Below, piece by piece: positions 1 through 64,000 of a stretch of DNA of 64,000 nucleotides (positions within the stretch are counted from its first letter, which is position 1; each line of letters opens with the position of its first letter). Source of the DNA: Nitrospinaceae bacterium (GTDB lineage: Bacteria; Nitrospinota; Nitrospinia; Nitrospinales; Nitrospinaceae); contig JAHELC010000007.1 in assembly GCA_024644405.1 (NCBI GenBank), positions 62,001 to 126,000 on the forward strand, given 5' to 3'. The translations under genes and the position numbers were made by a program. The notes under the pieces were generated by a model. That model made no database searches and was not told where the DNA came from. It saw nothing but the letters and a program-made list of their open reading frames with translations.

Positions 1-2461
1 CAGCCATGATTGAATTCAATTGAAAAATCTTTTGAGCGAGAGAAACGTAAGTGGAAATCAAATCCTCCGAATGCGACACTTGTTTCCCGTCAACCTCCTC
101 CTGGTACACGAAAACCAGATCCAGGTCCGAACCGAAGTTGATTTCCTGCCCGCCCAGTTTACCCAGCCCGATAATGGCGAAGTGATCCGGTAGATCCTTA
201 TTACTGCCCGACGACCCTAATTCCCCGCTCGCCAGTTGATACACGGTTTGCAGATAAATATCGGCCAGGTGAGACAAATCCGCCAGTGTACCCGGCACAT
301 CCGTTTCATGAATGATGAACCTTAACCCGATGCGAAACTCTTCGCCCTGCTTGAATTTTCGGAGGCAGATATTTTTTTCAGAGTGTTCCGCAACCGCCGA
401 CAACCGGGTCTTCAACTCCTCCATCATCATCGCCGGAGTTTTATAAAGGTACAGCGACTCCTGGTTGGAAATGACATCGATCAGGTTCGGCTGTTTGATC
501 AACAGGGTGGACAACACGCTGCTGGACCCGAAAAGAATCAGAAGAATTTCGAGAAATTTATGATTGTCCTGAAACACGGTCAAATAGGTTTCGCGGGCGT
601 GGCTGGCCTCCATAAAGCGTACCAGGTAATCCACTGCGGCATCCGGGTCGGGAACCTTGCGGCACAGGTCCAGCAGTGTCGGCAAAACCGCATAAAAGGT
701 TTGGATACTTTTTTCGCTGGCGTGGGACAGTTCCGGTCCATCGCGGAGCGTTTTTAAAAACTTGTAGGTGCGTTCGATATTCCTGAAAGGATAGTCTTTC
801 AGGGTGTTTTCCGTAAACCGTCCTTCCAGCTCCTGTTGGGTGGCCCACTGCTGTGCGGTATCACCCGCCGCCTGCTGGTCTTCATCTTCGGTAAACAGGT
901 TGGCGTACATATTCCCGACAAACTGCGTATGCCGCTCGAATTCCCGGTTCAACTGCTCCACCAACTGCGGGTAGGAGTCCCCCTGAAATCCCATTTTTCT
1001 TGCCAGGACCGCGAGGTTTTTTGCGTCTTTAGGAAGGTGATAGGTTTGCAGGCCAAAAGAAATCTGCACCCGGTTTTCCAGGTTGCGCAGGAAGATGTAG
1101 GCGTCGCGGAGATTTTCATATTCTTCATCCGTCAGAAATTCACGGTCGTTCAATTTTTTGATCAATGCCGAGGTATTGGGGTCGCGTAAACTCTGGTCAC
1201 GGCCACCGAACAACAGTTGATAGGACTGCACAATGAATTCCACTTCGCGGATGCCGCCAAATCCCAGCTTGATGTGTCCTTTTTCTAATTGATTCTTCTT
1301 TAAGTTCAGATCCACTTTTTTCTTCAGCGACTTGACTTCCTCGATGGCGTTGAAGTCCAGACTTCTGCGGTATACAAACGGACGGATCATGGTTAAAAAT
1401 TCCTTGCCCAGAGCCTGGCTGCCAGCGGAGACCCGCGCTTTGATGAGGGCCTGCCGCTCCCAGGTGCGTCCCCAGGATTCGTAATACGTCTCGCAACTGG
1501 TGAGAGAGTTGACCAGGTCTCCGCTTTTCCCATCCGGCCGGAGATCGAGATCGACCCGGAATACATTCCCTTCCGCGGTGATATCGTGAATGGTTTTGGT
1601 AATCAATTGTCCGAGCTTGGTGTGGAATTCATGATTACTGAGTTGGGTTTGCGACTCTCCCACCTGGGTCTCTCCCGCGCTGGAAGTGTAGATGTAGATC
1701 AAGTCGATGTCGGAGCTGTAGTTGAGTTCACGTCCGCCCAGCTTGCCCATGGACAGGATGGCGAACTCCGATTCACGGACCTGTCCGTCCGCGTCGGTAA
1801 ACAGGGGCGTGCCGTATTTCTCTTTGAGGATTTTAATTGAATATTCGTAAGCCACCTGCAGACAGACATCGGCCAGGTCGGACAGGCCCTCGACGTTTTC
1901 ACGCAAACTCACCAGGCCCATCAAATCGCGCAAACCCAGGCGGATGTACTCCCGTTTCTTGAATTTTCTCAGGAGGAACGCGGTTTGATCGGTCAATTCA
2001 TCCGTACCCGACAGCTCGTAAAAATCCCGGTACAACATATCCCGGGTTTTCGATCTGGTCAGGGTGTCGGGATCGCTCAACCAATCCACATAAGAAGGGT
2101 TGCTGAGGAGGGCGTCGGTCAACATCTGGCTTCCGGAGAAAAGAACGGTCAACGCTTTCAACAGGGAGGGCGAGTTGGACAACAGGGAATACAGGTGGTC
2201 TTTATCCCGGATTTCTTCGGCCAGCCGCTCAAAATTATTGAGAGCAATATCCGCATTATAGGATTGAGACAGATGATTCAAAAAAGAAGAAAAAAACTGC
2301 GGATACAATTTGGAGAAATTGCTCTGCCGGCTTAACGCGAGGAGAATCCGCCAGGCATTGTCCGGCTGTTCAAAGCCACCCTCGGCCAGCGCGGCTTCGA
2401 TTTCATCATTCCAGGGCTTGCTTTTGAACAGCCACGATTCCAATTTATTTGAATCATTCAT
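1..2461 (-). CDS. glnE: Glutamine synthetase adenylyltransferase/deadenylylase, partial at left edge
   Basis: Bifunctional enzyme that adds AMP to glutamine synthetase and removes it, under P-II control. About 820 residues are visible from the ATG at 2461; the 3' end lies outside the window (the usual length is about 950). The first nucleotidyltransferase domain has GKLGGRELNYSSDIDLIY near residue 230-250. The second begins at the window edge with GKLGGQEINFGSDLDLVF. Each carries the G-S/T-D-x-D metal-binding signature, so both half-enzymes look intact as far as can be seen. Between them is the helical linker with GFGGIREVEFIVQ. No good Shine-Dalgarno precedes the start. It lies directly downstream of glnA but beyond a strong terminator, so it probably has its own promoter or depends on read-through. 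The neighbouring glnA keeps the target tyrosine, which supports the assignment. Confidence 0.95.
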   Translation of the reverse strand, partial: MNDSNKLESWLFKSKPWNDEIEAALAEGGFEQPDNAWRILLALSRQSNFSKLYPQFFSSFLNHLSQSYNADIALNNFERLAEEIRDKDHLYSLLSNSPSLLKALTVLFSGSQMLTDALLSNPSYVDWLSDPDTLTRSKTRDMLYRDFYELSGTDELTDQTAFLLRKFKKREYIRLGLRDLMGLVSLRENVEGLSDLADVCLQVAYEYSIKILKEKYGTPLFTDADGQVRESEFAILSMGKLGGRELNYSSDIDLIYIYTSSAGETQVGESQTQLSNHEFHTKLGQLITKTIHDITAEGNVFRVDLDLRPDGKSGDLVNSLTSCETYYESWGRTWERQALIKARVSAGSQALGKEFLTMIRPFVYRRSLDFNAIEEVKSLKKKVDLNLKKNQLEKGHIKLGFGGIREVEFIVQSYQLLFGGRDQSLRDPNTSALIKKLNDREFLTDEEYENLRDAYIFLRNLENRVQISFGLQTYHLPKDAKNLAVLARKMGFQGDSYPQLVEQLNREFERHTQFVGNMYANLFTEDEDQQAAGDTAQQWATQQELEGRFTENTLKDYPFRNIERTYKFLKTLRDGPELSHASEKSIQTFYAVLPTLLDLCRKVPDPDAAVDYLVRFMEASHARETYLTVFQDNHKFLEILLILFGSSSVLSTLLIKQPNLIDVISNQESLYLYKTPAMMMEELKTRLSAVAEHSEKNICLRKFKQGEEFRIGLRFIIHETDVPGTLADLSHLADIYLQTVYQLASGELGSSGSNKDLPDHFAIIGLGKLGGQEINFGSDLDLVFVYQEEVDGKQVSHSEDLISTYVSLAQKIFQLNSIMA

Positions 2462-2504
2462 TCAGGGCCATTGTTGAGAGTGCCGTCGTTTCGCCAATCT
2501 AACA

Positions 2505-2536
2505 TAAAAAACCCCCTGGAAAAATCCAGGGGGTTT
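2505..2536 (-). terminator. Intrinsic terminator of glnA
   Basis: An 11-bp GC-rich inverted repeat (AACCCCCTGGA / TCCAGGGGGTT) with a 4-nt loop is followed on the minus strand by a run of six T. It lies 50 bp past the glnA stop and before the glnE start, so it separates the two genes transcriptionally. Confidence 0.9.
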
Positions 2537-2585
2537 ATCAATTGAAAAATTTAAATCATCAAACCTGGGGGATTCCCCGCAATCA

Positions 2586-3998
2586 TTAAATATCGTAGTA
2601 CAGGTAAAATTCATAGGGATGAGGCCGCAACCGCATTTCGTCGACTTCGTGCTCCCGCTTGTAGGAAATCCAGCGGTCGACCACATCCTGAGTGAACACA
2701 TCCCCTTTCAGCAGGAATTGGTGATCCTCTTCCAAGGCGAGGAGGGCTTCGTCCAAGGACCCGGGGAGCCGGGGAATATTGGCCAGTTCCTCCGGTCCGA
2801 GAGCGTAAATATCCTTATCCAGAGGTTCACCCGGATCGATTTTATTTTCGATGCCGTCCAGGCCCGCCATCAACATGGCCGAGAAAGCGAGATAACCGTT
2901 GCTGGACGGATCCGGAAACCGGCATTCCAGGCGCTTGGCTTTCGGGCTGGCCGAGTACATGGGAATACGCACCGCGGCACTCCGGTTGCGGCTGGAATAG
3001 GCCAGGTTGACGGGCGCCTCAAAGCCGGGAACCAGCCGCTTGTAGGAGTTCAGGGTCGGCGCAACAAAAGCCGCCAGCGCCCGGGCATGTTTCAGAATAC
3101 CGCCGATGTAATGCATCCCCATCTCACTGAAACCGGCATAACTGTTTCCGGCAAACAGCGGCTTGCCGCCCTTCCAGATACTTTGATGCACGTGCATTCC
3201 CGAACCGTTATCCCCAAAAATGGGTTTGGGCATGAAGGTGGCGGTTTTATTGTACCGGCGCGCAACGTTCTTAACGATGTATTTGTACCACATCAGATTG
3301 TCGGCACATCTCACCAGAGGGGCGAACCGCATGTCAATTTCACACTGCCCGCCGGAAGCCACTTCATGATGGTGACATTCCATCTGGATGCCGACTTTTT
3401 CCATCAACAAAGTCATCTCGGTTCGAATGTCATTCAAGCTGTCGCTGGGAGCCGCCGGGAAATACCCTTCCTTATAGCGCGGCTTGTAACCGAGGTTGGG
3501 GCCTTCATCACGCCCGGTGTTCCAGTTCCCCTCGCTCGAGTCCACATAATAAGCGGCGTGATTGATATCGGATTCATAGCGAACATCGTCAAATACAAAA
3601 AACTCCGGTTCGGGACCGAAATAAGCCGTGTCGCCGAGTCCCGTCGATTTGAGATAGGCTTCAGCCTTCATCGCGATGTTCCGCGGGTCGCGGGAGTATT
3701 TTTCCTTGGTGATGGGATCCACGATGTTACCGATCATGCTCAATGTCGGCTCTTTGGTGAAAGGATCCATAACACCGGTGTCAGAATTGGGAATGACCAG
3801 CATGTCACTGGCGTTGATGGCCTGCCATCCGCGGATACTGGATCCGTCAAACCCCAAGCCCTCTTCAAACATATGCTCTTCCAACTCGCTGATGGGAACG
3901 GTGAAATGCTGCCAGGTTCCCAGAAGATCCATGAATTTCAGGTCCACCATCACGGCACTGTTCTTCTTCGCTAAATCGATTACCTCTTTCGGTGTCAT
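2586..3998 (-). CDS. glnA: Glutamine synthetase type I
   Basis: Makes glutamine from glutamate, ammonia and ATP as a cytoplasmic dodecamer; it is the entry point of ammonium assimilation. Its 470 residues match the GSI family length. Visible signatures are the N-terminal beta-grasp segment ([17 protein letters not shown], about 20-36), [10 protein letters not shown] near 50, [10 protein letters not shown] near 128, and the ATP-binding segment with [16 protein letters not shown] near 255-270. Near the C-terminus it has the adenylylation segment [10 protein letters not shown], with the tyrosine modified by GlnE in the GSI-beta subtype. The start is preceded by GCGAGGAGC at good spacing. It follows glnB by 102 bp on the same strand and is likely cotranscribed with it. 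A terminator follows at 2505-2536. Confidence 0.98.
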
Positions 3999-4100
3999 TA
4001 GGCTTGCTCCTCGCTTGACGAAAAATTTTAAAGATTAATTTATTAAATAGTCATTTATACAAAAAATGAAAAATTTGTCCGATGCGAAAAATCTAATTAT

Positions 4101-4826
<726 letters not shown>

Positions 4827-5471
4827 TTAGGACGGCTTACACGCTTCCGTAATCTGGTTCAGAAGAGCGGTCAACTCGTTCTGCTTTTGCCGAATGGTTT
4901 CCTTGTCCGCATCCCGAGGCACGTTCATAGGGGCACCGAAATTGACGGTCACTTTTGAGAATGGCAGGGGAAGGATAAACTTGTCCCAGCTGGAACACTC
5001 ATATTTCAGGGAGGCGTCCCAGCTCAATGTATAGACCGGAGCGCCGGTGATGCGCGACAATTGCGCCGTTCCTGCCTGGGCCTGGTGGCGGGGTCCGCGG
5101 GAACCATCGGCAATGATCCCCACTTTTAAATTCTGCTTTAAGAGGCTGATGCATTCGCGGGTTCCGGGTACGGTTTTTTTGAAAGAAGAACCCCGGACCA
5201 CTTTGTAACCGAATATTTTTCCAATATTGGCGATCAGATCGCCGTCTTTACTGGGGCTGACCAGAATATGGAGGTCATGCATTCCCCGAAACTGATACGT
5301 CAGGTAAAACAGGTGTGAATGCCATAACGTCAAAACGGCTTTCCCGCGTTGGTTCCGGATTTCATTATAGATCTCCGGATTTAAAATTTTTTTGCGGAGA
5401 GTCAGGCACCACAGGTGGAGAACACACCATAAAATGGGCGGCAGGATGGAATTGAACAACAATGCTTTCAT
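4827..5471 (-). CDS. DUF374 family lysophospholipid acyltransferase-like protein
   Basis: 214 residues of the DUF374 branch of the glycerolipid acyltransferase superfamily, often found in lipid A gene clusters. An N-terminal hydrophobic segment (about 5-25) would anchor it to the inner membrane. LTLWHSHLFYL near residue 50 corresponds to the H-x4-D region of acyltransferases, although the aspartate is not in its usual place. SPSKDGDLIA and the later GIIADGSRGPRHQAQ segment are typical of DUF374. The start overlaps the end of lpxB by four bases (ATGA), implying translational coupling. A role in acylating lipid A or a related lipid is inferred from position. No terminator is obvious downstream. 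Confidence 0.85.
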   Translation of the reverse strand: MKALLFNSILPPILWCVLHLWCLTLRKKILNPEIYNEIRNQRGKAVLTLWHSHLFYLTYQFRGMHDLHILVSPSKDGDLIANIGKIFGYKVVRGSSFKKTVPGTRECISLLKQNLKVGIIADGSRGPRHQAQAGTAQLSRITGAPVYTLSWDASLKYECSSWDKFILPLPFSKVTVNFGAPMNVPRDADKETIRQKQNELTALLNQITEACKPS

Positions 5472-6631
5472 TGGGAACCCGGAGAAAGGTTCATAAAATC
5501 GGCCATACTGCGGGCAATGCGCGCCACCACCCCCGGGGTTCCGAGGGATTGCCGAACTTTCTGCAGCCGGTTCCTCACCGCATGCGCTTGTTCCGGATCT
5601 TTTAACACCTTCAGAGCCTCGGCGGCGATCCTCTCCGGGGTCACCTGTTCGTTCAGAAGCTCAGGCACCACTTCCTCCCCCGCCACAATGTTGATCAGGC
5701 CGAAGTGGGTGATGTGCGTGATCAAGCGCGCGATAAAGTGGGTGAGGGGATGAATCCTGTAAATAATGACCATGGGAACGGTGAACAGTCCCGCCTCCAG
5801 CGTCGATGAACCGGAAGCCATGATGAGTGCGTCACTGCAATTCATCACGTCATAATTTCTGCCGGTCAGTGTCTTAATACCCAGAAGATTGTCGCCCAGT
5901 TTTTGCCGAATGAGTTTGGGGTCGATGCTGTCGGCCACCGGCAACAGAAACTGGCATTGCCCCAACTCTTCTTGAATAATCCGGGCGGCAGCGACCATAT
6001 CGTCCAGCAGGTAATTGATCTCGCTCATGCGGCTTCCCGGAAGCAGACCCACGGTTTTGACGGCGGGATCCAATCCGAACTCCTGCAACGCCTCCTCCCG
6101 AGAAACCCGAGGCCGGACAATATCGATGAAGGGGTGACCCAGGTATTCGACGGGAACCCGGGCGTTGCGATAAATCGTTTCCTCGAAAGGCAGGATGACG
6201 TACATTTTGCTCACGGTTTCACGAATGGTATTCACCCGGCCTTTGCGCGAAGCCCACACCTGCGGGCTGATATAAAACAGCGCCGGGCAATTCCATTGCT
6301 TGCACACTTTGGCGAGCTTTAAATTGAAAAAAGGATAATTGATCAGGATGGCGGCGCGGTATTTCCCCTTGGCGATTTCGCGCGACAGTGTGCGGTAGAC
6401 TTTCATGTGGTGCCACAGGCTGTTCACAAATTCGAACAGGCCCATTCCCCCCATGCGGCTGATATCATACAGCGTGCTGACGCCGGCTTCCTGCATGTGC
6501 TTGCCGCCAACGCCTTCAAACAGAAGTTGGGGATGCTGGGTCCTCAGCGCCTGGACCAGATGGCCGCCATGCAGATCGCCGGACGCTTCTCCGGCAACGA
6601 TCAGAATTTGATCCGAATCTGAACTGACCAA
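5468..6631 (-). CDS. lpxB: Lipid-A-disaccharide synthase
   Basis: Peripheral inner-membrane glycosyltransferase (GT19) that joins UDP-2,3-diacylglucosamine and lipid X into the lipid A disaccharide. 387 residues, normal length. The N-terminal motif ILIVAGEASGDLHGG is diagnostic. Others are INYPFFNLKLAK near 97, YISPQVWASRKGRV near 122, LLPGSRMSEI near 195 and ALIMASGSSTLEAGL near 268, where the family binds UDP. It follows lpxI by 66 bp and overlaps the DUF374 gene, so it belongs to one lipid A transcription unit. Confidence 0.97.
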   Translation of the reverse strand: MVSSDSDQILIVAGEASGDLHGGHLVQALRTQHPQLLFEGVGGKHMQEAGVSTLYDISRMGGMGLFEFVNSLWHHMKVYRTLSREIAKGKYRAAILINYPFFNLKLAKVCKQWNCPALFYISPQVWASRKGRVNTIRETVSKMYVILPFEETIYRNARVPVEYLGHPFIDIVRPRVSREEALQEFGLDPAVKTVGLLPGSRMSEINYLLDDMVAAARIIQEELGQCQFLLPVADSIDPKLIRQKLGDNLLGIKTLTGRNYDVMNCSDALIMASGSSTLEAGLFTVPMVIIYRIHPLTHFIARLITHITHFGLINIVAGEEVVPELLNEQVTPERIAAEALKVLKDPEQAHAVRNRLQKVRQSLGTPGVVARIARSMADFMNLSPGSQ

Positions 6632-6697
6632 TGGGGTTCCTCAACGACTAAAGAGTTTTTTCAACGGAGGCTTTGGGGGACGGGCATCCACCCTGCT

Positions 6698-7519
6698 TCA
6701 GATGCACACAATGGATATGCCTGCCCGGTCGGCCTGCTCCACCACCCGATCGCGTTCCACGATCATGATTCTCCCGGCTTCCACCGCCACCACCGATGCT
6801 TTGCCCTGGACCATTCGCTCCAGGGTCTGGGGCCCGATACCGGGGCTGTCGAAGCGGTAATCCTGGTGGGTCCGGCTGACCTTGATCACCGTACAGCCTT
6901 CCTGGCCGAGGCTGCATCCCCGTTCAATGGTCTGATCCGTGCCTTCCACCGCTTCCACGGCGATGACCGTTTTATTCTTGACCACGATGGTTTGTCCGAT
7001 TTCCTGATCCGCCATGTAGCGGGCGATGGGAAAACCAAATTCGATATCCGCCATTTCCTTTTCCGAGGGTTGCCGGCGGGTCAATACCCCCTTTTTCGGA
7101 TAGAGCTCTTTCATATATTCCATCTGGTCGAGCACCTTGAAACCTCGACTCTCGATTTCTTCGATGATCTTCAACATCACGGTTTTGTCCTGGTGGGTCC
7201 GGAACGACATGGACGTCATAATTTTGAGTGTTTCCAGATCGAACAGCTGGGGCTTGAAGATCATTTTCTTTTCTACTTTGCCGATGATCAAAATATCCTT
7301 GATGTTTTCTTCTTCCAGGGTCTTGAAGATTTTTCCGCTTTTGGCGAGACCGATGGAATAATTTTTTTCGACGAAGGGTTTCAGGCGGGCGTCTATTTCA
7401 TCGGTGAAGGCGACGGACACGATGCGGAGCCCGTCCTCATGGGCTTTTTTGGCGAAGTAAACGGGTATTTCACCGGCCCCGGCAATCAGGCCGATACGTT
7501 GAGCAGCCAGGGTGTTCAT
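6698..7519 (-). CDS. lpxI: UDP-2,3-diacylglucosamine pyrophosphatase LpxI (DUF1009)
   Basis: Hydrolyses UDP-2,3-diacylglucosamine to lipid X and UMP, replacing LpxH in lineages that lack it. 273 residues. The N-terminal RIGLIAGAGEIPVYFA, the central SFRTHQDKTVMLKIIEEIESRG and the C-terminal VSRTHQDYRFDSPGIG and GRIMIVERD segments fit DUF1009/LpxI. It sits between the Gfo/Idh gene and lpxB, the expected place for the step before LpxB. No lpxH is present in the window. Confidence 0.93.
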   Translation of the reverse strand: MNTLAAQRIGLIAGAGEIPVYFAKKAHEDGLRIVSVAFTDEIDARLKPFVEKNYSIGLAKSGKIFKTLEEENIKDILIIGKVEKKMIFKPQLFDLETLKIMTSMSFRTHQDKTVMLKIIEEIESRGFKVLDQMEYMKELYPKKGVLTRRQPSEKEMADIEFGFPIARYMADQEIGQTIVVKNKTVIAVEAVEGTDQTIERGCSLGQEGCTVIKVSRTHQDYRFDSPGIGPQTLERMVQGKASVVAVEAGRIMIVERDRVVEQADRAGISIVCI

Positions 7520-7626
7520 AAGATGAAATGTCCAGGAAAGAAATTCTTAAAAGAGTGCGGAGAGTTCAACCCCGTTTACTGTGTGCCCGGCCCGCAGGCG
7601 TGGAACGGGTCCATCGCACTTCCGTA

Positions 7627-8598
7627 TTAATGGGGGATTCCGTTTTGCTTGTAGAATTGCTCCATAATTCCCAACGCGATTTCCAGGGAATACAATTCGT
7701 TGTCGACCGCCACTTTCCGTGGAGTTCCGTTTTTAACACAGTCGAGAAAATGCTGGATTTCCAGTTTCAGCGGATTGTCCTTGTGCACGAAAATTCGCTC
7801 GATCAGGGATTCCTGCTTGTAACGGAGAGAATCCTTGGTCAACATGTAATCCGACGAGGACTGCCGGTGAACGTAAATTTCCTGATCGGTGTAATCGAGA
7901 ATGACGTAGGAATCCTTCTGGGTAATGGACAGGGTGCGCTCCTTGTTTTGAGAAGCGCGGCTGGCTAGAATAATGGCAATGCAGCCATTTTCAAATTCCA
8001 GCTGAACACTGACGACGTCGTCTTTTTCCGAAAAGATCGATCGGCCCATCACATTGATCCGGGCCACTTTTGAGTCGATAAGATTGAGGATAATATCGAT
8101 ATCGTGGATCATGGTGTCCAGCACCACGCTGTCATCCTTCATCCGCTCGACAAACGGCCCCATCCGTTTGCATTCGACCAGTATGGGATCATCCACCAGT
8201 TTGTGGAGTTCCTGAACGGCTCCGTTGAACCGCTCGACATGGCCGATATGCAAAATCAGGTTTTTGGAATCCGCCAGACTGAACAGTTCGCGGGCATGTT
8301 CGAGGTTGTCGGAGCAGGGTTTCTCCAACAGCACATGGACACCGGCATTCAGAACTTCCATTCCGATTTGATAGTGCAGTTTGGTGGGAACCGCGACCAC
8401 CGCCACATCCACCTCTTTCAACATTTTATTTAAATCACTAAAATATGGAACCTCGTACCGTTCGCTGATGACGCGGCCGCGCTGTTCGCTGGCATCTGAA
8501 ATACCCTTCAGGTCGACATCGCGGTTTTCTGACAGAACACCCACGTGATATTCGCCCATTTTACCGACGCCTAATACTCCTGCTTTAATCCGGCTCAT
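7627..8598 (-). CDS. Gfo/Idh/MocA family NAD(P)-dependent oxidoreductase in the lipid A cluster
   Basis: 323 residues with an N-terminal Rossmann fold (GVLGVGKMGEYHVG, about 7-20) and the family motif LLEKPCS near 92, whose lysine acts in catalysis in many members. The C-terminal half is the usual alpha/beta substrate domain. Its ATG directly abuts the lpxA stop codon, so the two are translationally coupled. Family members in lipid A clusters include GnnA, which oxidises the 3-hydroxyl of UDP-GlcNAc so that the transaminase GnnB can make a 3-amino sugar. No gnnB-like aminotransferase is in this window, so the GnnA role is a hypothesis. Similar Gfo/Idh genes of unknown role occur in other lpx clusters. 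Confidence 0.85.
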   Translation of the reverse strand: MSRIKAGVLGVGKMGEYHVGVLSENRDVDLKGISDASEQRGRVISERYEVPYFSDLNKMLKEVDVAVVAVPTKLHYQIGMEVLNAGVHVLLEKPCSDNLEHARELFSLADSKNLILHIGHVERFNGAVQELHKLVDDPILVECKRMGPFVERMKDDSVVLDTMIHDIDIILNLIDSKVARINVMGRSIFSEKDDVVSVQLEFENGCIAIILASRASQNKERTLSITQKDSYVILDYTDQEIYVHRQSSSDYMLTKDSLRYKQESLIERIFVHKDNPLKLEIQHFLDCVKNGTPRKVAVDNELYSLEIALGIMEQFYKQNGIPH

Positions 8599-9378
8599 TT
8601 ATTTACTGAATCCTCTCTTTGAATTTCTTACAAAATCAGTAAGATATCGGATTTCATCGATCATTTCAATTTCGCTTTCAATTTTTTCAATGGCCTGGGT
8701 GGTATTCAACCCGGGGTTTTTGAGGATTTTAAAGGCATTTTTGATGGCCGTTCGCACTTTGGGGCCAAAATCGCGCCGCCGCAGACCCACCGAGTTGAGG
8801 CTCACCAGTTTTGCCGGCCAGCCGCCCACCAGCGCGTAGGGCAAAACATCCTGGCTGATGCCGCTCATTCCCTGAATCATGGAATGGGCACCGATGCGGG
8901 CGTATTGATGGATCGCCACAAAACCCGAGATAAATGCGTAATCTTCAACAATAATATGACCGGACAATCCGGTCGAATTCACCACAACCACATGATTGCC
9001 GAGTTCACAATCATGCGCCACATGCGCGTAATTCATCAGCATGCAATGGTCGCCGATTCTGGTGATGCCGTTCTCTTTGCCGGAACGTTGAACCGTGACA
9101 AACTCGCGAATAGTGGTGTTGCTGCCGATATGAACGAAAGAGGGGACATCCTCGAATCCGACAATCTGGGGATCGCCCCCCAATGAAGCCCCGTGATAGA
9201 TCTTGCAGTTTTCCCCGATCACCGTCCCTTTGTCGATCAGGACGTTGGGCCCCACCACGGTTCCCTCCCCAATTTTAACACCCGGCCCGATGGTGGTGTA
9301 GGGTGCAACGGTAACATTGTCCCCCAAGACCGCAGAGGGGTCAATGGTGGCATTTTCTGAAATATTCACAAGACCCAC
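8599..9378 (-). CDS. lpxA: UDP-N-acetylglucosamine acyltransferase
   Basis: First committed enzyme of lipid A synthesis; it transfers a hydroxyacyl chain from acyl carrier protein to the 3-position of the UDP-sugar. 259 residues of hexapeptide repeats (left-handed beta-helix). The active-site histidine lies in NYAHVAHDCELGNHV near 122-136, and the C-terminal helical segment is normal. The annotated start is a GTG at 9378. A second in-frame GTG at 9369 has AGGTGG five bases upstream and may be the true start, shortening the protein by three residues. It is coupled to the downstream Gfo/Idh gene. Confidence 0.96.
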   Translation of the reverse strand: MGLVNISENATIDPSAVLGDNVTVAPYTTIGPGVKIGEGTVVGPNVLIDKGTVIGENCKIYHGASLGGDPQIVGFEDVPSFVHIGSNTTIREFVTVQRSGKENGITRIGDHCMLMNYAHVAHDCELGNHVVVVNSTGLSGHIIVEDYAFISGFVAIHQYARIGAHSMIQGMSGISQDVLPYALVGGWPAKLVSLNSVGLRRRDFGPKVRTAIKNAFKILKNPGLNTTQAIEKIESEIEMIDEIRYLTDFVRNSKRGFSK

Positions 9379-9496
9379 CTGACAAGGATATTATTTCTGG
9401 AATCCATTTGCACAACAACGGGGAAGGCAAAAACCAGCAACGGGCCCTGCGCACAAGGCCTTACTTATTAATATTAAACGGGTTAGGGGAGAGATT

Positions 9497-9928
9497 TCAA
9501 CTTTTTCCAAGTACCGCCTGAATGGTTCCCTGGGTCACCACCTGTTCTTCCACCAGGGCCTTTCCATCAAAACGAAACAGCTCCCCCCTTTGCTTGGTCT
9601 TGGTCAATTCCAGACGCAGCACATCCCCTGGGACCACGGGCTTCCGAAACTTGACGCCATCGATGCCCGTAAAAAATACGGAGGCACTCCCCTCTTTTTT
9701 CAACACCCGCATCGCCAAAATGCAGGCCACCTGCGCCATCGCCTCAACAATCAGGACACCGGGCATTACGGGGAAATCGGGGAAATGCCCCTGGAAAAAC
9801 GGTTCGTTCATGGTGACGGATTTAATGCCCACAATATGGGAATCGTCATCGCACTCAATTATCTTATCGACCAGCAAAAAAGGATACCGATGAGGAATGA
9901 TTTTTTTAATCTCATTAATGTCTAACAT
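9497..9928 (-). CDS. fabZ: 3-hydroxyacyl-[acyl-carrier-protein] dehydratase
   Basis: Hot-dog-fold dehydratase of the fatty acid elongation cycle. Its position reflects competition with LpxA for hydroxyacyl-ACP. 143 residues. IIPHRYPFLLVDKI near 9-22 and FFQGHFPDFPVMPGVLIVEA near 44-63 hold the catalytic histidine and glutamate. GAGGGTTTTTA precedes the ATG. In many relatives lpxD lies between ompH and fabZ; here it is absent. Confidence 0.97.
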   Translation of the reverse strand: MLDINEIKKIIPHRYPFLLVDKIIECDDDSHIVGIKSVTMNEPFFQGHFPDFPVMPGVLIVEAMAQVACILAMRVLKKEGSASVFFTGIDGVKFRKPVVPGDVLRLELTKTKQRGELFRFDGKALVEEQVVTQGTIQAVLGKS

Positions 9929-10007
9929 TAAAAACCCTCAACTGATGAATTGATAGTTTATCAGGGAAAGAATATCATGACGGCGGCTTGGGGCCTGCCA
10001 GACGGAA

Positions 10008-10556
10008 TCATGGATACAGCTTGTCGTATGTTTTAGTCGCCAGGCTGGTCAAATCCAGGGAGGAATCGCTGTAAAAAACCGACTTCTTTTCGAGTACCAT
10101 GGTCAATTTTTTTTGCTTGCCCAGTTGTTTCAACACTTTCAGCATTTTTTTAGAAATCTTGTCGAGCGCGAGTTTCTCCTTACGGGCAAATTCCTCTTCG
10201 CGATCCTGAACATACCGTTCAAAATCTTTTTTTTCTCTTAGAAAACTCTCCTCTTTCTTTTTTTTCAACGTGGGGTTGAGAACATTGGCCTGCTTGTTTA
10301 ATTCCATGAGCATGCCTTCCACCTTTTTCTTGCGCGCGTCAATGATGCCTTTTTCCTTCTGGAGTTCCACGCGAAACTTCATTTGGGATTTTTTAAATTC
10401 CTTGGTCTCGGTAATCGCTGTTTGAATATCCACAAAGCCGATTTTAACAGACGCGGCAGTGGCTTCGGCGACGGCCGCCATCTGCCCGGACATCGCAAAC
10501 AGGATGGCCCATGCCAGCACACGATACTCTTTCAAATTTTTCTTTAACGAAAACAT
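10008..10556 (-). CDS. OmpH/Skp family periplasmic chaperone
   Basis: 182 residues. A Sec signal peptide (hydrophobic about 13-34) is followed by the family start KIGFVDIQTAITETKEF. A long charged coiled coil (about 60-150) forms the tentacles of the Skp trimer, which carries unfolded outer-membrane proteins across the periplasm. It lies 25 bp downstream of bamA, the classic arrangement. The C-terminal segment after the coiled coil (about residues 140-182) follows the family pattern. Confidence 0.93.
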   Translation of the reverse strand: MFSLKKNLKEYRVLAWAILFAMSGQMAAVAEATAASVKIGFVDIQTAITETKEFKKSQMKFRVELQKEKGIIDARKKKVEGMLMELNKQANVLNPTLKKKKEESFLREKKDFERYVQDREEEFARKEKLALDKISKKMLKVLKQLGKQKKLTMVLEKKSVFYSDSSLDLTSLATKTYDKLYP

Positions 10557-10581
10557 GTCACCTCTTTATGTAGTTAAACCT

Positions 10582-12897
10582 TTAGAAAGCGTTGCCTGCT
10601 GAAAAATGAAACTCTCCGGCTGACTCCCCGGTTCTCTGGTCCAGCTTGAAACCATACGCCAGGGAAATTGGACCGAAAGGACTGAAGAAGCGTATTCCCC
10701 CACCCACACCTTCACGCATCTTGCTCAGATTGAAGCTGGTATCGGTGGAAGAGATATTGAATCCGGAACCGTATACGTTGCCCCGGTCATAAAACGCGAA
10801 CAAACGGAAGCCTTCGGTGAGAGGATACTGAAGCTCAAAATTAAATAACAGCGACTGTTCTCCTCCCAGGGGATCTCCCAGGGAATCCAGGGGACCGACT
10901 TGGCGGATCGTAAACCCTCTCAGGGAATTGGCTCCGCCCATAAAATATCTTTCAAACGCGGGCAATTCCTCGTCACTGTATCCTTCTGCAAAATTGATGG
11001 CTCCATGAATGGCGCCCACCAGTTTGCCGATCAGCTTGCGGTAATAGGTGATCTCGTACCCGGTTTTGTAAAAATCCGCCCCGCCGAGAAAACTGCCGGC
11101 GAACTCTAATCGTACCACATGCCTCCAACCCTGTGTAGGGTTAATGAAGTTATCACGGGAATCATTGATAAACGTAGCTCCTATCCGGCTGGTATTGCGC
11201 GTCTCATTCTTGAGGGTCGTCGTGGGATTGACCACATCAGAAATTCTGACTTTGGAAAAACGGTAAAACACACCCCCCCAGTCGGTTTCCGAAAGATTTT
11301 TGCCAAGGTTCAGCCCGCCACCCTGAGAACGGGAATCAAAACTGAAGAAATTGGACCGGCTGTTGAAAATATTGACCCCTGCGGAGATGTCGCTGTCGAA
11401 AACACGGGGCTCGGTCAGTTGGATGTTGAAATTGGTTCGACGCGCGGAAATATTCGCGGAAATATTGGCCTTGCGACCGGTGCCAAACACATTATCCTGG
11501 GCAATGGAAGCATTGAAAATCAGCTTATCAACCGAGCTGAATCCGGCACCGAAGGAAATCGAGCCGGTCGGCCTTTCGGTTACCGTCGCATCGACATCGA
11601 TCAGCCCCGGCGTGTCGCCGCGGTGGGTATCTATTTTAACGTTTTCAAAAAATCCCAGATTATTAATCCGTTGTTTGCTGCGCTTCAATTTTTTACTGTT
11701 GAATAATTCACCTTCCTTGAATCGAAACTCCCGCCGTACGACGTTGTCCCGGGTTCGGGTGTTTCCGATCACATTGATTTTACCGACATAAACCTTGCGA
11801 CCGGGATCAATCTCAATTTTCAGATCGACCATTCTCGTTTGGTCGTCAATGGCGGCTTTGGGGTTAACGTCCGCATACGCAAAACCTTTTTCAGAAAATT
11901 TTTCAGTAATATTCAGCACGTCTTCCCGAAGCAGGGAAATATTGTACACCGCCCCCGGTTGCGATTTAAGACCTGCAAGCAGGCTCTGCCCTTTGAATTC
12001 TTCAACTTCCTGTACAGTGATTTTACCGAATTTGTATTGCAGGCCTTCCTCAATTTTTATTGTAATGTAAATTTCCTTATCTTCACGGTTCACCTCTATC
12101 TGCGGTTCGTTCACACGTACCCGGATATAACCGTTGTCCTGATAAAATGCTTCCAGCCTGAGGACATCCACTTTCAATACATCTTTTTTGTAAATTCCGG
12201 AATCATCGAGGAAGGAAAATAACCATTTTTCCTCCGTCTCCATGACATCTTTGAGATCGTCACCGTCGAAGGCCTTATTCCCGGTAAACCGGATTTCATC
12301 AATCTTGACCTTTTCCCCTTCTTTGATATTGATGGTGATGTCTCTCAGGCCACTGGCATTGACCGCCGTCTTCACATCGACTTTCACCAGAAAAAATGCT
12401 TTTTCGTGATAATGGGCTGTCAGTTTCTGAATGGTGTCGTTCACAAGATGTTCTTTGAATGTGACGCCGCGTTTAATGGAAATGACATCCCTCAAATCCG
12501 CCGTGTCGAGAGTATCGTTGCCCACGAAGGTGACCTCTCCCACGGAAGGAATTTCCTTGACCACAAAAATCACTTCCACGCCGCCGTTTTTGGCAGGCCG
12601 GGTATCCACCTGGATATCCGTAAACTGACCGAGGCTGTAGATTTGTTCGATGTCTTTTCGGATGAGGACCCGGGAAAGAGGTTTGCCCACTTCCGTTTTG
12701 ATGTAATAGAAAATGGTGGAGGAATCGACCCGTTTGTTGCCCTGGATTCTGATCGCGCTGACGGTTGTCCCTTCTTGCTGGGCATGAAGGGGCGCAGCGA
12801 ACAGTCCCACGAGAAAAAAGAAGAGAGGGTAAAGCAGGGCACGCCAACGCCTGAACGGCGCAGGAGCACACCAATCCTGTATTGAGAACGAGGCCAA
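10582..12897 (-). CDS. bamA: Outer membrane protein assembly factor BamA
   Basis: Central subunit of the outer-membrane beta-barrel insertion machine. 771 residues: signal peptide (about 16-40, ending AAPLHAQ), five POTRA repeats (about 45-430) and an Omp85 barrel (about 440-771). The lid-loop motif LRGF appears in MGGANSLRGFTIRQVGP near 650. The last residue is phenylalanine, typical of barrel proteins. The start is a TTG at 12897; there is no in-frame ATG nearby and GGGAGAAAACCCC gives only a loosely spaced ribosome site. Only about 36 bp separate it from the clpC terminator, leaving little room for a promoter. Confidence 0.95.
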   Translation of the reverse strand: MASFSIQDWCAPAPFRRWRALLYPLFFFLVGLFAAPLHAQQEGTTVSAIRIQGNKRVDSSTIFYYIKTEVGKPLSRVLIRKDIEQIYSLGQFTDIQVDTRPAKNGGVEVIFVVKEIPSVGEVTFVGNDTLDTADLRDVISIKRGVTFKEHLVNDTIQKLTAHYHEKAFFLVKVDVKTAVNASGLRDITINIKEGEKVKIDEIRFTGNKAFDGDDLKDVMETEEKWLFSFLDDSGIYKKDVLKVDVLRLEAFYQDNGYIRVRVNEPQIEVNREDKEIYITIKIEEGLQYKFGKITVQEVEEFKGQSLLAGLKSQPGAVYNISLLREDVLNITEKFSEKGFAYADVNPKAAIDDQTRMVDLKIEIDPGRKVYVGKINVIGNTRTRDNVVRREFRFKEGELFNSKKLKRSKQRINNLGFFENVKIDTHRGDTPGLIDVDATVTERPTGSISFGAGFSSVDKLIFNASIAQDNVFGTGRKANISANISARRTNFNIQLTEPRVFDSDISAGVNIFNSRSNFFSFDSRSQGGGLNLGKNLSETDWGGVFYRFSKVRISDVVNPTTTLKNETRNTSRIGATFINDSRDNFINPTQGWRHVVRLEFAGSFLGGADFYKTGYEITYYRKLIGKLVGAIHGAINFAEGYSDEELPAFERYFMGGANSLRGFTIRQVGPLDSLGDPLGGEQSLLFNFELQYPLTEGFRLFAFYDRGNVYGSGFNISSTDTSFNLSKMREGVGGGIRFFSPFGPISLAYGFKLDQRTGESAGEFHFSAGNAF

Positions 12898-12933
12898 CAG
12901 GGGTTTTCTCCCGGAAAACAGTGAAATGGGGAC

Positions 12934-12988
12934 AAAAAAAAAGTATTAAGCTTTACGGCAAACAATACCATAAAACTTAATACTTTTT
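12934..12988 (-). terminator. Terminator-like hairpin after clpC
   Basis: An AT-rich inverted repeat (AAAAAGTATTAAG...CTTAATACTTTTT) with a loop of roughly 20 bases is followed on the minus strand by a run of nine T. It ends clpC and could work in either direction because both flanks are A/T runs. It lies 36 bp before bamA. Confidence 0.7.
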
Positions 12989-13029
12989 CGAATGTAAATA
13001 ACTAAAGAATGACCCGGAAATCCTTGCTT

Positions 13030-15459
13030 TTAGGGGACTGTATTGAGAGCCCCGGATTTCTCGGTAAACACAAGGTCATCGCCCACCAGGCCGACCTCGA
13101 TCACCCCACCGGATTTGAACCGGCCTTTCAGCATTTCATCAGACAATACGTCCTCCAAATGCTTCTGAATGGCCCGTTTCAACGGCCGGGCGCCGAAATT
13201 CTTGTCATAACCCTTCTCGGCCAGCCAATTCTTGGCTTCTTCCGTCATATCCAGGGTCAATCCCTGCTGGATCAACTGCTCGTTGAGCAGATTCAACTGA
13301 ATCTCGAGAATTTCAGTGACGTTCTCCAGTGTCAACGGCTTGAACACAATCATTTCGCTCAACCGATTTAAAAATTCAGGATTAAAGGATTTCCTCAGAT
13401 CCTGCTTGAGATCCTTCTCCATTTTATCGAAACTCATGTCGGCGTCGCTGTCATGGAAACCCAACGACCCCTTGTCCAGCGCTTTCGAGCTGATATTGGA
13501 GGTCAGGATGATCACCGTATTCTTAAAATCGATGTTCCGGCCATAACTGTCCGTCAGCCGTCCGTCGTCCATGATCTGCAACAACAGATGGAACACATCG
13601 GGATTGGCCTTTTCAATTTCATCGAACAGCACCACCGAGTACGGTTTGCGGCGCACTTTCTCCGTCAACTGGCCGCCCTCTTCATACCCGACATAGCCGG
13701 GAGGCGCTCCGGTTAACCGGGACACATTGAATTTTTCCATATACTCGGACATATCCAGCCGGATCAACGCATCGCGATGACCGAACAGGAATTCCGCCAG
13801 CGCTCCGGCCAACTCGGTTTTACCGACACCCGTCGGACCCATGAACATAAAGGTTCCAATTGGACGCCGCATATCCTTGAGCCCGGACCGGGAACGGCGG
13901 ATCGCCTTGGAGATCGCTTCCACCGCTTCCTTCTGCCCGACAATCTTCTGACCCAGCTCATCGGCCATATTGAGCAGGCGGGCAGACTCCTTCTCTTCGA
14001 TCCGGTTGAGAGGAATCCCCGTCATGCTGGACACCACCTCGGCAATATCCTCTTCGGTGATGCTCGGCTCGTTGATGGAATTTTCCTGATCCCACTTATC
14101 CTTTTCGCCTTCCAGCTTGGAGCGCAATTCTTCTTCGTTGTCGCGCAACTCCACCGCTTTTTCGAACTCCTGATTTTCGATACGGACCTTCTTCTCGCGG
14201 ACCAGCGCATCGATCTCGCGCTGGATCTCCTTCATTTCGGGAGACTGCGAAGATTTCCGCAACCGTACGCGGGAACCCGCCTCGTCGATCACGTCGATCG
14301 CCTTGTCCGGCAGGAACCGGTCGTTGATATAACGGTCGGCGAACCGGACGGCGGTGATAATCGCTTCATCGCTGATTTTCGCTTTATGGTGTACTTCGTA
14401 AGGCACCTTCAGTCCGCGAATGATCTCGATGGTTTCTTCAACCGTCGGCGGATTGACGATGATCGGTTGGAAGCGTCTTTCCAGCGCCCCGTTCTTTTCG
14501 ATGTATTTGCGGTATTCTTCCAGGGTCGTTGCGCCGATACACTGGATTTCACCGCGCGACAAAGCCGGCTTCAGCATGTTCGAGGCGTCCACGGAACCTT
14601 CCGCCGCGCCCGCGCCGACCAGCGTGTGCAACTCGTCGATGAACAGAATGACACTTTCATTCTGAACGATTTCTTTCATGATGCCCTTCAACCGGGCTTC
14701 GAACTGACCGCGGTACTTGGTGCCGGCAATCAATGATCCGAGGTCGAGAGACACCACCCGCTTTTCAAACAGGGTGTCAGGAACTTCACGCTCAATGATC
14801 AACTGTGCCAGACCTTCAACGATCGCGGTCTTGCCCACACCGGGCTCACCGATCAATACCGGATTGTTCTTCGTTCTCCGGCTGAGAATTTGGATGACCC
14901 GCTCGATTTCCTTGCTGCGGCCGATGATCGGATCCAACTTGCCGGCCACCGCCATCGCTGTCAGGTCGCGGCTGAATTCGTCCAGAGTCGGGGTTTTGCC
15001 CGTTTCACGCGTCGATTCCGTCGGCTCCTTGAACATGTCGACGAGCTTCTCTTTGACATCGTCAAAGTAAGTTCCGAAACTATTCAATACCCGGCACGCC
15101 ACGCCTTCCTTCTCCTTCAGCAAACCCAACAGGAGATGCTCGGTGCCGATATAGTTATGATTCAGGGAACGCGCTTCTTCGACGGCAAACTCAAGAACCT
15201 TCTTGGCGCGCGACGTAAATGGAATGTCGCCGATCACCAGGGAATTGGAACTCCGCGGAAGGTTCTTTTCAAGCTCGGCTTTGATCTGATTCAGGTCAGC
15301 GCCGGACTTCTGGAGAAGCGCAATCGCGATACCCCCTCCATCTTTAATGACCCCTTGCAATATATGCTCGGTGCCCAGGTACTCATGTCGATACAGCTCT
15401 GCTTCTTCCCGCGCCAGGATAATAACTCGTCTCGCTCTTTCAGTGAATCGCTTAAACAT
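13030..15459 (-). CDS. clpC: ATP-dependent Clp protease ATP-binding subunit ClpC
   Basis: Hexameric AAA+ unfoldase that feeds proteins to ClpP. 809 residues. There are two N-terminal Clp repeats (about 1-75 and 80-150, each with a GTEH-x-L motif). The first AAA module has Walker [10 protein letters not shown] near 210 and Walker [20 protein letters not shown]-domain coiled coil follows (about 420-460, with [19 protein letters not shown]). The second AAA module has Walker [10 protein letters not shown] near 550 and Walker [11 protein letters not shown]. The middle UVR domain distinguishes ClpC from ClpA and ClpB. No mcsA, mcsB or ctsR gene is adjacent. A promoter candidate lies at 15582-15609. 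Confidence 0.96.
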
Positions 15460-15802
15460 GATTTAAACTTTCGATAAGAGGGTGCATAGAAGGTGACTAA
15501 CCTGTTGTTTTAACAAACTCTACGCCCTACGAGCACAGGCAGGCGGAAAGCTTCAAAATAATTCTGGTTCCACAACTAATCATTCTAGCAAACAGTACCT
15601 ATAATACAAGCCTTTATTTGAATGGTTTAGACCCAGAATAACTAATTGTTTAATAGACTCCAATTTCATCCCGAAAAATAAAATTTGTCCTGATAGGCGT
15701 TATTTTATGAAGCTCGTTTAGCGTCTATTTTGCTTGATATTCTATGCTACCGAGTTTCGACCGGCAAAATCCACTCTTATTTTTTAATTGAAAAAACCCG
15801 GC
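15460..15802. other. Intergenic region between metH and clpC
   Basis: About 340 AT-rich bases. They contain the metH terminator at the right end and a sigma-70-like promoter for clpC near 15582-15609, about 125 bp upstream of its ATG. I see no HrcA-type (CIRCE) or CtsR-type repeat and no RNA gene. Confidence 0.6.
15582..15609 (-). promoter_or_regulatory. Candidate sigma-70 promoter of clpC
   Basis: On the minus strand a TTGTAT -35 element and a TAGAAT -10 element are 16 bp apart. It is the best such pair in the 340-bp gap upstream of clpC. Matches are partial, so it is only a candidate. Confidence 0.4.
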
Positions 15803-15823
15803 TTAAAAATAGCCTGCATCCGG
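15791..15823 (-). terminator. Intrinsic terminator overlapping the metH stop codon
   Basis: On the minus strand a nested hairpin (CCCGG...CCGGG around GGCT...AGCC) is followed by six T. The TAA stop of metH lies inside the inner loop, so the coding end and the terminator share sequence. Confidence 0.75.
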
Positions 15824-18800
15824 GTGAAAACACACCACCGCCGCCGTGGTGCTGGGCGGATCGAACTCATTTCCGGAGGTCAAAGTGATTCCCAAATCCT
15901 CGGTTTTCAATATATCGTAAATCACTCTATTATTAACCAAATCCTCCAGCGCCGGATACCCCGGACTGTAGCGCTGGCCCAGTTGCCCTTTTTTACGGCC
16001 GGTCCGTTGACCCATCAATCCGTGGATATACTCGGCAAAATCCTCCGCCACCCGGTCACCCAGCCCCTGCAGATACAGCGCCGACTCGGAGTCATGCTCG
16101 GTCTTGAACCCGGCGATGACCTCCTCCATTTTGCGACCCGCCGTGGTGATCTGCAAACCGACCACGTCCATGATCCCGGAAGCTTTGGTGTGAAAATATT
16201 GCGCGACGGAAAATACATCCTTGGTCCCGTTGTTGCCTTTACCGACCACCGCATTCCACTGGATACGGCCCAGCTCCTGCTCAAGGTTCTCCGGATTATA
16301 AATAATCAGCTCGTCCCCCTCCGACTGAGCCGGCAGGAGCGCAAACCGGGCCTTGGGAGTGATCCAGTGCTGGGAATCCGCCTTCTGCAGCCATTCTTCC
16401 CGCAGACGTTTCAACTTTTCCGGTGTCACCCCTTTCTTTTTCCAGGAGGACTGTTTGCCGTATTTCCAGTTCAGGGAAAACAGGCTTTTGGAATCAATCA
16501 CGTTCTTCAGTTTGTCCAGCTTGAATTCCACCTTGTGAATGCCGTAACCGTTCTGCATCACTTCGTGTTTTTTGAAACTCACCTTGCGCCGGTCCAGGGT
16601 CGCCAGCAGTTTTTCCTTGTTTTCCGCCATCCCCTTGGCGCGCTCGTAATTGCGCTTCAGTTTCTCCCGGTTGGCGGCCAGCACCTCTTCCAGCTGATCA
16701 CGATTCATCAGCGCGTTCATGGTGTTGACGCCGTCCATGCCGCTTTCGCAGTAAAACACATTGGACAGAATATGCGCGGTGTCGTCCTGCCCGAACATCG
16801 CCACATACCCGGCATGGCGGTCGTTGACGGGTGCGCCGCCGATCAATACCGGAATACTGTAGTCCTCTTCCTTCAGCATGCGCGCGATGGTGATCATGTG
16901 ATTCGAGGTCTGCACCAGCAGGGCGCTCAGGCCGATGGCATCGGCGTTTTCCGCCCGTGCGGTTTCGATGAATTTTTCCAGCGGCACCTGCACGCCGAGG
17001 TCGATCGTCCGGTACCCGTAATTATCGAGCAGGGTTTTGGCGAGGTCCTTGCCGATGCTGTGCACGTCCTGATAGACGGTGCCGATGACCACCACGCCCT
17101 TGTAATCGATAGCCGCTCCCGGCTCGACGCCGCTGGTGTGGCGCATCCACGCCTCCAGGAATCCCATGACGTTACGCATGACGTCGGCGCTTTTCAGCAG
17201 ATGCGGCAGGCTCACTTCGCCGCGCCCGAAGCCGTCACCCAATTCCCGCATGGTCTTCATCAGAAAGTTGCTGATGAAATCCAACGGTTCGTGTTTGTCC
17301 AGGGCTTTCGCGGCCTGCAGAACGATCTTGTCCCTGTATTCATAGGTCCAGCCGTCTTTTTCCAGCGTCCCGGTGGCCTTTTCCTTGTAACCGTCCATGA
17401 TTTTGAGGCAGATGCTGTCTTCCAGCGACAGGTCGGCGTAGTTGTGTTTTTTGGCGACGGCACCGGTTTTCTTTTTGACGGCGACTTCTTCAAGACGTTC
17501 GAACGCGTCCATGTCGTGTTCCAAAATGATCTTGCGGCCCAGGTCGACATCTTCCGGCGGCAGGCTCTCCACCGGGACATAATGGTTGGGATTGAGAATG
17601 GCACAGTCCAGCCCCCTCTGCCGCGCCTCGTCGAGGAACACGCTGGTCAGCACTTTCCGCATGTACGGCTTCTGCCCGAGTCCCGCCGTCAGGTTGCCGA
17701 CGCCAATGGACGTTTTCAAATCCGGATGAATGGCCTTGATGCGCGGCAGGCTGTCCAGCGCTTCTTTGCTGAAATTCATGCCTTCCTGAGACTCACTGCC
17801 GATGGGATAGGCATTGATGTCGATCAGAATCTGGTCGGGAGTCACCCCGTATTTCTCACCGGCCTGCTTGACGATCTCCGCCGCCAGCGTGTACTTCTCA
17901 TCGGCGGTGATGGCGGGGCCCTCCGGTCCGTTGACCAGAGCAATGTAAATCGGGTGATGCTCCGCACTCATCTTCAGCACCGCGTCAAGCTTGCTGACAC
18001 CGGGCGCGTATTCTTCCAGGCTGATGGAATTGACGATGGGCCGTCCGGGATAAACCTCCAGCCCTTTCTCCAAAGCCTCCACTGAAAACGAGTCGATGCA
18101 CATCGTGCCTTTGAAGTCGCTGGTCACGCCGTGAATCACTTCCGGCAGAACTTTCTCGGTCTCGACGATGTTGCTGTCCAGGCACACGTCGATGACTTCG
18201 ATGCCGAGATCGTCGACCTGCGCATGCGCTACTTCTTCCAGCACCTCCATGCGCACGCCGTCCTCGGTTTCCACCGCGTCGCGCACTTTTTTGCTGCCGC
18301 GCACGTTCAGCATTTCACCGATGCGGACCAATCCTTCCGAACTGTCCAGCGCCGCAACCTCCTGGGGTCCGGAGATGTAGATATGTGGATCGGTTTCCCG
18401 CTGGATGGGTTTGGCGTCCCTGAACTTGTCGCGCAGGACGCGGATATGATCCGGCCGTGTGCCGCAACAGCCGCCGACGATGGATACGCCGTATTCCTTC
18501 ACGAACGGTTCCATGATGGCGCCCATCGCTTCCGGTTCCAACTTGTAACAGGTGACGCCGTCTTCGGAGACCGGTTGGCCGGCGTTGGGCACGATCGATA
18601 TCGGATGCTTCGAGAAATGGCTGAGGTGCTTGACCGTGGTTTCCATTTCCGCCGGGCCGACGTTGCAGTTGATGCCGAACACGCTGATGCCCATGCCGGC
18701 GACGGCGGTGTAGGCGGCGTGAATGTCGGTGTTGAAGATCTGCATTTTGGAAAAGGCATCGACCGTCACCTGCGCGATGATCGGCAGGCGCTTGCCTTTT

Positions 18801-19432
18801 TTATCGAAGGCGCGGTTGGCGCCGATGATCGAAGCCTTGAGTTCCAGAATATCCTGCTGGGTTTCAAACAACAGCACGTCCGCCCCGCCGTCGATCAACC
18901 CTTCCACCTGCACCCGGTTGTTGTCGACGATCACATCGAACGTGGTTTTCTGGAGATTGGCCTGGGTGCTCGACAACACGTTGTTGGACGGGCCGATGGA
19001 ACCGGCGACGAACAGGGGCCGTCCGTCATACTCCGGCAACGTTTTGTAACGCTCCACCGCTTGGCGCGCCAGACGGCAGCCTTCGACGTTCAAATGATAA
19101 GCAATGGTTTCCAGGTGGCCGCCCATCAGCGTCAACCCCTCGGGCACCGTGCGCATGTCCGAGGTATCGATCTTCGACCAGTCGAATTCTTTGAGACGCA
19201 ACGGCGACGCTCCAAAGGTGTTGGTCTCGATAATGTTCGCACCCGCCTGCAGGTATTGAAAATGGATGTCCTCCAATTCCTCCGGCCGGGCGAACACGAG
19301 CAGATCGGTCAGCATGCGGAACAGCGACCCGCCGAAAGTGGCATCGGTCACGTTCTCCAAAGCCTGCACCATGGTGCCCATGGCGCCGTCCAATATAAGA
19401 ATCTGGTTTTTTAAAGCGTCTTCAAAGTTCAT
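15803..19432 (-). CDS. metH: Methionine synthase, cobalamin-dependent
   Basis: Transfers a methyl group from 5-methyltetrahydrofolate via cob(I)alamin to homocysteine. 1209 residues, near the usual 1230. Modules in order: homocysteine domain (1-330; LDGAMGTMVQ at 14, zinc cysteines in FGINCNVGP and GGCCGTRPDHI), pterin-binding domain (350-620; GGRPIVNSIS-like strand GRPIVNSISLEEY), cobalamin cap and B12 domain (650-890; base-off motif DVHSIGK near 765), and the C-terminal reactivation domain (920-1209; RYSPGYPAL and FDPPSTTAAVV). All four modules are on one chain. There is no cobalamin or SAM riboswitch in the short leader (19433-19560), and no B12 box was seen. Confidence 0.98.
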   Translation of the reverse strand: MNFEDALKNQILILDGAMGTMVQALENVTDATFGGSLFRMLTDLLVFARPEELEDIHFQYLQAGANIIETNTFGASPLRLKEFDWSKIDTSDMRTVPEGLTLMGGHLETIAYHLNVEGCRLARQAVERYKTLPEYDGRPLFVAGSIGPSNNVLSSTQANLQKTTFDVIVDNNRVQVEGLIDGGADVLLFETQQDILELKASIIGANRAFDKKGKRLPIIAQVTVDAFSKMQIFNTDIHAAYTAVAGMGISVFGINCNVGPAEMETTVKHLSHFSKHPISIVPNAGQPVSEDGVTCYKLEPEAMGAIMEPFVKEYGVSIVGGCCGTRPDHIRVLRDKFRDAKPIQRETDPHIYISGPQEVAALDSSEGLVRIGEMLNVRGSKKVRDAVETEDGVRMEVLEEVAHAQVDDLGIEVIDVCLDSNIVETEKVLPEVIHGVTSDFKGTMCIDSFSVEALEKGLEVYPGRPIVNSISLEEYAPGVSKLDAVLKMSAEHHPIYIALVNGPEGPAITADEKYTLAAEIVKQAGEKYGVTPDQILIDINAYPIGSESQEGMNFSKEALDSLPRIKAIHPDLKTSIGVGNLTAGLGQKPYMRKVLTSVFLDEARQRGLDCAILNPNHYVPVESLPPEDVDLGRKIILEHDMDAFERLEEVAVKKKTGAVAKKHNYADLSLEDSICLKIMDGYKEKATGTLEKDGWTYEYRDKIVLQAAKALDKHEPLDFISNFLMKTMRELGDGFGRGEVSLPHLLKSADVMRNVMGFLEAWMRHTSGVEPGAAIDYKGVVVIGTVYQDVHSIGKDLAKTLLDNYGYRTIDLGVQVPLEKFIETARAENADAIGLSALLVQTSNHMITIARMLKEEDYSIPVLIGGAPVNDRHAGYVAMFGQDDTAHILSNVFYCESGMDGVNTMNALMNRDQLEEVLAANREKLKRNYERAKGMAENKEKLLATLDRRKVSFKKHEVMQNGYGIHKVEFKLDKLKNVIDSKSLFSLNWKYGKQSSWKKKGVTPEKLKRLREEWLQKADSQHWITPKARFALLPAQSEGDELIIYNPENLEQELGRIQWNAVVGKGNNGTKDVFSVAQYFHTKASGIMDVVGLQITTAGRKMEEVIAGFKTEHDSESALYLQGLGDRVAEDFAEYIHGLMGQRTGRKKGQLGQRYSPGYPALEDLVNNRVIYDILKTEDLGITLTSGNEFDPPSTTAAVVCFHPDAGYF

Positions 19433-19622
19433 CGATATTCAATTCAGGCCCGCGACCGCACCGCCAACGGGGATTTTCTTACCTTTGGATTCAACGATTT
19501 ACGGGTAAGGAGCCTATCGGTAGGAATATTATTCTCGTGTCATGCGATCTATTATATAAAATATGCGGGGACAATGCATCTCGCACCCTCAAGAAATAAC
19601 ACGAAACCGGGGAGGATTCACC

Positions 19623-20783
19623 ATGAACCTTGAGCGCCATCAAAATTCGAATTTTCGAAGCATCCCAGCCCGTCACCGGAGGGTCGTTCACCTCTTGTTG
19701 ATTGGGATGCTTTTGTCGGCGCCGGGTTGCGGTTGGGCGGAAAAAGCATCCGATCTCAAACTGAACGTGCCGGACGGGGTCCAACTAACGGTGTTCGCGG
19801 ATAACGTTCCCAAAGCCCGGCACATGGCGTTCGACGACCAGGCCATCCTGTTCCTGAGCCGGGCGCGTGACGGCGCCGTGGTCGCCCTGCCCGATGACAA
19901 CAACGACGGCAAGGCCGACCGGGTGGTGTCCATCCTCGAGGGGCGCAGCGTGCCGCACGGCCTGGCGTTCGTGCAACTGGACTCCGGTTACTACCTGTAC
20001 ATCGCAGAACAGGACCAGGTGGTCCGCCTCAAACGCACCGCTAAGCCTTTCTCCTACGGCAAGCCCGAAGTGCTGGTTTCCGGCATCCCCACGGGCGGCC
20101 ATTCCACCCGCACCATTAAAATAAAAGATAAGAAAATGTACGTTTCCATCGGCTCGTCCTGCAACGTGTGCATCGAGGACACCCCGTTACGCGCCGCCGT
20201 CTGGCGTTACGACCTCGACGGCAAAAACGGCGAGTTATTTGCGGCGGGACTGCGCAACTCCGTGGGCATCGAGTTCTCGCCTTACTCCGGCGAGCTGTGG
20301 GGCGTCAACAACGGCCGCGACTGGCTGGGGGACGATCACCCGAGAGAGGAACTCAACATCATTCGCGAGGGAAAGCATTACGGCTGGCCGTACTGCTGGG
20401 AAAACCGGACCGCCGACCCCGATTACGGGGACCAGTACGACTGCGCCAAAACCGAACATCCGGCCTACATGTTCACCGCACACCAGGCCCCGCTCGGTCT
20501 CGAGTTCTACCGGAAGGGCAACCTGCCTGCGAAGTATAACAACAGCCTGTTTATTTCCTTTCACGGATCATGGAACCGCTCCGTCCCCGCCGGGTACAAA
20601 GTCGTACGCGTCATCCTCAACGAAAATGGAGAGATCCAATCCGATGAAGACTTCATCACCGGCTGGCTCCTGCCGGGCGGCGACACACAAGGCCGCCCGG
20701 TGGATGTCCAACTCTCCCCCGACGGCGACCTCTACCTTTCCGACGATTCTTTAGGGGTGGTCTACAAAATCACGGGAAAATAA
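19623..20783 (+). CDS. Soluble glucose/sorbosone dehydrogenase-like beta-propeller protein
   Basis: 386 residues from the ATG at 19623, which has GGGGAGGATTCACC before it; an open frame extends to 19563 but lacks a ribosome site. An N-terminal hydrophobic segment (about 22-38, ending SAPGCGWAE) suggests export, with only a weak lipobox. The rest is the six-bladed propeller of the GSDH family: VPHGLAFV near 105, GGHSTRTI near 160, RNSVGIEFSPYSGELWGVNN near 210 and HYGWPYCW near 250. Members use PQQ to oxidise aldoses or sorbosone in the periplasm, but many have no known substrate. Cysteines near 180 (CNVC) and 250 (YCW) may form disulfides. It is a single gene, divergent from metH. Confidence 0.85.
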   Translation: MNLERHQNSNFRSIPARHRRVVHLLLIGMLLSAPGCGWAEKASDLKLNVPDGVQLTVFADNVPKARHMAFDDQAILFLSRARDGAVVALPDDNNDGKADRVVSILEGRSVPHGLAFVQLDSGYYLYIAEQDQVVRLKRTAKPFSYGKPEVLVSGIPTGGHSTRTIKIKDKKMYVSIGSSCNVCIEDTPLRAAVWRYDLDGKNGELFAAGLRNSVGIEFSPYSGELWGVNNGRDWLGDDHPREELNIIREGKHYGWPYCWENRTADPDYGDQYDCAKTEHPAYMFTAHQAPLGLEFYRKGNLPAKYNNSLFISFHGSWNRSVPAGYKVVRVILNENGEIQSDEDFITGWLLPGGDTQGRPVDVQLSPDGDLYLSDDSLGVVYKITGK

Positions 20784-20909
20784 CGGGGAGAACCAGATTC
20801 CGTTAAAATTTTGGTTTCAAAAACAATTTCCTTAACCCGAGCAAGTTTGTACTGTAAAATAAAGCTTTCTGTTAAGATGGATTGTAGATACTAACTTCAT
20901 TGCCATTCC

Positions 20910-21767
20910 ATGGTATCCCGGTTCATGAAATGCATCTGCCCCATTCTTGAAGAACCGACTCAGGTCATAGAAACCCCTTATTCCCAGGATCCCTGGCTCG
21001 TGGTCAAGTGCGTGAAAACCGGTTTGGTGTTCCTGGCCAATCCCCCCGACACGTCCCAACTGGAAAGCGATTATGGTTGGGAGAAAACAGCCGCAGCTGA
21101 AACAAAAAGACGCAAACAAGAGGAACCGGTAATCACCCGGATATCGGCTTTTGTTAAAGCGGTCAAAAGATTGCTGTTTTCGAAACGAAACATTATCTGC
21201 AGCCTTACGGAAAACTTCGTTCAAAACAAGGAGAAAGACCGGCCACTCCAATTCCTGGACGTGGGTTGCGGTTGGGGCCATCTTTTGGAAGAAATTCATC
21301 GTCGCTTCGCGCGCATGGGCCGAACCATGGTCCCCAACGGTATCGAAATTTCCAGGGAACTTGCGGAATATTCAAGGAAAAAAATCAGCCCGCTGGGCGG
21401 AAAACTAGTCTTTGCAAATGCCCTGGAAGGTTCGGACCAGTTTGCGGAGGGATCCATTGATGTGATCATCTTATCCTCCTTTCTGGAACATGAAAGCCAA
21501 CCTCTGGCTTTAATGAAAAAACTGCATCCGATTCTGGCCCCGGACGGCGTGGTGATACTCAAGGTTCCGAATTATGACTCCTGGAATCGAATCTTGCGAG
21601 GACGCAAATGGTGTGGATTCCGATTTCCCGACCACGTGAATTATTTTACTCCGGATACCCTGCAAAAATTGGCTCAGGCAGCCCACTTTACGATTGCCCG
21701 GCAAAATCTTCTGGACCGATCACCTTTAAGCGACAGCATGTACGCCATCCTCAAGAAATCGGCCTGA
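20910..21767 (+). CDS. Class I SAM-dependent methyltransferase
   Basis: 285 residues. The SAM-binding motif I is FLDVGCGWGHLLEEI near 112, with an acidic residue two strands later (NGIEISRELAEYSRK). The post-motif SIDVIILSSFLEHESQPLALM and KVPNYDSWNRILRGRKWCGF resemble the Methyltransf_23 group, which often modifies lipids, quinones or glycans. An N-terminal Cys-x-Cys (KCICP) may remain from a small zinc-binding head. A second ATG at 20925 is equally possible; neither has a clear ribosome site. Codon use is more AT-rich than that of the gene before it. Substrate unknown. Confidence 0.8.
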   Translation: MVSRFMKCICPILEEPTQVIETPYSQDPWLVVKCVKTGLVFLANPPDTSQLESDYGWEKTAAAETKRRKQEEPVITRISAFVKAVKRLLFSKRNIICSLTENFVQNKEKDRPLQFLDVGCGWGHLLEEIHRRFARMGRTMVPNGIEISRELAEYSRKKISPLGGKLVFANALEGSDQFAEGSIDVIILSSFLEHESQPLALMKKLHPILAPDGVVILKVPNYDSWNRILRGRKWCGFRFPDHVNYFTPDTLQKLAQAAHFTIARQNLLDRSPLSDSMYAILKKSA

Positions 21768-21811
21768 CCCGAGGATTCTCGTGACCATGTCTTTTGAGTT
21801 TCAAAATGGTT

Positions 21812-22687
21812 TCAGGTCTGTTTGCTTTCGCTTTCCCCAAACAACTGCTGATACAGGCTCGGCTTATCTTTCGCGCAGCGGAAGCCGACGTCGATGGTGT
21901 GGCGGATGGGGGACATCTTCTGGCGATATGACACGCGGGCTTTGAGGGCCATCACCTTCCTGTAGGACTTCTTCGGGAAATGACCGATGCCGAGGTACGA
22001 CATGCCACGCACCACCACGCGTTTGCCGAGATAGTGTTCCGGCTGCCAGATGTTGCCGGGATACGGCTGGTAGTAATCCCACACCCATTCCCACACGTTG
22101 CCAACCATATCCTCCGCTCCATACGGACTGGCCCCTTCCGGGAACGATCCGACCGGTTGCAGTCCCTGACCCCGTTTGGCTGTTGGTGACCGGCTGAGGT
22201 TGGCCTTTGTAAAATCGAACTCGACTCCCCACGGATACCGGAAATCATTCGGCCCGCGCGCGGCCTTCTCCCATTCCTGCTCGGTCGGCAGGCGCTTGCC
22301 CATCCACTTTGCATAGGCGTTGGCGTCGAAAAACGTGACGTCGGAGACCGGCAGGTGGTCCCAGCCTTCGGGATATTTCGGCCCGCGCCACAAGCGCGGC
22401 GGCTGGTGATCGGTCGCCTGCGTGAAAATGTAGTACTGCTGATTGGTCACTTCATACTTGTCGATGTAGAAGTCGGGCAGGTGCAGGCGCCTCTGCGGCG
22501 ACTCATCGGCGTACCACGGCTTGTCGAGTCCGAGGGCCAGCGCCTCGCCCTGATCATCAAATTCGTCCGTCCCCATGAGGAAATAGCCGGCGGGCACCAG
22601 CACCATACCCTCCGGCGGGGGCGGATCGCAGGCGTTGAACAACACAGCGCAAACCAAACAATTTAATGTGATAAATAATTTTTTCAT
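21812..22687 (-). CDS. SUMF1/formylglycine-generating-enzyme-like lipoprotein
   Basis: 291 residues with a lipoprotein-type signal (hydrophobic 3-18, Cys at 20). The FGE-sulfatase fold runs from VLVPAGYFLMGTDEFDD through FYIDKYEVTNQQYY, DVTFFDANAYAKWMGKRLPTE, PWG and MVGNVWEWVWDYY to GFRCAKD. The C-terminal region where true formylglycine-generating enzymes have two active-site cysteines (in a SYCYRYRC-like stretch) reads ALKARVSYRQK here and has none. It is therefore unlikely to activate sulfatases and is more like the PvdO/GldK-type structural or non-oxidase members. It is a single gene; no sulfatase is nearby. Confidence 0.85.
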   Translation of the reverse strand: MKKLFITLNCLVCAVLFNACDPPPPEGMVLVPAGYFLMGTDEFDDQGEALALGLDKPWYADESPQRRLHLPDFYIDKYEVTNQQYYIFTQATDHQPPRLWRGPKYPEGWDHLPVSDVTFFDANAYAKWMGKRLPTEQEWEKAARGPNDFRYPWGVEFDFTKANLSRSPTAKRGQGLQPVGSFPEGASPYGAEDMVGNVWEWVWDYYQPYPGNIWQPEHYLGKRVVVRGMSYLGIGHFPKKSYRKVMALKARVSYRQKMSPIRHTIDVGFRCAKDKPSLYQQLFGESESKQT

Positions 22688-22741
22688 GAGGATTAATAAG
22701 TGCTAGGGTGACCCATTAAATCCCTAAACTATACACGTTTC

Positions 22742-23725
22742 ATGGCCGGAACATCCAAAAAACCAATCGAACATATTTTGCTGGCGGACATCGGGAAGGA
22801 AAACCTCACGCAATTCTCGATGGACCCGCCCCCCGACACGCTGGTAGAGTCGATCCGGGAACTGGGGATCACCCACCCGGTGCTACTGACCCCTGCGGAC
22901 AAAGGATATCAAATTGTGTGCGGTCACCGTCGCGTCGAGTGCGCGCGCCTGCTGAATCTGGAAACCGTTCCCGCGTGGGTGCTGGAAGAGGCGCCCGCGC
23001 CTGCCGACATGCTGAAACGCAACCTCTTCGAGAATCGGGGTCACCGGACCTACAGCGATATCGAAAAGGGGTGGATTGTTCACAGGCTTAAAAACGCAGG
23101 CGTGCCGGAAGCGGAAATCATCAAAAACTATTTACCCCTGCTCGACCTGGAGCGCAGTAAAAAACTGTTTGCCGAACTCAACCAATGCGCCGCGTTTTCG
23201 GAAAGCCTGAGCGCTCTGCTGCATGGCCTGAAACTGCCGCTCCGTGTGTTTTTAATATTGTTGCGGTGGGATGAGGAGGCAAGGGCCGCCGCCACAACCC
23301 TGTTGGACGCCCTGCGCCCCGGCGCCAACAAGTGCCGCGAGCTTTTGGAGCTGACCGATGAGACGGCGGTGAAAGAGAACACCTCGCCGCATGAAATTTT
23401 GAACCGGGAAGCAATTCAAAAACCGCTTAACGACGCGGACCTTTCCCCACACGAAAAATATGATGCCATTCACAAGCAGTTACGCCTGTGGCGCTACCCG
23501 GTGCTGACCGACCTCCAGAAACAGGTCTACCGGGCCATCGACCAGCTGAAGCTCGACGGCCGGATCAAACTACGCACCCCGGAGAATTTCGAGAGCGATC
23601 AATTTAAAATCGAGTTGCAATTCAAAACCCGTCAGGAATTCGTCGCCCAGGTTGAAAAATTGTTTCGGGTCACTGATTCCGAAGCGCTCGACGAATTGAT
23701 CCGTATTTTCAACAATTTAAAATGA
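22742..23725 (+). CDS. Orphan ParB/Spo0J N-terminal-domain protein
   Basis: 327 residues. The first 100 form a ParB-like nuclease/CTPase domain: IEHILLADIG, LVESIRELGITHPVLL and GYQIVCGHRRVECARLL, whose GHRR is the CTP/DNA-handling motif. NLFENRGHRTYSDIEKGWIV follows as in ParB proteins. The middle could hold a helix-turn-helix (about 135-180); the C-terminal 100 residues (KYDAIHKQLRLWRYPVL onward) do not resemble the ParB dimer domain. No parA ATPase or parS-like repeats are adjacent. A role in DNA binding or transcriptional control is likelier than segregation; the target is unknown. Confidence 0.75.
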   Translation: MAGTSKKPIEHILLADIGKENLTQFSMDPPPDTLVESIRELGITHPVLLTPADKGYQIVCGHRRVECARLLNLETVPAWVLEEAPAPADMLKRNLFENRGHRTYSDIEKGWIVHRLKNAGVPEAEIIKNYLPLLDLERSKKLFAELNQCAAFSESLSALLHGLKLPLRVFLILLRWDEEARAAATTLLDALRPGANKCRELLELTDETAVKENTSPHEILNREAIQKPLNDADLSPHEKYDAIHKQLRLWRYPVLTDLQKQVYRAIDQLKLDGRIKLRTPENFESDQFKIELQFKTRQEFVAQVEKLFRVTDSEALDELIRIFNNLK

Positions 23726-23875
23726 CTACGGCTGATTACAGCCCTGGGACCCAATATTTCCTACAATATGTGAGAAATTGCCCAAAATATACTTGCCATT
23801 GCCGCCATTCAAGTTCATAATGCGCCATCCCTTAAACACTCAATTCTAAATGGTTTACTGGTCCCGGAGGACCCC

Positions 23876-25108
23876 TTGGATCTGAAAGAGGCGCGTTCCT
23901 ATCTCAACTACCTGCTGACCCTGAACATCCGCGGTGAGGAAGCGTTCGGCCCGATGGCTCTGGCCTTTATCAAGGACAACAACCTGGGCGGCATCGGCCT
24001 CGAACCGGAGGAACAGTTCGGCCTGTTGATGGCGACGGTGGCTTCGCTGGCGGACGAGCCGAAACGCTTCAGCCTGAAGCTGGAAATGCTCCAGAAGACC
24101 CGGGACCTGCTCTCCCAGACGCGCTACTCGAACACGGATCTTGCGCGCCAACTCGATTACGATATCAAGAAAACCGAATCGGAACTGAAGATTTACAACG
24201 ATGCCATGCGCCCCGCGCCGCGTACCGATGCCCAGGAGGTTCAGCAACTCGTCGTGCAAACCGATATCCCGGATTATTTTCTCGACGTCGCCCAGAAACG
24301 TGCGTCGGAGTATTACCAGAACAAGTTCAGTCTCAGCAAGCAGGCCAAGACTGCGCAAAATTTCACCGGCGGACCGCGCAAGTTCGAACCCGACAACAAG
24401 GACGTGCACCGCGAGTTCCCCGGCGCCTGCGCGCCGTTCATGAACTCGCGCACCAACGCATTCCACATGATGCTGCCGTTCGATCTCAAGATCAGCAAAA
24501 AGCCGGACGATCCGCTGGACGCGGGCTCGCGCATCTTCTACACCAAGTTCGGCTACTCGTTCCCGCTGGCGTATGAGATGGACAAGCTGATCAGCTATCA
24601 GGACGGGCAGGCGCTGGAAATCGCGCTGGACGATCCCAACCTCCTGTTTGTGTCGTTCTCCCGCGTGAAGGAAAAGGATTTCAAATTTCAGGGCGACAAG
24701 CCGGAAGTGCCGCCGGAATACGCGTACCCGGCGACTGTGCTGGAACGGTTGGGCACGCTCGGCACTTATGTGCAGATCGTCTCGAATTTCAAAGTATGGT
24801 TCGATTCAACGCAGGTTTCCGTGTTGGTCACCGGCGCGCCGGATTTGTACGAGTACGGGCTGCAGGGCGGCTCCGGCCTGATGACCCGCAGTCACGCGTC
24901 CGACAAGATCCCCGCGTATGCCGAGTCGACCAAAGAACCCTGGCAGGAGGGACTCAGCTTCAACTTCGTGAATATTCACCTGACGCTCAGCCCCGGCACC
25001 GACACCGCCGTGGTTCCCTACAACACGCCGCTGTTCACCGTCTACCCCGTCCACAACCGGCAGAATTTTAAATTTATCGACAAGTACAAGATACCGAAAT
25101 CAGGATGA
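23876..25108 (+). CDS. Conserved-looking protein of unknown function
   Basis: 410 residues, unrecognised. The start is a TTG with GGAGG five bases upstream; the nearest ATG (23850) is out of frame. The first 130 residues are helical and charged (RSYLNYLLTLNIRGEEAFG). After a proline-rich link, about 180-400 looks like a beta-rich domain (FGYSFPLAYEMDKLISYQDG, LGTLGTYVQIVSNFKVWF, LVTGAPDLYEYGLQGGSG, HLTLSPGTDTAVVPYNTPLF). There is no signal peptide, membrane segment or obvious catalytic motif. It is GC-rich, like the dioxygenase-methyltransferase gene 500 bp downstream and unlike the small AT-rich gene between them. No function is proposed. Confidence 0.7.
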   Translation: MDLKEARSYLNYLLTLNIRGEEAFGPMALAFIKDNNLGGIGLEPEEQFGLLMATVASLADEPKRFSLKLEMLQKTRDLLSQTRYSNTDLARQLDYDIKKTESELKIYNDAMRPAPRTDAQEVQQLVVQTDIPDYFLDVAQKRASEYYQNKFSLSKQAKTAQNFTGGPRKFEPDNKDVHREFPGACAPFMNSRTNAFHMMLPFDLKISKKPDDPLDAGSRIFYTKFGYSFPLAYEMDKLISYQDGQALEIALDDPNLLFVSFSRVKEKDFKFQGDKPEVPPEYAYPATVLERLGTLGTYVQIVSNFKVWFDSTQVSVLVTGAPDLYEYGLQGGSGLMTRSHASDKIPAYAESTKEPWQEGLSFNFVNIHLTLSPGTDTAVVPYNTPLFTVYPVHNRQNFKFIDKYKIPKSG

Positions 25109-25137
25109 ATATCGATGAGTGATTGGAGAGAGTGATC

Positions 25138-25479
25138 ATGTTTGGACCCAGATTTACAAAATTTTTCAATACTCCCTTAGTCACAGATGAAGTTCGCGCA
25201 ACGTTTTATAAATTTTTATTTTCATCATTGATACTTGTAAACCTTGTTCTTTCAGGCCTGGCGATTGCAATACTGCTCAAAACTTTTCAAATGAATGGCT
25301 ACGACGGTGACCTGGTCGTCTTGAGTGTGATTACGATTTCTTCGCCCATAATTCTGTGTATTCTATTGTTAGGCGAACTGATTCCCCGCTACAAACCCGG
25401 CGCGAGGCATGTCAGCCGATTTTTAATTTTGTTTTGCGTGCTTACGATGATTGCAAACAATATTACCCTGCATGTTTAA
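25138..25479 (+). CDS. Small three-helix membrane protein
   Basis: 113 residues from the ATG at 25138, with GGAGAG 9 bases upstream; a TTG at 25123 in the same frame is less likely. There are three hydrophobic segments (about 25-48, 57-80, 90-110) separated by short charged loops. No family recognised. Its AT-rich base composition differs from both neighbours. It begins 29 bp after the 410-aa gene, so the two are probably cotranscribed. Confidence 0.6.
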   Translation: MFGPRFTKFFNTPLVTDEVRATFYKFLFSSLILVNLVLSGLAIAILLKTFQMNGYDGDLVVLSVITISSPIILCILLLGELIPRYKPGARHVSRFLILFCVLTMIANNITLHV

Positions 25480-25627
25480 AACCCGTAATACCTTCAATTA
25501 ATTGAACTTTCTCGCATCACCTGTCAATTTCCTCCAACAATTAAAATTTTCTGCCCTATATTATTAAAGTAGCGTTTTCGCGGGATCGTTGCAGAACATT
25601 CGATTCCTCCACTCAATCAGGAACACC

Positions 25628-27271
25628 ATGGCGGCCATGAACAAACATCGTTTGCCTTTTGCCATCCAGGATCTGATCCGGATGCTGGAGGAGACGAAGG
25701 ACCTCACCCCGCGCAAGGCGCGCGAACTTTTGCTTTCGGCCAACCTGCAGGCGGAAGACCTCGAACCCTGGTCGGAGCTCGAACACCCGATCCGCGACAG
25801 CTACGGACGCAAACTGGTGTTTGACGGCGGCTATTTCGAAATGATGGTCATGTCGTGGACGCCGGGGGATTTCTCCGCCATACACGATCACGGCTATACC
25901 GAGTGGGGCGCAGTGCAGGTGTTCGGTCCGGCGGAGCACTCGGTCTTCCTGGTGCAGGACGGCGACATCACCACCCTGTCGCGCGCCGAAGTGAAACCCG
26001 GAGAAGTGATGTCGGTGGGGCATCAACTGGTGCACCAGCTGGGCAATCCGTCCAACACCAATTTCATGAGCTTCCACATGTACGGCTGTTACGAAAAGTC
26101 CAAGGGCGGCATCACCGCCGACGCGCGCATCTTCGATCTCGAAGAAAACACCATACAACGCACCGACGGCGGGGTGTTCTTTGCCATGCCGGAGAACCAG
26201 ATCAAGCGCCGCGAGCCGGGACCGCATCCCGATTACATCACCTGGCTGCGCAACGTCATCGAACTGAAAAACCGCATCGACCGGGTCCAGCGCCACATGG
26301 AGCTGCCGGCCGACCTGGAACAACGCGACGCCGGTGTTATTCAGAAACTGTGTGATACCTCCAACTGGCAACGATTTGTGAACGATCTGTTTCCGCACGT
26401 CGAACCCAATACCGGCCACATGAAGGACATGGGCTACTGGCGGCTGTTGCGCAACGAACTCATTGCCGCCGCCAAGGTGCAGAAGACCTTGTTGTTCCCG
26501 AACGACGAGGGCGATCCGTTTTACACCTACGCTGAGTTGTACGATGACGTCGTCGGCCAACCCTGCCTCGACGAATTCATCGCTGAATATTTAAAATTCG
26601 TTTTTGAAAAATACAAGATCGGGCGGGACACGGTGAAATTGCTCTCCATCGGTTGCGGTACGGGGATCGTGGAAGGTTACATGATTCAAAAACTCGGCCT
26701 GCCGGGCGATCGTTTGTTAGGCATCGACAAGTCGGAGGCCATGGTGCAGGTGGCGTCGCGCCGCATCACCGCCAAGGCGGAGGACATCCTGGCGCTGGGC
26801 GATCAAACGTGGGACGTCACTTACTGCGGACTCAACGTGTTTCAATATTTGTCGCCGGAGCAGTTGGACGAAGCGCTGGCGGTGACGGCACAGATCACCC
26901 AGCCCGGCGGATACTTTATCGGCGACTTCATCACGCCGGATCATATACGGACCTATCCGCACGTGATCCGGTCTAAGACCGGTAACGTCATCTCCCTTCG
27001 CAACCCGGTGCTGATCGAGGAAGGCAACTACACGTTTCAACAGAGCGAAATTTTAAACGTCAGTAAAAATAACGACCGGTTACTGATCACCAACGAAGGC
27101 AAACACCTGAGATTTCTGCCGCCGATGTGGCGCCTCCGGCAGGAATTTGAAAAAGCGTTCAAAGGCAAAGTGGATATTTATGATGCCGTGACGCTCCAAC
27201 CCATCGGCGACAAAGCCGACACCTGCCCCTCCACCCGCTACCTCCTCGTCGCGCAAAAAAAGCCAGCGTGA
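25628..27271 (+). CDS. Cysteine-dioxygenase-like cupin fused to a SAM methyltransferase
   Basis: 547 residues from the ATG at 25628 (AGGA upstream); an upstream TTG at 25589 is less likely. The N-terminal part (about 15-215) resembles thiol dioxygenases. It has the iron-ligand histidine pair in FSAIHDHGYTEWGAVQVF and a third histidine in GHQLVHQLGNPSNTNFMSFHMY, where the family has H-x-V-G-N. A helical linker follows (about 220-330). A class I methyltransferase domain follows (about 330-530), with motif I LLSIGCGTGIVEGY, an acidic residue in LLGIDKSEAM and the post-motif DVTYCGLNVFQYLSP. Type I cysteine dioxygenases oxidise a small thiol to its sulfinate. A fused methyltransferase suggests coupled modification of one substrate, but this is inference. 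The gene is convergent with uvrC and shares its terminator region. Confidence 0.8.
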   Translation: MAAMNKHRLPFAIQDLIRMLEETKDLTPRKARELLLSANLQAEDLEPWSELEHPIRDSYGRKLVFDGGYFEMMVMSWTPGDFSAIHDHGYTEWGAVQVFGPAEHSVFLVQDGDITTLSRAEVKPGEVMSVGHQLVHQLGNPSNTNFMSFHMYGCYEKSKGGITADARIFDLEENTIQRTDGGVFFAMPENQIKRREPGPHPDYITWLRNVIELKNRIDRVQRHMELPADLEQRDAGVIQKLCDTSNWQRFVNDLFPHVEPNTGHMKDMGYWRLLRNELIAAAKVQKTLLFPNDEGDPFYTYAELYDDVVGQPCLDEFIAEYLKFVFEKYKIGRDTVKLLSIGCGTGIVEGYMIQKLGLPGDRLLGIDKSEAMVQVASRRITAKAEDILALGDQTWDVTYCGLNVFQYLSPEQLDEALAVTAQITQPGGYFIGDFITPDHIRTYPHVIRSKTGNVISLRNPVLIEEGNYTFQQSEILNVSKNNDRLLITNEGKHLRFLPPMWRLRQEFEKAFKGKVDIYDAVTLQPIGDKADTCPSTRYLLVAQKKPA

Positions 27272-27277
27272 GGCTGG
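27255..27277 (-). terminator. Intrinsic terminator of uvrC
   Basis: On the minus strand CCAGC-CTCAC-GCTGG forms a short hairpin followed by C and seven T. It lies inside the last codons and stop of the convergent dioxygenase-methyltransferase gene, whose poly-lysine end supplies the T run. Confidence 0.65.
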
Positions 27278-27284
27278 ACCCAAT

Positions 27285-29117
27285 TTAAACCGTCACAGCT
27301 CTTGTGATTTTCTCGGCGAGGGGTTGGGTGATGCCGGGGAGTTTCTGCAGGTCTTCGAGGGTGGCGTTCTTGATGTTCTCGATACTGCCGAATTCTTTCA
27401 GCAGCATCAGCCGGCGTTTTTTGCCGATACCGGGGATACCTTCCAGTGGTGAGGACAGCGATCCCTTGCCCCGCAGCTTGCGGTGGTAGTCGATGGCGAA
27501 ACGGTGCGCCTCGTCGCGCACGCGCTGCAGCAGGAAGCGCGACGGTGAACTTTCCCTGAACCCCACCGGGTTCTTCTTGCCCACCAGGAACACTTCGTCG
27601 GTTTCGACATTGCTGCGGAACTTGCCCTTGGCGATGCAGGCGAGATCGATGCGCCCTTCCAGCTCCAGACTTTCCAGCGCCTTGAAACCGGTATTGAGAT
27701 GCCCCTTGCCGCCGTCGATTAATATCAGATCGGGTAACGGTTTGCCTTCATCGAGCAGGCGGGCGTAGCGTCGGATCATCACTTCGGTGATCATCGCGTA
27801 GTCATCGATCCCTTCCACCGTCTTGATTTTGAATCGGCGGTATTTTCCCTTTTCGGCTTTAGCATTCTCGAAGACCACCATGGAACCGACCGCGCTGGTG
27901 CCTGAGATGTTGGAAATGTCGAAGCCCTCGATCACACGCGGAAATTTTTTGAGTGATAACGTCTCCTGGAGTTCTTCCAGACTGCGCGTGGCCACGTCTT
28001 CCTTGTCCAGCTCGGTGCGCATGGCGAAGCGCGCGTTCTCTTCCGCCATTTTAACAAGATCGCGTTTTTTGCCTTTCTGCGGCACTTCGAGGCTCACTTT
28101 GCTCTGCTTCGTTTCGCTCAGCCATCCTGCGATCAACTCTGCGTCCTCGACGGCGTGAGACAACAGAATCTCCGACGGCAGGACCGACTCGTCGGCGTAA
28201 TACTGTTTGAGAAACGACGCCAGCGTTTCGTTGTCGTCTTCCTGGTTGAGGTTTTTCAGCTTGTAGATTTTCTCGGCGATCATCTTGCCGCCGCGCACCG
28301 CCAGCAGTTGCACCATCGACCAGCCGCGGTCGCTGGTGCAGGCGATGACATCCTGGTTGACCTGCGAGGTGGAAATGATCTTCTGTTTGTCGACCACGGT
28401 TTTGATGGCGTCGATCTTGTCGCGGTACACCGCCGCTTCCTCGTACCGCTGATGCGTGGAAGCCTCGGCCATTTTTTCTTTCAGACTCTTCACCAGTTCG
28501 GTGTTCCTGCCTTTCAGAAACAGCACCACGTCGTTGACCACTTTGGAATAATCCTCCGGCGTCACCAGCCCGGCGCAGGGGGCGAGACAGCGCTTCATCT
28601 GGTAATTGAGGCAGGGCCGGCGCTTGGCGGTACCGTCCAGCTCGTCGTTGCTCTGCCGAAGCGGAAAAATTTTATAAATGAGGCGGATGGTATCGCGCAC
28701 TTCCTTCACCATGGTATAGGGACCGAAATAGGTGGCGCCGTCTTTTTTGACGCGCCGTACCACTTCCAGCCGGGGGAAGGTCTCCTGCGTTGTCATGCGG
28801 ATGTACGGATAATGTTTGTCATCCTTCAGCAATACGTTATAGCGCGGCTGGTGTTTCTTGATGAAATTGCTTTCGAGGATGAGCGCTTCCTGCTCGGTCT
28901 TTGTCGTGAGGAATTTGATGTCCTGCACCTTGCGCACGAAGATGCGCGTGCGCGGAGCGAGGTCGGCCGCCTCGGAAAAATACGACCGCACGCGGTGGAA
29001 CAGCGACTTGGCCTTCCCGATATAAAGCATTTCCCCTTTCCCGTCTTTCATGATATAGATGCCGGGAAGTTTGGGTATTGGATCGAGAATTTTTTTCAGA
29101 CGGTCTTTGGAGTTCAC
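27285..29117 (-). CDS. uvrC: UvrABC system protein C
   Basis: Excinuclease subunit that makes both cuts around a lesion in nucleotide excision repair. 610 residues. The GIY-YIG nuclease (IPKLPGIYIMKDGKGEMLYIG, 14-34) makes the 3' incision. A UVR motif follows near 205 (STHQRYEEAAVYRDKID) for UvrB contact. The RNase H-like endonuclease (about 380-540; GFDISNISGTSAVGSMVVFE with catalytic aspartate, LILIDGGKGHLN) makes the 5' cut. A double helix-hairpin-helix (SPLEGIPGIGKKRRLMLLKEFG, LQKLPGI) ends the protein. Single gene, convergent with the previous one. Confidence 0.98.
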   Translation of the reverse strand: MNSKDRLKKILDPIPKLPGIYIMKDGKGEMLYIGKAKSLFHRVRSYFSEAADLAPRTRIFVRKVQDIKFLTTKTEQEALILESNFIKKHQPRYNVLLKDDKHYPYIRMTTQETFPRLEVVRRVKKDGATYFGPYTMVKEVRDTIRLIYKIFPLRQSNDELDGTAKRRPCLNYQMKRCLAPCAGLVTPEDYSKVVNDVVLFLKGRNTELVKSLKEKMAEASTHQRYEEAAVYRDKIDAIKTVVDKQKIISTSQVNQDVIACTSDRGWSMVQLLAVRGGKMIAEKIYKLKNLNQEDDNETLASFLKQYYADESVLPSEILLSHAVEDAELIAGWLSETKQSKVSLEVPQKGKKRDLVKMAEENARFAMRTELDKEDVATRSLEELQETLSLKKFPRVIEGFDISNISGTSAVGSMVVFENAKAEKGKYRRFKIKTVEGIDDYAMITEVMIRRYARLLDEGKPLPDLILIDGGKGHLNTGFKALESLELEGRIDLACIAKGKFRSNVETDEVFLVGKKNPVGFRESSPSRFLLQRVRDEAHRFAIDYHRKLRGKGSLSSPLEGIPGIGKKRRLMLLKEFGSIENIKNATLEDLQKLPGITQPLAEKITRAVTV

Positions 29118-29346
29118 GTCAACTTTCCTCCGGCAGTTTTCCTGCCATGAATAATACGGCTGTCCTGATTATAGCGGAGTATCTCCGCAGCTCTTCCCCA
29201 GAGGGGGAATTTTCTGCCGGTTAATTGCAAGAGGCATCCCTGGACGCAATTTAGAATCTAAATCCAGCGTAACGCTGGTTGCCTGCTGAATCCCCTAACT
29301 TTCAATAGCTTGCCGGATTCCGGATTCCTCGTTATACTGGCAAACC

Positions 29347-30705
29347 ATGACTGAACCGACCCACAAACGAGGACTCTGGGCTACCCGGATGGGTTTCATT
29401 ATGGCCGCTTCCGGTTCTGCCGTCGGCCTGGGCAACGTCTGGAAGTTTCCCTACATCACCGGACAAAACGGCGGCGGGGCGTTTGTCCTGGTTTATCTGA
29501 TCTGCATCGCCGTGGTGGGTTTGCCCATCATGCTGTCCGAGTTCACCCTCGGCAGAAAAACCAACCTCAATCCCGTCGGCGCGTTCCGGCAACTCAAACC
29601 CGGCACACCCTGGGTGGGGATCGGGTTTACGGGAGTGCTCGCGGGTTTCCTGATTTTGTCCTTTTACGGCGTAGTGGGGGGATGGACCCTCGCTTACGTG
29701 TATAAGGCCCTGACACATTCGCTGGACCAGTTCGCCAATCCCGCCGATGCCGGAAAATTCTTCGGTGGCTTCATCGCCAATACCGGTGAGGTGTTGTTCT
29801 ACCATGCATTGTTCATGGGGGTGACCATTGCCATTGTCATCAAGGGCGTGCATGCGGGCATCGAAAAAGCCTGCGACATTCTGATGCCGACGCTGGTGGT
29901 GATGCTGGTGATTCTCATGATCCGGGCGTTGACGCTGGACGGCGCCATGGAGGGACTCAAATTTTACCTGTACCCCGACTTCAGCAAACTGAGCGGACAT
30001 TCAATTTTAATGGCAATGGGCCAGGCGTTTTTCTCGCTCAGCCTCGGCATGGGCGCCATGATTACTTACGGAAGTTACCTGCCCGCCAAAGAGAACCTGA
30101 CCTCTGCAACGCTCTACGTCGTTTTATTCGATACCCTGATCGCCCTGCTGATGGGCCTGGTGATTTTCCCCGCCGTGTTCGCCATGGGACTGAAACCGAC
30201 CGAAGGGCCCGGCCTGGTGTTCAGTGTGCTCCCGGCCGTGTTTACCGGAATGCCTATGGGATGGGTGGTATCGATCATATTTTTCGTATTATTGGCCATT
30301 GCCGCGCTGACCTCCGCGATTTCCCTGCTGGAAGTGGTGGTGGCTTATTTCATCGACCAGAGGGGATGGGACCGCAAGAAGGCCGTGCTGACTATGGGCC
30401 TGATTATTTTTGCCATCGGTATCCCCTCCGGACTCTCCTTCGGCGTACTGGCAGATTTTAAACTGTTTGGAAGGCATTTTTTCGACAGTGTGGATAATCT
30501 CACCGCTAATTACCTGTTGCCCATCGGCGGCATGCTGACCGCCATTTTTGTCGGCTGGGTGTGGGGCACGAAAGAAGCCCACAAGGAGATCGAGCGGCAC
30601 GAAACCACTTTCCACTGGGCGGCCTACTGGGAATTCGTGGTGCGGTATATCGCACCCGTGGCCGTGGCTATTGTGTTCTTTGCCAAGTATTTCCCTGCCA
30701 AGTAA
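29347..30705 (+). CDS. Neurotransmitter:sodium symporter family transporter
   Basis: 452 residues with 11-12 membrane helices, like LeuT and MhsT. The N-terminal signature GLWATRMGFIMAASGSAVGLGNVWKFPY (read in two parts, about 7-34) contains the unwound TM1 that binds sodium and substrate. GGGAFVLVYLICIAVVGLPI forms TM2. TM6 and TM8 sites appear in the QAFFSLSLGMGAMITYGSY segment near 220. The family takes up amino acids with sodium; the exact substrate cannot be read. It stands alone, with no second subunit. Confidence 0.92.
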   Translation: MTEPTHKRGLWATRMGFIMAASGSAVGLGNVWKFPYITGQNGGGAFVLVYLICIAVVGLPIMLSEFTLGRKTNLNPVGAFRQLKPGTPWVGIGFTGVLAGFLILSFYGVVGGWTLAYVYKALTHSLDQFANPADAGKFFGGFIANTGEVLFYHALFMGVTIAIVIKGVHAGIEKACDILMPTLVVMLVILMIRALTLDGAMEGLKFYLYPDFSKLSGHSILMAMGQAFFSLSLGMGAMITYGSYLPAKENLTSATLYVVLFDTLIALLMGLVIFPAVFAMGLKPTEGPGLVFSVLPAVFTGMPMGWVVSIIFFVLLAIAALTSAISLLEVVVAYFIDQRGWDRKKAVLTMGLIIFAIGIPSGLSFGVLADFKLFGRHFFDSVDNLTANYLLPIGGMLTAIFVGWVWGTKEAHKEIERHETTFHWAAYWEFVVRYIAPVAVAIVFFAKYFPAK

Positions 30706-30759
30706 AATATTCCCTATTCCGAATAAAATGTTCCTGAAACAGAAGCTCAAATAATATTA

Positions 30760-30786
30760 TTGAAAATCCGGGCAATGGCTTATACT
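30760..30786 (+). promoter_or_regulatory. Candidate promoter of the short sensor-module gene
   Basis: TTGAAA and TATACT are 15 bp apart (a TACTAA at 17 bp also fits). The TTG of the -35 element could be mistaken for the start codon. The promoter reading supports translation from the ATG at 30820. Confidence 0.35.
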
Positions 30787-30819
30787 AATTTATACATTAA
30801 CTCTAATTGTGAATTAAAT

Positions 30820-31290
30820 ATGCCGGATATATTTCCTGACGAATACGATAATTTTACGGAAAAACACTGGGAAGATATCATCATCCTGCTCACTTTAGTC
30901 AGTGTAGCGGCCATTCATTATTTGATATATTCCAAAATCGCTTTCCTGGATTTTTTCTATCTCTTGATCGTACTCGCCGGTTACTATGTGGGCAGGCGGC
31001 TGGCCATACTGGGTGCGGTGTTTGCCATTATGATGGTTTTTATTTTTGTGATGGTCGACCGAAGCTCATATTTTGAGGCCGGAAGCTTTTTGGACGCCCA
31101 TCTGGATCTCACCGTATGGGGAGGATTTTTGATTTTAGCCGCCTGGCTGATCGGTACCCTATCGGAAAAGAGGAAACATGAACTGAAAGAAAGCAACCGG
31201 CTCCGCCAGGAACTGGAATTATCCAACCAACGTTTGAATGAACGCAACCTCCAACTGGAAGAAGAATTAAAGAGCTCCCTGAAAACCTGA
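30820..31290 (+). CDS. Stand-alone membrane sensor module with coiled coil
   Basis: 156 residues from the ATG at 30820; the frame is open to a TTG at 30760, which looks like a promoter element. Three to four membrane helices lie between about 20 and 110. They match the N-terminal parts of the kinase at 31514 and the cyclase at 37784 nearly residue for residue over SKIAFLDFFYLLIVLAGYY, GRRLAILGAVFAI and LTVWGGFLILAAWLIGTLSEK. After the last helix comes a 45-residue coiled coil and then the protein ends, with no catalytic domain. It could be a regulator that pairs with its larger paralogs, or a decayed copy; the intact frame favours the former. Confidence 0.75.
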   Translation: MPDIFPDEYDNFTEKHWEDIIILLTLVSVAAIHYLIYSKIAFLDFFYLLIVLAGYYVGRRLAILGAVFAIMMVFIFVMVDRSSYFEAGSFLDAHLDLTVWGGFLILAAWLIGTLSEKRKHELKESNRLRQELELSNQRLNERNLQLEEELKSSLKT

Positions 31291-31330
31291 AGCTAGCTCC
31301 TCAGTCCTGAGTCAACCACGCCCAAAACAA

Positions 31331-31403
31331 GGGTAAGGGTCTTTCTCTCCCAGTCTTCCCCTAAAGACTTATTTTTCAATTATTTTTAATCAAACCCTTA
31401 CCC
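31331..31403. repeat. Inverted repeat upstream of the sensor kinase
   Basis: The 10-base arms GGGTAAGGGT (31331-31340) and ACCCTTACCC (31394-31403) are perfect complements, 53 bases apart, in the 223-bp gap between the short sensor gene and the kinase gene. It could be a weak terminator or a protein site. A TATAAT at 31478-31483 lies just before the kinase start. Confidence 0.5.
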
Positions 31404-31513
31404 GAATTAAGTTATAACCTGAATCAATTTTTTCCCAAAAATACCTGAAAAGTCATTTTTATCGGGAACTTATACCGTATAATAGTATTTACAATTATTT
31501 CAAATGTAATAAA

Positions 31514-32737
31514 GTGGACCCTCTCAAAAAATACCTACTCAAACATGTCCAGGATGCCATTGTCCTTTCCATATTGGCAGGGGCGATCTTCGTCAATTAC
31601 TTTGTGTATTCCTCCAAAATCGCTTTCCTGGATTTCTTCTATCTTCTGGTCGTGTTGGCGGGGTACTACATCGGCAAGCGGTTCGCCGTGCTGGGAGCGT
31701 TTTTTGCCATCCTGATCGTCTGGGTCTTCATCCTGGCGGACAAAAACGAATACTACTCGGCCAGCACTGCCTCCCAGGCCAACCTCAATCTTACAGTCTG
31801 GGGAGGATTCCTGATCCTGGCGGCGTGGCTGATCGGCACCCTGTCTGAAAAACTGCGGCTCGAGTTGCAGCACACCAACCGGCTCCGGGAAGACCTGGAC
31901 CACGAACGGGAGTTGTTAAGCATCTCCAACCGCCAGCTGCGAAATTACAGTGTCCGCCTGGAAGAACGCGTCGAGGAACGTACTCAGGAATTAAAACGCA
32001 GCAACCAGGAGCTGATGGATTTTGCCGCCGTCGCTTCGCATGACTTGCAGGAACCCTTGCGCAAAGTCGTGATGTTCGGTGACCGGCTGGAAGAACAAAT
32101 TCCCAAAGGGGAAACCAAAAGCCGGGACTACCTGGATCGCCTGCGCAATTCTGCACGTCGAATGCAGGGATTTATCGAGGCCCTGCTGAAACTGTCCAGT
32201 GTGTCTTCCGGCGCAGAACCCTTCCAGCCCGTGGACCTGCACAAACTGACTCTGGAAGTGTTGGATGATCTGGAAGCCCGGATCACCCATACCAAGGCGC
32301 AGGTGAAAATCGATAAGCAGTTACCGACGCTGGAAGCGGATGCCACACAGATGCGGCAGTTGATTCAAAACCTGATCGGCAATGCTCTCAAATATCATCA
32401 GAAAGACATTCCCCCGGTGGTGGAGATCACCAGCCGTCCGTTGCGTGACGGGTTCTGGGAGATCATGGTCAAGGACAACGGCATCGGCATCGAAGACCAC
32501 CAGATCAACCTGGTCTTTCATCCCTTCGAAAGAGCCAATAGCGGGACACTATTTGAAGGTACCGGTATGGGACTCGCCATCTGCAAAAAAATCGTGGACC
32601 GCCACGGCGGATCCATCCATGTGGTCAGCCAACCTGAAAAAGGCACTTCGTTCATCATCATTCTTCCAGAAAAGACCAAGGAAAGAAGAAAAAATCCCAC
32701 CGAGCTCCCAGAATTCAGCGACATTCAACCCGGTTGA
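31514..32737 (+). CDS. Membrane sensor histidine kinase
   Basis: 407 residues, GTG start. The sensor module has three to four helices (about 14-115) with SSKIAFLDFFYLLVVLAGYY and NLTVWGGFLILAAWLIGTL. A coiled coil (about 115-165) leads into a phytochrome-type dimerisation domain with the phospho-histidine in AVASHDLQEPLRKV near 176. The ATPase domain has the N box NLIGNALKYH, G1 DNGIGI, F box FHPFERA and G2 GTGMGLAICKKI, so it is complete. No response regulator is adjacent; single-domain regulators such as the one at 60812 are possible partners. The downstream purM is convergent. Confidence 0.9.
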   Translation: MDPLKKYLLKHVQDAIVLSILAGAIFVNYFVYSSKIAFLDFFYLLVVLAGYYIGKRFAVLGAFFAILIVWVFILADKNEYYSASTASQANLNLTVWGGFLILAAWLIGTLSEKLRLELQHTNRLREDLDHERELLSISNRQLRNYSVRLEERVEERTQELKRSNQELMDFAAVASHDLQEPLRKVVMFGDRLEEQIPKGETKSRDYLDRLRNSARRMQGFIEALLKLSSVSSGAEPFQPVDLHKLTLEVLDDLEARITHTKAQVKIDKQLPTLEADATQMRQLIQNLIGNALKYHQKDIPPVVEITSRPLRDGFWEIMVKDNGIGIEDHQINLVFHPFERANSGTLFEGTGMGLAICKKIVDRHGGSIHVVSQPEKGTSFIIILPEKTKERRKNPTELPEFSDIQPG

Positions 32738-32827
32738 TCCCTCCAGGTTTCATCAGGACTTTCGAAAATCCAACGCCGGAACGAACCGCTCCTGTCGTCC
32801 CAAGCAGATTCCAGGGCAACCAATAAT

Positions 32828-33922
32828 TTATGAGATGAAATTCGATCCGGAGCTTTTCAGGTTCTTGGAGGGGATGAACACTTCCTTGCCGGTCCAGGGT
32901 TCCACCTGGCCGATACCATGGCAGGAGATGCCGTATTCCTTGCAGATATCATGGACCTGATCGGCATCGTTGGCATGGTCGACGATCACGCAGAAGCCGG
33001 TGCCCATGTTGAACACGGCGTACATTTCAGCATCGCTGATTCCACCGGCTTCTTGAATCAACTCGTAGACGGGGAGCAGGTCGGGCAGGGGATCGATCAC
33101 GAAACGAATGTTGTCAGTTTGCACGCGCGTGAGGTTGGTGAGTCCGCCGCCGGTGATATGCACCATGGCCCGCATATCGATCCCCGCTTCCAGCATTTTC
33201 ATGACCGGCTGAACATAGATACGGGTCGGCTCCAGCAGTTCCGCGCCGAGGGTACGGCCCAGCGAAGCGTCGTACTGGTTGACCTTTTCCTTTTGTTCTT
33301 CCGGCGTTTCGCCGAGCAACACTTTACGCGCCAGGGTCAGGCCGTTGGAATGCACCCCGCTGGCGGCAAGTCCCAGGATCAGGTTGCCGGGCTGGATATT
33401 CTGGCCGGTGTTGATTTGATCGAGTTTCACATGGCCGATGGCGGCGCCGATGAGGTCGATGCCGGTGATGATTTCCTTCACCTGCGAAATCTCCCCGCCG
33501 GAAATACTGATCTGCGCCTGTTTCGCGCCTTCGGCGAGGCCGCGACCCAGTTCCTCGAACACTTTCGGGTCGGTGTGCGAACAGCCGATGTAGTCCACCA
33601 TGCTCACCGGCCGTGCGCCGACGCAGATGAGGTCGTTGACGTTCATCGCAATGCAGTCGATGCCGAGCGTGTCGTACTGGTGCATCAACTCGGCGACGAT
33701 CACCTTGGTGCCCACGCCGTCGGTGCAGAACGCGATGCCCTCGCCGTTGCCCATATCGATGACGTTGGCGAAGTAACCGATATCGGCTTTCAGCGGGTAG
33801 CGCTCGCTGAACTGCCGCGTTGGCAGGATGTGCTTGAGGATGCCGTCCAGCGCCGATTCCGCGCCGCTCTGGCTGACGCCGCTTTGTTCGTACTGCGATG
33901 TTTTTCCGGTTGGGCTGGACAT
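32828..33922 (-). CDS. purM: Phosphoribosylformylglycinamidine cyclo-ligase
   Basis: AIR synthetase, fifth step of purine synthesis, in the cytoplasm. 364 residues from the ATG at 33922 (MSSPTGKTSQYEQ). The frame runs to 34063 but the extra 47 residues are not family-like and would nearly reach gdhA. Signatures: FANVIDMGNGEGIAFCTDGVGTK near 50-70, DCIAMNVNDLICVGARPVSMVDYI near 85-108, SGGEISQ near 150, LGLAASGVHSNGLTLAR near 195, VHITGGGLTNLTRV near 270, and the C-terminal GTGFCVIV. No purN follows. It shares its strand with gdhA, 103 bp upstream. Confidence 0.95.
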   Translation of the reverse strand: MSSPTGKTSQYEQSGVSQSGAESALDGILKHILPTRQFSERYPLKADIGYFANVIDMGNGEGIAFCTDGVGTKVIVAELMHQYDTLGIDCIAMNVNDLICVGARPVSMVDYIGCSHTDPKVFEELGRGLAEGAKQAQISISGGEISQVKEIITGIDLIGAAIGHVKLDQINTGQNIQPGNLILGLAASGVHSNGLTLARKVLLGETPEEQKEKVNQYDASLGRTLGAELLEPTRIYVQPVMKMLEAGIDMRAMVHITGGGLTNLTRVQTDNIRFVIDPLPDLLPVYELIQEAGGISDAEMYAVFNMGTGFCVIVDHANDADQVHDICKEYGISCHGIGQVEPWTGKEVFIPSKNLKSSGSNFIS

Positions 33923-34025
33923 GACTCGGCTCGAGGACAGGATAAGGATTTCTGGCGCTACTATAGCATTATTGCAGTCAGGTTGGAATTTTTTGGAGAC
34001 GGGCAAAACAGCGTTTACCCGAAGT

Positions 34026-35450
34026 TTACGGATATACGCCGCGGTCCTGGTAGCTGATGGCAATTTTTTCTATGGCGATGGCCATGGCGGCAATGCGGTA
34101 GGATTCAATTTTTTCGTGGGACCAGAAACGGTCGCGGATCTGTTGAAACGCCTCCCGCATGGAATCGTCCAGACCGGTACGGACAAAGTCCAGTTCGTTC
34201 GGCCCATTACACAGCTCCTCTGAAATTGCAGGAGGGATTTTATGACCGTTGGATTCCAAGACTTTGAGCAACAGATCGTTCTGGTTGACATCGTACCGCC
34301 GCGTGAGACGCCCGAAACGGATATGCGACAGATTCTTGATCCATTCAAAATAGGAGACAATCACCCCGCCGGCATTGAGATAAATATCGGGAATCATCAC
34401 CACGCCTTTTTGTCTTAAAATAGCGTCGGCGCCAAAAGTAACCGGTCCGTTGGCCGCCTCGGCGATCAGTTTGGCTTTAATGCGCGGGGCGTTTTCCAAA
34501 TGGATAACCCCTTCCAGAGCCGCAGGAACCAGAATATCGCATTCTTCCTCTAGAATCGCGTCACCGTTCTCAAAAAACTGGGCATCGGGAAATCCTTTCG
34601 CGACTCCATGCTCCTTTTTGTAAGTATTGATTGTTTCCACGCTGAGACCGTTGCGGTCCATCAACGCTCCATCGCTTTCGATGATGCCGATGATTTTGGC
34701 GCCGTCTTCGGATTCAAGTATTTTGGCTGTATGATAACCCACGTTGCCGAGGCCCTGGACAATAACGGTTTTGCCTTCGAGTGTGCCTTCGAGGCCGGCT
34801 AGCTTTTTATCTTCTGCATGACGGAAAAATTCGCGGATGCCATACACCACGCCACGGCCCGTGGCTTCCGTTCGACCGGGGATACCACTCAAACTGAGGG
34901 GTTTGCCGGTGACACAACCGAGACCATTGATATCATCCGTACGGTGCTGCATATAGGTGTCGGCGATCCACGCCATTTCCCGGGGACCGGTCCCCATGTC
35001 GGGCGCAGGAACATTAATTGCAGGATTGATGTAATTCTTCTTGATCAATTCAAAGGCAAAGCGCCGGGTAATGCGCTCCATGACGGCATCGTCATATTTC
35101 TTGGGATCGACAACCAACCCGCCCTTGGATCCGCCGTAGGGAACATCGACCAGCGCACACTTGTAAGTCATCAGCGCGGCCAGAGCCTCCACCTCATCCT
35201 GGGTCACCAGGGGTGAAAAACGGATGCCGCCTTTAGTGGGAAGCTTGTGCTCGCTGTGGACGGCGCGCCAGCCGATAAAACTTTCGATCTTGCCGTCGAT
35301 TTTTACGGGGAATCGGACCTGGTAGACGTTATAAGCCCCTTTAAGGACGTACGCGAGCCCGCCGCTGATTTCAAGGGTCGCGGCGGCGATATCAAATACG
35401 AGGTTGACGTTTTCGCGAAAACTCTTTTCCTGATAAACCGTGGTTACCAT
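34026..35450 (-). CDS. Glu/Leu/Phe/Val dehydrogenase, probably glutamate dehydrogenase
   Basis: 474 residues. The substrate-binding domain has GWRAVHSEHKLPTKGGIRFS and the catalytic lysine in DVPYGGSKGGLVVDP near 105-120. PAPDMGTGPREMAWIAD follows. The Rossmann domain carries VIVQGLGNVGYHTAKIL near 235 and IAEAANGPVTFGAD near 340. The family reversibly deaminates an amino acid using NAD(P). The long linker with NPAINVPAPDMGT and the overall pattern fit glutamate dehydrogenases, so it probably links 2-oxoglutarate with ammonium alongside glnA. Cofactor preference is not clear by eye. Confidence 0.93.
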   Translation of the reverse strand: MVTTVYQEKSFRENVNLVFDIAAATLEISGGLAYVLKGAYNVYQVRFPVKIDGKIESFIGWRAVHSEHKLPTKGGIRFSPLVTQDEVEALAALMTYKCALVDVPYGGSKGGLVVDPKKYDDAVMERITRRFAFELIKKNYINPAINVPAPDMGTGPREMAWIADTYMQHRTDDINGLGCVTGKPLSLSGIPGRTEATGRGVVYGIREFFRHAEDKKLAGLEGTLEGKTVIVQGLGNVGYHTAKILESEDGAKIIGIIESDGALMDRNGLSVETINTYKKEHGVAKGFPDAQFFENGDAILEEECDILVPAALEGVIHLENAPRIKAKLIAEAANGPVTFGADAILRQKGVVMIPDIYLNAGGVIVSYFEWIKNLSHIRFGRLTRRYDVNQNDLLLKVLESNGHKIPPAISEELCNGPNELDFVRTGLDDSMREAFQQIRDRFWSHEKIESYRIAAMAIAIEKIAISYQDRGVYP

Positions 35451-35637
35451 GCATCACTCCGAATCCGTACCGCACCCATTGAATTTGCTTCACATACCCC
35501 TATGCTAAACCCAAACGAGGACGAGGGGTAGTATAAATTCAACAGCTTTCACGAATTTATACAGTTTTTTCAGCGGGTGATAGCTGGATTTTGAAGGTAT
35601 TCCTATATATGATCGGTTCCATAGAAAGGGGAGAGGC

Positions 35638-36057
35638 ATGAAACAGGCGACGCACGAGATATCCATCAAAACCCATGGGCGGGGGCTGATCAACATCAAC
35701 GATGCTATCGTCTCCTGGGCACAGGGGCAGGGGATGTCCACGGGACTGCTCACGGTGTTCATCCGGCACACGTCGGCTTCGCTGGTGATTCAGGAGAATG
35801 CCGACCCGGATGTGCTGACCGACCTGAACGCGTTTTTGAACCGAATGGTGCCGGACGGCGACCCGCAATACCGGCACTCCGCCGAGGGAGACGACGACAT
35901 GCCGGCGCATATCCGTTCGGCCCTCACCCAGACGCAGATTTCCGTACCATTGGTCAACGGGAAGCTCGCTCTTGGGACCTGGCAGGACATTTACCTGTTC
36001 GAGCACCGGACGGCCCCCCACCACCGGCAGGTGGTTCTGCATCTGTCCGGGGAATGA
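35638..36057 (+). CDS. YjbQ/UPF0047 family protein
   Basis: 139 residues, the family length. HTSASLVIQENADPDVLTDL (44-63), YRHSAEGDDDMPAHIRSAL near 81-99 and GTWQDIYLFEHR near 117-128 are the signatures; the conserved histidines would form a small trimeric active site. A weak thiamin-phosphate synthase activity has been described for members, but the true role is unsettled. Its ATG follows GGGGAGAGGC at good spacing. Divergent from gdhA. Confidence 0.93.
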   Translation: MKQATHEISIKTHGRGLININDAIVSWAQGQGMSTGLLTVFIRHTSASLVIQENADPDVLTDLNAFLNRMVPDGDPQYRHSAEGDDDMPAHIRSALTQTQISVPLVNGKLALGTWQDIYLFEHRTAPHHRQVVLHLSGE

Positions 36058-36071
36058 AGTGATTTAAAACC

Positions 36072-36150
36072 CAGATTCTTTGTCGCTATCGCTCCTCAGA
36101 ATGACAATAAAACCTCATATTGTGTCATCCTGAACGAAGTGAAGGATCTC
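36072..36150. repeat. Imperfect palindromic intergenic repeat
   Basis: The left arm reads AGATTCTTTGTCGCTATCGC then TCCTCAGAATGACA. The right arm reads TGTCATCCTGAACGAAGTGA then AGGATCT. They are imperfect reverse complements and could fold into a long hairpin. Elements with the core GTCAT-CTGA-CGAAG-GAAG-ATCT are common between genes in diverse bacteria and behave as dispersed repeats. It lies between yjbQ and the TPR gene. Confidence 0.65.
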
Positions 36151-36229
36151 GGTTTTCATTCCTGTAGCTTTACAAACTTACCTCTCACTCCTAGAATAAA
36201 GAGATAACTCGTTTGACTGTGGAGAGAGC

Positions 36230-37144
36230 ATGCCGCGCCCGGGAATCGACAAATACAAGGATATTTACCAGCCCGAGGACATCCCTTCGTCCAAGCCGCC
36301 GCCGGAACCTTCCCGCAACAAATTCTTCAGGGCGGGTGCCCTGGTGCTTCTCGCCGTCCTACTCATTGGAATCCCTGTATATTATTTCAGCGAGCGCGGA
36401 ATCGGTGGATTTCAGGAGGATGAGGATTCCATTCAGGTTGAAAAGGGCAAGGAGATCATTGCCGTCCAGCAACTGGTGAAGGAGGGCAAACTGGTACGTG
36501 CGTTGGATGTGATTCAGCCCCAGTACAAACTGTATCCTGATAACGCGGAGTATGTATCGACCGGTGCCTGGGTCCATTTCAAGATGGAGAATTACCGGCG
36601 CGCGTTAAAACTATCGGAAGCGGCGATCAGGCTGGATCCCGGCAGAGCCCGGGACCATGCCATATTGGGAGCAACTCATCTTTTTTTCAAACAATACAAA
36701 CCGGCCCTTGAGACATCGTTGCAAGCAATCCAACTCGACCCGGATCAATCGCTGGCCTATCTCACCATAGGAGAGATCTATTTAAAGGAGAACGACGCCG
36801 AGCGGGCCCTGCCCGCGCTCAAGCAGGCGGGACGCCTGGATCCGGACAATGCACGGGTGTGGACCCGGTTGAGTTCGGCCTTCATCAAACTCGAACAATG
36901 GGGCAAAGCGCAACTCTGTGCTGAAAGGGCGCTGGAGCTGTCGCCGGATGCACCCGGCGTGCATTTCAACCTGGCCATGATATATTACAAGCGGGAACAG
37001 GGACCGCAGGCCGTGGAGCATATGCAACGGGCGGAAGATTTGTATCAAAAGGCCGGTCAGTTTGAATGGGCAGGAAAGGCCCGGCAGAACAAGGAACTTA
37101 TCATCCGGCAATTCAAACTGCGGCCTGAAGATATTATTCCCTGA
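36230..37144 (+). CDS. Membrane-anchored TPR protein
   Basis: 304 residues. A proline-rich N-terminal cytoplasmic segment (1-32) is followed by one membrane helix (about 33-53, GALVLLAVLLIGIPVYYF) and about six tetratricopeptide repeats (70-285). Typical helices are YVSTGAWVHFKMENYRRALK, ILGATHLFFKQYKPALE, LTIGEIYLKENDAERALPAL and FNLAMIYYKREQGPQAVEH. The repeats probably face the periplasm and bind proteins. AGAGAGC precedes the ATG. It runs with the next small TPR gene, 44 bp away; function unknown. Confidence 0.85.
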   Translation: MPRPGIDKYKDIYQPEDIPSSKPPPEPSRNKFFRAGALVLLAVLLIGIPVYYFSERGIGGFQEDEDSIQVEKGKEIIAVQQLVKEGKLVRALDVIQPQYKLYPDNAEYVSTGAWVHFKMENYRRALKLSEAAIRLDPGRARDHAILGATHLFFKQYKPALETSLQAIQLDPDQSLAYLTIGEIYLKENDAERALPALKQAGRLDPDNARVWTRLSSAFIKLEQWGKAQLCAERALELSPDAPGVHFNLAMIYYKREQGPQAVEHMQRAEDLYQKAGQFEWAGKARQNKELIIRQFKLRPEDIIP

Positions 37145-37188
37145 AATAATATTTACCTTTCACATTTTCAATCGAAATCCGGACTGTC

Positions 37189-37542
37189 ATGAGCGACAAA
37201 GAATTTGAACTCAGGTTAACATCCAAACCTCCCCCGACCGATCCGGCGGAAATCCATTTTAAAAAAGCCTGGCAACATCGAAAATTCAAACGGCACCAGG
37301 AAGCGGTCGACGAGTTTCTAAAATCCCTGGAATACAACCCGGATAAAGGCGCCACCCACTTCAACCTGGGCCTGGTTTACGATCAATTGGGCAAGGGAGG
37401 CCTGGCTCTGGCTCATGTTCAAAAAGCGCTGGCGCTGTTTGCAACGGAACAAAAACCCTCCAATAATGCCGCCGCCCAAAGTCTGCACAAAAGACTGCTC
37501 AAAAAATATCCCGATTCAGCCACGGACACTCAAAAAAAATAA
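37189..37542 (+). CDS. Small TPR protein
   Basis: 117 residues, with about two tetratricopeptide units (FKKAWQHRKFKRHQEAVDEF and FNLGLVYDQLGKGGLALAHV) and a charged tail. There is no signal peptide, so it is probably cytoplasmic. It follows the membrane-anchored TPR gene by 44 bp and may be its partner. No specific family recognised. Confidence 0.75.
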   Translation: MSDKEFELRLTSKPPPTDPAEIHFKKAWQHRKFKRHQEAVDEFLKSLEYNPDKGATHFNLGLVYDQLGKGGLALAHVQKALALFATEQKPSNNAAAQSLHKRLLKKYPDSATDTQKK

Positions 37543-37664
37543 AGCCCACACTAAGAGCCAATCACCCTCCTTCAAGCCCATCCGACACTGGTTGAGTCTT
37601 TGAAAATCCTTCGGTTATATAGGTTTACACCATCCGCCTTGAGGGGAGTGATGAATTCATTCTA

Positions 37665-37696
37665 TTAAAAATACATTATTTGTAAATGTATTTTAA
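37665..37696. repeat. AT-rich hairpin upstream of the cyclase/HD-GYP gene
   Basis: Perfect 10-base arms AAAATACATT and AATGTATTTT with a 7-base loop. It lies between the small TPR gene and the cyclase gene, just before a TATAAT (37709-37714). It could be a terminator for the TPR genes or an operator for the cyclase gene. Confidence 0.5.
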
Positions 37697-37783
37697 CCCC
37701 ATTAAGGGTATAATAATGGACTACATAAATAATGAAATCACGTCTTTGGTTTCCTGAAGAGTCCTTGGGGGAGGCAAGAATTA

Positions 37784-39808
37784 ATGGAAAAGCTCAAGCG
37801 GTACGTATTCGACCATTTTGAAAGCCACTTCATCTTCACGATTTTGGTCAGCGTTATCCTGATCAACTTCTTCGTATATTCAAAAATCGCGTTTCTCAAT
37901 TTTTACTATCTCCCCATTATGCTCGCGGGTTACTACCTGGGTCGTCGCACGGCGGTGCTGGGCGCGTTTTTCACGATTCTCATGGTCTGGGTATTTGTTC
38001 TGGCCGATCTGGATCACTATTACGCCCTTGAAGAAAAATCATTTCACTTGTACTTCCACCTTACGGTTTGGGCCGGATTTCTGATTCTGGCGGGGTGGAT
38101 CATCGGCGGTTTAAAAGAAAAGCTCCGTTTCACCGACAAACTGCGGGAAGAATTGGCGCAGGAAAAACAGATGCTGGACATCACCAACAAGCGGTTGAAT
38201 GAATACAGCAACCAACTGGAATCCAAAGTATCCGAAAGAACCCAGGAACTGGAGCGATCGCAGGGAAATGTCGAGTCTTTAAAAACCCGCGTGGAAGACA
38301 CATTATTTTCGGTGATGGATTCCAAAGTGGCGCGGTTGATGATCGAAGGCAAACTGCGCAACGAAAAACGGCGGATCTCCGTTTTATTTTCAGACCTCAA
38401 GGACTTCACCGTATATTCTGACCAGAATCCGCCGGAGCAGGTGATCAACGAATTAAATTCGTATCTCGGTGAAATGGAAGATTGCATCACCCAGTTTTAC
38501 GGTCATATCGACAAGTACATTGGTGACGGGATCATGGTGGAATTTGGCGCGCCGGTCAAATATAAAAACCATGCGGTGCTGGCGGTCCTTGCGGGACTCA
38601 CCATGCAGGAGAGAATGAAAAAAACCCATACTCAGTGGAAAATGCGGGTGGGAATCGCTACCGGAGTGTCCGTGCTGGGTCTTTTGGGATCGAAACGCAA
38701 AAGTTACTCCTGTATTGGAAATACCGCCAACCTGGCTTCCCGCCTTGAAGAATTATGCGAGCCCGGCGAAGTTTTCATCGATCACAATACTTACATGATT
38801 GTTCAACAGTATTTTCACGTCAGCCGGATTCGTTCCGTGTATGGCAAGCGGGAAGCGGACAAAATTGTGGAGGCTGAAATCCTATCCCTTGAAAACCTTC
38901 TGAATCAAAATCCGAACGACCTGCAAATGCTGTATGCGCTGGGGCAGGCGTTCTACAAAAAGCGTGCTGCCAGCGCTGCTATGGAAGTCTTTCAAAAGAT
39001 ATTGAAAATCAACCCGGACCATGTAGAAGCCCGCGAGGCTTACGATGAAGCAGAGAAAAAGCAGGACGAGTTCGAAAAAATAGCCATCCGCGGGAAACAG
39101 GAGCGTGTGTCGATTTACCGGGTCATCGGACTCAAGGATCCTTTGATGGATCGCAATAAAATTCCCAGGTACTTCTACGACAAGTATGCAGCGGTCACTT
39201 CCAACATGAAATTGCCGTTGGAACTGATTCATGCCTCCGAGGCGGTCGATGGCACTCTGGGACACGGCAAAACTGTGGCGCTGCTTTCATATGCGCTGGC
39301 CGAAAAACTGGGTCTGTCTCACAAGGAAAAAGAAGAATTGTTGATCGCGGGATATCTGCATGATTTGGGAAAAATCATTATCCCCCATGAAATCCGGGGC
39401 ACCGACCGGCCCTTGTCAAAATACGAGCAGGCATTGGTCTACCAGCACCCCCTGGAAAGCGTCCGGATGATCCAACAGCTCGGTTACACTTCGGAAATAC
39501 TCCTCAAATATGTGAAGAGCCATCATGAACATTATGATGGGTCGGGTTATCCGGATAGATTAAAGGGAGAGCAAATTCCCCTGGGTGCGCGGATTTTGAG
39601 TATCGCGAACGATTTTGATGTCCTGACCAGCCACAGGAAAAATCAGGCAGGATTGAATTATCAAAACGCCATCAAGGAATTACAGAGGAAAACCAAGGCA
39701 GGTAAGTATGATCCGCAGTGTCTCGGAGCATTAGTCCAGTTGATGAATTTGCAAACCACGCCTTCCCGCTGGCTCGCCTTTCCGATGAAAACTTCATCCC
39801 GGCATTGA
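37784..39808 (+). CDS. Membrane sensor-nucleotide cyclase-TPR-HD-GYP signalling protein
   Basis: 674 residues, ATG after GGGGGAGG. Parts in order: the sensor module (helices about 14-115) shared with the genes at 30820 and 31514; a coiled coil (115-185); a class III nucleotide cyclase (about 195-365) with metal aspartates in SVLFSDLKDFT and KYIGDGIMVEFG and the N/R pair in GNTANLASRLE; TPR-like helices (380-445); and an HD-GYP phosphodiesterase (about 485-650) with AGYLHDLGK and SHHEHYDGSGYP. HD-GYP domains cleave cyclic di-GMP. The residues that usually fix adenine (D-Y-T) read S-Y-S here, so the cyclase product is uncertain. One chain may therefore couple a cyclic mononucleotide to cyclic di-GMP. 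Confidence 0.88.
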   Translation: MEKLKRYVFDHFESHFIFTILVSVILINFFVYSKIAFLNFYYLPIMLAGYYLGRRTAVLGAFFTILMVWVFVLADLDHYYALEEKSFHLYFHLTVWAGFLILAGWIIGGLKEKLRFTDKLREELAQEKQMLDITNKRLNEYSNQLESKVSERTQELERSQGNVESLKTRVEDTLFSVMDSKVARLMIEGKLRNEKRRISVLFSDLKDFTVYSDQNPPEQVINELNSYLGEMEDCITQFYGHIDKYIGDGIMVEFGAPVKYKNHAVLAVLAGLTMQERMKKTHTQWKMRVGIATGVSVLGLLGSKRKSYSCIGNTANLASRLEELCEPGEVFIDHNTYMIVQQYFHVSRIRSVYGKREADKIVEAEILSLENLLNQNPNDLQMLYALGQAFYKKRAASAAMEVFQKILKINPDHVEAREAYDEAEKKQDEFEKIAIRGKQERVSIYRVIGLKDPLMDRNKIPRYFYDKYAAVTSNMKLPLELIHASEAVDGTLGHGKTVALLSYALAEKLGLSHKEKEELLIAGYLHDLGKIIIPHEIRGTDRPLSKYEQALVYQHPLESVRMIQQLGYTSEILLKYVKSHHEHYDGSGYPDRLKGEQIPLGARILSIANDFDVLTSHRKNQAGLNYQNAIKELQRKTKAGKYDPQCLGALVQLMNLQTTPSRWLAFPMKTSSRH

Positions 39809-39873
39809 ACCGTATTCAGGCAGGAGTCTCGCATTGCCACAACCGGTAAAACCTTAGGCTGCAGGTAGGGGGT

Positions 39874-40425
39874 TTATTCCTGCTCTCTGTGCTTGAATTG
39901 GAACCGGCGAACCATGACTGCGAAAACAATGACAGCCGCCATGCCCACGGACAGGATCAATCCATCAACGATCAGAACCAGGGATATCGGGGTATTGATG
40001 AGCAGCCATTCCATCACCTGGTGGAGACCCACCCAGGAATCCGGATGTTGCATCCAGGCTCCGAGCGCAGTGCCGTCAAACAGAAAAGTGAACACCATCA
40101 TGAGGGGCATGGCGTTCCACACACCGTCCTGCAACCAAACTACGGTCTGGTATCCCAAAAGGCCAAAGCCCGAAAGGAATACCGTAAAACACAACAACAA
40201 TCCCAGCAGACTGAGATTACCAAATACATAATCCACCACGGTAAACCGCTTGAATAAAAACTTCAGTTCCTTCCGGGTCGCCTCGTAGGCGGTAACCAAT
40301 CCCTTTTCGAAAACAAAACGGCAGGTATGCAAAGCGTCCAAAATAAACAGACGGGCGGCTTCCATAGCCCCCAGCATTTCTCCAACGCGTTTGGATTCGT
40401 CATATGCTTTATCGTTCTGTACCAT
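39874..40425 (-). CDS. Membrane protein of unknown function
   Basis: 183 residues, ATG after GGAGACC. A charged amphipathic N-terminal region (1-65) is followed by three hydrophobic segments (about 67-95, 103-125, 140-172) and a short basic tail. No family recognised. It is on the minus strand beside the cyclase gene and has a good -35 element at 40477-40482. Confidence 0.65.
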   Translation of the reverse strand: MVQNDKAYDESKRVGEMLGAMEAARLFILDALHTCRFVFEKGLVTAYEATRKELKFLFKRFTVVDYVFGNLSLLGLLLCFTVFLSGFGLLGYQTVVWLQDGVWNAMPLMMVFTFLFDGTALGAWMQHPDSWVGLHQVMEWLLINTPISLVLIVDGLILSVGMAAVIVFAVMVRRFQFKHREQE

Positions 40426-40451
40426 GAGGTCTCCTTCCCGGCTCTGAACCT

Positions 40452-40482
40452 ATAATAACCCGTTCCACGAAACCGATGTCAA
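40452..40482 (-). promoter_or_regulatory. Candidate sigma-70 promoter of the 183-aa membrane protein
   Basis: A perfect TTGACA (minus strand, 40477-40482) is followed after 18-19 bases by TTATTA/TATTAT. Spacing is slightly long. It lies about 30 bp upstream of the ATG. Confidence 0.45.
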
Positions 40483-40605
40483 GCAGGGGTTTATTCCTCA
40501 GCCTACCGCCAGCGGTGAGGATAAGTCAAATATTCTCTCATCCTTGGGATGAGCCCGGGAGGGGGAAAGGTTCTTTAATCTTCGGGCGGGGTAAACGCCT
40601 GTAAA

Positions 40606-41178
40606 TTAATCACATCGGGAGTTCACGATACGGGCCAAACGCAGCAGCTTGGAGCTGATCCGCAGATTTTCCCGCTGCGACGCTTCAATATTGACTTCAA
40701 ACCGGACTTTGCCGCTTTTCAGGTAAAAATTGATGATCCCGCATTGCTCGGCAAAACCGGTGGTGTCCCCGATGGTAAGAATACCGGTGCCTTTGAGGGT
40801 ACGGAGAATGGACCGCACGCGTCCATTTTCGGAGGGATTTACAAAAATAATATGGTACTGGTCAACCTTATTTAAATTGTGGACCCGGGAAACCTCGAGG
40901 TTTCTTTTCTGAGCATTTTTCCCATTCAAATCCATCAGGGGATTGTCGATGGGCCCGGTGCCCAGAATACCGATCCGCAAGGGGGAGTCCTCTGTTTCAA
41001 ACGCCAGAAGGGGCCAATCGATAAATTGTGTGAAGTTGTGGATGAATGCCGCCTTGACTTCATATTCCACTGAAGCGGCATAGGCGGACTCCGCCGCCAG
41101 AACCTGGCCTGCCGGAGGCGCACACCAGCCCCAGAGGAGCAATCCCACCGCAATGAAATGTCGCAACCGTTTATTCAT
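40606..41178 (-). CDS. YfiR/DUF4154 family periplasmic protein
   Basis: 190 residues with a signal peptide (about 8-28, ending VLAAES). The family pattern is YEVKAAFIHNFTQFIDWP (39-56), LRIGILGTGPI near 66, HIIFVNPSE near 110, TIGDTTGFAEQCGIINFYL near 135 and the end LRISSKLLRLARIV. YfiR itself is a periplasmic repressor of a diguanylate cyclase; many DUF4154 genes sit beside TonB-dependent receptors and signalling enzymes. Here it lies 30 bp downstream of two such receptors on the same strand, presumably in their operon. Confidence 0.9.
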   Translation of the reverse strand: MNKRLRHFIAVGLLLWGWCAPPAGQVLAAESAYAASVEYEVKAAFIHNFTQFIDWPLLAFETEDSPLRIGILGTGPIDNPLMDLNGKNAQKRNLEVSRVHNLNKVDQYHIIFVNPSENGRVRSILRTLKGTGILTIGDTTGFAEQCGIINFYLKSGKVRFEVNIEASQRENLRISSKLLRLARIVNSRCD

Positions 41179-41207
41179 CCAACCACACCTTAATAAAAAA
41201 CCTTCCC

Positions 41208-43220
41208 TTAATAACGCAAAGTAACTTTTCCATAGACACTGAGTGGCACCAGTGTCGGTTGAACACCACCCACCAAAACATTAAACTCCTGGTGTCTCCG
41301 TTCCAGTAAATTCTGGCCGGTCACGCTGAGCTCCACATGCTCCGACGCATGCCAGCCCAACCGCAGATCCAATCGAAAATATTCTTCAATACCCAAATCC
41401 GGCAGTTCATCCACATAATTGAGCGCCGCATCCAATTCCCAACCTTTCGACAAATCCAGATAGGACCTGAAGTTAGCCTGGAACTGGGGGCTGGCTCCAT
41501 TGGCCGCGGTAGAAGTTGTATCCTGACTGGCAGGATCGAGAAACAGATCCAGCTCGAACCAGGTAAACGCCACCTTGATGCGCCAGAAATCAAACACGTC
41601 CCAGGTGGAAGCCACCTCGACACCCCAGGCTTCCCCCTCCATCAAATTCTGGTTTTGGGAAGTGATAAACGGGGGCAACGGATTAATCGGTTCTGCCGTC
41701 AGCAGGTCATTGTACACGTTGTAAAAAGTGGCAATATCCAGAAACAGCTTGTCAGTAACCTTCACCCGGTATCCCAATTCGTACGCCAACAGGTTTTCAG
41801 ATTTTAATTCCGTATTGCCGATCAGTTGAAATGTGGGCCCACCGGGAGGAATGGTTAATGCATTCAGAGTGAAACTGTCTTCAGTCCGCGAAGGGGTCCG
41901 CACCGCTCGCGATGCCGAAGCCCATGCCGTGTGATTGTCGTTGGGGGTCCACAACACGCGGCCACTCGGTTGCACCTCCCAGCCGGAAAACGAGTTGTAC
42001 CCCAGCTTGGCGCCCAAGGTGAATTGGAGATGTTTGGGAATCAACGTGATTTGATCCTGAACAAAACCGTTCACGAAATAATTGGTGTCCTGGTCGGGAT
42101 TAAACGAGATGAGGAAAGTACTTTCGAGTTCGTCCACCATAAGCCTGCCGTTGACTCCCCAGACCACATCGTGTGCCGCGCCGACCGGCAACCGGTGCTG
42201 GACGTCCAGATCGAAAATATTGATATTCTGGCCAAAAATCTGGCCTTCCCGGTTCTCGCTGGTGTAATAGGCCTGCACCTTTAAATCCGAACGGTCCGAA
42301 AATTTCCGCGTCCACCGGGCCAGAAAATTTCCGCCGTTAACTGACTCTTTATCCAGAATGGTGGACATCACCCCCACAGCCACAGGACCGACCACCTGGA
42401 CGTTGGATGTGCCGTCATATATATCTCCCTGGATCGTGATCTGGCTGGTCTCAGACATATCCCAGTCCATGCGGAAACCCCCGCGCACGGCGGTCCAGTC
42501 GTCATTGCCGTCCACTCCATTCAGACCATCGAAGGAATCGCGGTTGAACCATTTTCCGTAGACCCGGTAATGGGCGCTATCACCCATCCTGGCGCCGTAC
42601 CGCATGCTGGCGAATCCCTGCTCCACATTACCTCCTCCCGCGGACACCAGGCCCCCGGTGCTGTTACCGGCATTCTTGGTAATAATATTGATCACGCCGT
42701 TCACCGCATTGACGCCCCACACCGTGGCTCCCGGACCGCGAATGACTTCAATGCGTTCGACATCTTCCAACAACGTGTCCTGGGTGTCCCAAAAGGTGCC
42801 CGAGAACAGGCCGGTATAGACACTGCGTCCATCGATCAGCACCAGCAGTTTCCGCGCAAAAATATCATTGAAACCCCGGATACTGACCGCCCATTGGTTG
42901 GCGGTCACACGCGCCACTTCCACGCCGGGCACCATGCGCAGAACTTCCGGGATATGAGTGGCACCGGAGCGGCGGATATCTTCCTGGGTAATCACAAAGA
43001 CCGCCGCAGGAGCTTGCGCCGCCTTTTCCGGTTTCTTCGAAACCGAGGTGACTTCGATATCCATCAACTGTTCCAGCGACAGCTTGGTCAGATCCGCTGG
43101 CAGGCGCCGGACTTCTGAACTATTCGGGGAGCCCCTGGAAAATCCAGCCAGCAACAGCAGGCAAACCGACAGGCATAACCCGAAGTTCCATTTATTTTTT
43201 GTGAAATTTGTTCCAGTCAA
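41208..43220 (-). CDS. TonB-dependent receptor, second of a tandem pair
   Basis: About 670 residues. The frame is open to 43316 but that would overlap the previous gene by 82 bases, so a TTG at 43220 with AAAGGT upstream is the likely start, giving a signal peptide around LCLSVCLLLLAGFSR. LSLEQLMDIEVTSVSKK leads into the plug domain (TQEDIRRSGATHIPEVLRMV, IRGFNDIFARKLLVLIDGRS, GPGATVWGVNAVNGVINIIT), then a 22-strand barrel ending LSVYGKVTLRY. It is clearly paralogous to the next gene. Such receptors take up siderophores, cobalamin or other ligands; this plug class is often coupled to signalling. Ligand unknown. Confidence 0.9.
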   Translation of the reverse strand: MTGTNFTKNKWNFGLCLSVCLLLLAGFSRGSPNSSEVRRLPADLTKLSLEQLMDIEVTSVSKKPEKAAQAPAAVFVITQEDIRRSGATHIPEVLRMVPGVEVARVTANQWAVSIRGFNDIFARKLLVLIDGRSVYTGLFSGTFWDTQDTLLEDVERIEVIRGPGATVWGVNAVNGVINIITKNAGNSTGGLVSAGGGNVEQGFASMRYGARMGDSAHYRVYGKWFNRDSFDGLNGVDGNDDWTAVRGGFRMDWDMSETSQITIQGDIYDGTSNVQVVGPVAVGVMSTILDKESVNGGNFLARWTRKFSDRSDLKVQAYYTSENREGQIFGQNINIFDLDVQHRLPVGAAHDVVWGVNGRLMVDELESTFLISFNPDQDTNYFVNGFVQDQITLIPKHLQFTLGAKLGYNSFSGWEVQPSGRVLWTPNDNHTAWASASRAVRTPSRTEDSFTLNALTIPPGGPTFQLIGNTELKSENLLAYELGYRVKVTDKLFLDIATFYNVYNDLLTAEPINPLPPFITSQNQNLMEGEAWGVEVASTWDVFDFWRIKVAFTWFELDLFLDPASQDTTSTAANGASPQFQANFRSYLDLSKGWELDAALNYVDELPDLGIEEYFRLDLRLGWHASEHVELSVTGQNLLERRHQEFNVLVGGVQPTLVPLSVYGKVTLRY

Positions 43221-43234
43221 TATTATATTTACCT

Positions 43235-45277
43235 TTAATATTCTAAAACCACTTTGCCAAACACCGAACGCTCGACCAGATTGCGATCGTTCGTTTGAAT
43301 ACGGTCGTCGCCCCATTCCTGGTGCTGGCTATCCAGCAGGTTCTGGCCAACAAGACTGACTTCGACATTTTGGAAGGGGTGCCATCCCAGTCTCAAATCC
43401 AGCCGGAAATAGCTCTTTACCTGCTGGCTCTCCAGGGTATCGACGTAATACAACATCTGGTCAAACTCCCAGTGCGAGGGCAGGTCCATGTGCGAGCGGA
43501 GGTTCCATTGAAACTCGGGATCGTTGCCTTCGAAACCCAAGACATTCTGATCGGTACTGATCGGATCCTTTCGTAAATCCACTTGCAGCCAGGTAAAGGC
43601 ACCGTTCAACCGCCACCAGTCCGCCACATCCCAGGTCGCCGCCAGTTCCACGCCGTAGGTTTCGCCATCGAGGCGGTTGCGGGACACGATGGGGAGTTCT
43701 ACAAAAGTGGGGTTGACAATCGGTGCTTCCACTTCAAAACTGTGGCCGTCCCGGTAGATGTTGGCGAATGCGGCCACGTCAAAAAATAATTTTTCATGCG
43801 GTCGCACCCGGTATCCCACTTCCGTGGCCAGCAGGTTTTCAGATTCAAAATCCTTTTGCCCCTGAATCACGGCCACAGATGGACCGGGAGCCACCGCCGC
43901 ATTGAAACGGCCTGAATCCCCGGAGCGGGACGGGGTACGCACCGCGCGGGAAACCGCCGCCCATACGGTGTGCCGATCGTTAGGCGTCCATGCCAGGCGT
44001 GCGTTGGGCTGAATTTCAAAACCGGTAAAGTTGTTGATGGAAAACTTGGATCCGATCGTAAAATAGAGTTCGTTCTCTATCAGGGCGATCTTGTCCTGGA
44101 TAAAGGCATTGGAAATAAAATTAAGTTTGCTGTCCGGGAAGTAACTGATGCCAATGCTGTTTTCAAATGCATCTTGAATATAACGGTGCCCCAGGCCCCA
44201 CAGGATTTCATTACGGTTTCCCCACTGGAAGCGATGTTGAAATTCGATATCGTAGGTATCAACCGCCAGTTCCTGTAACACCCGGCTGTTCCGGTGGTCA
44301 CGGTTGTAATAAAATTGCAGGGCCATATCCGAGACGTCAGAAAAGCGGTGCTTCCATCGAGAGATGAAATTGGCGGTCCGGACCTGACCGTCCCCCACCA
44401 GATCCCCCATGGTGGGCGCAAACGACAGGGAGGTGACGGCGTCTGAAGTTTTACCGGCGAACTCTCCGACCATCACGTCGCCCTGGAAGGTGAAGGAGTT
44501 GGATTCCGAAGCGTCCCAGTCCAACCGCATACCGCCGCGACCCGTTTCGAATTCGTCCGGTGCCGGGTTCCCCTGCAAATCATCCAGGTTGTTGCGGTTG
44601 TAATATTTTCCCCAAACCCGGACCGCCGCGTTGTCGCCGATTCTTTCTCCATAACGGATCGAGCCGATGAAGCGGTCCAGATTGCCGCCACCGGCACTGA
44701 CTTGTCCGCCTGTGGTTTTGTGCGCATTTTTGGTGATGATGTTGATGACACCGTTCACCGCGTTGACACCCCACAAGGCGCCGCCGGGACCACGGATCAC
44801 TTCGATACGCTCGACGTCTTCCAGGACCATGTCCTGCTCATCCCAGAACACCCCGGCAAACACATGGGTATACACGGAACGGCCGTCGATCAGAACCAAC
44901 AGCTTGTTGGCAAAACGGGAATTGAATCCACGTGCGGTAATCGCCCAGGTGCTGGAATCGATCTGGGCCACCTGCACTCCAGGCACCATGCGGAGGGCTT
45001 CGGGGATAGTGTTGGCGCCTGAGCGGCGAATATCTTCCTGGGTCAGGACAAAAATTGCAGAGGGAGCTTTGGAAAAATCTTCTTCGCCTTTGGAGACGGA
45101 TGTCACCTGAATGTCCATCAACTCTTCAAGCGTCAACCGGCTCAGATCGGCAGGAACATCAGACAGACTTTCCGCATATGATAGAGCAGGAGCCAATAGG
45201 TGGAACAAAATTCCGTACAGAACCCCGAAAAAACACAACAGAGCTCCAGGCTCTTTAAAACGGTTTAAAGAGATCAT
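43235..45277 (-). CDS. TonB-dependent receptor, first of a tandem pair
   Basis: 680 residues, ATG. Signal peptide (about 10-35, ending ALSYAES), then LTLEELMDIQVTSVSKG, plug domain (TQEDIRRSGANTIPEALRMV, ARGFNSRFANKLLVLIDGRS, GPGGALWGVNAVNGVINIIT) and a barrel ending RSVFGKVVLEY. It leads a three-gene unit with the second receptor and the YfiR-like gene. No tonB, exbB or exbD is in the window, so energy would come from genes elsewhere. The N-terminal extension is too short for a signalling (STN) domain. Confidence 0.93.
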   Translation of the reverse strand: MISLNRFKEPGALLCFFGVLYGILFHLLAPALSYAESLSDVPADLSRLTLEELMDIQVTSVSKGEEDFSKAPSAIFVLTQEDIRRSGANTIPEALRMVPGVQVAQIDSSTWAITARGFNSRFANKLLVLIDGRSVYTHVFAGVFWDEQDMVLEDVERIEVIRGPGGALWGVNAVNGVINIITKNAHKTTGGQVSAGGGNLDRFIGSIRYGERIGDNAAVRVWGKYYNRNNLDDLQGNPAPDEFETGRGGMRLDWDASESNSFTFQGDVMVGEFAGKTSDAVTSLSFAPTMGDLVGDGQVRTANFISRWKHRFSDVSDMALQFYYNRDHRNSRVLQELAVDTYDIEFQHRFQWGNRNEILWGLGHRYIQDAFENSIGISYFPDSKLNFISNAFIQDKIALIENELYFTIGSKFSINNFTGFEIQPNARLAWTPNDRHTVWAAVSRAVRTPSRSGDSGRFNAAVAPGPSVAVIQGQKDFESENLLATEVGYRVRPHEKLFFDVAAFANIYRDGHSFEVEAPIVNPTFVELPIVSRNRLDGETYGVELAATWDVADWWRLNGAFTWLQVDLRKDPISTDQNVLGFEGNDPEFQWNLRSHMDLPSHWEFDQMLYYVDTLESQQVKSYFRLDLRLGWHPFQNVEVSLVGQNLLDSQHQEWGDDRIQTNDRNLVERSVFGKVVLEY

Positions 45278-45500
45278 TTGTACACCGTGAAATTATCTGA
45301 TAAAAGCTTGAAATAGGCAGGTATAGCCCCTATATATTTTAGGATCAACGATATTTCTACAAAACTCAACTAAAATTGGAAATTATCGCAGGGTCATCTT
45401 TTTTTCATAAAATCACAGCTTATAATGCTTACTGCCGATCTCCGGAGCCCGCAGGGGGAGATCCAGAAAATCCGATGTCCAATTTCAAACTGGAGGTTCA

Positions 45501-46253
45501 GTGACACGATACCTTAATCTAATGCGTAACATTTCCAACTGGAGCCTTTACCTGGGAATCAAATTCGGGTTCACCCGGCCGGATCCCATTCATTTCACCA
45601 CCCGGTCCGGCGTGGTGGTGGAGGTTCCCCGACGCCTGCTGCAAACCTTCAAGGAAGTTTTCATGGATGAGTGTTATATGAATGGACTCCAAAGAAGTAT
45701 CCCAAATGGGGGATCGGTAATAGACATCGGGGCCAATGCCGGATTCTTTTCCCTGTTCGCCGCCGCCCGGTTCGACCACCCGCGTATTTTCAGCTATGAA
45801 CCGATTCCGGTCAATTTCAAGCAACTGGAACAAAACCGTCAATTGAATGCCAGGTACGACATTCATCCCCACCAAAACGCGGTGGCCGGAAAAGCGGGAG
45901 AAATTACCCTGACCTTCGATCCCAGTGATTCCTTCACCACCAGCGCTTCGATGACGCGGCAACAGGAAGGCGAAGCAATCAAGGTCAACTGCGTCACCCT
46001 GCAGGATATTTTTGAGACCTACGGATTGGATCGGTGCGATTTCCTGAAAATGGATTGCGAAGGCGCGGAATACGATATCTTCTACAACTGCTCGGACGAT
46101 ATCATGTCGCGCATCGATCAAATCGCTATGGAAGTCCATAAAGGATCGGAACCAAAGCACGATATCGAATCACTGGAAGAGTTTTTTAAACATCATGGGT
46201 TCAAGACCCAGCGCCGTCCTGTCGACATGCTCTGGGCCTGGAAACCCAACTAA
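45501..46253 (+). CDS. FkbM family methyltransferase
   Basis: 250 residues, GTG start with GGAGG five bases upstream. The methyltransferase core has GSVIDIGANAGFFSLFAAAR near 75, YEPIPVNFKQLEQN near 100, VTLQDIFETYG near 165 and FLKMDCEGAEYDIF near 178, all typical of FkbM proteins, which methylate hydroxyl groups of sugars, polyketides or lipids. The ABC transporter genes begin 15 bp downstream, but a functional link is not evident. Confidence 0.88.
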   Translation: MTRYLNLMRNISNWSLYLGIKFGFTRPDPIHFTTRSGVVVEVPRRLLQTFKEVFMDECYMNGLQRSIPNGGSVIDIGANAGFFSLFAAARFDHPRIFSYEPIPVNFKQLEQNRQLNARYDIHPHQNAVAGKAGEITLTFDPSDSFTTSASMTRQQEGEAIKVNCVTLQDIFETYGLDRCDFLKMDCEGAEYDIFYNCSDDIMSRIDQIAMEVHKGSEPKHDIESLEEFFKHHGFKTQRRPVDMLWAWKPN

Positions 46254-46268
46254 CTTTTAAATATTCTT

Positions 46269-47336
46269 ATGGTTCGATTGGAAGGCATCACCAAATCGTT
46301 TGGTCCCAAGACGGTGCTGGAGGATTGTTCCCTGGCGATCGAAGAAGGTGAGCGGTTTGTGCTCCTGGGTCAAAGCGGGTGCGGCAAGACCACTTTGCTC
46401 CGCCTGATCGCCGGCTTCGACCAACCCGACCGCGGCCGCATATTGATCGGCGGACAGGAGGTCGGCGCGCTTCCCGTCGAACAGCGTCCTGTGGGCTTCA
46501 TCTTCCAGCGGCACGCGTTGTTCCCGCACATGAACGTTTACGACAATATCGCCGTCGGCCCCCGGGTGCGGGGCATCCCGGAAAACGAAATAGAACCCCA
46601 GATCGATGAGTTGCTGGAAGTCACCCGCCTCACCGGGTTGCGCCACGCGTGGCCGGGTCAACTGAGCGGCGGGGAATCGCAACGGGTGGCGCTGGCACGC
46701 GCCGTCATCAACAAACCCAAAGTACTTTTGCTGGACGAACCGTTGTCCGCGCTGGATGAAAGTCTGCGCCAGAACCTGCGCGAAGAATTAATAGACATGC
46801 AACGCGCCTTCGGCATCACGTTCCTGTTCGTCACCCACGACCAGGAAGAGGCGATGAGCCTGGCCGACCGCATGAGCATTCTGGAAGGCGGCAGTCTTCT
46901 GCAGGTGGACACGCCGCAGGTACTTTATGATTCACCGGCGGATCCTTTCACCGCCTCGTTTCTGGGAGAAATCAACCGGCTGGAAGGCACCGTACTCCGG
47001 CAAACGGGGAATCAGGTCACGCTTTCACTCCAGGAAGCGGGAACTATAACGGCATTATCCAATACCCCCTACACTAAAAATGAAAAGTTGAATTGTTACC
47101 TGCGGCCGGAACGTCTGCTATTGAAGGACCAGGGGGCGGGCGAAGCCGTCAACCGCCTCGAGGGCACCGTCATACAAAAACTGTTTTTCGGCAACCGGTT
47201 CCAATACCGGTTACAATTGACTAACGAAAGCGTCCTGAATGTGCAAGTGCCCTCCGGCGAAAGCGCCGTCTGGGAAAAAGGCGATTCCCTTTCGGTCACC
47301 TTCGCTTACCGGGACGTGTATTTGTTCACCCCATAA
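46269..47336 (+). CDS. ABC transporter ATP-binding protein with TOBE-like C-terminal domain
   Basis: 355 residues. Walker A GQSGCGKTTLLRLIAG near 36-51, Q-loop FIFQRHALFPHMNVYDNI, signature LSGGESQRVALARAV near 132, Walker B VLLLDEPLSALD and switch VTHDQEEAM are all intact. The C-terminal 120 residues (from FLGEINRLEGTV) resemble the TOBE regulatory domain of PotA/UgpC/CysA-type ATPases. It is followed by an amino-acid-type binding protein and permease, whose usual ATPases are only about 240 residues and lack this domain. Confidence 0.92.
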   Translation: MVRLEGITKSFGPKTVLEDCSLAIEEGERFVLLGQSGCGKTTLLRLIAGFDQPDRGRILIGGQEVGALPVEQRPVGFIFQRHALFPHMNVYDNIAVGPRVRGIPENEIEPQIDELLEVTRLTGLRHAWPGQLSGGESQRVALARAVINKPKVLLLDEPLSALDESLRQNLREELIDMQRAFGITFLFVTHDQEEAMSLADRMSILEGGSLLQVDTPQVLYDSPADPFTASFLGEINRLEGTVLRQTGNQVTLSLQEAGTITALSNTPYTKNEKLNCYLRPERLLLKDQGAGEAVNRLEGTVIQKLFFGNRFQYRLQLTNESVLNVQVPSGESAVWEKGDSLSVTFAYRDVYLFTP

Positions 47337-47349
47337 CCGGAATTTTATT

Positions 47350-48171
47350 ATGCTACATAACCCGCGCCTCTCCATTCAATCGTTTTTATTATTCCTGATC
47401 CTTCTGGTTCTGTTACCGGCCTGCGGTCCGGATTCCGGGAGCGTCCCCAAAAAAATAAAAGTCGCGACCGACGCCACCCTGGTTCCCATGTCGTTTATGA
47501 ACGACCAGAACCAGATCGACGGATTCGACCGTGCGCTGATGGAAGCCATTGCCAAACAGGCCGGCCTCGAGCTGGAAATGGTCAACGTGGAATGGGCGGG
47601 TCTGCTGGGCGGACTGACCACCGGCAAGTACGACGCCGCCATCAGCTCCATCACTATTCTGGAAGAGCGCCAAAAGAAAATGGGGTTCAGTTCCCCTTAC
47701 CTGAAAAGCGGCCTGGCCATTGTCGTGCGCAAAGAGACAAAAGGGGTGGCGACCATGGAGGACCTGCGAAACAAAAACATGCTGGTGGGGGCGCAACGCG
47801 GCACGACCGCCTATTTTTACCTGAAAGATCATCCCGCCATCCGCAACCTGGGTTACGAATCGTACGGGCATGCCGTACAGGATTTGATCAAGGGAGAACT
47901 CGACGCGGTACTGGGGGAGAGTACCGGTACGCTGTACTACAAACGCAAGGAGAAACCGGTGTTCGACAAGATCAAGATGGTGGGGGAAATCCTGACAAAC
48001 GAATATTACGGGATCGCCGTGCGCAAGGACAACCCGGCGTTACTGGAAGCCCTCAACAAGGCGCTGAAAACCCTGTTGACCAACGGCACGGTGAAACGAT
48101 TGCATCAGCAATGGGACCTCGGTCAGGCGGCGGTGATACCTGCACCCGGCGAAGCACCGCCAACAGGATGA
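47350..48171 (+). CDS. ABC transporter solute-binding lipoprotein, family 3
   Basis: 273 residues from the ATG at 47350. The frame is open to 47239 inside the ATPase gene, but that stretch is not protein-like. A lipoprotein signal (hydrophobic 9-23, LLPAC) is followed by the amino-acid-binding fold: KVATDATLVPMSFMNDQNQIDGFD, GLTTGKYDAAISSITILEERQ, VGAQRGTTAYFYLKD near 150 and YYGIAVRKDNPALLEALNKAL. Family 3 members bind polar amino acids, opines or similar compounds. It runs with the ATPase before it and the permease after it. Confidence 0.92.
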   Translation: MLHNPRLSIQSFLLFLILLVLLPACGPDSGSVPKKIKVATDATLVPMSFMNDQNQIDGFDRALMEAIAKQAGLELEMVNVEWAGLLGGLTTGKYDAAISSITILEERQKKMGFSSPYLKSGLAIVVRKETKGVATMEDLRNKNMLVGAQRGTTAYFYLKDHPAIRNLGYESYGHAVQDLIKGELDAVLGESTGTLYYKRKEKPVFDKIKMVGEILTNEYYGIAVRKDNPALLEALNKALKTLLTNGTVKRLHQQWDLGQAAVIPAPGEAPPTG

Positions 48172-48256
48172 ATTGGGCAAGGCCCGGCCGGCGAAGCGCC
48201 GGAGCAAACTAATTCATAGACCTTCCCCTCTCTGGAATACTCCACTTGGATAAACC

Positions 48257-49015
48257 ATGAAGACATCCAGCCACGCCAACGCAAAAACTCATTGGGGCTG
48301 GAACGCGGCGGTGTTACTCAGCTTCGTGTTCCTGATCTATCTACCCGCACAGGAAGTTTTTCTGGAACGGGAAGTCGAAGGCGGCTACCTGGCGCTTCTC
48401 AAACTCCTGCCGATGGGCATCGCCTACACCCTGGGCGTGACGCTGATGGGAAGCGCGGCGGCGATTGCCGTGGGCTTGCTGGTGGGACTCGCCAAACTGT
48501 CGCGCAACAGGGCGGTGCTGATGGCGGCGGACCTTTATACCGAGATTCTACGCGGCATTCCTTTACTGGTATTATTGTTTTATGTGTATTACGCCCTGGG
48601 AGAATTTTTCAGCATCCACAAACTGGCGGCAGCGGTGATGGGATTCGGGTTCTGTTACGGCGCCTATATGGCCGATGTGTTCCGCGCCGGCGTGGAGGCC
48701 ATCCCGAAAGAGCAGGGCGAGGCGGCGCGCAGTCTCGGTATGAACGAACGCCAGGCCATGTTCCAGATCATCCTGCCGCAGGCGATGCGCACCATCGTCC
48801 CCGCCGTCGGCAACCAGACGCTGGGTATGTTAAAAGATACCAGTCTCGTGTCGGTGCTGGCGATTTCGGATATCCTGCGCGTCGCCAACGAATACGCCAC
48901 CCGCCACTTCAATTATTTCGAAACCTATACCTATATCGCCCTGACCTACCTGGCACTCACTCTCCTGTTGGCCAAAGGCGTTGCGTGGCTTGAAAACCGC
49001 TCGCGGATTGTTTAA
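48257..49015 (+). CDS. Polar amino-acid-type ABC transporter permease
   Basis: 252 residues with five to six membrane helices. LLKLLPMGIAYTLGVTLMGS begins the HisM/GlnP-type domain. TEILRGIPLLVLLFYVYYAL near 95 and the EAA loop EAIPKEQGEAARSLGMNERQAMFQIILPQAMR (about 148-180, read in parts) contact the ATPase. It is a single permease, presumably a homodimer. The gene end overlaps that of the convergent mscS gene by four bases. Confidence 0.92.
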   Translation: MKTSSHANAKTHWGWNAAVLLSFVFLIYLPAQEVFLEREVEGGYLALLKLLPMGIAYTLGVTLMGSAAAIAVGLLVGLAKLSRNRAVLMAADLYTEILRGIPLLVLLFYVYYALGEFFSIHKLAAAVMGFGFCYGAYMADVFRAGVEAIPKEQGEAARSLGMNERQAMFQIILPQAMRTIVPAVGNQTLGMLKDTSLVSVLAISDILRVANEYATRHFNYFETYTYIALTYLALTLLLAKGVAWLENRSRIV

Positions 49016-49830
49016 GCCGCCTGATCCATATGGACATCCATTTGCGGGAACGGAATGGAAACACCCTGGGCGTCAAAGTCCTGTTTGATTTTTTCGGTCA
49101 AATCCCATTTGACCGCCCAATAGTCATCGGTTTTGACCCAGGGACGCGCCACAAAATTCACACTGCTGTCCGCCAGTTCCGAGAGAGCCACCTTGGGTGC
49201 CGGATCCTTGAGTACTCGCTCATCGGACGTCATGGCTTCCATCAGGATATTCTTGGCTTTTTTAATGTCATCCCCGTATCCAATGCCAAATACCATATCG
49301 ATTCTCCGCGTGTCCCGCGCCGAAATATTGGTGATGGTCCCGCCGTAGATCGTGCCGTTGGGAACAATAATTTCCCGGTTGTCCGCGGACAGGATGATGG
49401 TGTTGAAAATCGTGATTTTTTCGACTTTGCCGATGATGCCTCCGGCCTCGATGGTATCCCCCACATGGAAGGGGCGAAAGATAATCAACAGGACGCCAGA
49501 GGCAAAATTCTGCAGAGAACCCTGTAGCGCCAGACCCACCGCCAGTCCCGCGGCACCCAGCAGAGCGATCAGCGACGTGGTGTTGACGCCCAGCATATCC
49601 AACGCTGCGATCACGACGAAGAGCAGTAACATGGCTTTGGCAATCGAAGCAATGAATTCAATCAGCATAGCCTCTATTTTCGCGTTGACAAGCAACCTTT
49701 TTAGGACCTTGACCAGGACTTTGGTGATTAACCGCCCCACAATTACAATGGCGAGTGCCAGTCCGATATTTATGGACCAGGGAACCACATACATCGCTAT
49801 AATATTTTCCATATCAATCCCTAAAAGCAT
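49012..49830 (-). CDS. Small-conductance mechanosensitive channel, MscS family
   Basis: 272 residues from the ATG at 49830, with GGAGGT directly upstream (the ATG at 49842 lies before it). There are three N-terminal helices; the pore helix contains LLGAAGLAVGLALQGSLQNFASGVLLI near 90-115 (glycine/alanine packed). The beta domain has FHVGDTIEAGGIIGKVEKIT and PNGTIYGGTITNIS, and the C-terminal alpha/beta domain ends at IPFPQMDVHM. It opens under membrane tension and vents solutes after osmotic downshift. Single gene, convergent with the permease. Confidence 0.95.
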   Translation of the reverse strand: MLLGIDMENIIAMYVVPWSINIGLALAIVIVGRLITKVLVKVLKRLLVNAKIEAMLIEFIASIAKAMLLLFVVIAALDMLGVNTTSLIALLGAAGLAVGLALQGSLQNFASGVLLIIFRPFHVGDTIEAGGIIGKVEKITIFNTIILSADNREIIVPNGTIYGGTITNISARDTRRIDMVFGIGYGDDIKKAKNILMEAMTSDERVLKDPAPKVALSELADSSVNFVARPWVKTDDYWAVKWDLTEKIKQDFDAQGVSIPFPQMDVHMDQAA

Positions 49831-50025
49831 TTTGACCTCCATTGGGTGATTTATAACTTCGCGCTTATTCTGGCTGAAAATAAGGGATAATCTACCATAA
49901 ATGCTTTGCCAACGAAAAACCGGGGTTTTTTTATGGGGAATAAAATGTGCTACCCTCCGGTCATAGAATTATATTAAAAGTAAGGGGAGATTGAGTGACG
50001 ACAACCGGGAAAGGGAGAATCAGTG

Positions 50026-50382
50026 ATGTATAAATACTTGTATAACAACCAGATCCATTTTGCGTCCGGGTTCCAGGAGGCGAGGAAGCAATCGGGGCAT
50101 GCCCTGCCGGAAGGCATCAACCCGATCAGTCATTTCATTGTTCGCATTTGGCAATGGGATGAAAACGAAAAGGACTACTCCATTGAAGTTTTCGATGCAC
50201 CGGGACATCAGCTATTCCAGGAGTATGACGATGCCCTCGATTGTTTTAAGGTGCAGGCTATCCATTACCCCGAGGAAGCCGCAGAGGAGATCAAACTGGA
50301 GTTGGTCCAGTACCACCGGGGAAAAGTCACCACCTATTATTCTAAAATCCTGTTTCCGCCGGTGCTGGCAAGGGAAGCATAA
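50026..50382 (+). CDS. Unknown small protein, first of a tandem pair
   Basis: 118 residues, ATG at 50026 with GGGAGA upstream (a GTG lies one codon earlier). No family recognised. It is a paralog of the gene at 50510: both share MYKY, FxEAR, ISHxxVRxWQWDxxExDY, PGHQxF, YDxAL and IKLELV at matching positions. It is mixed alpha/beta, acidic, with no signal peptide or membrane helix, so probably cytoplasmic. Confidence 0.7.
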   Translation: MYKYLYNNQIHFASGFQEARKQSGHALPEGINPISHFIVRIWQWDENEKDYSIEVFDAPGHQLFQEYDDALDCFKVQAIHYPEEAAEEIKLELVQYHRGKVTTYYSKILFPPVLAREA

Positions 50383-50509
50383 CTTGTTGTATTAAATAGT
50401 ATAATTAGCGTGAGACTTTTCAACTTGCGCAGACTCTCCATTTTTATTACTATCCATGCGTTCAATCTGTATTCCGGGCCACGGGATGCACATCTTAGGG
50501 GGGGACCGC

Positions 50510-50866
50510 ATGTACAAATATTCTTTCAGAGGACAGGTCCATTCGGCGCAGGATTTTTATGAAGCCCGCAACAAGGCTGGCTTGCCTTTGCCCGACACGT
50601 TCCAGTCTATCAGCCATTACGTGGTGCGCCTCTGGCAATGGGATGATGCGGAACGGGATTATGCGGTCGAAATCCTCAACACTCCCGGGCATCAAATCTT
50701 CAATGCCTATGACGAAGCACTGGTCTGCTACAACACGCTGACGGAATTTTTTCCGGATGAAATTGCGAATGATATCAAGCTGGAGTTGGTGCATTTTCAT
50801 CTGGGTGAAATCTATGAACTGGAGTCCACGGTCCTTTGTCCTCCCGTCCACTCCTGGAGATGGTAG
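50510..50866 (+). CDS. Unknown small protein, second of a tandem pair
   Basis: 118 residues from the ATG at 50510, which has an AGGGGGG ribosome site; the frame extends to 50456 without one. Same length as its paralog at 50026 and about 45 percent identical by eye, ending PPVHSWRW. The conserved core VVRLWQWDDAERDYAVEI suggests a compact domain. Function unknown. Confidence 0.7.
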   Translation: MYKYSFRGQVHSAQDFYEARNKAGLPLPDTFQSISHYVVRLWQWDDAERDYAVEILNTPGHQIFNAYDEALVCYNTLTEFFPDEIANDIKLELVHFHLGEIYELESTVLCPPVHSWRW

Positions 50867-51101
50867 GCCCTGCCAACCCATAAACCCGCGTGCCTTAAAA
50901 CTTCCCGCTGAATCCCCGGGGCCATCGGTTCCTGCCCCTGCCTTGTATCTTCCTCTTGATTGTAACAACACACACTGATAAAGTTCTTTTATCCGAATAA
51001 ACACCTTCTGAACAGGCTCTATATAGACAAGAGGGATACAAGGGTTCATTCACCGGCCAACGGACAATTTTCGAATTGGCCTATCAACCAAGGAGGACAC
51101 C

Positions 51102-51314
51102 ATGTCCGACAGCGTCTACAAAGTCATTGAACTGGTAGGAACCAGCACCAAATCCTGGGAAGATGCCGCCCAACACGCGGTGGAAACCGCTTCCAAATCA
51201 TTGGACGACCTCAGAGTCGCGGAGATCAGTAAACTGGACCTGAAAATGGAAAACGGCAAAATCACGGCCTACCGCGCCCGTGTCCACCTGTCGTTCAAAT
51301 ATAAAGGCTCTTAA
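51102..51314 (+). CDS. Dodecin family flavin-binding protein
   Basis: 70 residues forming a small dodecameric shell that stores or buffers flavins. SVYKVIELVGTSTKSWEDAA (4-23) and LRVAEISKLDLKMENGKITAYRARVHLSF give the helix packed on a three-stranded sheet of the family. AAGGAGG precedes the ATG. Single gene just before the tmRNA gene. Confidence 0.93.
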   Translation: MSDSVYKVIELVGTSTKSWEDAAQHAVETASKSLDDLRVAEISKLDLKMENGKITAYRARVHLSFKYKGS

Positions 51315-51373
51315 CTCTTTATTTTACTGTTAGTAACAGGTCTCCTGCCGTGACGTCGCCGGGTGGGACTTCA

Positions 51374-51402
51374 TTGGAATTCGCCGGCGGGGATGTTATA
51401 TT
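51374..51402 (+). promoter_or_regulatory. Promoter of the tmRNA gene
   Basis: TTGGAA and TATATT are exactly 17 bp apart (an overlapping TATTAT also fits). Initiation would leave a leader of about 25 bases before the mature tmRNA end at 51434, to be removed by RNase P. Confidence 0.6.
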
Positions 51403-51433
51403 ATAGATGGGTATTCCCACACACCTCACATTT

Positions 51434-51795
51434 GGGGGCGATCTGGATTCGACGGGAGTATTGAGATCAAAGTTGCATGCACGGGATGCCGTTGGCCCGT
51501 AAAAAAACGGCACTAACCATAATCGCCAACGATTATGATGTTGCAGTAGCCGCGTAAACTCGTTTTACCTGGTTACCGTTCTCTATTCTTTTGTTCGTGA
51601 GGTTTAGAAGAACGTCATTTTAGCGAACGAGCTTCGTGCCCAGCGTCTCGGGGGTACGCGGTGATCGAGAGACTGGTTCGGGTGAAATCCTGTTCGCTGG
51701 AGTAGCCCGAACGAGACCCAAAGAGCGAACTAAGCATGTAGACGCTTTGCGTTGACGACTTTCGGACGGGGGTTCGATTCCCCCCGCCTCCACCA
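51434..51795 (+). ncRNA. ssrA: Transfer-messenger RNA (one-piece tmRNA)
   Basis: Rescues stalled ribosomes by alanyl-tRNA mimicry and tags the nascent protein. The 5' end GGGGGCGATCTGGATTCGAC is the conserved tmRNA start, and GGGGGCG pairs with CGCCTCC before the encoded ACCA end. The T-arm GGGGGTTCGATTCCCCC is near the 3' end. The tag frame runs from GCC at 51525 to TAA at 51555 and encodes ANDYDVAVAA, with the usual hydrophobic AA tail that proteases recognise. It is one continuous molecule, not the permuted two-piece form. Confidence 0.97.
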
Positions 51796-51949
51796 AATTA
51801 CATTTGGATGAAATTTTGCTGGAACCCGGTTGGCAAATTTAATCTTCTCTCGCCGACAGAGGTTCCAGTACAATTGGGTCCAATGCCACGCTGGGTAAAC
51901 TCGACCTCCGCGTAAGAGCTGGAACCTGCTTGACTATATTAAAAGCTCT

Positions 51950-52213
51950 TCAGTAATCCGTTGGCTGTCTCTGGAACATGTCCCGTTGCTGGTCGAAATC
52001 GGTCTGGACGGATTCGTCCCGACACGAAATCCCCCGGTCCCGGACTTCGGCATTGACGGTTCTCCGGTCTTTGGGGGGCACCAGCAGTTTCCCCATCAAT
52101 ACTTCACACAGTTCCGCCGAAGACATTTTGGATGCGTCAGTGGGGCTGATCTTGGCGCAGCTCAACAACAGGCACAGGAGCATACCCACGATTACAAATC
52201 CAAGTAATTTCAT
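51950..52213 (-). CDS. Small lipoprotein of unknown function
   Basis: 87 residues from the ATG at 52213 (GAGGAAAATC upstream). The frame is open to 52315 but that part lacks a ribosome site. The signal MKLLGFVIVGMLLCLLLSC ends in a lipobox cysteine. The mature part is acidic and short, with two further cysteines (SSAELCEVLMG and GISCRDE) that may pair. No family recognised. Confidence 0.7.
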   Translation of the reverse strand: MKLLGFVIVGMLLCLLLSCAKISPTDASKMSSAELCEVLMGKLLVPPKDRRTVNAEVRDRGISCRDESVQTDFDQQRDMFQRQPTDY

Positions 52214-52385
52214 GATTTTCCTCGATTCAAGGGGTTTGTTATACTGAAATATAACAGATTTCCTCCTGCCTGCGGACCTGAAATAATTCTTCTTAAATAA
52301 ACCAAAATCATTCACAAACCGCCCTTTAATGCAGGATCCGGTAAATATCGAATTACGTGGAAGGATTATCGCCTACACTATTTAT

Positions 52386-52772
52386 ATGAAGTCTTCCATT
52401 AAAAAGGTAAAAATTGCGGCAGGCGTTGTGGGTCTCGTGTTGTTGCTGGCGTTGACGGTGACGCTGTATATCAAAGACTCCGAAACGGTGCAGGAAGCCA
52501 TGAGGGTGCGTGCTTATGTCGTCAACTTTTGTATGGAAAACACCCGTTATCCTAAAAAGGAGGAGTTCGAAAAGCGCTTCCCCAGACTGGCCGCCGATCC
52601 CGACTGGTCCTACTCACCCGGCGAAGAACTACAAACCGGAACGTTCCAGTATCCGTTGAATCTGCCCGTTCCCTCCGCTCCGGGTTATTCCAAATTCTCG
52701 GTACACATACCCGTTGTTGATACCTACGCCGTAACCAATCCCTGCCAGGTATTCTCCAGAGAGCTTCTTTGA
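52386..52772 (+). CDS. Single-pass membrane-anchored protein, pilin-like in layout
   Basis: 128 residues from the ATG at 52386; the frame is open to 52329. A basic N-terminus is followed by one membrane helix (about 8-28) and a small extracytoplasmic domain (FCMENTRYPKKEEFEKRF, WSYSPGEELQTGTFQYPL). The helix then YVVNFCMENTRYP resembles minor pilins or the C-terminal domain of type IV pilin-like proteins, but no prepilin cleavage site is present. Function unknown. Confidence 0.6.
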   Translation: MKSSIKKVKIAAGVVGLVLLLALTVTLYIKDSETVQEAMRVRAYVVNFCMENTRYPKKEEFEKRFPRLAADPDWSYSPGEELQTGTFQYPLNLPVPSAPGYSKFSVHIPVVDTYAVTNPCQVFSRELL

Positions 52773-52793
52773 GGCGATTCAGATTATTAAGTT

Positions 52794-53225
52794 TTAACTA
52801 TAAAACCGATCCTCGAATTCGGGGTCGGGCAAACGGCAAGTGTCGTATTTGCCGAACCATCGATAGCGGTTATTAGCAACGATGTCATAAATGAAGTCGC
52901 GGAGAAACCGGGGAATGATGAGGAAAATCATGCACAGCGGCCACGCTCTGTCCAGGTATTTTGAAATCCGGAGAATGGCAGTGGATTTCGCGGTCAACCG
53001 ATCACCTTCCAGCAGCATGATGGAATCCATCGGATCGGAATTCTTGCCATACTTCTTTAATACGGCCTGGCCGTAATCCGACTGCAGAGGTGCCAGTTTC
53101 AACCGTTCTTTCCGGTCACGGCGTAAAATAAAATTCACACTTCCATTACAGAGCTTGCACACTCCGTCATACAGCACAACGGGATGAGAAGCCGTATCGT
53201 CTTTCTGTATATTGTCCTCAGACAT
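52794..53225 (-). CDS. DCC (DUF393) family thiol-disulfide oxidoreductase-like protein
   Basis: 143 residues. The name-giving motif is VVLYDGVCKLCNGSVNFILRRD (about 16-37), with a C-x-x-C pair as in thioredoxin-like folds. LAPLQSDYGQAVLKKYG and IMLLEGDRLTAKSTAIL follow the family, ending with a region around FIYDIVANNRYRWFGKYDTC. The physiological role of DUF393 is unclear. Single gene. Confidence 0.92.
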   Translation of the reverse strand: MSEDNIQKDDTASHPVVLYDGVCKLCNGSVNFILRRDRKERLKLAPLQSDYGQAVLKKYGKNSDPMDSIMLLEGDRLTAKSTAILRISKYLDRAWPLCMIFLIIPRFLRDFIYDIVANNRYRWFGKYDTCRLPDPEFEDRFYS

Positions 53226-53311
53226 GGTGTTATTATACTCTCATGCCCCCGTTGCAAAGCCACTGATTTGTATAAGTGACTGAAATAACGTTTCGATTGT
53301 AGAGGTGACAA

Positions 53312-53641
53312 ATGGCCTACGATGAAGCATTGGCCGAACGGGTAAAGTTGATCTTAAAACGCAAACGGTCGGTCACGGAGAAGAAGATGTTCGGCGGTTT
53401 GTGCTTCATGGTCAACGGCAACATGGCCTGCGGCGTGGAAAAGAAGAAACTGGTGGTGCGCGTCGGCTCCGATGATTATGAGACTGCCCTCAAACGGAAG
53501 CACGTTCGCAAGATGGATTTTACCGGCAGGCCGCTCAAAGGATTTGTCTATGTCCTGCCGGAAGGCCTGAGCCGGGCCGATTCTCTAAACCTATGGGTGA
53601 ACAAGGGAATCCAATACGCCCAATCCCTCCCCAAGAAATAA
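53312..53641 (+). CDS. TfoX N-terminal domain protein
   Basis: 109 residues, ATG after GAGGTGAC. RSVTEKKMFGGLCFMVNGNMACGV (19-42) and VRKMDFTGRPLKGFVYV near 65-81 match the N-terminal domain of TfoX/Sxy proteins. It lacks the C-terminal half found in competence regulators, as is common for short members. A role in competence should not be assumed. Confidence 0.9.
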   Translation: MAYDEALAERVKLILKRKRSVTEKKMFGGLCFMVNGNMACGVEKKKLVVRVGSDDYETALKRKHVRKMDFTGRPLKGFVYVLPEGLSRADSLNLWVNKGIQYAQSLPKK

Positions 53642-53757
53642 AACTCCTTACATATCCACTCTCTAACGAGAGCTATTCTCAATTTTTGTTTTATTTTTCA
53701 GATAAATACTTTAATCTTGAACTAGCATTTAACAGCAATGGCTGGAGAGCAGAGAAC

Positions 53758-53958
53758 ATGAAAAATAAAGTACAGGGAGTCGTCATGCTGGCGGCGGGAA
53801 GTGTGCTGCTGTTCTGGGGCTACAATATGACCCAATCGGTTTCCTCCAAAGTCAATCAGGCGCTGAGCGGCGCCCCACCCGACAAAGCCATGGTGATTCT
53901 GGTCCTCGGCGGGCTGTGCGCGGCTTTCGGATTCTTCAAATTGTTCAAACTGCGCTGA
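53758..53958 (+). CDS. DUF3185 small membrane protein
   Basis: 66 residues from the ATG at 53758 (GGAGAGC upstream); the frame is open to 53593 inside the TfoX-like gene. Two helices flank a loop with SVSSKVNQALSGAPPDKAMVI, the DUF3185 pattern. Function unknown. Confidence 0.8.
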   Translation: MKNKVQGVVMLAAGSVLLFWGYNMTQSVSSKVNQALSGAPPDKAMVILVLGGLCAAFGFFKLFKLR

Positions 53959-54049
53959 AAACTCTCCCCGTATATCAACCGCCTGAATCCTCTAACTACT
54001 CAATATTATTGAAAGATTTGAGTTCCCTGTTCATTTCTTCGGTCCTATT

Positions 54050-54078
54050 TCTTATTCTTTCCTAACACTCTCCTAACA
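54050..54078 (+). promoter_or_regulatory. Pho-box-like direct repeat upstream of pstS
   Basis: CCTAACA-CTCT-CCTAACA gives two 7-base repeats at 11-base spacing, preceded at the same spacing by a weaker TCTTATT. PhoB boxes have this geometry, with a different consensus (CTGTCAT). It lies about 57 bp before the pstS ATG. Confidence 0.45.
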
Positions 54079-54134
54079 TTGGGCCGGTATTCTATTTACC
54101 GATAGAATATATTATTTAAAAAGGAGAAAAACTG

Positions 54135-55082
54135 ATGTCCAAGAGGATACCATTCGTACTGGCGGGAATTTTAGGATTGTTAATCGCGTCTACCGGGTTT
54201 GCCGGTTCTAAAGCTTTAAGAGGAACTGTAAAGGTTGACGGGTCCAGTACTGTCTTCCCCATTACCGAAGCGGTGGCTGAAGAATTTGGAAAAGTAAGAG
54301 AACACCGAAGAGTGCGGGTTACCGTGGGCGTTTCCGGAACCGGCGGGGGATTCAAAAAATTCCTGGCAGGGGAAACGGATATCAACGACGCCTCCCGCCC
54401 CATCAAGCAAAAGGAAATCGATAAAGCCCGGAAGAACGGCGTGCAGTATATCGAACTGCCGGTGGCCTATGACGGTCTTTCGGTGGTCGTCAACAAAAAG
54501 AACACCTGGGTCGATTACCTGACCGTGGCAGAACTCCATAAAATCTGGAAACCGGGGAGCACGATCAAAACCTGGAAAGACATCCGCTCCAACTGGCCCG
54601 ACCAGAAAATCCAGTTGTACGGACCGGGAACCGATTCGGGAACGTTCGATTACTTCACCGAAGTCATCAACGGCAAATCGCAAGTCAGCCGCTCGGATTT
54701 CACCAAGAGCGAAGACGACAACGTGCTGGTCAAAGGGGTAGCTGGAGACAAGGGTTCTCTGGGTTATTTTGGATTTGCCTATTACGTGGAAAACAAGGAC
54801 AAGCTGAAAGTAGTGCCCATCAAGCAGGGAAACAAAAAGCCGGTCGCACCGACCATGACCACCATCAACAACGGGTCCTATGCACCGCTCTCCCGTCCCA
54901 TTTTCATCTATGTCAATCTCAAGTCAGCGAAAAAACCTGAAGTCCGGGAGTTCATCCGCTTTTATCTGAAGAACGCCAAGGAACTGGCCAAGGAAGTGGG
55001 ATATGTTCCTCTCCTGGATCAGGATTACCAGAAATATCTCGATAAATTTGAAACCGATTTTTTGAAATTAGCGCAACGTTAA
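54135..55082 (+). CDS. pstS: Phosphate ABC transporter substrate-binding protein
   Basis: 315 residues. Signal peptide (about 5-23, ending GFAGS) then [20 protein letters not shown], the phosphate-binding motif. [20 protein letters not shown] near 72 supplies further ligands, and [14 protein letters not shown] near 160 forms the anion pocket. AAAAAGGAGAAAAACTG precedes the ATG. First gene of the pst operon; periplasmic. Confidence 0.97.
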
Positions 55083-55094
55083 TAGCAGGCAATC

Positions 55095-55976
55095 ATGCTC
55101 TCTCGCTGGATTGACCACACGGTGCACCTTTTACTGGCGCTCTGTGTGGTCATTACCATTTTAACGACCCTTGTGGTCATCGTGCTTTTGGGAAAGGAAT
55201 CGATTCTTTTCTTCCAACAAGTGCCTCTGTGGGACTTTCTCCTGGGAACGCGCTGGGAACCGCTGCTCGAGCCGAAATCCTTCGGCGTGCTTCCCCTGGT
55301 GGTGGGCACTCTCAAGATCGTCTTCGGTTCTATTGTCATCGCACTGCCGTTGGGATTGCTGATCGCCACCTACCTGAGCGAATTCGCGTCCACCCGATTC
55401 CGTTCAACCGTCAAACCGGTATTGGAAATTCTGGCGGGCATTCCGACCGTGGTGTACGGTTATTTTGCCCTCACGTTTGTCACCCCGATCATTCGAACGC
55501 TGTTTCCCGACACTCAAATATTCAATGCCGCCAGCGCGGCGATTGTGGTCGGGATCATGATTCTTCCGATGATTTCATCCCTCTGTGATGATGCGTTTCA
55601 GGCTTTGCCCGGTTCTTTGCGCGAAGGGGCCTATGCGTTGGGCGCGACGCAATTTGAAGTGGCGGTACAGGTGATTCTTCCCTCCGCCGCAGCCCGCGTC
55701 GGCGCGGCGGTTATTTTAGCCTTGTCGCGCGCCATCGGGGAAACCATGGCGGTCACTCTCGCGGCCGGAGCGACTCCGCAGATATCTCTCGGATTTCTGG
55801 AAAGCATTCAAACCATGACCGCCTACATCGTGCAGGTCAGCCTCGGGGATATCCCCGCAGACGGTATCGAATACCTGACCTGTTATGCGGTGGGACTGCT
55901 TCTGTTTATCATGACTCTGATTATGAACATCATTGGCAACCATTTCATCACTCAAACCCGGAAACTCCACCTATGA
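55095..55976 (+). CDS. pstC: Phosphate ABC transporter permease PstC
   Basis: 293 residues, six membrane helices. LLGKESILFFQQVPLWDFLLG is the typical periplasmic loop, and the EAA motif [24 protein letters not shown] near 177 meets PstB. The ATG overlaps nothing upstream (12-bp gap after pstS) and its end overlaps pstA by four bases. Confidence 0.96.
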   Translation: MLSRWIDHTVHLLLALCVVITILTTLVVIVLLGKESILFFQQVPLWDFLLGTRWEPLLEPKSFGVLPLVVGTLKIVFGSIVIALPLGLLIATYLSEFASTRFRSTVKPVLEILAGIPTVVYGYFALTFVTPIIRTLFPDTQIFNAASAAIVVGIMILPMISSLCDDAFQALPGSLREGAYALGATQFEVAVQVILPSAAARVGAAVILALSRAIGETMAVTLAAGATPQISLGFLESIQTMTAYIVQVSLGDIPADGIEYLTCYAVGLLLFIMTLIMNIIGNHFITQTRKLHL

Positions 55977-56824
55977 AGCGGACGCAACGGAAACGCAAGG
56001 AGCAATTGTTCATTTGGATTTGCCGGGCAGCCACCTGGTCAGCCATTGCAATTCTGTTGACGCTGCTTTTCCATGTGATGCGTGAAGGTATCGAGTGGTT
56101 GGACCTTCAATTTCTCGACAGCTTTCCTTCCCGTAAACCGGAACGGGCAGGTATCAAATCTGCTTTGTGGGGTAGTGTCTGGCTGATTGGGTTAACGGCT
56201 ATGATCTCAATTCCTCTAAGCATCGCCAGCGCCCTTTACCTGGAAGAATACGCACCGAAAAACAGGTGGACACGAATCATAGAGATCAACCTCGCTAACC
56301 TGGCGGCCATGCCATCTATTTTATACGGACTCTTGGGTCTGGCGATATTTGTCCGCTACTTCGATTTGGAAAGCAGTTTGTGGTCGGGCAGCCTGACTCT
56401 CAGCCTGCTGGTTTTACCCGTGGTTGTGATCGCCGCCAAAGGCTCCATACGATCGGTCCCGCTATCCATCCGGGAGGGAGCCTATGCCCTGGGCGCGCGA
56501 CGGTGGCAGGTGGTATTTTATCAGGTTCTGCCCAGCGCCCTACCCGGCATCATGACGGGCATCATCCTGGCGTTATCGCGTGCCATGGGAGAAACCGCTC
56601 CGTTGATTATGGTGGGTGCATTGAGTTATATTGCTTTTCTTCCCGAGGGCCCTTCCGATCCCTTCACCGCTCTTCCGGTTCAAATTTACAATTGGGCATC
56701 GCGTCCACAAGACGAGTTTCACGGTCTGGCCGCAGGAGGCATCATCGTACTGCTGATTCTATTGTTGACGCTGAACGCCGGGGCGGTATTCATCAGAGAA
56801 AAATTACAAAGGTATAAATCGTGA
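55973..56824 (+). CDS. pstA: Phosphate ABC transporter permease PstA
   Basis: 283 residues, six membrane helices. [20 protein letters not shown] and [15 protein letters not shown] near 105 are PstA motifs, with the EAA loop [27 protein letters not shown] near 165. It overlaps pstC and pstB by four bases each, so the three are translationally coupled. Confidence 0.96.
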
Positions 56825-57591
56825 ATGACCGTCTAGTGGATAAACAAATCTCTCTCGAAGCCCGTGACCTTTCCATCAGTTATGGAGAAAAACAGGTGAT
56901 TCAACAGGTGAATATGAAAATATCGAGCCACCAGGTCACCGCGGTCATCGGACCGTCCGGATGCGGAAAAAGCACATTGCTGAGAACGATAAACCGGATG
57001 AACGATTTCATCCCCACCTTTTCAATGGAGGGGGAAATTATCTTTCAGGGTAGAAATATCTATGGACCTTACAGCGATCCGGGAGTCATTCGCCAGAAAA
57101 TCGGGATGGTGTTTCAACGTCCCAACCCCTTCCCGAAATCCATTTACAAAAACGTGATCTGGGGACCCAAAATCAATGGTTACACAGGAGATTTACAGGA
57201 ACTGGCGGAGGATGCTTTAAAAAGGGCCGCACTTTGGGAAGAAGTGAAGGACCGGTTGAACGAATCGGCGCTTCGGTTGTCCGGAGGTCAGCAACAGCGG
57301 CTCTGCATTGCCCGGGCCATCGCCATGAATCCTGATGTTATTCTGATGGACGAGCCCTGCTCCGCTCTGGACCCCAGCGCCACCGCCCGCATTGAGGACT
57401 TGATCAAGGAACTGCGAGACAACTACACCATTGTGATCGTAACTCATAATATGCAACAGGCCGCGCGCATTTCCGATCAGACGGCGTTTCTGTATGAAGG
57501 TGATCTTATAGAATACGGCGTAACCAAAAAAATCTTCACCCAGCCCGATAAGAAAAAAACTGAGGATTATATTACCGGCCGGTTTGGCTGA
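56821..57591 (+). CDS. pstB: Phosphate ABC transporter ATP-binding protein
   Basis: 256 residues, GTG start overlapping the pstA stop. Walker [20 protein letters not shown] near 40, signature [19 protein letters not shown] near 153, Walker [14 protein letters not shown] and switch [13 protein letters not shown] are all present. [11 protein letters not shown] is specific for PstB. It is followed by phoU after 17 bp. Confidence 0.97.
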
Positions 57592-57608
57592 GAAAGAATG
57601 GACCTGTT

Positions 57609-58271
57609 ATGACCAAACACTTCGAGAGAGAACTGGAATGGCTTAAAAAGGAACTGCTTGAGTTAAGTACCCTGGTAGAGGAAAATGTTTTAAAATCCAT
57701 CCAATCCTTGAAAGACAGGAATGAGGCCCTGGCACGAGAGGTGATCGATAACGACGACGTTGTGGATCATTCAGAAGTGGCTCTGGAAGAACAATGTCTC
57801 AAAATTCTCGCCCTCCACCAACCGGTGGCAGGAGACCTTCGATTTATTGTTGCGGCTCTAAAAATCAATAATGAACTTGAACGTGTGGCCGATTTGGCGG
57901 TGAATATTGCCGAGCGTTCTCTGGTGATCATGCGGCAAAAGGCCATCGATGCCCCTTTCGATTTTACCCACATGGCGCAAAAATCACGCTCTATGCTGAC
58001 CCGCTCTATTGATTCGTTGATTAAAATGGATACGGGTCTGGCACACGAAGTGTGCCATGCCGACGACGAGGTGGATGAACTCAACCGGAAAGTGTATCAG
58101 AGGGTGTATCAGTTGATAAAGGAACAACCCGATAACGTAGAGATTCTGATAAATTATGTCTCGGTATCCCGCCATTTGGAGCGCATCGCCGACTACGCCA
58201 CCAATATCGCGGAAGACGTGATTTACCTTGTAGAAGGTAAAATCATCCGCCACCAACCCGACGATTCCTGA
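57609..58271 (+). CDS. phoU: Phosphate signalling protein PhoU
   Basis: 220 residues, two similar three-helix bundles (about 5-110 and 115-215). LARQ-like metal-binding acidic clusters appear in DNDDVVDHSEVALEEQCLKIL and HADDEVDELNRKVYQ. It restrains the Pst transporter and the PhoR kinase when phosphate is ample. phoB and phoR are not in this window. Last gene of the pst operon. Confidence 0.95.
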   Translation: MTKHFERELEWLKKELLELSTLVEENVLKSIQSLKDRNEALAREVIDNDDVVDHSEVALEEQCLKILALHQPVAGDLRFIVAALKINNELERVADLAVNIAERSLVIMRQKAIDAPFDFTHMAQKSRSMLTRSIDSLIKMDTGLAHEVCHADDEVDELNRKVYQRVYQLIKEQPDNVEILINYVSVSRHLERIADYATNIAEDVIYLVEGKIIRHQPDDS

Positions 58272-58366
58272 TTCCCCGCCTTATTCGAATCTGCTATTAT
58301 GGTCCCACTGTTTTCACAGATTTTAAATTAGCTCTGATTACCCTCATATTATTTCAAGGAAACGTC

Positions 58367-58726
58367 ATGCCCGAATTTATTGAATCACCCACAATTATCG
58401 AAGCGCCGGGGAATATACCGAAAATTATCAAGGAGTTCATCGGCTGTGTGAACAGCAGTAACCGGGAAGTCAGCATTGCCAAAATGGAGAGTCCGGCAGG
58501 CTGGAAAGAACCTGGACAAACACCGGAGTTTGACGAATACACCGTAGTGCTCAAAGGTACCCTGTTCGCGGAAACAAAGGCAAAGACTTACAAGATCAAT
58601 GCAGGGCAGGCAATCACGATTCAAAAAGGGGAATGGGTGCGCTACAGCACACCGGGCGGGGCAGAGTATATCGCGGTCTGCCTGCCGGCCTTTACGCCGG
58701 ATACGGTTCACAGGGATGCGGAATAG
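58367..58726 (+). CDS. Small cupin-domain protein
   Basis: 119 residues, ATG after CAAGGAAAC. One cupin fold: EFDEYTVVLKGTLFAETKAK near 51-70 and INAGQAITIQKGEWVRYSTP near 77-96. The usual metal-binding histidines of motif 1 (HxH) are absent, so it may not bind metal. YIAVCLPAFTPDTVHRD closes the fold. Ligand unknown. Confidence 0.8.
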   Translation: MPEFIESPTIIEAPGNIPKIIKEFIGCVNSSNREVSIAKMESPAGWKEPGQTPEFDEYTVVLKGTLFAETKAKTYKINAGQAITIQKGEWVRYSTPGGAEYIAVCLPAFTPDTVHRDAE

Positions 58727-58728
58727 AG

Positions 58729-59127
58729 TTACGTCCCAATAGGTTTTGTGTCACCCAGGGAATAACGAACCACGTCTGCAAAGTCGATCACCAGGGAAAC
58801 TCCGTTCATCACCAATACTGCCAGCAACCAGTACAGGAAAGCCCCTTCAACATTTCCCTGGGCAATTACTTTGGCGTACCAGACCATCAACGGCGGCCAG
58901 GCAATCAGGTGCCCCAAACCCAGCAGTCGGACGAATCCTTTTTTGGCATAAATACCCCACATAATCAGGAACCCGAGTATCAATCCAGCCAAGGCTAACT
59001 GCCCCTCCGCAGTACGGATGTAAACCAGGCCGCCCACCATATTGACCATGCCCAGCGATCCCACCCACAGGTTCCAGGGAAACTTCATACCGAAAATCTT
59101 TTTATTGAACTCAACAAAGGATTTCAT
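58729..59127 (-). CDS. Small integral membrane protein
   Basis: 132 residues, ATG after GAGGACCC. Four hydrophobic helices (about 18-38, 42-62, 68-88, 96-116). No family recognised. Convergent with the cupin gene, two bases apart. Confidence 0.75.
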   Translation of the reverse strand: MKSFVEFNKKIFGMKFPWNLWVGSLGMVNMVGGLVYIRTAEGQLALAGLILGFLIMWGIYAKKGFVRLLGLGHLIAWPPLMVWYAKVIAQGNVEGAFLYWLLAVLVMNGVSLVIDFADVVRYSLGDTKPIGT

Positions 59128-59257
59128 GGGTCCTCACACAATTTAGAAGCTTATCGGTTTAGTCTCCATCACAGCATTTATCTTACATGAATATCTTCCG
59201 TGACATTAAACTGATATCCGGATAAAATCGGGTTTTCATTAAAAACGACCGCTAAAT

Positions 59258-59821
59258 ATGAAAAAACGATGCAAATGGGTTGGCACAAAAAATCCCTTGA
59301 TGGTGGCCTATCACGACCGGGAATGGGGAAAGCCCGTAAAAAAAGACAGGAAACTGTTTGAATTCCTTATTCTCGAGGGGGCACAGGCAGGGCTGTCCTG
59401 GGAAACCATCCTCAACCGGCGGGAAAACTACCGCAAAGTTTTCAAAGGATTCGAACCGGAAAAGCTGGCTCGGCTCAATGACAAACAATTGAAAACCATT
59501 TTGAAAAACCCGGGAATTATTCGTAACCGGCTCAAGGTGTACTCCGTGCGCACCAACGCCCGCGCTTATCTGGAAGTGCGGAAAGAATTCGGTACCTTCA
59601 GTAAATATCTCTGGGCTTTTGTCGGTGGCCAGCCCATTACGAACAAATGGAAAAAACTTTCCGAGATTCCCGCAAACACGCCCGCAAGCGACGCCATGAG
59701 TAAAGATTTGAAAAAACGGGGATTCAAGTTCGTCGGCAGTACTATCTGCTACGCCTTCATGCAGGCCACGGGAATGGTGAACGATCACACGGTGGATTGT
59801 TTTCGATACTCCATAAAATAG
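59258..59821 (+). CDS. tag: DNA-3-methyladenine glycosylase I
   Basis: 187 residues. It removes 3-methyladenine from alkylated DNA. RCKWVG near 4 and VNDHTVDCFRYS near the C-terminus supply zinc-binding cysteines and histidines, with YHDREWGKPV (18-27), LEGAQAGLSWETILNRRENY and FVGSTICYAFMQATGMVNDH as family signatures. Single gene. Confidence 0.95.
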   Translation: MKKRCKWVGTKNPLMVAYHDREWGKPVKKDRKLFEFLILEGAQAGLSWETILNRRENYRKVFKGFEPEKLARLNDKQLKTILKNPGIIRNRLKVYSVRTNARAYLEVRKEFGTFSKYLWAFVGGQPITNKWKKLSEIPANTPASDAMSKDLKKRGFKFVGSTICYAFMQATGMVNDHTVDCFRYSIK

Positions 59822-59967
59822 CCCTCCCTCTACCCATAATATTTTTTTAACCTTTGCCCCTTCACAAATGGCTTTTTCTTATTGTATTATATTGCCGAAA
59901 ATTTGCCCAATACCGGGCTAACAATCACCGGCACATCATGCGGTCAATTTTACAAATATGCAGACCT

Positions 59968-60420
59968 ATGAATCCTAATAAACAATTCAAATCATTCGGA
60001 CGTTTTCTATTCACTCTCAGAGAAATCCTTTCAATAGTTATTATTATATTATGTTTTTCACTAATATCTTCCTGTGGAAGCAATGATGCTAAACTTGAGG
60101 TAAAAAAGTTTTGCTCCCGGGTTAAAATCGGGGAATCGGTTATGGGTATTGTCGCACGCGCGGAAAAAGTGGATTTCGACAAGTACTGGTTGGAAAAATT
60201 CGACAACGAACCTTCCAAGGGGGAGATCATCGGCATCATCCGCCCCCGGGACCTTGAAAAGAAAACTGAAAAATTGAAAAAATTAGAAGACCCAAAAACC
60301 TGGGATCACGGCCAGTTCAATGCCATGATTCAGGAATTCGGCTATTCCCGCCATGTCTGCTCGGTTGATTTTTCAAAGGACAAGGTTCTCAAAAAGAAGG
60401 TTATTTCCGTTGACGATTGA
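59968..60420 (+). CDS. Lipoprotein of unknown function
   Basis: About 150 residues from the ATG at 59968; a further ATG at 59938 is possible and neither has a clear ribosome site. A long hydrophobic signal ends SLISSC, a lipobox-like site. The mature part is lysine-rich, with two cysteines (VKKFCSRVKIG and YSRHVCSVDF) and the segment KIGESVMGIVARAEKVDFDK. No family recognised. Confidence 0.65.
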   Translation: MNPNKQFKSFGRFLFTLREILSIVIIILCFSLISSCGSNDAKLEVKKFCSRVKIGESVMGIVARAEKVDFDKYWLEKFDNEPSKGEIIGIIRPRDLEKKTEKLKKLEDPKTWDHGQFNAMIQEFGYSRHVCSVDFSKDKVLKKKVISVDD

Positions 60421-60811
60421 TACTGCTAAATTATCAATTTAAAAGAAAAAAATGGATTACAGGAGTGCTCACGGGCCATCTGAGGCTTGTTGTTGCAGGA
60501 ACAGACTTTATTCACTCGAAAATGGAGACCCAAATCACCCCTAAATTACCCTTTTTAAAGTGTTTTTAACCCATTTTCGCCAAAGATCCTAACCTTCACC
60601 CCCACTCTCTCTAACTAGCGTTAATTCAATACTTCTGAGACAGAGTCCCGGATCATTCCATAATCTATCAAATCCTCCGCTTTCCTGTAACATATCACCG
60701 ATATAAACGTAATATTTTGGAAAATAAGGGTTTTCATTTTAAAATTGGGCATTAAAATGTAAGAGTATCCCAATAAAACATCGAGTTGTTCACAAACCTC
60801 TTTTTCTTCAG
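60421..60811. other. Intergenic region before the response regulator
   Basis: About 390 AT-rich bases. I see no convincing gene, RNA, repeat or terminator. A minus-strand reading frame (60621-60848) crosses into the regulator gene and has no ribosome site. Confidence 0.5.
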
Positions 60812-61267
60812 ATGAGTATGAATACGACAGTAAATGGATTGCACCCAATTTTAATCGCTGAGGATGACGAAGACGATTACCTGTTGACTATGGAGGCGTT
60901 GAAAGAAGCCGGGGTCGACACGCAAATCAAGTGGGTGAAAGATGGTGAAGAACTCATGAATTATCTAGCTCCCATCGGCACCACAATAAAGCAATCCTGC
61001 CCCGAGTTTCCCAGTCTGATCCTGCTGGACTTGAATATGCCCCGCAAAGATGGGCGCGAAGTGTTGGACGAAATCAAGAAAAATATTGCGCTTCGCAAAA
61101 TACCCGTTGTCGTTCTGACCACATCCAAAGCGGAAACGGACATCAATCATGCTTATGATCTGGGAGTTAACTCCTATATTCAAAAGCCGGTTCGGTTTAA
61201 TGAGTTTGTAGAAGTCATCAAGGTTTTATCTCACTATTGGTTCCAAATCGTTAAACTTCCAGATTAA
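60812..61267 (+). CDS. Single-domain response regulator, Rcp1-like
   Basis: 151 residues. The receiver fold has the acidic pair in ILIAEDDEDDYLLTMEAL near 13-30, the phospho-aspartate in LILLDLNMPRKDG near 67-79, VVVLTTSK near 98 and the lysine in YIQKPV near 125. There is no output domain. It is followed by a hybrid kinase gene after 17 bp and probably shares its transcript. The start could be the ATG at 60818. Confidence 0.92.
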   Translation: MSMNTTVNGLHPILIAEDDEDDYLLTMEALKEAGVDTQIKWVKDGEELMNYLAPIGTTIKQSCPEFPSLILLDLNMPRKDGREVLDEIKKNIALRKIPVVVLTTSKAETDINHAYDLGVNSYIQKPVRFNEFVEVIKVLSHYWFQIVKLPD

Positions 61268-61284
61268 AATCGTGTCCCGGATCT

Positions 61285-62595
61285 ATGAATAAAGAGGGCA
61301 TTAAAATTCTTCTAGTTGAAGACGACGAGGACGATGCTTTCTTTATCAAAGATTTGATAGCCGAAAGAGAGCTCGATCCCCGACCGATCATCAAACATGC
61401 GCTGAACCCTCAATCTGCGCTGGATTTTCTCAACAATACTTATTTTGATGTTTGCCTGTTTGATTTCCGTTTAGGCGAAATGGATGGCATCGACCTGCTT
61501 CGAATGGTTCGCCAAAAGGATATCACGACTCCTATTATTTTCCTGACCAGTCAGGGTGATCAAGAAGTTGCCGTAGAAGCCATGAAAAGCGGCGCTACCG
61601 ACTACCGTACCAAAGGAAGTCTGACATCCGAATCCCTCTTTCAATCTATACGATTCGCCATTCAGCTGAGAAAAGAGGAAGAGCGCCGCCAGCAGGCAGA
61701 AGAACAACTGAAAAAATACAACGAGGAGTTATCCCGGGCGAACAATGAATTGCAGGTTTCCATGAAGAAACTGCAAAACGCCCAGGATCAGATTCTGAGA
61801 TCTGAAAAACTGGCCAGTATTGGACGTTTGGCGGCAGGAGTGTGCCACGAACTCCTCAACCCACTGAATATCATTTCGGGCCATGTGCAGGCCTTGCTGT
61901 TGGAGAGGGAACAGGACGAAGGCCTGAACAGTGACCTGGAATCGATCATGGAGGAAATAGGAAGGATCGAGAAAATTGTCGGCGGCCTTCTGAAGTTCTC
62001 CCGGAAAGAGGATATGGAGCTGACTCATGTTGATATCAATGAAGAATTGGAGTCTGTTCTATCTATTATGGAAAAGGATATGCAGATCGACAATGTCCAG
62101 GTGGTGCGTGATTTCTGCTCAACTCTACCGACGATCAAAGTTGACGCCAATCGCATGCGTCAGGTATTTTTGAATTTAACGAACAATGCTCGCCACGCCA
62201 TGGAAAGAGGCGGCATTTTAACGGTGAGAACAGAAAAGTATATCAAGAAGCAAAAACAAAATCGGCGGAAAACGGACCTTAATACGCCTCCGGATGCGAT
62301 ACCTGTCATTCAGGAAAACTTTATTCGAATCAAATTTGCCGACACCGGAACGGGTATCAAAAAAGAAGATATGGTGAAACTGTTCGATCCATTCTTTACC
62401 ACCAAGCCGGAGGATCAGGGAACCGGATTGGGGCTATCCGTTTGCTACACCATCATCGAAAAACATTCCGGCACCATTGAAGTGGAAAGCAAACAAGGGG
62501 AGGGTGCCACCTTCATTATTGACCTTCCCTGTGATACCCGCCGCGATAGCGATCGAACCTCCATGATGAGTAGCGCCCAGCACAGTTCGAGGTAG
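61285..62595 (+). CDS. Receiver-histidine kinase hybrid
   Basis: 436 residues. An N-terminal receiver (KILLVEDDEDDAFFIKDLI, phospho-aspartate in CLFDFRLGEMDG near 58, TSQGD, K in TKGSLT) is joined by a coiled coil (130-175) to a HisKA domain with the histidine in GVCHELLNPLNIISG near 190. The ATPase domain has NLTNNARHAME, DTGTGIK and GTGLGLSVCYTII, all complete. There is no membrane segment, so it is cytoplasmic. It acts with the regulator at 60812 in a phosphorelay-type pair (inference). Confidence 0.92.
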   Translation: MNKEGIKILLVEDDEDDAFFIKDLIAERELDPRPIIKHALNPQSALDFLNNTYFDVCLFDFRLGEMDGIDLLRMVRQKDITTPIIFLTSQGDQEVAVEAMKSGATDYRTKGSLTSESLFQSIRFAIQLRKEEERRQQAEEQLKKYNEELSRANNELQVSMKKLQNAQDQILRSEKLASIGRLAAGVCHELLNPLNIISGHVQALLLEREQDEGLNSDLESIMEEIGRIEKIVGGLLKFSRKEDMELTHVDINEELESVLSIMEKDMQIDNVQVVRDFCSTLPTIKVDANRMRQVFLNLTNNARHAMERGGILTVRTEKYIKKQKQNRRKTDLNTPPDAIPVIQENFIRIKFADTGTGIKKEDMVKLFDPFFTTKPEDQGTGLGLSVCYTIIEKHSGTIEVESKQGEGATFIIDLPCDTRRDSDRTSMMSSAQHSSR

Positions 62596-62602
62596 GCGTC
62601 TA

Positions 62603-64000
62603 TTATCGCAGGAAATCCAATAAACTGGGCTGAAGAACCCGCGCAGAGGTGTTCAGGGTAGCCTCCAGAGCCAGTTGCAAAGCCGCGACATCGGATGCGT
62701 CTTTTACAAAGTCTGAGTCCTCCACTGCAGATAATTGGGCGGTTTCGCTCACTTCATCTGCGCCATGACCGATTTCGAGCGTGTCCATGGTCCGGGCCAG
62801 GGCGCCATATTCCGCCCGGCTTTGCAATACCGTATCCAACGCATCGTTGAGATTTGCAAAGGAAGCCGAAATCCCGCTGGTATCATTTCTCTCCAAGGCC
62901 TCTCTCAATGTATCCAGAGCTGTAAATACATTACCGCCGCCTATTCCCAGAAGGGAGGCTGTATCGCCTCCAGCAACTTCGCTGATGACGGCTGATGTCG
63001 TGAGATCGTTGGAAACGACTTGCAAGGCATTACCCTGGCTGTTGATACTGGCGGTGACGTTCACACCGGCACTATTGATTGCAATCAAAATATCATTCAC
63101 CGTAACCGCTGCGCTCAAATCCACTGTCGCCGAGAGGGCACCGTTGACTATATCGATTTGCCCCAGCGTCAATCCATTGCCACCGGCTAAATCGGAGATT
63201 AAAGTGGTTGTTGCTAAAATGGGATTCAAATCACCACCCACGATATTCCCATCGTTGACCTTCAAAATACCGAGATCCCCCGCAGTGGTACCGCCTGATT
63301 CGGTAACGGTCAGGGACTGCAAAATCGTTCCGCTGGCATCCGTGAGCTGTAGACCCGTTTGACTGGCGTTCAAGGATGCCGTGACATTTATTCCGGCACC
63401 ATTGACGGCCAGAATTACATCATTGACCGTAGTCGCCCCGCCAATATTGATGACCGCGGCATTGCCCCCTCGGTCGGTGATATTAAATGATCCCAGGGTC
63501 ACACCGGACCCACCATTCAAATCCGATAGCAGTGTATTGACATTTACCGCTGGATTCATATCGGTGCCGAAGACATCGGACCCTGGGCGGGTAATGGGTA
63601 TGGTCAGGGTTGATGCCACTTCCACCTCCAGGGTATCGGAATTGCCGGAATACAATGCTCCTAGCCCGGCTCCATTGGCCTGGTAAGGGGCGTTCAACAA
63701 ATCCGTTCCACCAAAGATAAAATGTCCTTTCACCTGCGAGTTGGCCTCCTGGATCGCCTGGTCGAGGATGGATTGTACTTCCTGCGCAGTTAAGGCGCGC
63801 GTTTGTGCATCACTGGCTGGCCCCAGGCTGCCCTGGGCCAACTCGAGGGCGCGTGAAATGCCCAGACCCACAGAGTCCAGGGAAGAATCCGCAGTATTCA
63901 GAAAGAGGCGGTTATTATCTATATTTCTTCCGAATTGCTGAATCTGTGCGATTGAGCTACGGAGCGTCAACGTATCCTGGATCCCTAATGGATCATCGGA
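62603..64000 (-). CDS. flgL: Flagellar hook-associated protein 3 (FlgL), partial at right edge
   Basis: 465 residues visible; the N-terminus lies beyond the window (the sequence enters with SDDPLGIQDTLTLRS, typical of the flagellin N-terminal helix after the first 25-30 residues). IQQFGRNIDNNRLFLNTADSSLDSVG follows in the coiled-coil D0/D1 part. The middle carries two about 100-residue repeats of the flagellin IN type (GGSGVTLGSFNITDRGGN... and GGNGLTLGQIDIVNGALS..., each with VNDxxxAxNxAGxNVTAS). The C-terminal helix ends TSARVLQPSLLDFLR. Usual FlgL proteins are about 300 residues. Convergent with the hybrid kinase, seven bases apart. Confidence 0.92.
   Translation of the reverse strand, partial: SDDPLGIQDTLTLRSSIAQIQQFGRNIDNNRLFLNTADSSLDSVGLGISRALELAQGSLGPASDAQTRALTAQEVQSILDQAIQEANSQVKGHFIFGGTDLLNAPYQANGAGLGALYSGNSDTLEVEVASTLTIPITRPGSDVFGTDMNPAVNVNTLLSDLNGGSGVTLGSFNITDRGGNAAVINIGGATTVNDVILAVNGAGINVTASLNASQTGLQLTDASGTILQSLTVTESGGTTAGDLGILKVNDGNIVGGDLNPILATTTLISDLAGGNGLTLGQIDIVNGALSATVDLSAAVTVNDILIAINSAGVNVTASINSQGNALQVVSNDLTTSAVISEVAGGDTASLLGIGGGNVFTALDTLREALERNDTSGISASFANLNDALDTVLQSRAEYGALARTMDTLEIGHGADEVSETAQLSAVEDSDFVKDASDVAALQLALEATLNTSARVLQPSLLDFLR

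Follow-up and report, generated by a model that had tools for sequence, protein, structure and literature searches.

Gene organization and domain architecture

The window analysed here is a stretch of 64,000 nt (positions 62,001-126,000 of the forward strand of contig JAHELC010000007.1) from the assembly GCA_024644405.1 of a Nitrospinaceae bacterium, a marine nitrite-oxidising bacterium. A frame of 547 residues runs on the + strand of this window from an ATG at 25628 to a stop codon at 27269-27271 without an internal stop. The features of the gene are given below in window coordinates, where A4 is the cupin alignment (17 rows) and A5 is the methyltransferase alignment (14 rows).

25628..27271, + strand: whole gene, a cupin like that of cysteine dioxygenase (CDO), a helical linker and a SAM methyltransferase, 547 aa (frame, relatives)
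25628..26212, + strand: thiol-dioxygenase (PF05995-type) cupin domain, residues 1-195 (Pfam and profile matches)
25802..25810, + strand: Y59-G60-R61, position of CDO Tyr58/Arg60 (alignments; Gln at the R61 position in 3-mercaptopropionate dioxygenase, 3MDO)
25883..25891, + strand: H86-D87-H88, putative first two iron ligands (His invariant in A4; aligned to the HDH of CDO)
26033..26035, + strand: H136, putative third iron ligand (invariant in A4; aligned to the third His of CDO)
26069..26083, + strand: S148-F-H150-M-Y152, SHY motif, S or T in relatives (alignments)
26213..26512, + strand: helical linker, residues about 196-295 (predicted helices; no Pfam match above cut-off)
26513..27268, + strand: class I SAM methyltransferase domain, residues 296-547 (Methyltransf_25; fold matches)
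26639..26665, + strand: SAM motif I, LLSIGCGTG, residues 338-346 (G342, G344, T345 and G346 invariant in A5)
26726..26728, + strand: D367, acidic end of strand 2 (invariant in A5)
26924..26959, + strand: DFITPDHIRTYP, residues 433-444, conserved family block (A5)
27215..27241, + strand: ADTCPSTRY, residues 530-538, conserved family block with invariant Cys533 (A5)

An alternative TTG start at 25589 opens a longer frame with 13 additional residues; the ATG at 25628 was preferred because the relatives begin near it and an AGGA sits 5 bases ahead of it. Two frames lie upstream of the gene, one of 118 residues and of membrane type, the other (23876-25108) of 410 residues and without a family; for the latter no Pfam or NCBIfam match was obtained at E <= 1. 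The downstream frame, on the opposite strand, is presumably of the UvrC type, as named from its sequence. The 410-residue frame is 92% identical in L037 and 90% identical in L004.

The initial annotation had placed a cupin and a methyltransferase in a single chain, and this was confirmed by the one intact frame and by the recurrence of the pairing in three phyla. A chance read-through or an assembly artefact that joins two adjacent genes was refuted and keeps a negligible probability, because the same stop-free junction recurs in Nitrospinota (nine genomes), in Bacteroidota (six genomes) and in one Crenotrichaceae MAG. The alignments excluded fragments (L006, L007, L009, L010, L020, L021 and L024), other methyltransferases (L022, L023 and L025) and copies of L002-L005 (L012-L014 and L018); L016 and L017, from the genus of L032, were left out of A4 and A5.

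Family assignment and predicted active site of the cupin

The profile of the 17 cupin relatives matched the Bacillus-type CDO structure 3eqe with an E value of 7.1e-16, mammalian CDO1 with about 1e-10, starting at residue 8, and 3MDO with 5.9e-7; the similarity to CDO is well above what chance would give. All the 17 cupin rows matched PF05995 (CDO_I) at E <= 0.01, and the query alone was marginal: the full-length protein scored 21.5 bits, where the Pfam cut-off is 23, and its cupin piece 24.4 bits. Judged by these matches, the N-terminal half is a member of the CDO family, and the cupin first described as thiol-dioxygenase-like thus falls within an oxygenase family.

The 17 fusion-family rows formed one clade (support 99/96) in a tree built from 39 cupin rows, apart from the ten Gln-type rows. 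Midpoint rooting and long branches, above all that of L070, limit what the tree says on the sister group of this clade. The comparison set consisted of 26 loci (L070-L095), from which 22 rows were kept after removal of L090 and L093 (no frame), L076 (same gene as L008) and L091 (wrong frame). L070 itself (1051-3303) encodes CDO_I and a PF13454 FAD-NAD(P)-binding domain in one 751-residue frame. It is another CDO fusion, but its partner domain is different and its cupin is diverged and lies on a long branch.

The residues H86, H88, H136, Y59, R61, W77, H150 and Y152 were invariant in all 17 rows, and position 148 was S or T. The three-histidine pattern noticed earlier (H86-x-H88...H136) aligns residue for residue with the ligands of solved CDOs, and so do Y59, R61, W77 and S148-H150-Y152. 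We take Tyr58 and Trp77 to be the CDO numbers of the positions aligned to Y59 and W77. As compared to the Arg-type CDOs (the B. subtilis-type 3eqe and 4qm8, and mammalian CDO1), the alignment to CDO1 extends over all of the N-terminal half and takes in the N-terminal helices, and the three His, the Arg60-type Arg, the Trp and the SHY motif are common to both. The differences are that the fusion protein carries a methyltransferase, that its cupins form a clade of their own, and that W93 stands where CDO1 has a Cys after the HDH (HDHGYTEW versus HDHTNSHC), presumably the cross-linking Cys.

The structures of 3MDO (3uss, 6xb9 and 4qma) share with our cupin the His ligands, the SHY motif and a WG...AE-type stretch after the HxH, but they have Gln at the position of R61. 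According to PMC8050391, Arg60 of the Arg-type CDO interacts with the cysteine carboxylate, and the Gln-type enzymes carry Gln there, with a relocated Arg168 in 3MDO. All 17 rows have R61 at this position, and of the remaining 22 PF05995 rows in the tree ten have Gln. The SHY motif has been described for thiol dioxygenases, in which the S-to-T exchange is normal (15%), and it is replaced by X-Asp-Leu in the N-terminal cysteine oxidases (ADO/PCO), as stated in PMC10966181. The alignments thus support an Arg-type (CDO-like) rather than a Gln-type (3-mercaptopropionate) dioxygenase, since R61 and not Gln occupies this position, and the presence of the SHY motif argues against an ADO/PCO enzyme. 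R167 had been considered as the counterpart of 3MDO Arg168, a second carboxylate site, and was dropped as it is one alignment column off; it is K in L030 and L047 and otherwise invariant in the cupin rows. Two AlphaFold models built from a seven-row alignment gave a cupin pLDDT of about 40 in both (42 in the second), too poor for the geometry of the iron site.

Some cupins are sensory, and the cupin could in principle be a catalytically silent or sensory domain which binds iron, O2 or cysteine and regulates the methyltransferase. However, the CDO catalytic residues and the second-sphere triad are kept in every one of the 17 rows, which range from 41 to 97% identity to the query, and mere binding would not need these residues. 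A sensory role is therefore quite improbable.

The linker and the methyltransferase domain

The segment between the two domains had been described as a helical linker, and the prediction agrees with this: it is about 100 residues long, with four helices in the AlphaFold model (203-223, 228-241, 246-257 and 268-289) and a block pLDDT of 70-89 over residues 201-290. The first part of the linker may belong to the cupin, because the stand-alone cupin of L046 retains it.

At the C-terminal end the SAM-binding motif is complete, as annotated, with LLSIGCGTG and D367 both present and a Pfam match of the query to Methyltransf_25 (E = 1.4e-9). The glycines of motif I were invariant in 14/14 methyltransferase rows, and D367 is, by analogy, presumably the ribose-binding position. 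The blocks DFITxDHxRxYP and ADxCxSTRY were kept over the same rows, with the last Y changed to I in one of them. The model of this domain had a block pLDDT of 73-91 beyond residue 390 and was weak at 295-313 and 369-391. The best fold match was CgnL (Z 18.1, rmsd 2.9, 221 residues), and the fold neighbours, several of them tied, included a Pyrococcus methyltransferase, TylM1 (Z 16.4), PsmD, SeMT, GNMT (Z 16.1), the bacillithiol methyltransferase NmbA (16.0) and a glycine-sarcosine N-methyltransferase (14.6). The model thus assigns the C-terminal half to the class I SAM methyltransferases with a GNMT/TylM1/CgnL-like fold (Z 14-18), at about 14-21% identity to these enzymes. Such a common methyltransferase fold does not reveal which atom is methylated. 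Nitrogen is our first and tentative guess, given the number of amine methyltransferases in the set of fold neighbours.

Sulfinate is a good sulfur nucleophile, and the methyltransferase could instead alkylate the sulfur of a cysteine sulfinate made by the cupin, which would give S-methylcysteine sulfone. This chemically simple route would account for the fusion, and two enzymes of sulfur metabolites, DsyB and NmbA, are among the 50 fold matches listed. On the other hand, the nearest folds, judged by title, are mostly amine or carbon methyltransferases, and the papers listed by a literature search name no enzyme of that kind, so we regard S-methylation of the sulfinate as unlikely.

Selection and distribution of the fusion

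The dN/dS values against the three nearest relatives were 0.03-0.15 for the cupin, 0.07-0.11 for the linker and 0.05-0.06 for the methyltransferase, with synonymous change close to saturation in places. Two wider pairs were also compared, of which L015-L017 yielded values of 0.08, 0.18 and 0.16, respectively. Purifying selection acts on both halves and on the linker. The identities of the two halves were correlated over the 14 fused proteins (r = 0.90; 0 of 5000 permutations as high), which reflects shared history and not function.

An architecture search for the pair, suggested in the initial annotation, showed that it recurs in Nitrospinota, in a Crenotrichaceae MAG and in Bacteroidota. The fusion family was present in 11 of 77 Nitrospinota genomes, full length in nine and in pieces at contig ends in two; matches were obtained in 13 of the 77, and those of G051 and G003 were weak, methyltransferase-only and not counted. 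Every Nitrospinota match to PF05995 at E <= 1e-3 (10/77 genomes) was the fusion gene. Outside Nitrospinota the family was found in ten genomes, the G963 stub excluded: seven carried the fusion (the Crenotrichaceae MAG and six Bacteroidota) and three the cupin only. In the genome samples, which overlap, the phylum of the Crenotrichaceae MAG gave only that MAG itself among 398 genomes, the class of the Bacteroidia MAG two fused and one cupin-only among 295, the order of G617 five fused (G617 counted again) and two cupin-only among 198, and the order of G077 only G077 and a 73-residue stub in G963 among 151. No relative was found in viral contigs and plasmids. This patchy spread would fit horizontal transfer or loss. 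The genomes with a cupin but no attached methyltransferase were the Bacteroidota G476, G932 and G807, in which no separate methyltransferase of the fusion type was detected at E <= 1e-12, and the existence of these cupin-only forms means that the two activities are separable.

Two loci deserve separate mention. In L010 (1-804) the Nitrospinota gene, at 91% identity, is found on a contig that was binned as Rhodospirillales. This is probably cross-binning, because the gene also occurs in a Nitrospinota bin from that sample series (L006, L009). The stub L045 (G963:C180:4017-4235, within L052) lies in the interior of its contig, and its match (E 6.5e-19) is confined to the beginning of the family; it is possibly a decayed copy.

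Gene neighbourhoods

The gene context was not conserved in Nitrospinota, and the neighbours formed no pathway. The Pfam run covered selected neighbours and the remaining ones were read by eye; in L036, L047, L048 and L049 a contig end lies within or close to the examined stretch. A CysD/CysN pair was located 2.7 kb from the fusion gene in L034 only among the Nitrospinota neighbourhoods. A PF04143 sulfur-transport gene was near the family gene in three of the nine Bacteroidota neighbourhoods (L031, L046 and L048), as a scanned pair in L031 and in L048. L048 continues with a SulP-type sulfate permease, and a SulP-like frame was recognised by eye in L046. The CysD/CysN pair and the PF04143 context both lean weakly to sulfur metabolism. 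A porin-like frame is also near the gene in L031, L046 and L048, and stand-alone cupins of the same clade adjoin an amidohydrolase, D-aminoacylase-like by eye, in L030 (4376-7255) and L047 (4790-7381).

This context bears on the main rival explanation, in which each domain has a substrate of its own within one process of sulfur handling or detoxification: the cupin would oxidise a low-molecular-weight thiol or a persulfide, the methyltransferase would cap another thiol or an amine, and the fusion would only co-regulate them. The transport genes in the three Bacteroidota neighbourhoods, the cupin standing alone in three genomes and the bacillithiol methyltransferase among the fold neighbours are in its favour. 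But no sulfur-transport gene was seen by eye in the other six Bacteroidota neighbourhoods, PF04143 at E <= 1e-3 was found in only one of the 11 gene-carrying Nitrospinota genomes (G028, a pair on another contig), and R61 with the SHY motif would suit an amino-acid thiol better than a persulfide. We give this explanation about one chance in four.

A taurine route after cysteine sulfinate was set aside. PF00282, which we take to be the family of cysteine-sulfinate decarboxylase and which was the only decarboxylase family searched, is absent from the genome of the window and present in G011 alone of the 11 gene-carrying Nitrospinota genomes, and the route thus has no support.

Proposed function

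Both domain families are well known, and what appears to be new is the pairing of CDO with a methyltransferase. No description of such a fusion was found among the open-licence papers listed, including PMC2922099 and PMC6331615. A precedent is DsyGD, in which a SAM methyltransferase and a second domain in one chain carry out consecutive steps on a sulfur metabolite; its domain order is the opposite and its second domain is PF04115 (ureidoglycolate-lyase type) and not CDO (PMC11306096). PF04115 gave no Pfam match in our fusion protein at E <= 1. The idea of a DMSP enzyme of the DsyGD type was rejected on this domain difference, and DsyGD is an analogue only.

Both domains are very probably catalytically active. 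The cupin would bind Fe(II) via H86, H88 and H136, as in its family, and R61 would likewise hold the carboxylate of a thiol of the amino-acid type, most probably L-cysteine or one of its close derivatives; cysteine or another alpha-amino-acid thiol is more likely than not the substrate of the dioxygenase. By homology, O2 and the S/T148-H150-Y152 relay would then yield a sulfinic acid from the thiol. The GNMT-type domain would use SAM to methylate this same metabolite, with the amino group as the most likely site. Methylation could precede oxidation, with N-methyl-cysteine as the dioxygenase substrate, or it could follow, with cysteine sulfinate as the methyl acceptor and N-methyl-cysteine sulfinate as the product.

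A fusion that is conserved hints strongly at consecutive reactions, and it is because the covalent fusion is conserved here that we infer both sites to act on one molecule, a reading that we favour by a narrow measure. Sulfur oxidation and then methyl transfer in one chain were first put forward from the sequence; that both take place on one molecule is plausible, and we put the chances at even that the protein is a bifunctional small-molecule enzyme for thiol oxidation and methylation of the same metabolite. The three cupin-only Bacteroidota genomes and the unconserved gene context in Nitrospinota, with no pathway, weigh against this reading. It is conceivable, at somewhat lower odds, that the tandem enzyme makes a compound new to these bacteria. 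It would be cysteine sulfinate methylated on nitrogen or, as the bolder guess, a methyl sulfone that arises by enzymatic S-methylation of a sulfinate. If one molecule does serve both domains, a cysteine-like thiol would be turned into a methylated sulfur metabolite that has gone unrecognised, in marine nitrite oxidisers as well as in several Bacteroidota, and a clade with its own partner enzyme would be added to the CDO family.

Follow-up and report, generated by a model that had tools for sequence, protein, structure and literature searches.

The window (the whole stretch of 64,000 nucleotides analysed here, from a Nitrospinaceae bacterium) carries three neighbouring signalling genes that share one membrane module, whose sequence points to a divergent, unnamed branch of the DUF4118/MASE1-like four-helix input group and to a distant cousin of DUF4118. 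The explanation that we favour as a whole, with moderate confidence, is that this DUF4118-related branch would be a dimeric four-helix membrane input module that switches varied outputs. The three genes, P0001, P0002 and P0003, were found where an earlier note on this DNA had placed them (Table 1), each opening with a module of about 110 residues that leads into a coiled helix. The outputs described there (none, a histidine kinase and a cyclase-TPR-HD-GYP chain) agree with the Pfam scan, which detected HisKA and HATPase_c in P0002 and Guanylate_cyc, TPR and HD_5 in P0003, all above cut-off, and no domain above cut-off in P0001. P0002 is a histidine kinase by its two domains and by its H, N and G boxes, with the H-box ASHDLQEPL, the N-box NLIGNALKYH and the motifs DNGIGI and GTGMGLAIC; no response-regulator gene was recognised among its neighbours. 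The start context of P0001 is common to L014 and L017.

Table 1. Module-bearing proteins of the source genome and their parts
Feature	Location	Coordinates	Strand	Remarks
P0001: stand-alone module and coiled helix, without output domain	window	30820..31290	+	156 aa, ATG start
P0001 predicted four-helix membrane module	window	30853..31185	+	low-confidence model
P0002: module, coil, HisKA and HATPase_c histidine kinase	window	31514..32737	+	407 aa, GTG start
P0002 predicted four-helix membrane module	window	31532..31867	+	
P0003: module, coil, class III nucleotidyl cyclase, TPR and HD-GYP	window	37784..39808	+	674 aa, ATG start
P0003 predicted four-helix membrane module	window	37802..38137	+	
P0003 class III cyclase domain	window	38366..38827	+	Guanylate_cyc, 90 bits
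P0003 HD-GYP domain	window	39260..39718	+	HD_5, 121 bits; metal-site residues present
Second cyclase-TPR-HD-GYP protein	contig C32			700-aa open frame
Second stand-alone protein, longer N-terminus	contig C34			156 aa from its ATG

Identity between the modules was 58% for P0001 and P0002, 52% for P0001 and P0003 and 55% for P0002 and P0003. When residues were shuffled only inside the hydrophobic and polar classes, identity fell to 19-20% on average with a maximum of 28%, and BLASTP aligned P0001 with P0003 across 140 residues with E = 2e-42. The likeness is therefore not one of hydrophobicity alone, a doubt that the earlier note had raised about its own claim, and the same membrane module indeed opens the three signalling proteins. 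Regarding the motifs described in that note, the SKIAF start is shared, although P0002 has one additional serine (YSSKIAF), and the AD-x3-YY loop is found in P0002 and P0003 but reads VD-x3-YF in P0001. The idea that this acidic and aromatic loop is the sensing face found no family-wide support among 70 homologues, in which the first aromatic alone is retained: nearly all of them have Y or F at Y80, Y81 is mostly other than Y, and at D76 most Nitrospinota have D or N and the Desulfobacterota a non-acidic residue, with P at 77 instead. The most conserved positions (P0002 numbering) are L39, Y51, G54, R56, L60, A62, W96, F99, L100, G108, L110 and E112, and two motifs are nearly invariant, the G-x-R that lies between helix 2 and helix 3 and the W-G-x-F-L of helix 4. 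A common sensing or switching element, if there is one, more likely sits in the helices than in the loop.

Two further copies of the module lie outside the window (Table 1), which makes five in the source genome; another match there, on contig C9, was rejected (E 0.03, within an unrelated 629-aa frame). A separate scan of named contigs was queried with the whole kinase; its relatives there place the source genome in Nitrospinota, and past its first five loci the scan returned mostly kinase-domain relatives. A profile built from the five copies found the module in 20 of 77 Nitrospinota genomes, and a broader profile in 54 of 395 sampled Desulfobacterota genomes (E <= 0.001), 11 of these 54 being weak (best E above 1e-10). 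At E <= 1e-5, it was also present in 13 of the 149 sampled Acidobacteriota genomes and in two of the 349 sampled Pseudomonadota genomes, with a strong match in one of these two. These samples are subsets with many incomplete genomes, the counts vary with the profile used, and the phylum labels of the last three samples were taken from their central loci (L048, L034 and L068). The proposed local sensory family is thus not purely local, as the module occurs in no fewer than three further phyla, and what was found is a widespread unnamed family, in four phyla, beside diverse outputs. These comprise no output at all, histidine kinases (two orthologue groups), a PAS kinase, a hybrid kinase that has a receiver, GGDEF, HD-GYP by itself and cyclase-TPR-HD-GYP. 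The idea of one sensor-type module serving several outputs is supported. No paper that deals with this module, or with fusions of a cyclase to HD-GYP, was found in the literature searched, and a plasmid search gave no place that covers most of P0003, the matches listed corresponding to its cyclase region only.

P0003 qualifies as a class III nucleotidyl cyclase both by its Guanylate_cyc score and by its catalytic residues. In an alignment with solved bacterial cyclases, the catalytic D, D, K, S, N and R are present, that is, the two metal Asp, the substrate Lys and the transition-state Asn and Arg, with Ser replacing Thr/Asp. The cyclase is probably active and, judging from the Lys and Ser, of adenylate type. 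The HD-GYP part carries LHDLGK, HHEHYDGSGYP, QHP and NDFD, and with these residues intact it is a putative HD-GYP phosphodiesterase. The Desulfobacterota homologues L204-L209 retain the active site of the cyclase and have a broken HD dyad (EDIGK, RDIGK, ADIGK, QDMGK), and therefore the cyclase is the constant output of the module-cyclase-TPR-HD-GYP architecture, in which the HD-GYP domain may often be only a regulator. Furthermore, L118 (G020, frame from 1462) falls inside the second kinase orthologue group, yet it is fused to HD-GYP, an output swap inside one orthologue group.

With respect to family affiliation, no member scored individually passed any Pfam cut-off, and NCBIfam gave no consistent family for the module. 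Seventeen of 22 diverse members matched DUF4118 (PF13493) below cut-off (25.5 bits at best among the homologues listed, vs 28.4; 12.3 bits for P0001 and 17.4 bits for P0002, P0003 not being among the listed matches), and 13 of the 22 matched the C-terminal third of MASE1 (PF05231; best 28.1 bits, cut-off 29.8). Apart from this third of MASE1, no family was matched as consistently as DUF4118. In hhalign comparisons, the module gave a probability of 94% (E 1e-7) with a DUF4118 set of seven sequences, 97% (E 5.5e-11) with ten YYLPI-type kinase sensors and at most 0.8% with reversed-sequence controls, the sets being small and self-assembled, not Pfam seeds, and the E-values those of single comparisons. 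With this profile result and the below-threshold matches, homology to DUF4118 is detectable over the domain. Some proteins (G110:C481, G150:C29, G157:C2) are also found both by the DUF4118 model and by the profile of the module. The only sequence match in the PDB was the KdpD membrane domain 2ksf, collinear and weak (E 0.84), which was lost with a narrower profile (alignment A3) and is not significant by itself; a PDB fold search with the first AlphaFold model returned nothing better than E 1.8.

Because the DUF4118 matches are below cut-off and that of 2ksf is weak, we file the module as a DUF4118-related branch and not as a member. It is a distant relative of the known DUF4118, not something wholly new, and the novelty check suggested in the earlier note therefore comes out half-way: there is distant homology to DUF4118, but below the Pfam cut-off and with no accepted family. 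The impression that the module recalls the DUF4118 helices of KdpD with other motifs was accurate. Both would consist of four short-looped helices within about 100 residues ahead of a coil and a signalling output, whereas the module has its own Y-x2-G-x-R and W-G-x-F-L and no FFFVPP following helix 3, a motif absent from the module alignment A4 and present in L174-L176. An ordinary DUF4118 member missed by the current Pfam model would account for the 17 sub-cut-off matches, for the collinearity of P0002 over the whole domain (DUF4118 positions 3-102 of 107), for the hhalign result and for the intermediate kinase and GGDEF sensors, which form a continuum with some just above the DUF4118 cut-off. 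However, no individually scored member reaches 28.4 bits, neither FFFVPP nor the N-terminal KdpD and USP domains occur in P0001-P0003, the YYLPI sensors are nearer to the module than DUF4118 is, and the C-terminal third of MASE1 scores equal or better for several members; we consider plain membership possible, and clearly less likely than a separate branch. Like MASE1, such a branch is a modular input of c-di-GMP enzymes, matching the C-terminal positions ~196-298 of 299, but it has only about one third of the MASE1 length, and of the full ~300-residue domain only the last ~100 positions were matched, below cut-off. This third of MASE1 is apparently akin to the four-helix group. MASE1 positions ~195-298 are collinear with the module in many members, which hints at a DUF4118-like unit inside MASE1. 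The module links three kinds of sensor region, those of DUF4118, of the MASE1 C-terminus and of the YYLPI type, which may belong to a single group.

P0001, the stand-alone copy, has the module of the kinase as its sister, and selection maintains it. A tree of 70 modules, built on a short alignment and with many forks unresolved, places the P0001 group in one clade (99/91) with the P0002 kinase group and with the kinase L100 of a same-family relative. Separate orthologue groups are formed by P0003, by the C32 cyclase, by the second kinase and by the second stand-alone proteins. The grouping of P0001 with the P0002 module, its absence in L016 and L013 and a copy in G015 that has lost the coil would be expected if P0001 were the decaying remnant of a duplicated kinase. 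This is very unlikely, since P0001 shows dN/dS of 0.11-0.20 against its orthologues, occupies the same position in G017 and G018, where its locus is syntenic, and is paralleled by a second stand-alone group (the C34 copy and four orthologues) likewise under purifying selection (0.13-0.29); the low dN/dS of both groups indicates maintained genes. A stand-alone copy stands beside a kinase with the same module in three species, and in G015 the copy directly precedes a contig-end fragment matching the first third of the module, which is consistent with the start of a kinase. P0001 plausibly acts as a modulator of the adjoining kinase. The hetero-oligomers suggested in the earlier note may form, given that this copy is a conserved tandem sister of that kinase. 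A more ambitious proposal, that it is a dedicated hetero-oligomeric regulator pairing by its helices and coil with the kinase modules and perhaps with the cyclase-HD-GYP modules, so that phosphorelay, cAMP and c-di-GMP outputs would read one shared membrane signal, seems to us rather doubtful. Cross-talk between cAMP, c-di-GMP and phosphorelay signalling becomes testable in two cases, the conserved stand-alone copy next to a kinase that has the same module, and the single module that drives a cyclase as well as an HD-GYP domain.

The P0001 model has helices at residues 8-36, 40-57, 59-79 and 90-155, the last one continuous, at low confidence; the AlphaFold models were built from 12 close sequences (pLDDT 63 and 60) and were used for helix count only. 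The four predicted helices, the continuous last helix and the positive G-x-R turn suggest a topology with both termini in the cytoplasm. The module would cross the membrane with four helices joined by very short loops. The conserved G-x-R/K turn that connects helix 2 to helix 3 would face the cytoplasm, the loop of ~10-15 residues between helices 3 and 4 would lie in the periplasm, and helix 4 would continue as one helix into the coiled coil that reaches the output domain. It most likely dimerises and, since it lacks a periplasmic domain, would most likely sense a signal located at the membrane or inside it (the state of lipids or ions, or a partner in the membrane) rather than a soluble periplasmic ligand. 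Such a signal, or the binding of a partner to the helices, would alter helix packing, helix 4 and the coil would then rotate or shift, and this movement would switch the dimeric output, be it kinase, cyclase, diguanylate cyclase or HD-GYP. By analogy only, DesK-type sensor kinases, as described in PMC8301901, also lack a periplasmic domain and use their helices to read a signal and pass it to the cytoplasmic part, although DesK has five helices and the module a predicted four. In this regard, the membrane helices of E. coli KdpD were reported to be a positioning clip that is not essential for K+ sensing (PMC2714519), so anchoring in the membrane and dimerisation could be the main roles of the module, with sensing taking place elsewhere or through partners that bind it. 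The GTPase partner RdcA, for instance, targets the MASE1 of DgcE (PMC6510439), a partner-controlled membrane input that resembles the mechanism proposed here as well. Such a role would fit the missing periplasmic domain and the module alignment, in which none of the conserved positions is a ligand-type His or Cys, and it keeps substantial weight because the equivalent helices of KdpD are described as a clip. It is nevertheless the less probable account in our judgement, as specific residues are conserved well past hydrophobicity across phyla and outputs and output-less stand-alone copies have been selected for in two separate groups. As an unnamed and countable family of input modules, it joins the many modular membrane sensors that lack a known stimulus.

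Lastly, a neighbourhood of 13 kb is conserved in G017 and G018, comprising a transporter, P0001, P0002, an AIRS-like gene, glutamate dehydrogenase, UPF0047, two TPR genes, P0003, a small membrane protein, a YfiR-like gene and a TonB receptor. On the reverse strand of the window, positions 39874-45277 encode, besides a small membrane protein that has no Pfam match, a protein resembling YfiR/HmsC (DUF4154) and two TonB-dependent-receptor-like proteins in a row; synteny with G017 and G018 holds for the first part of this cluster. Upstream, at 25589-27271, lies a 560-aa protein with a C-terminal methyltransferase domain, whose N-terminal part resembles, by eye only, a cysteine-dioxygenase-type cupin.
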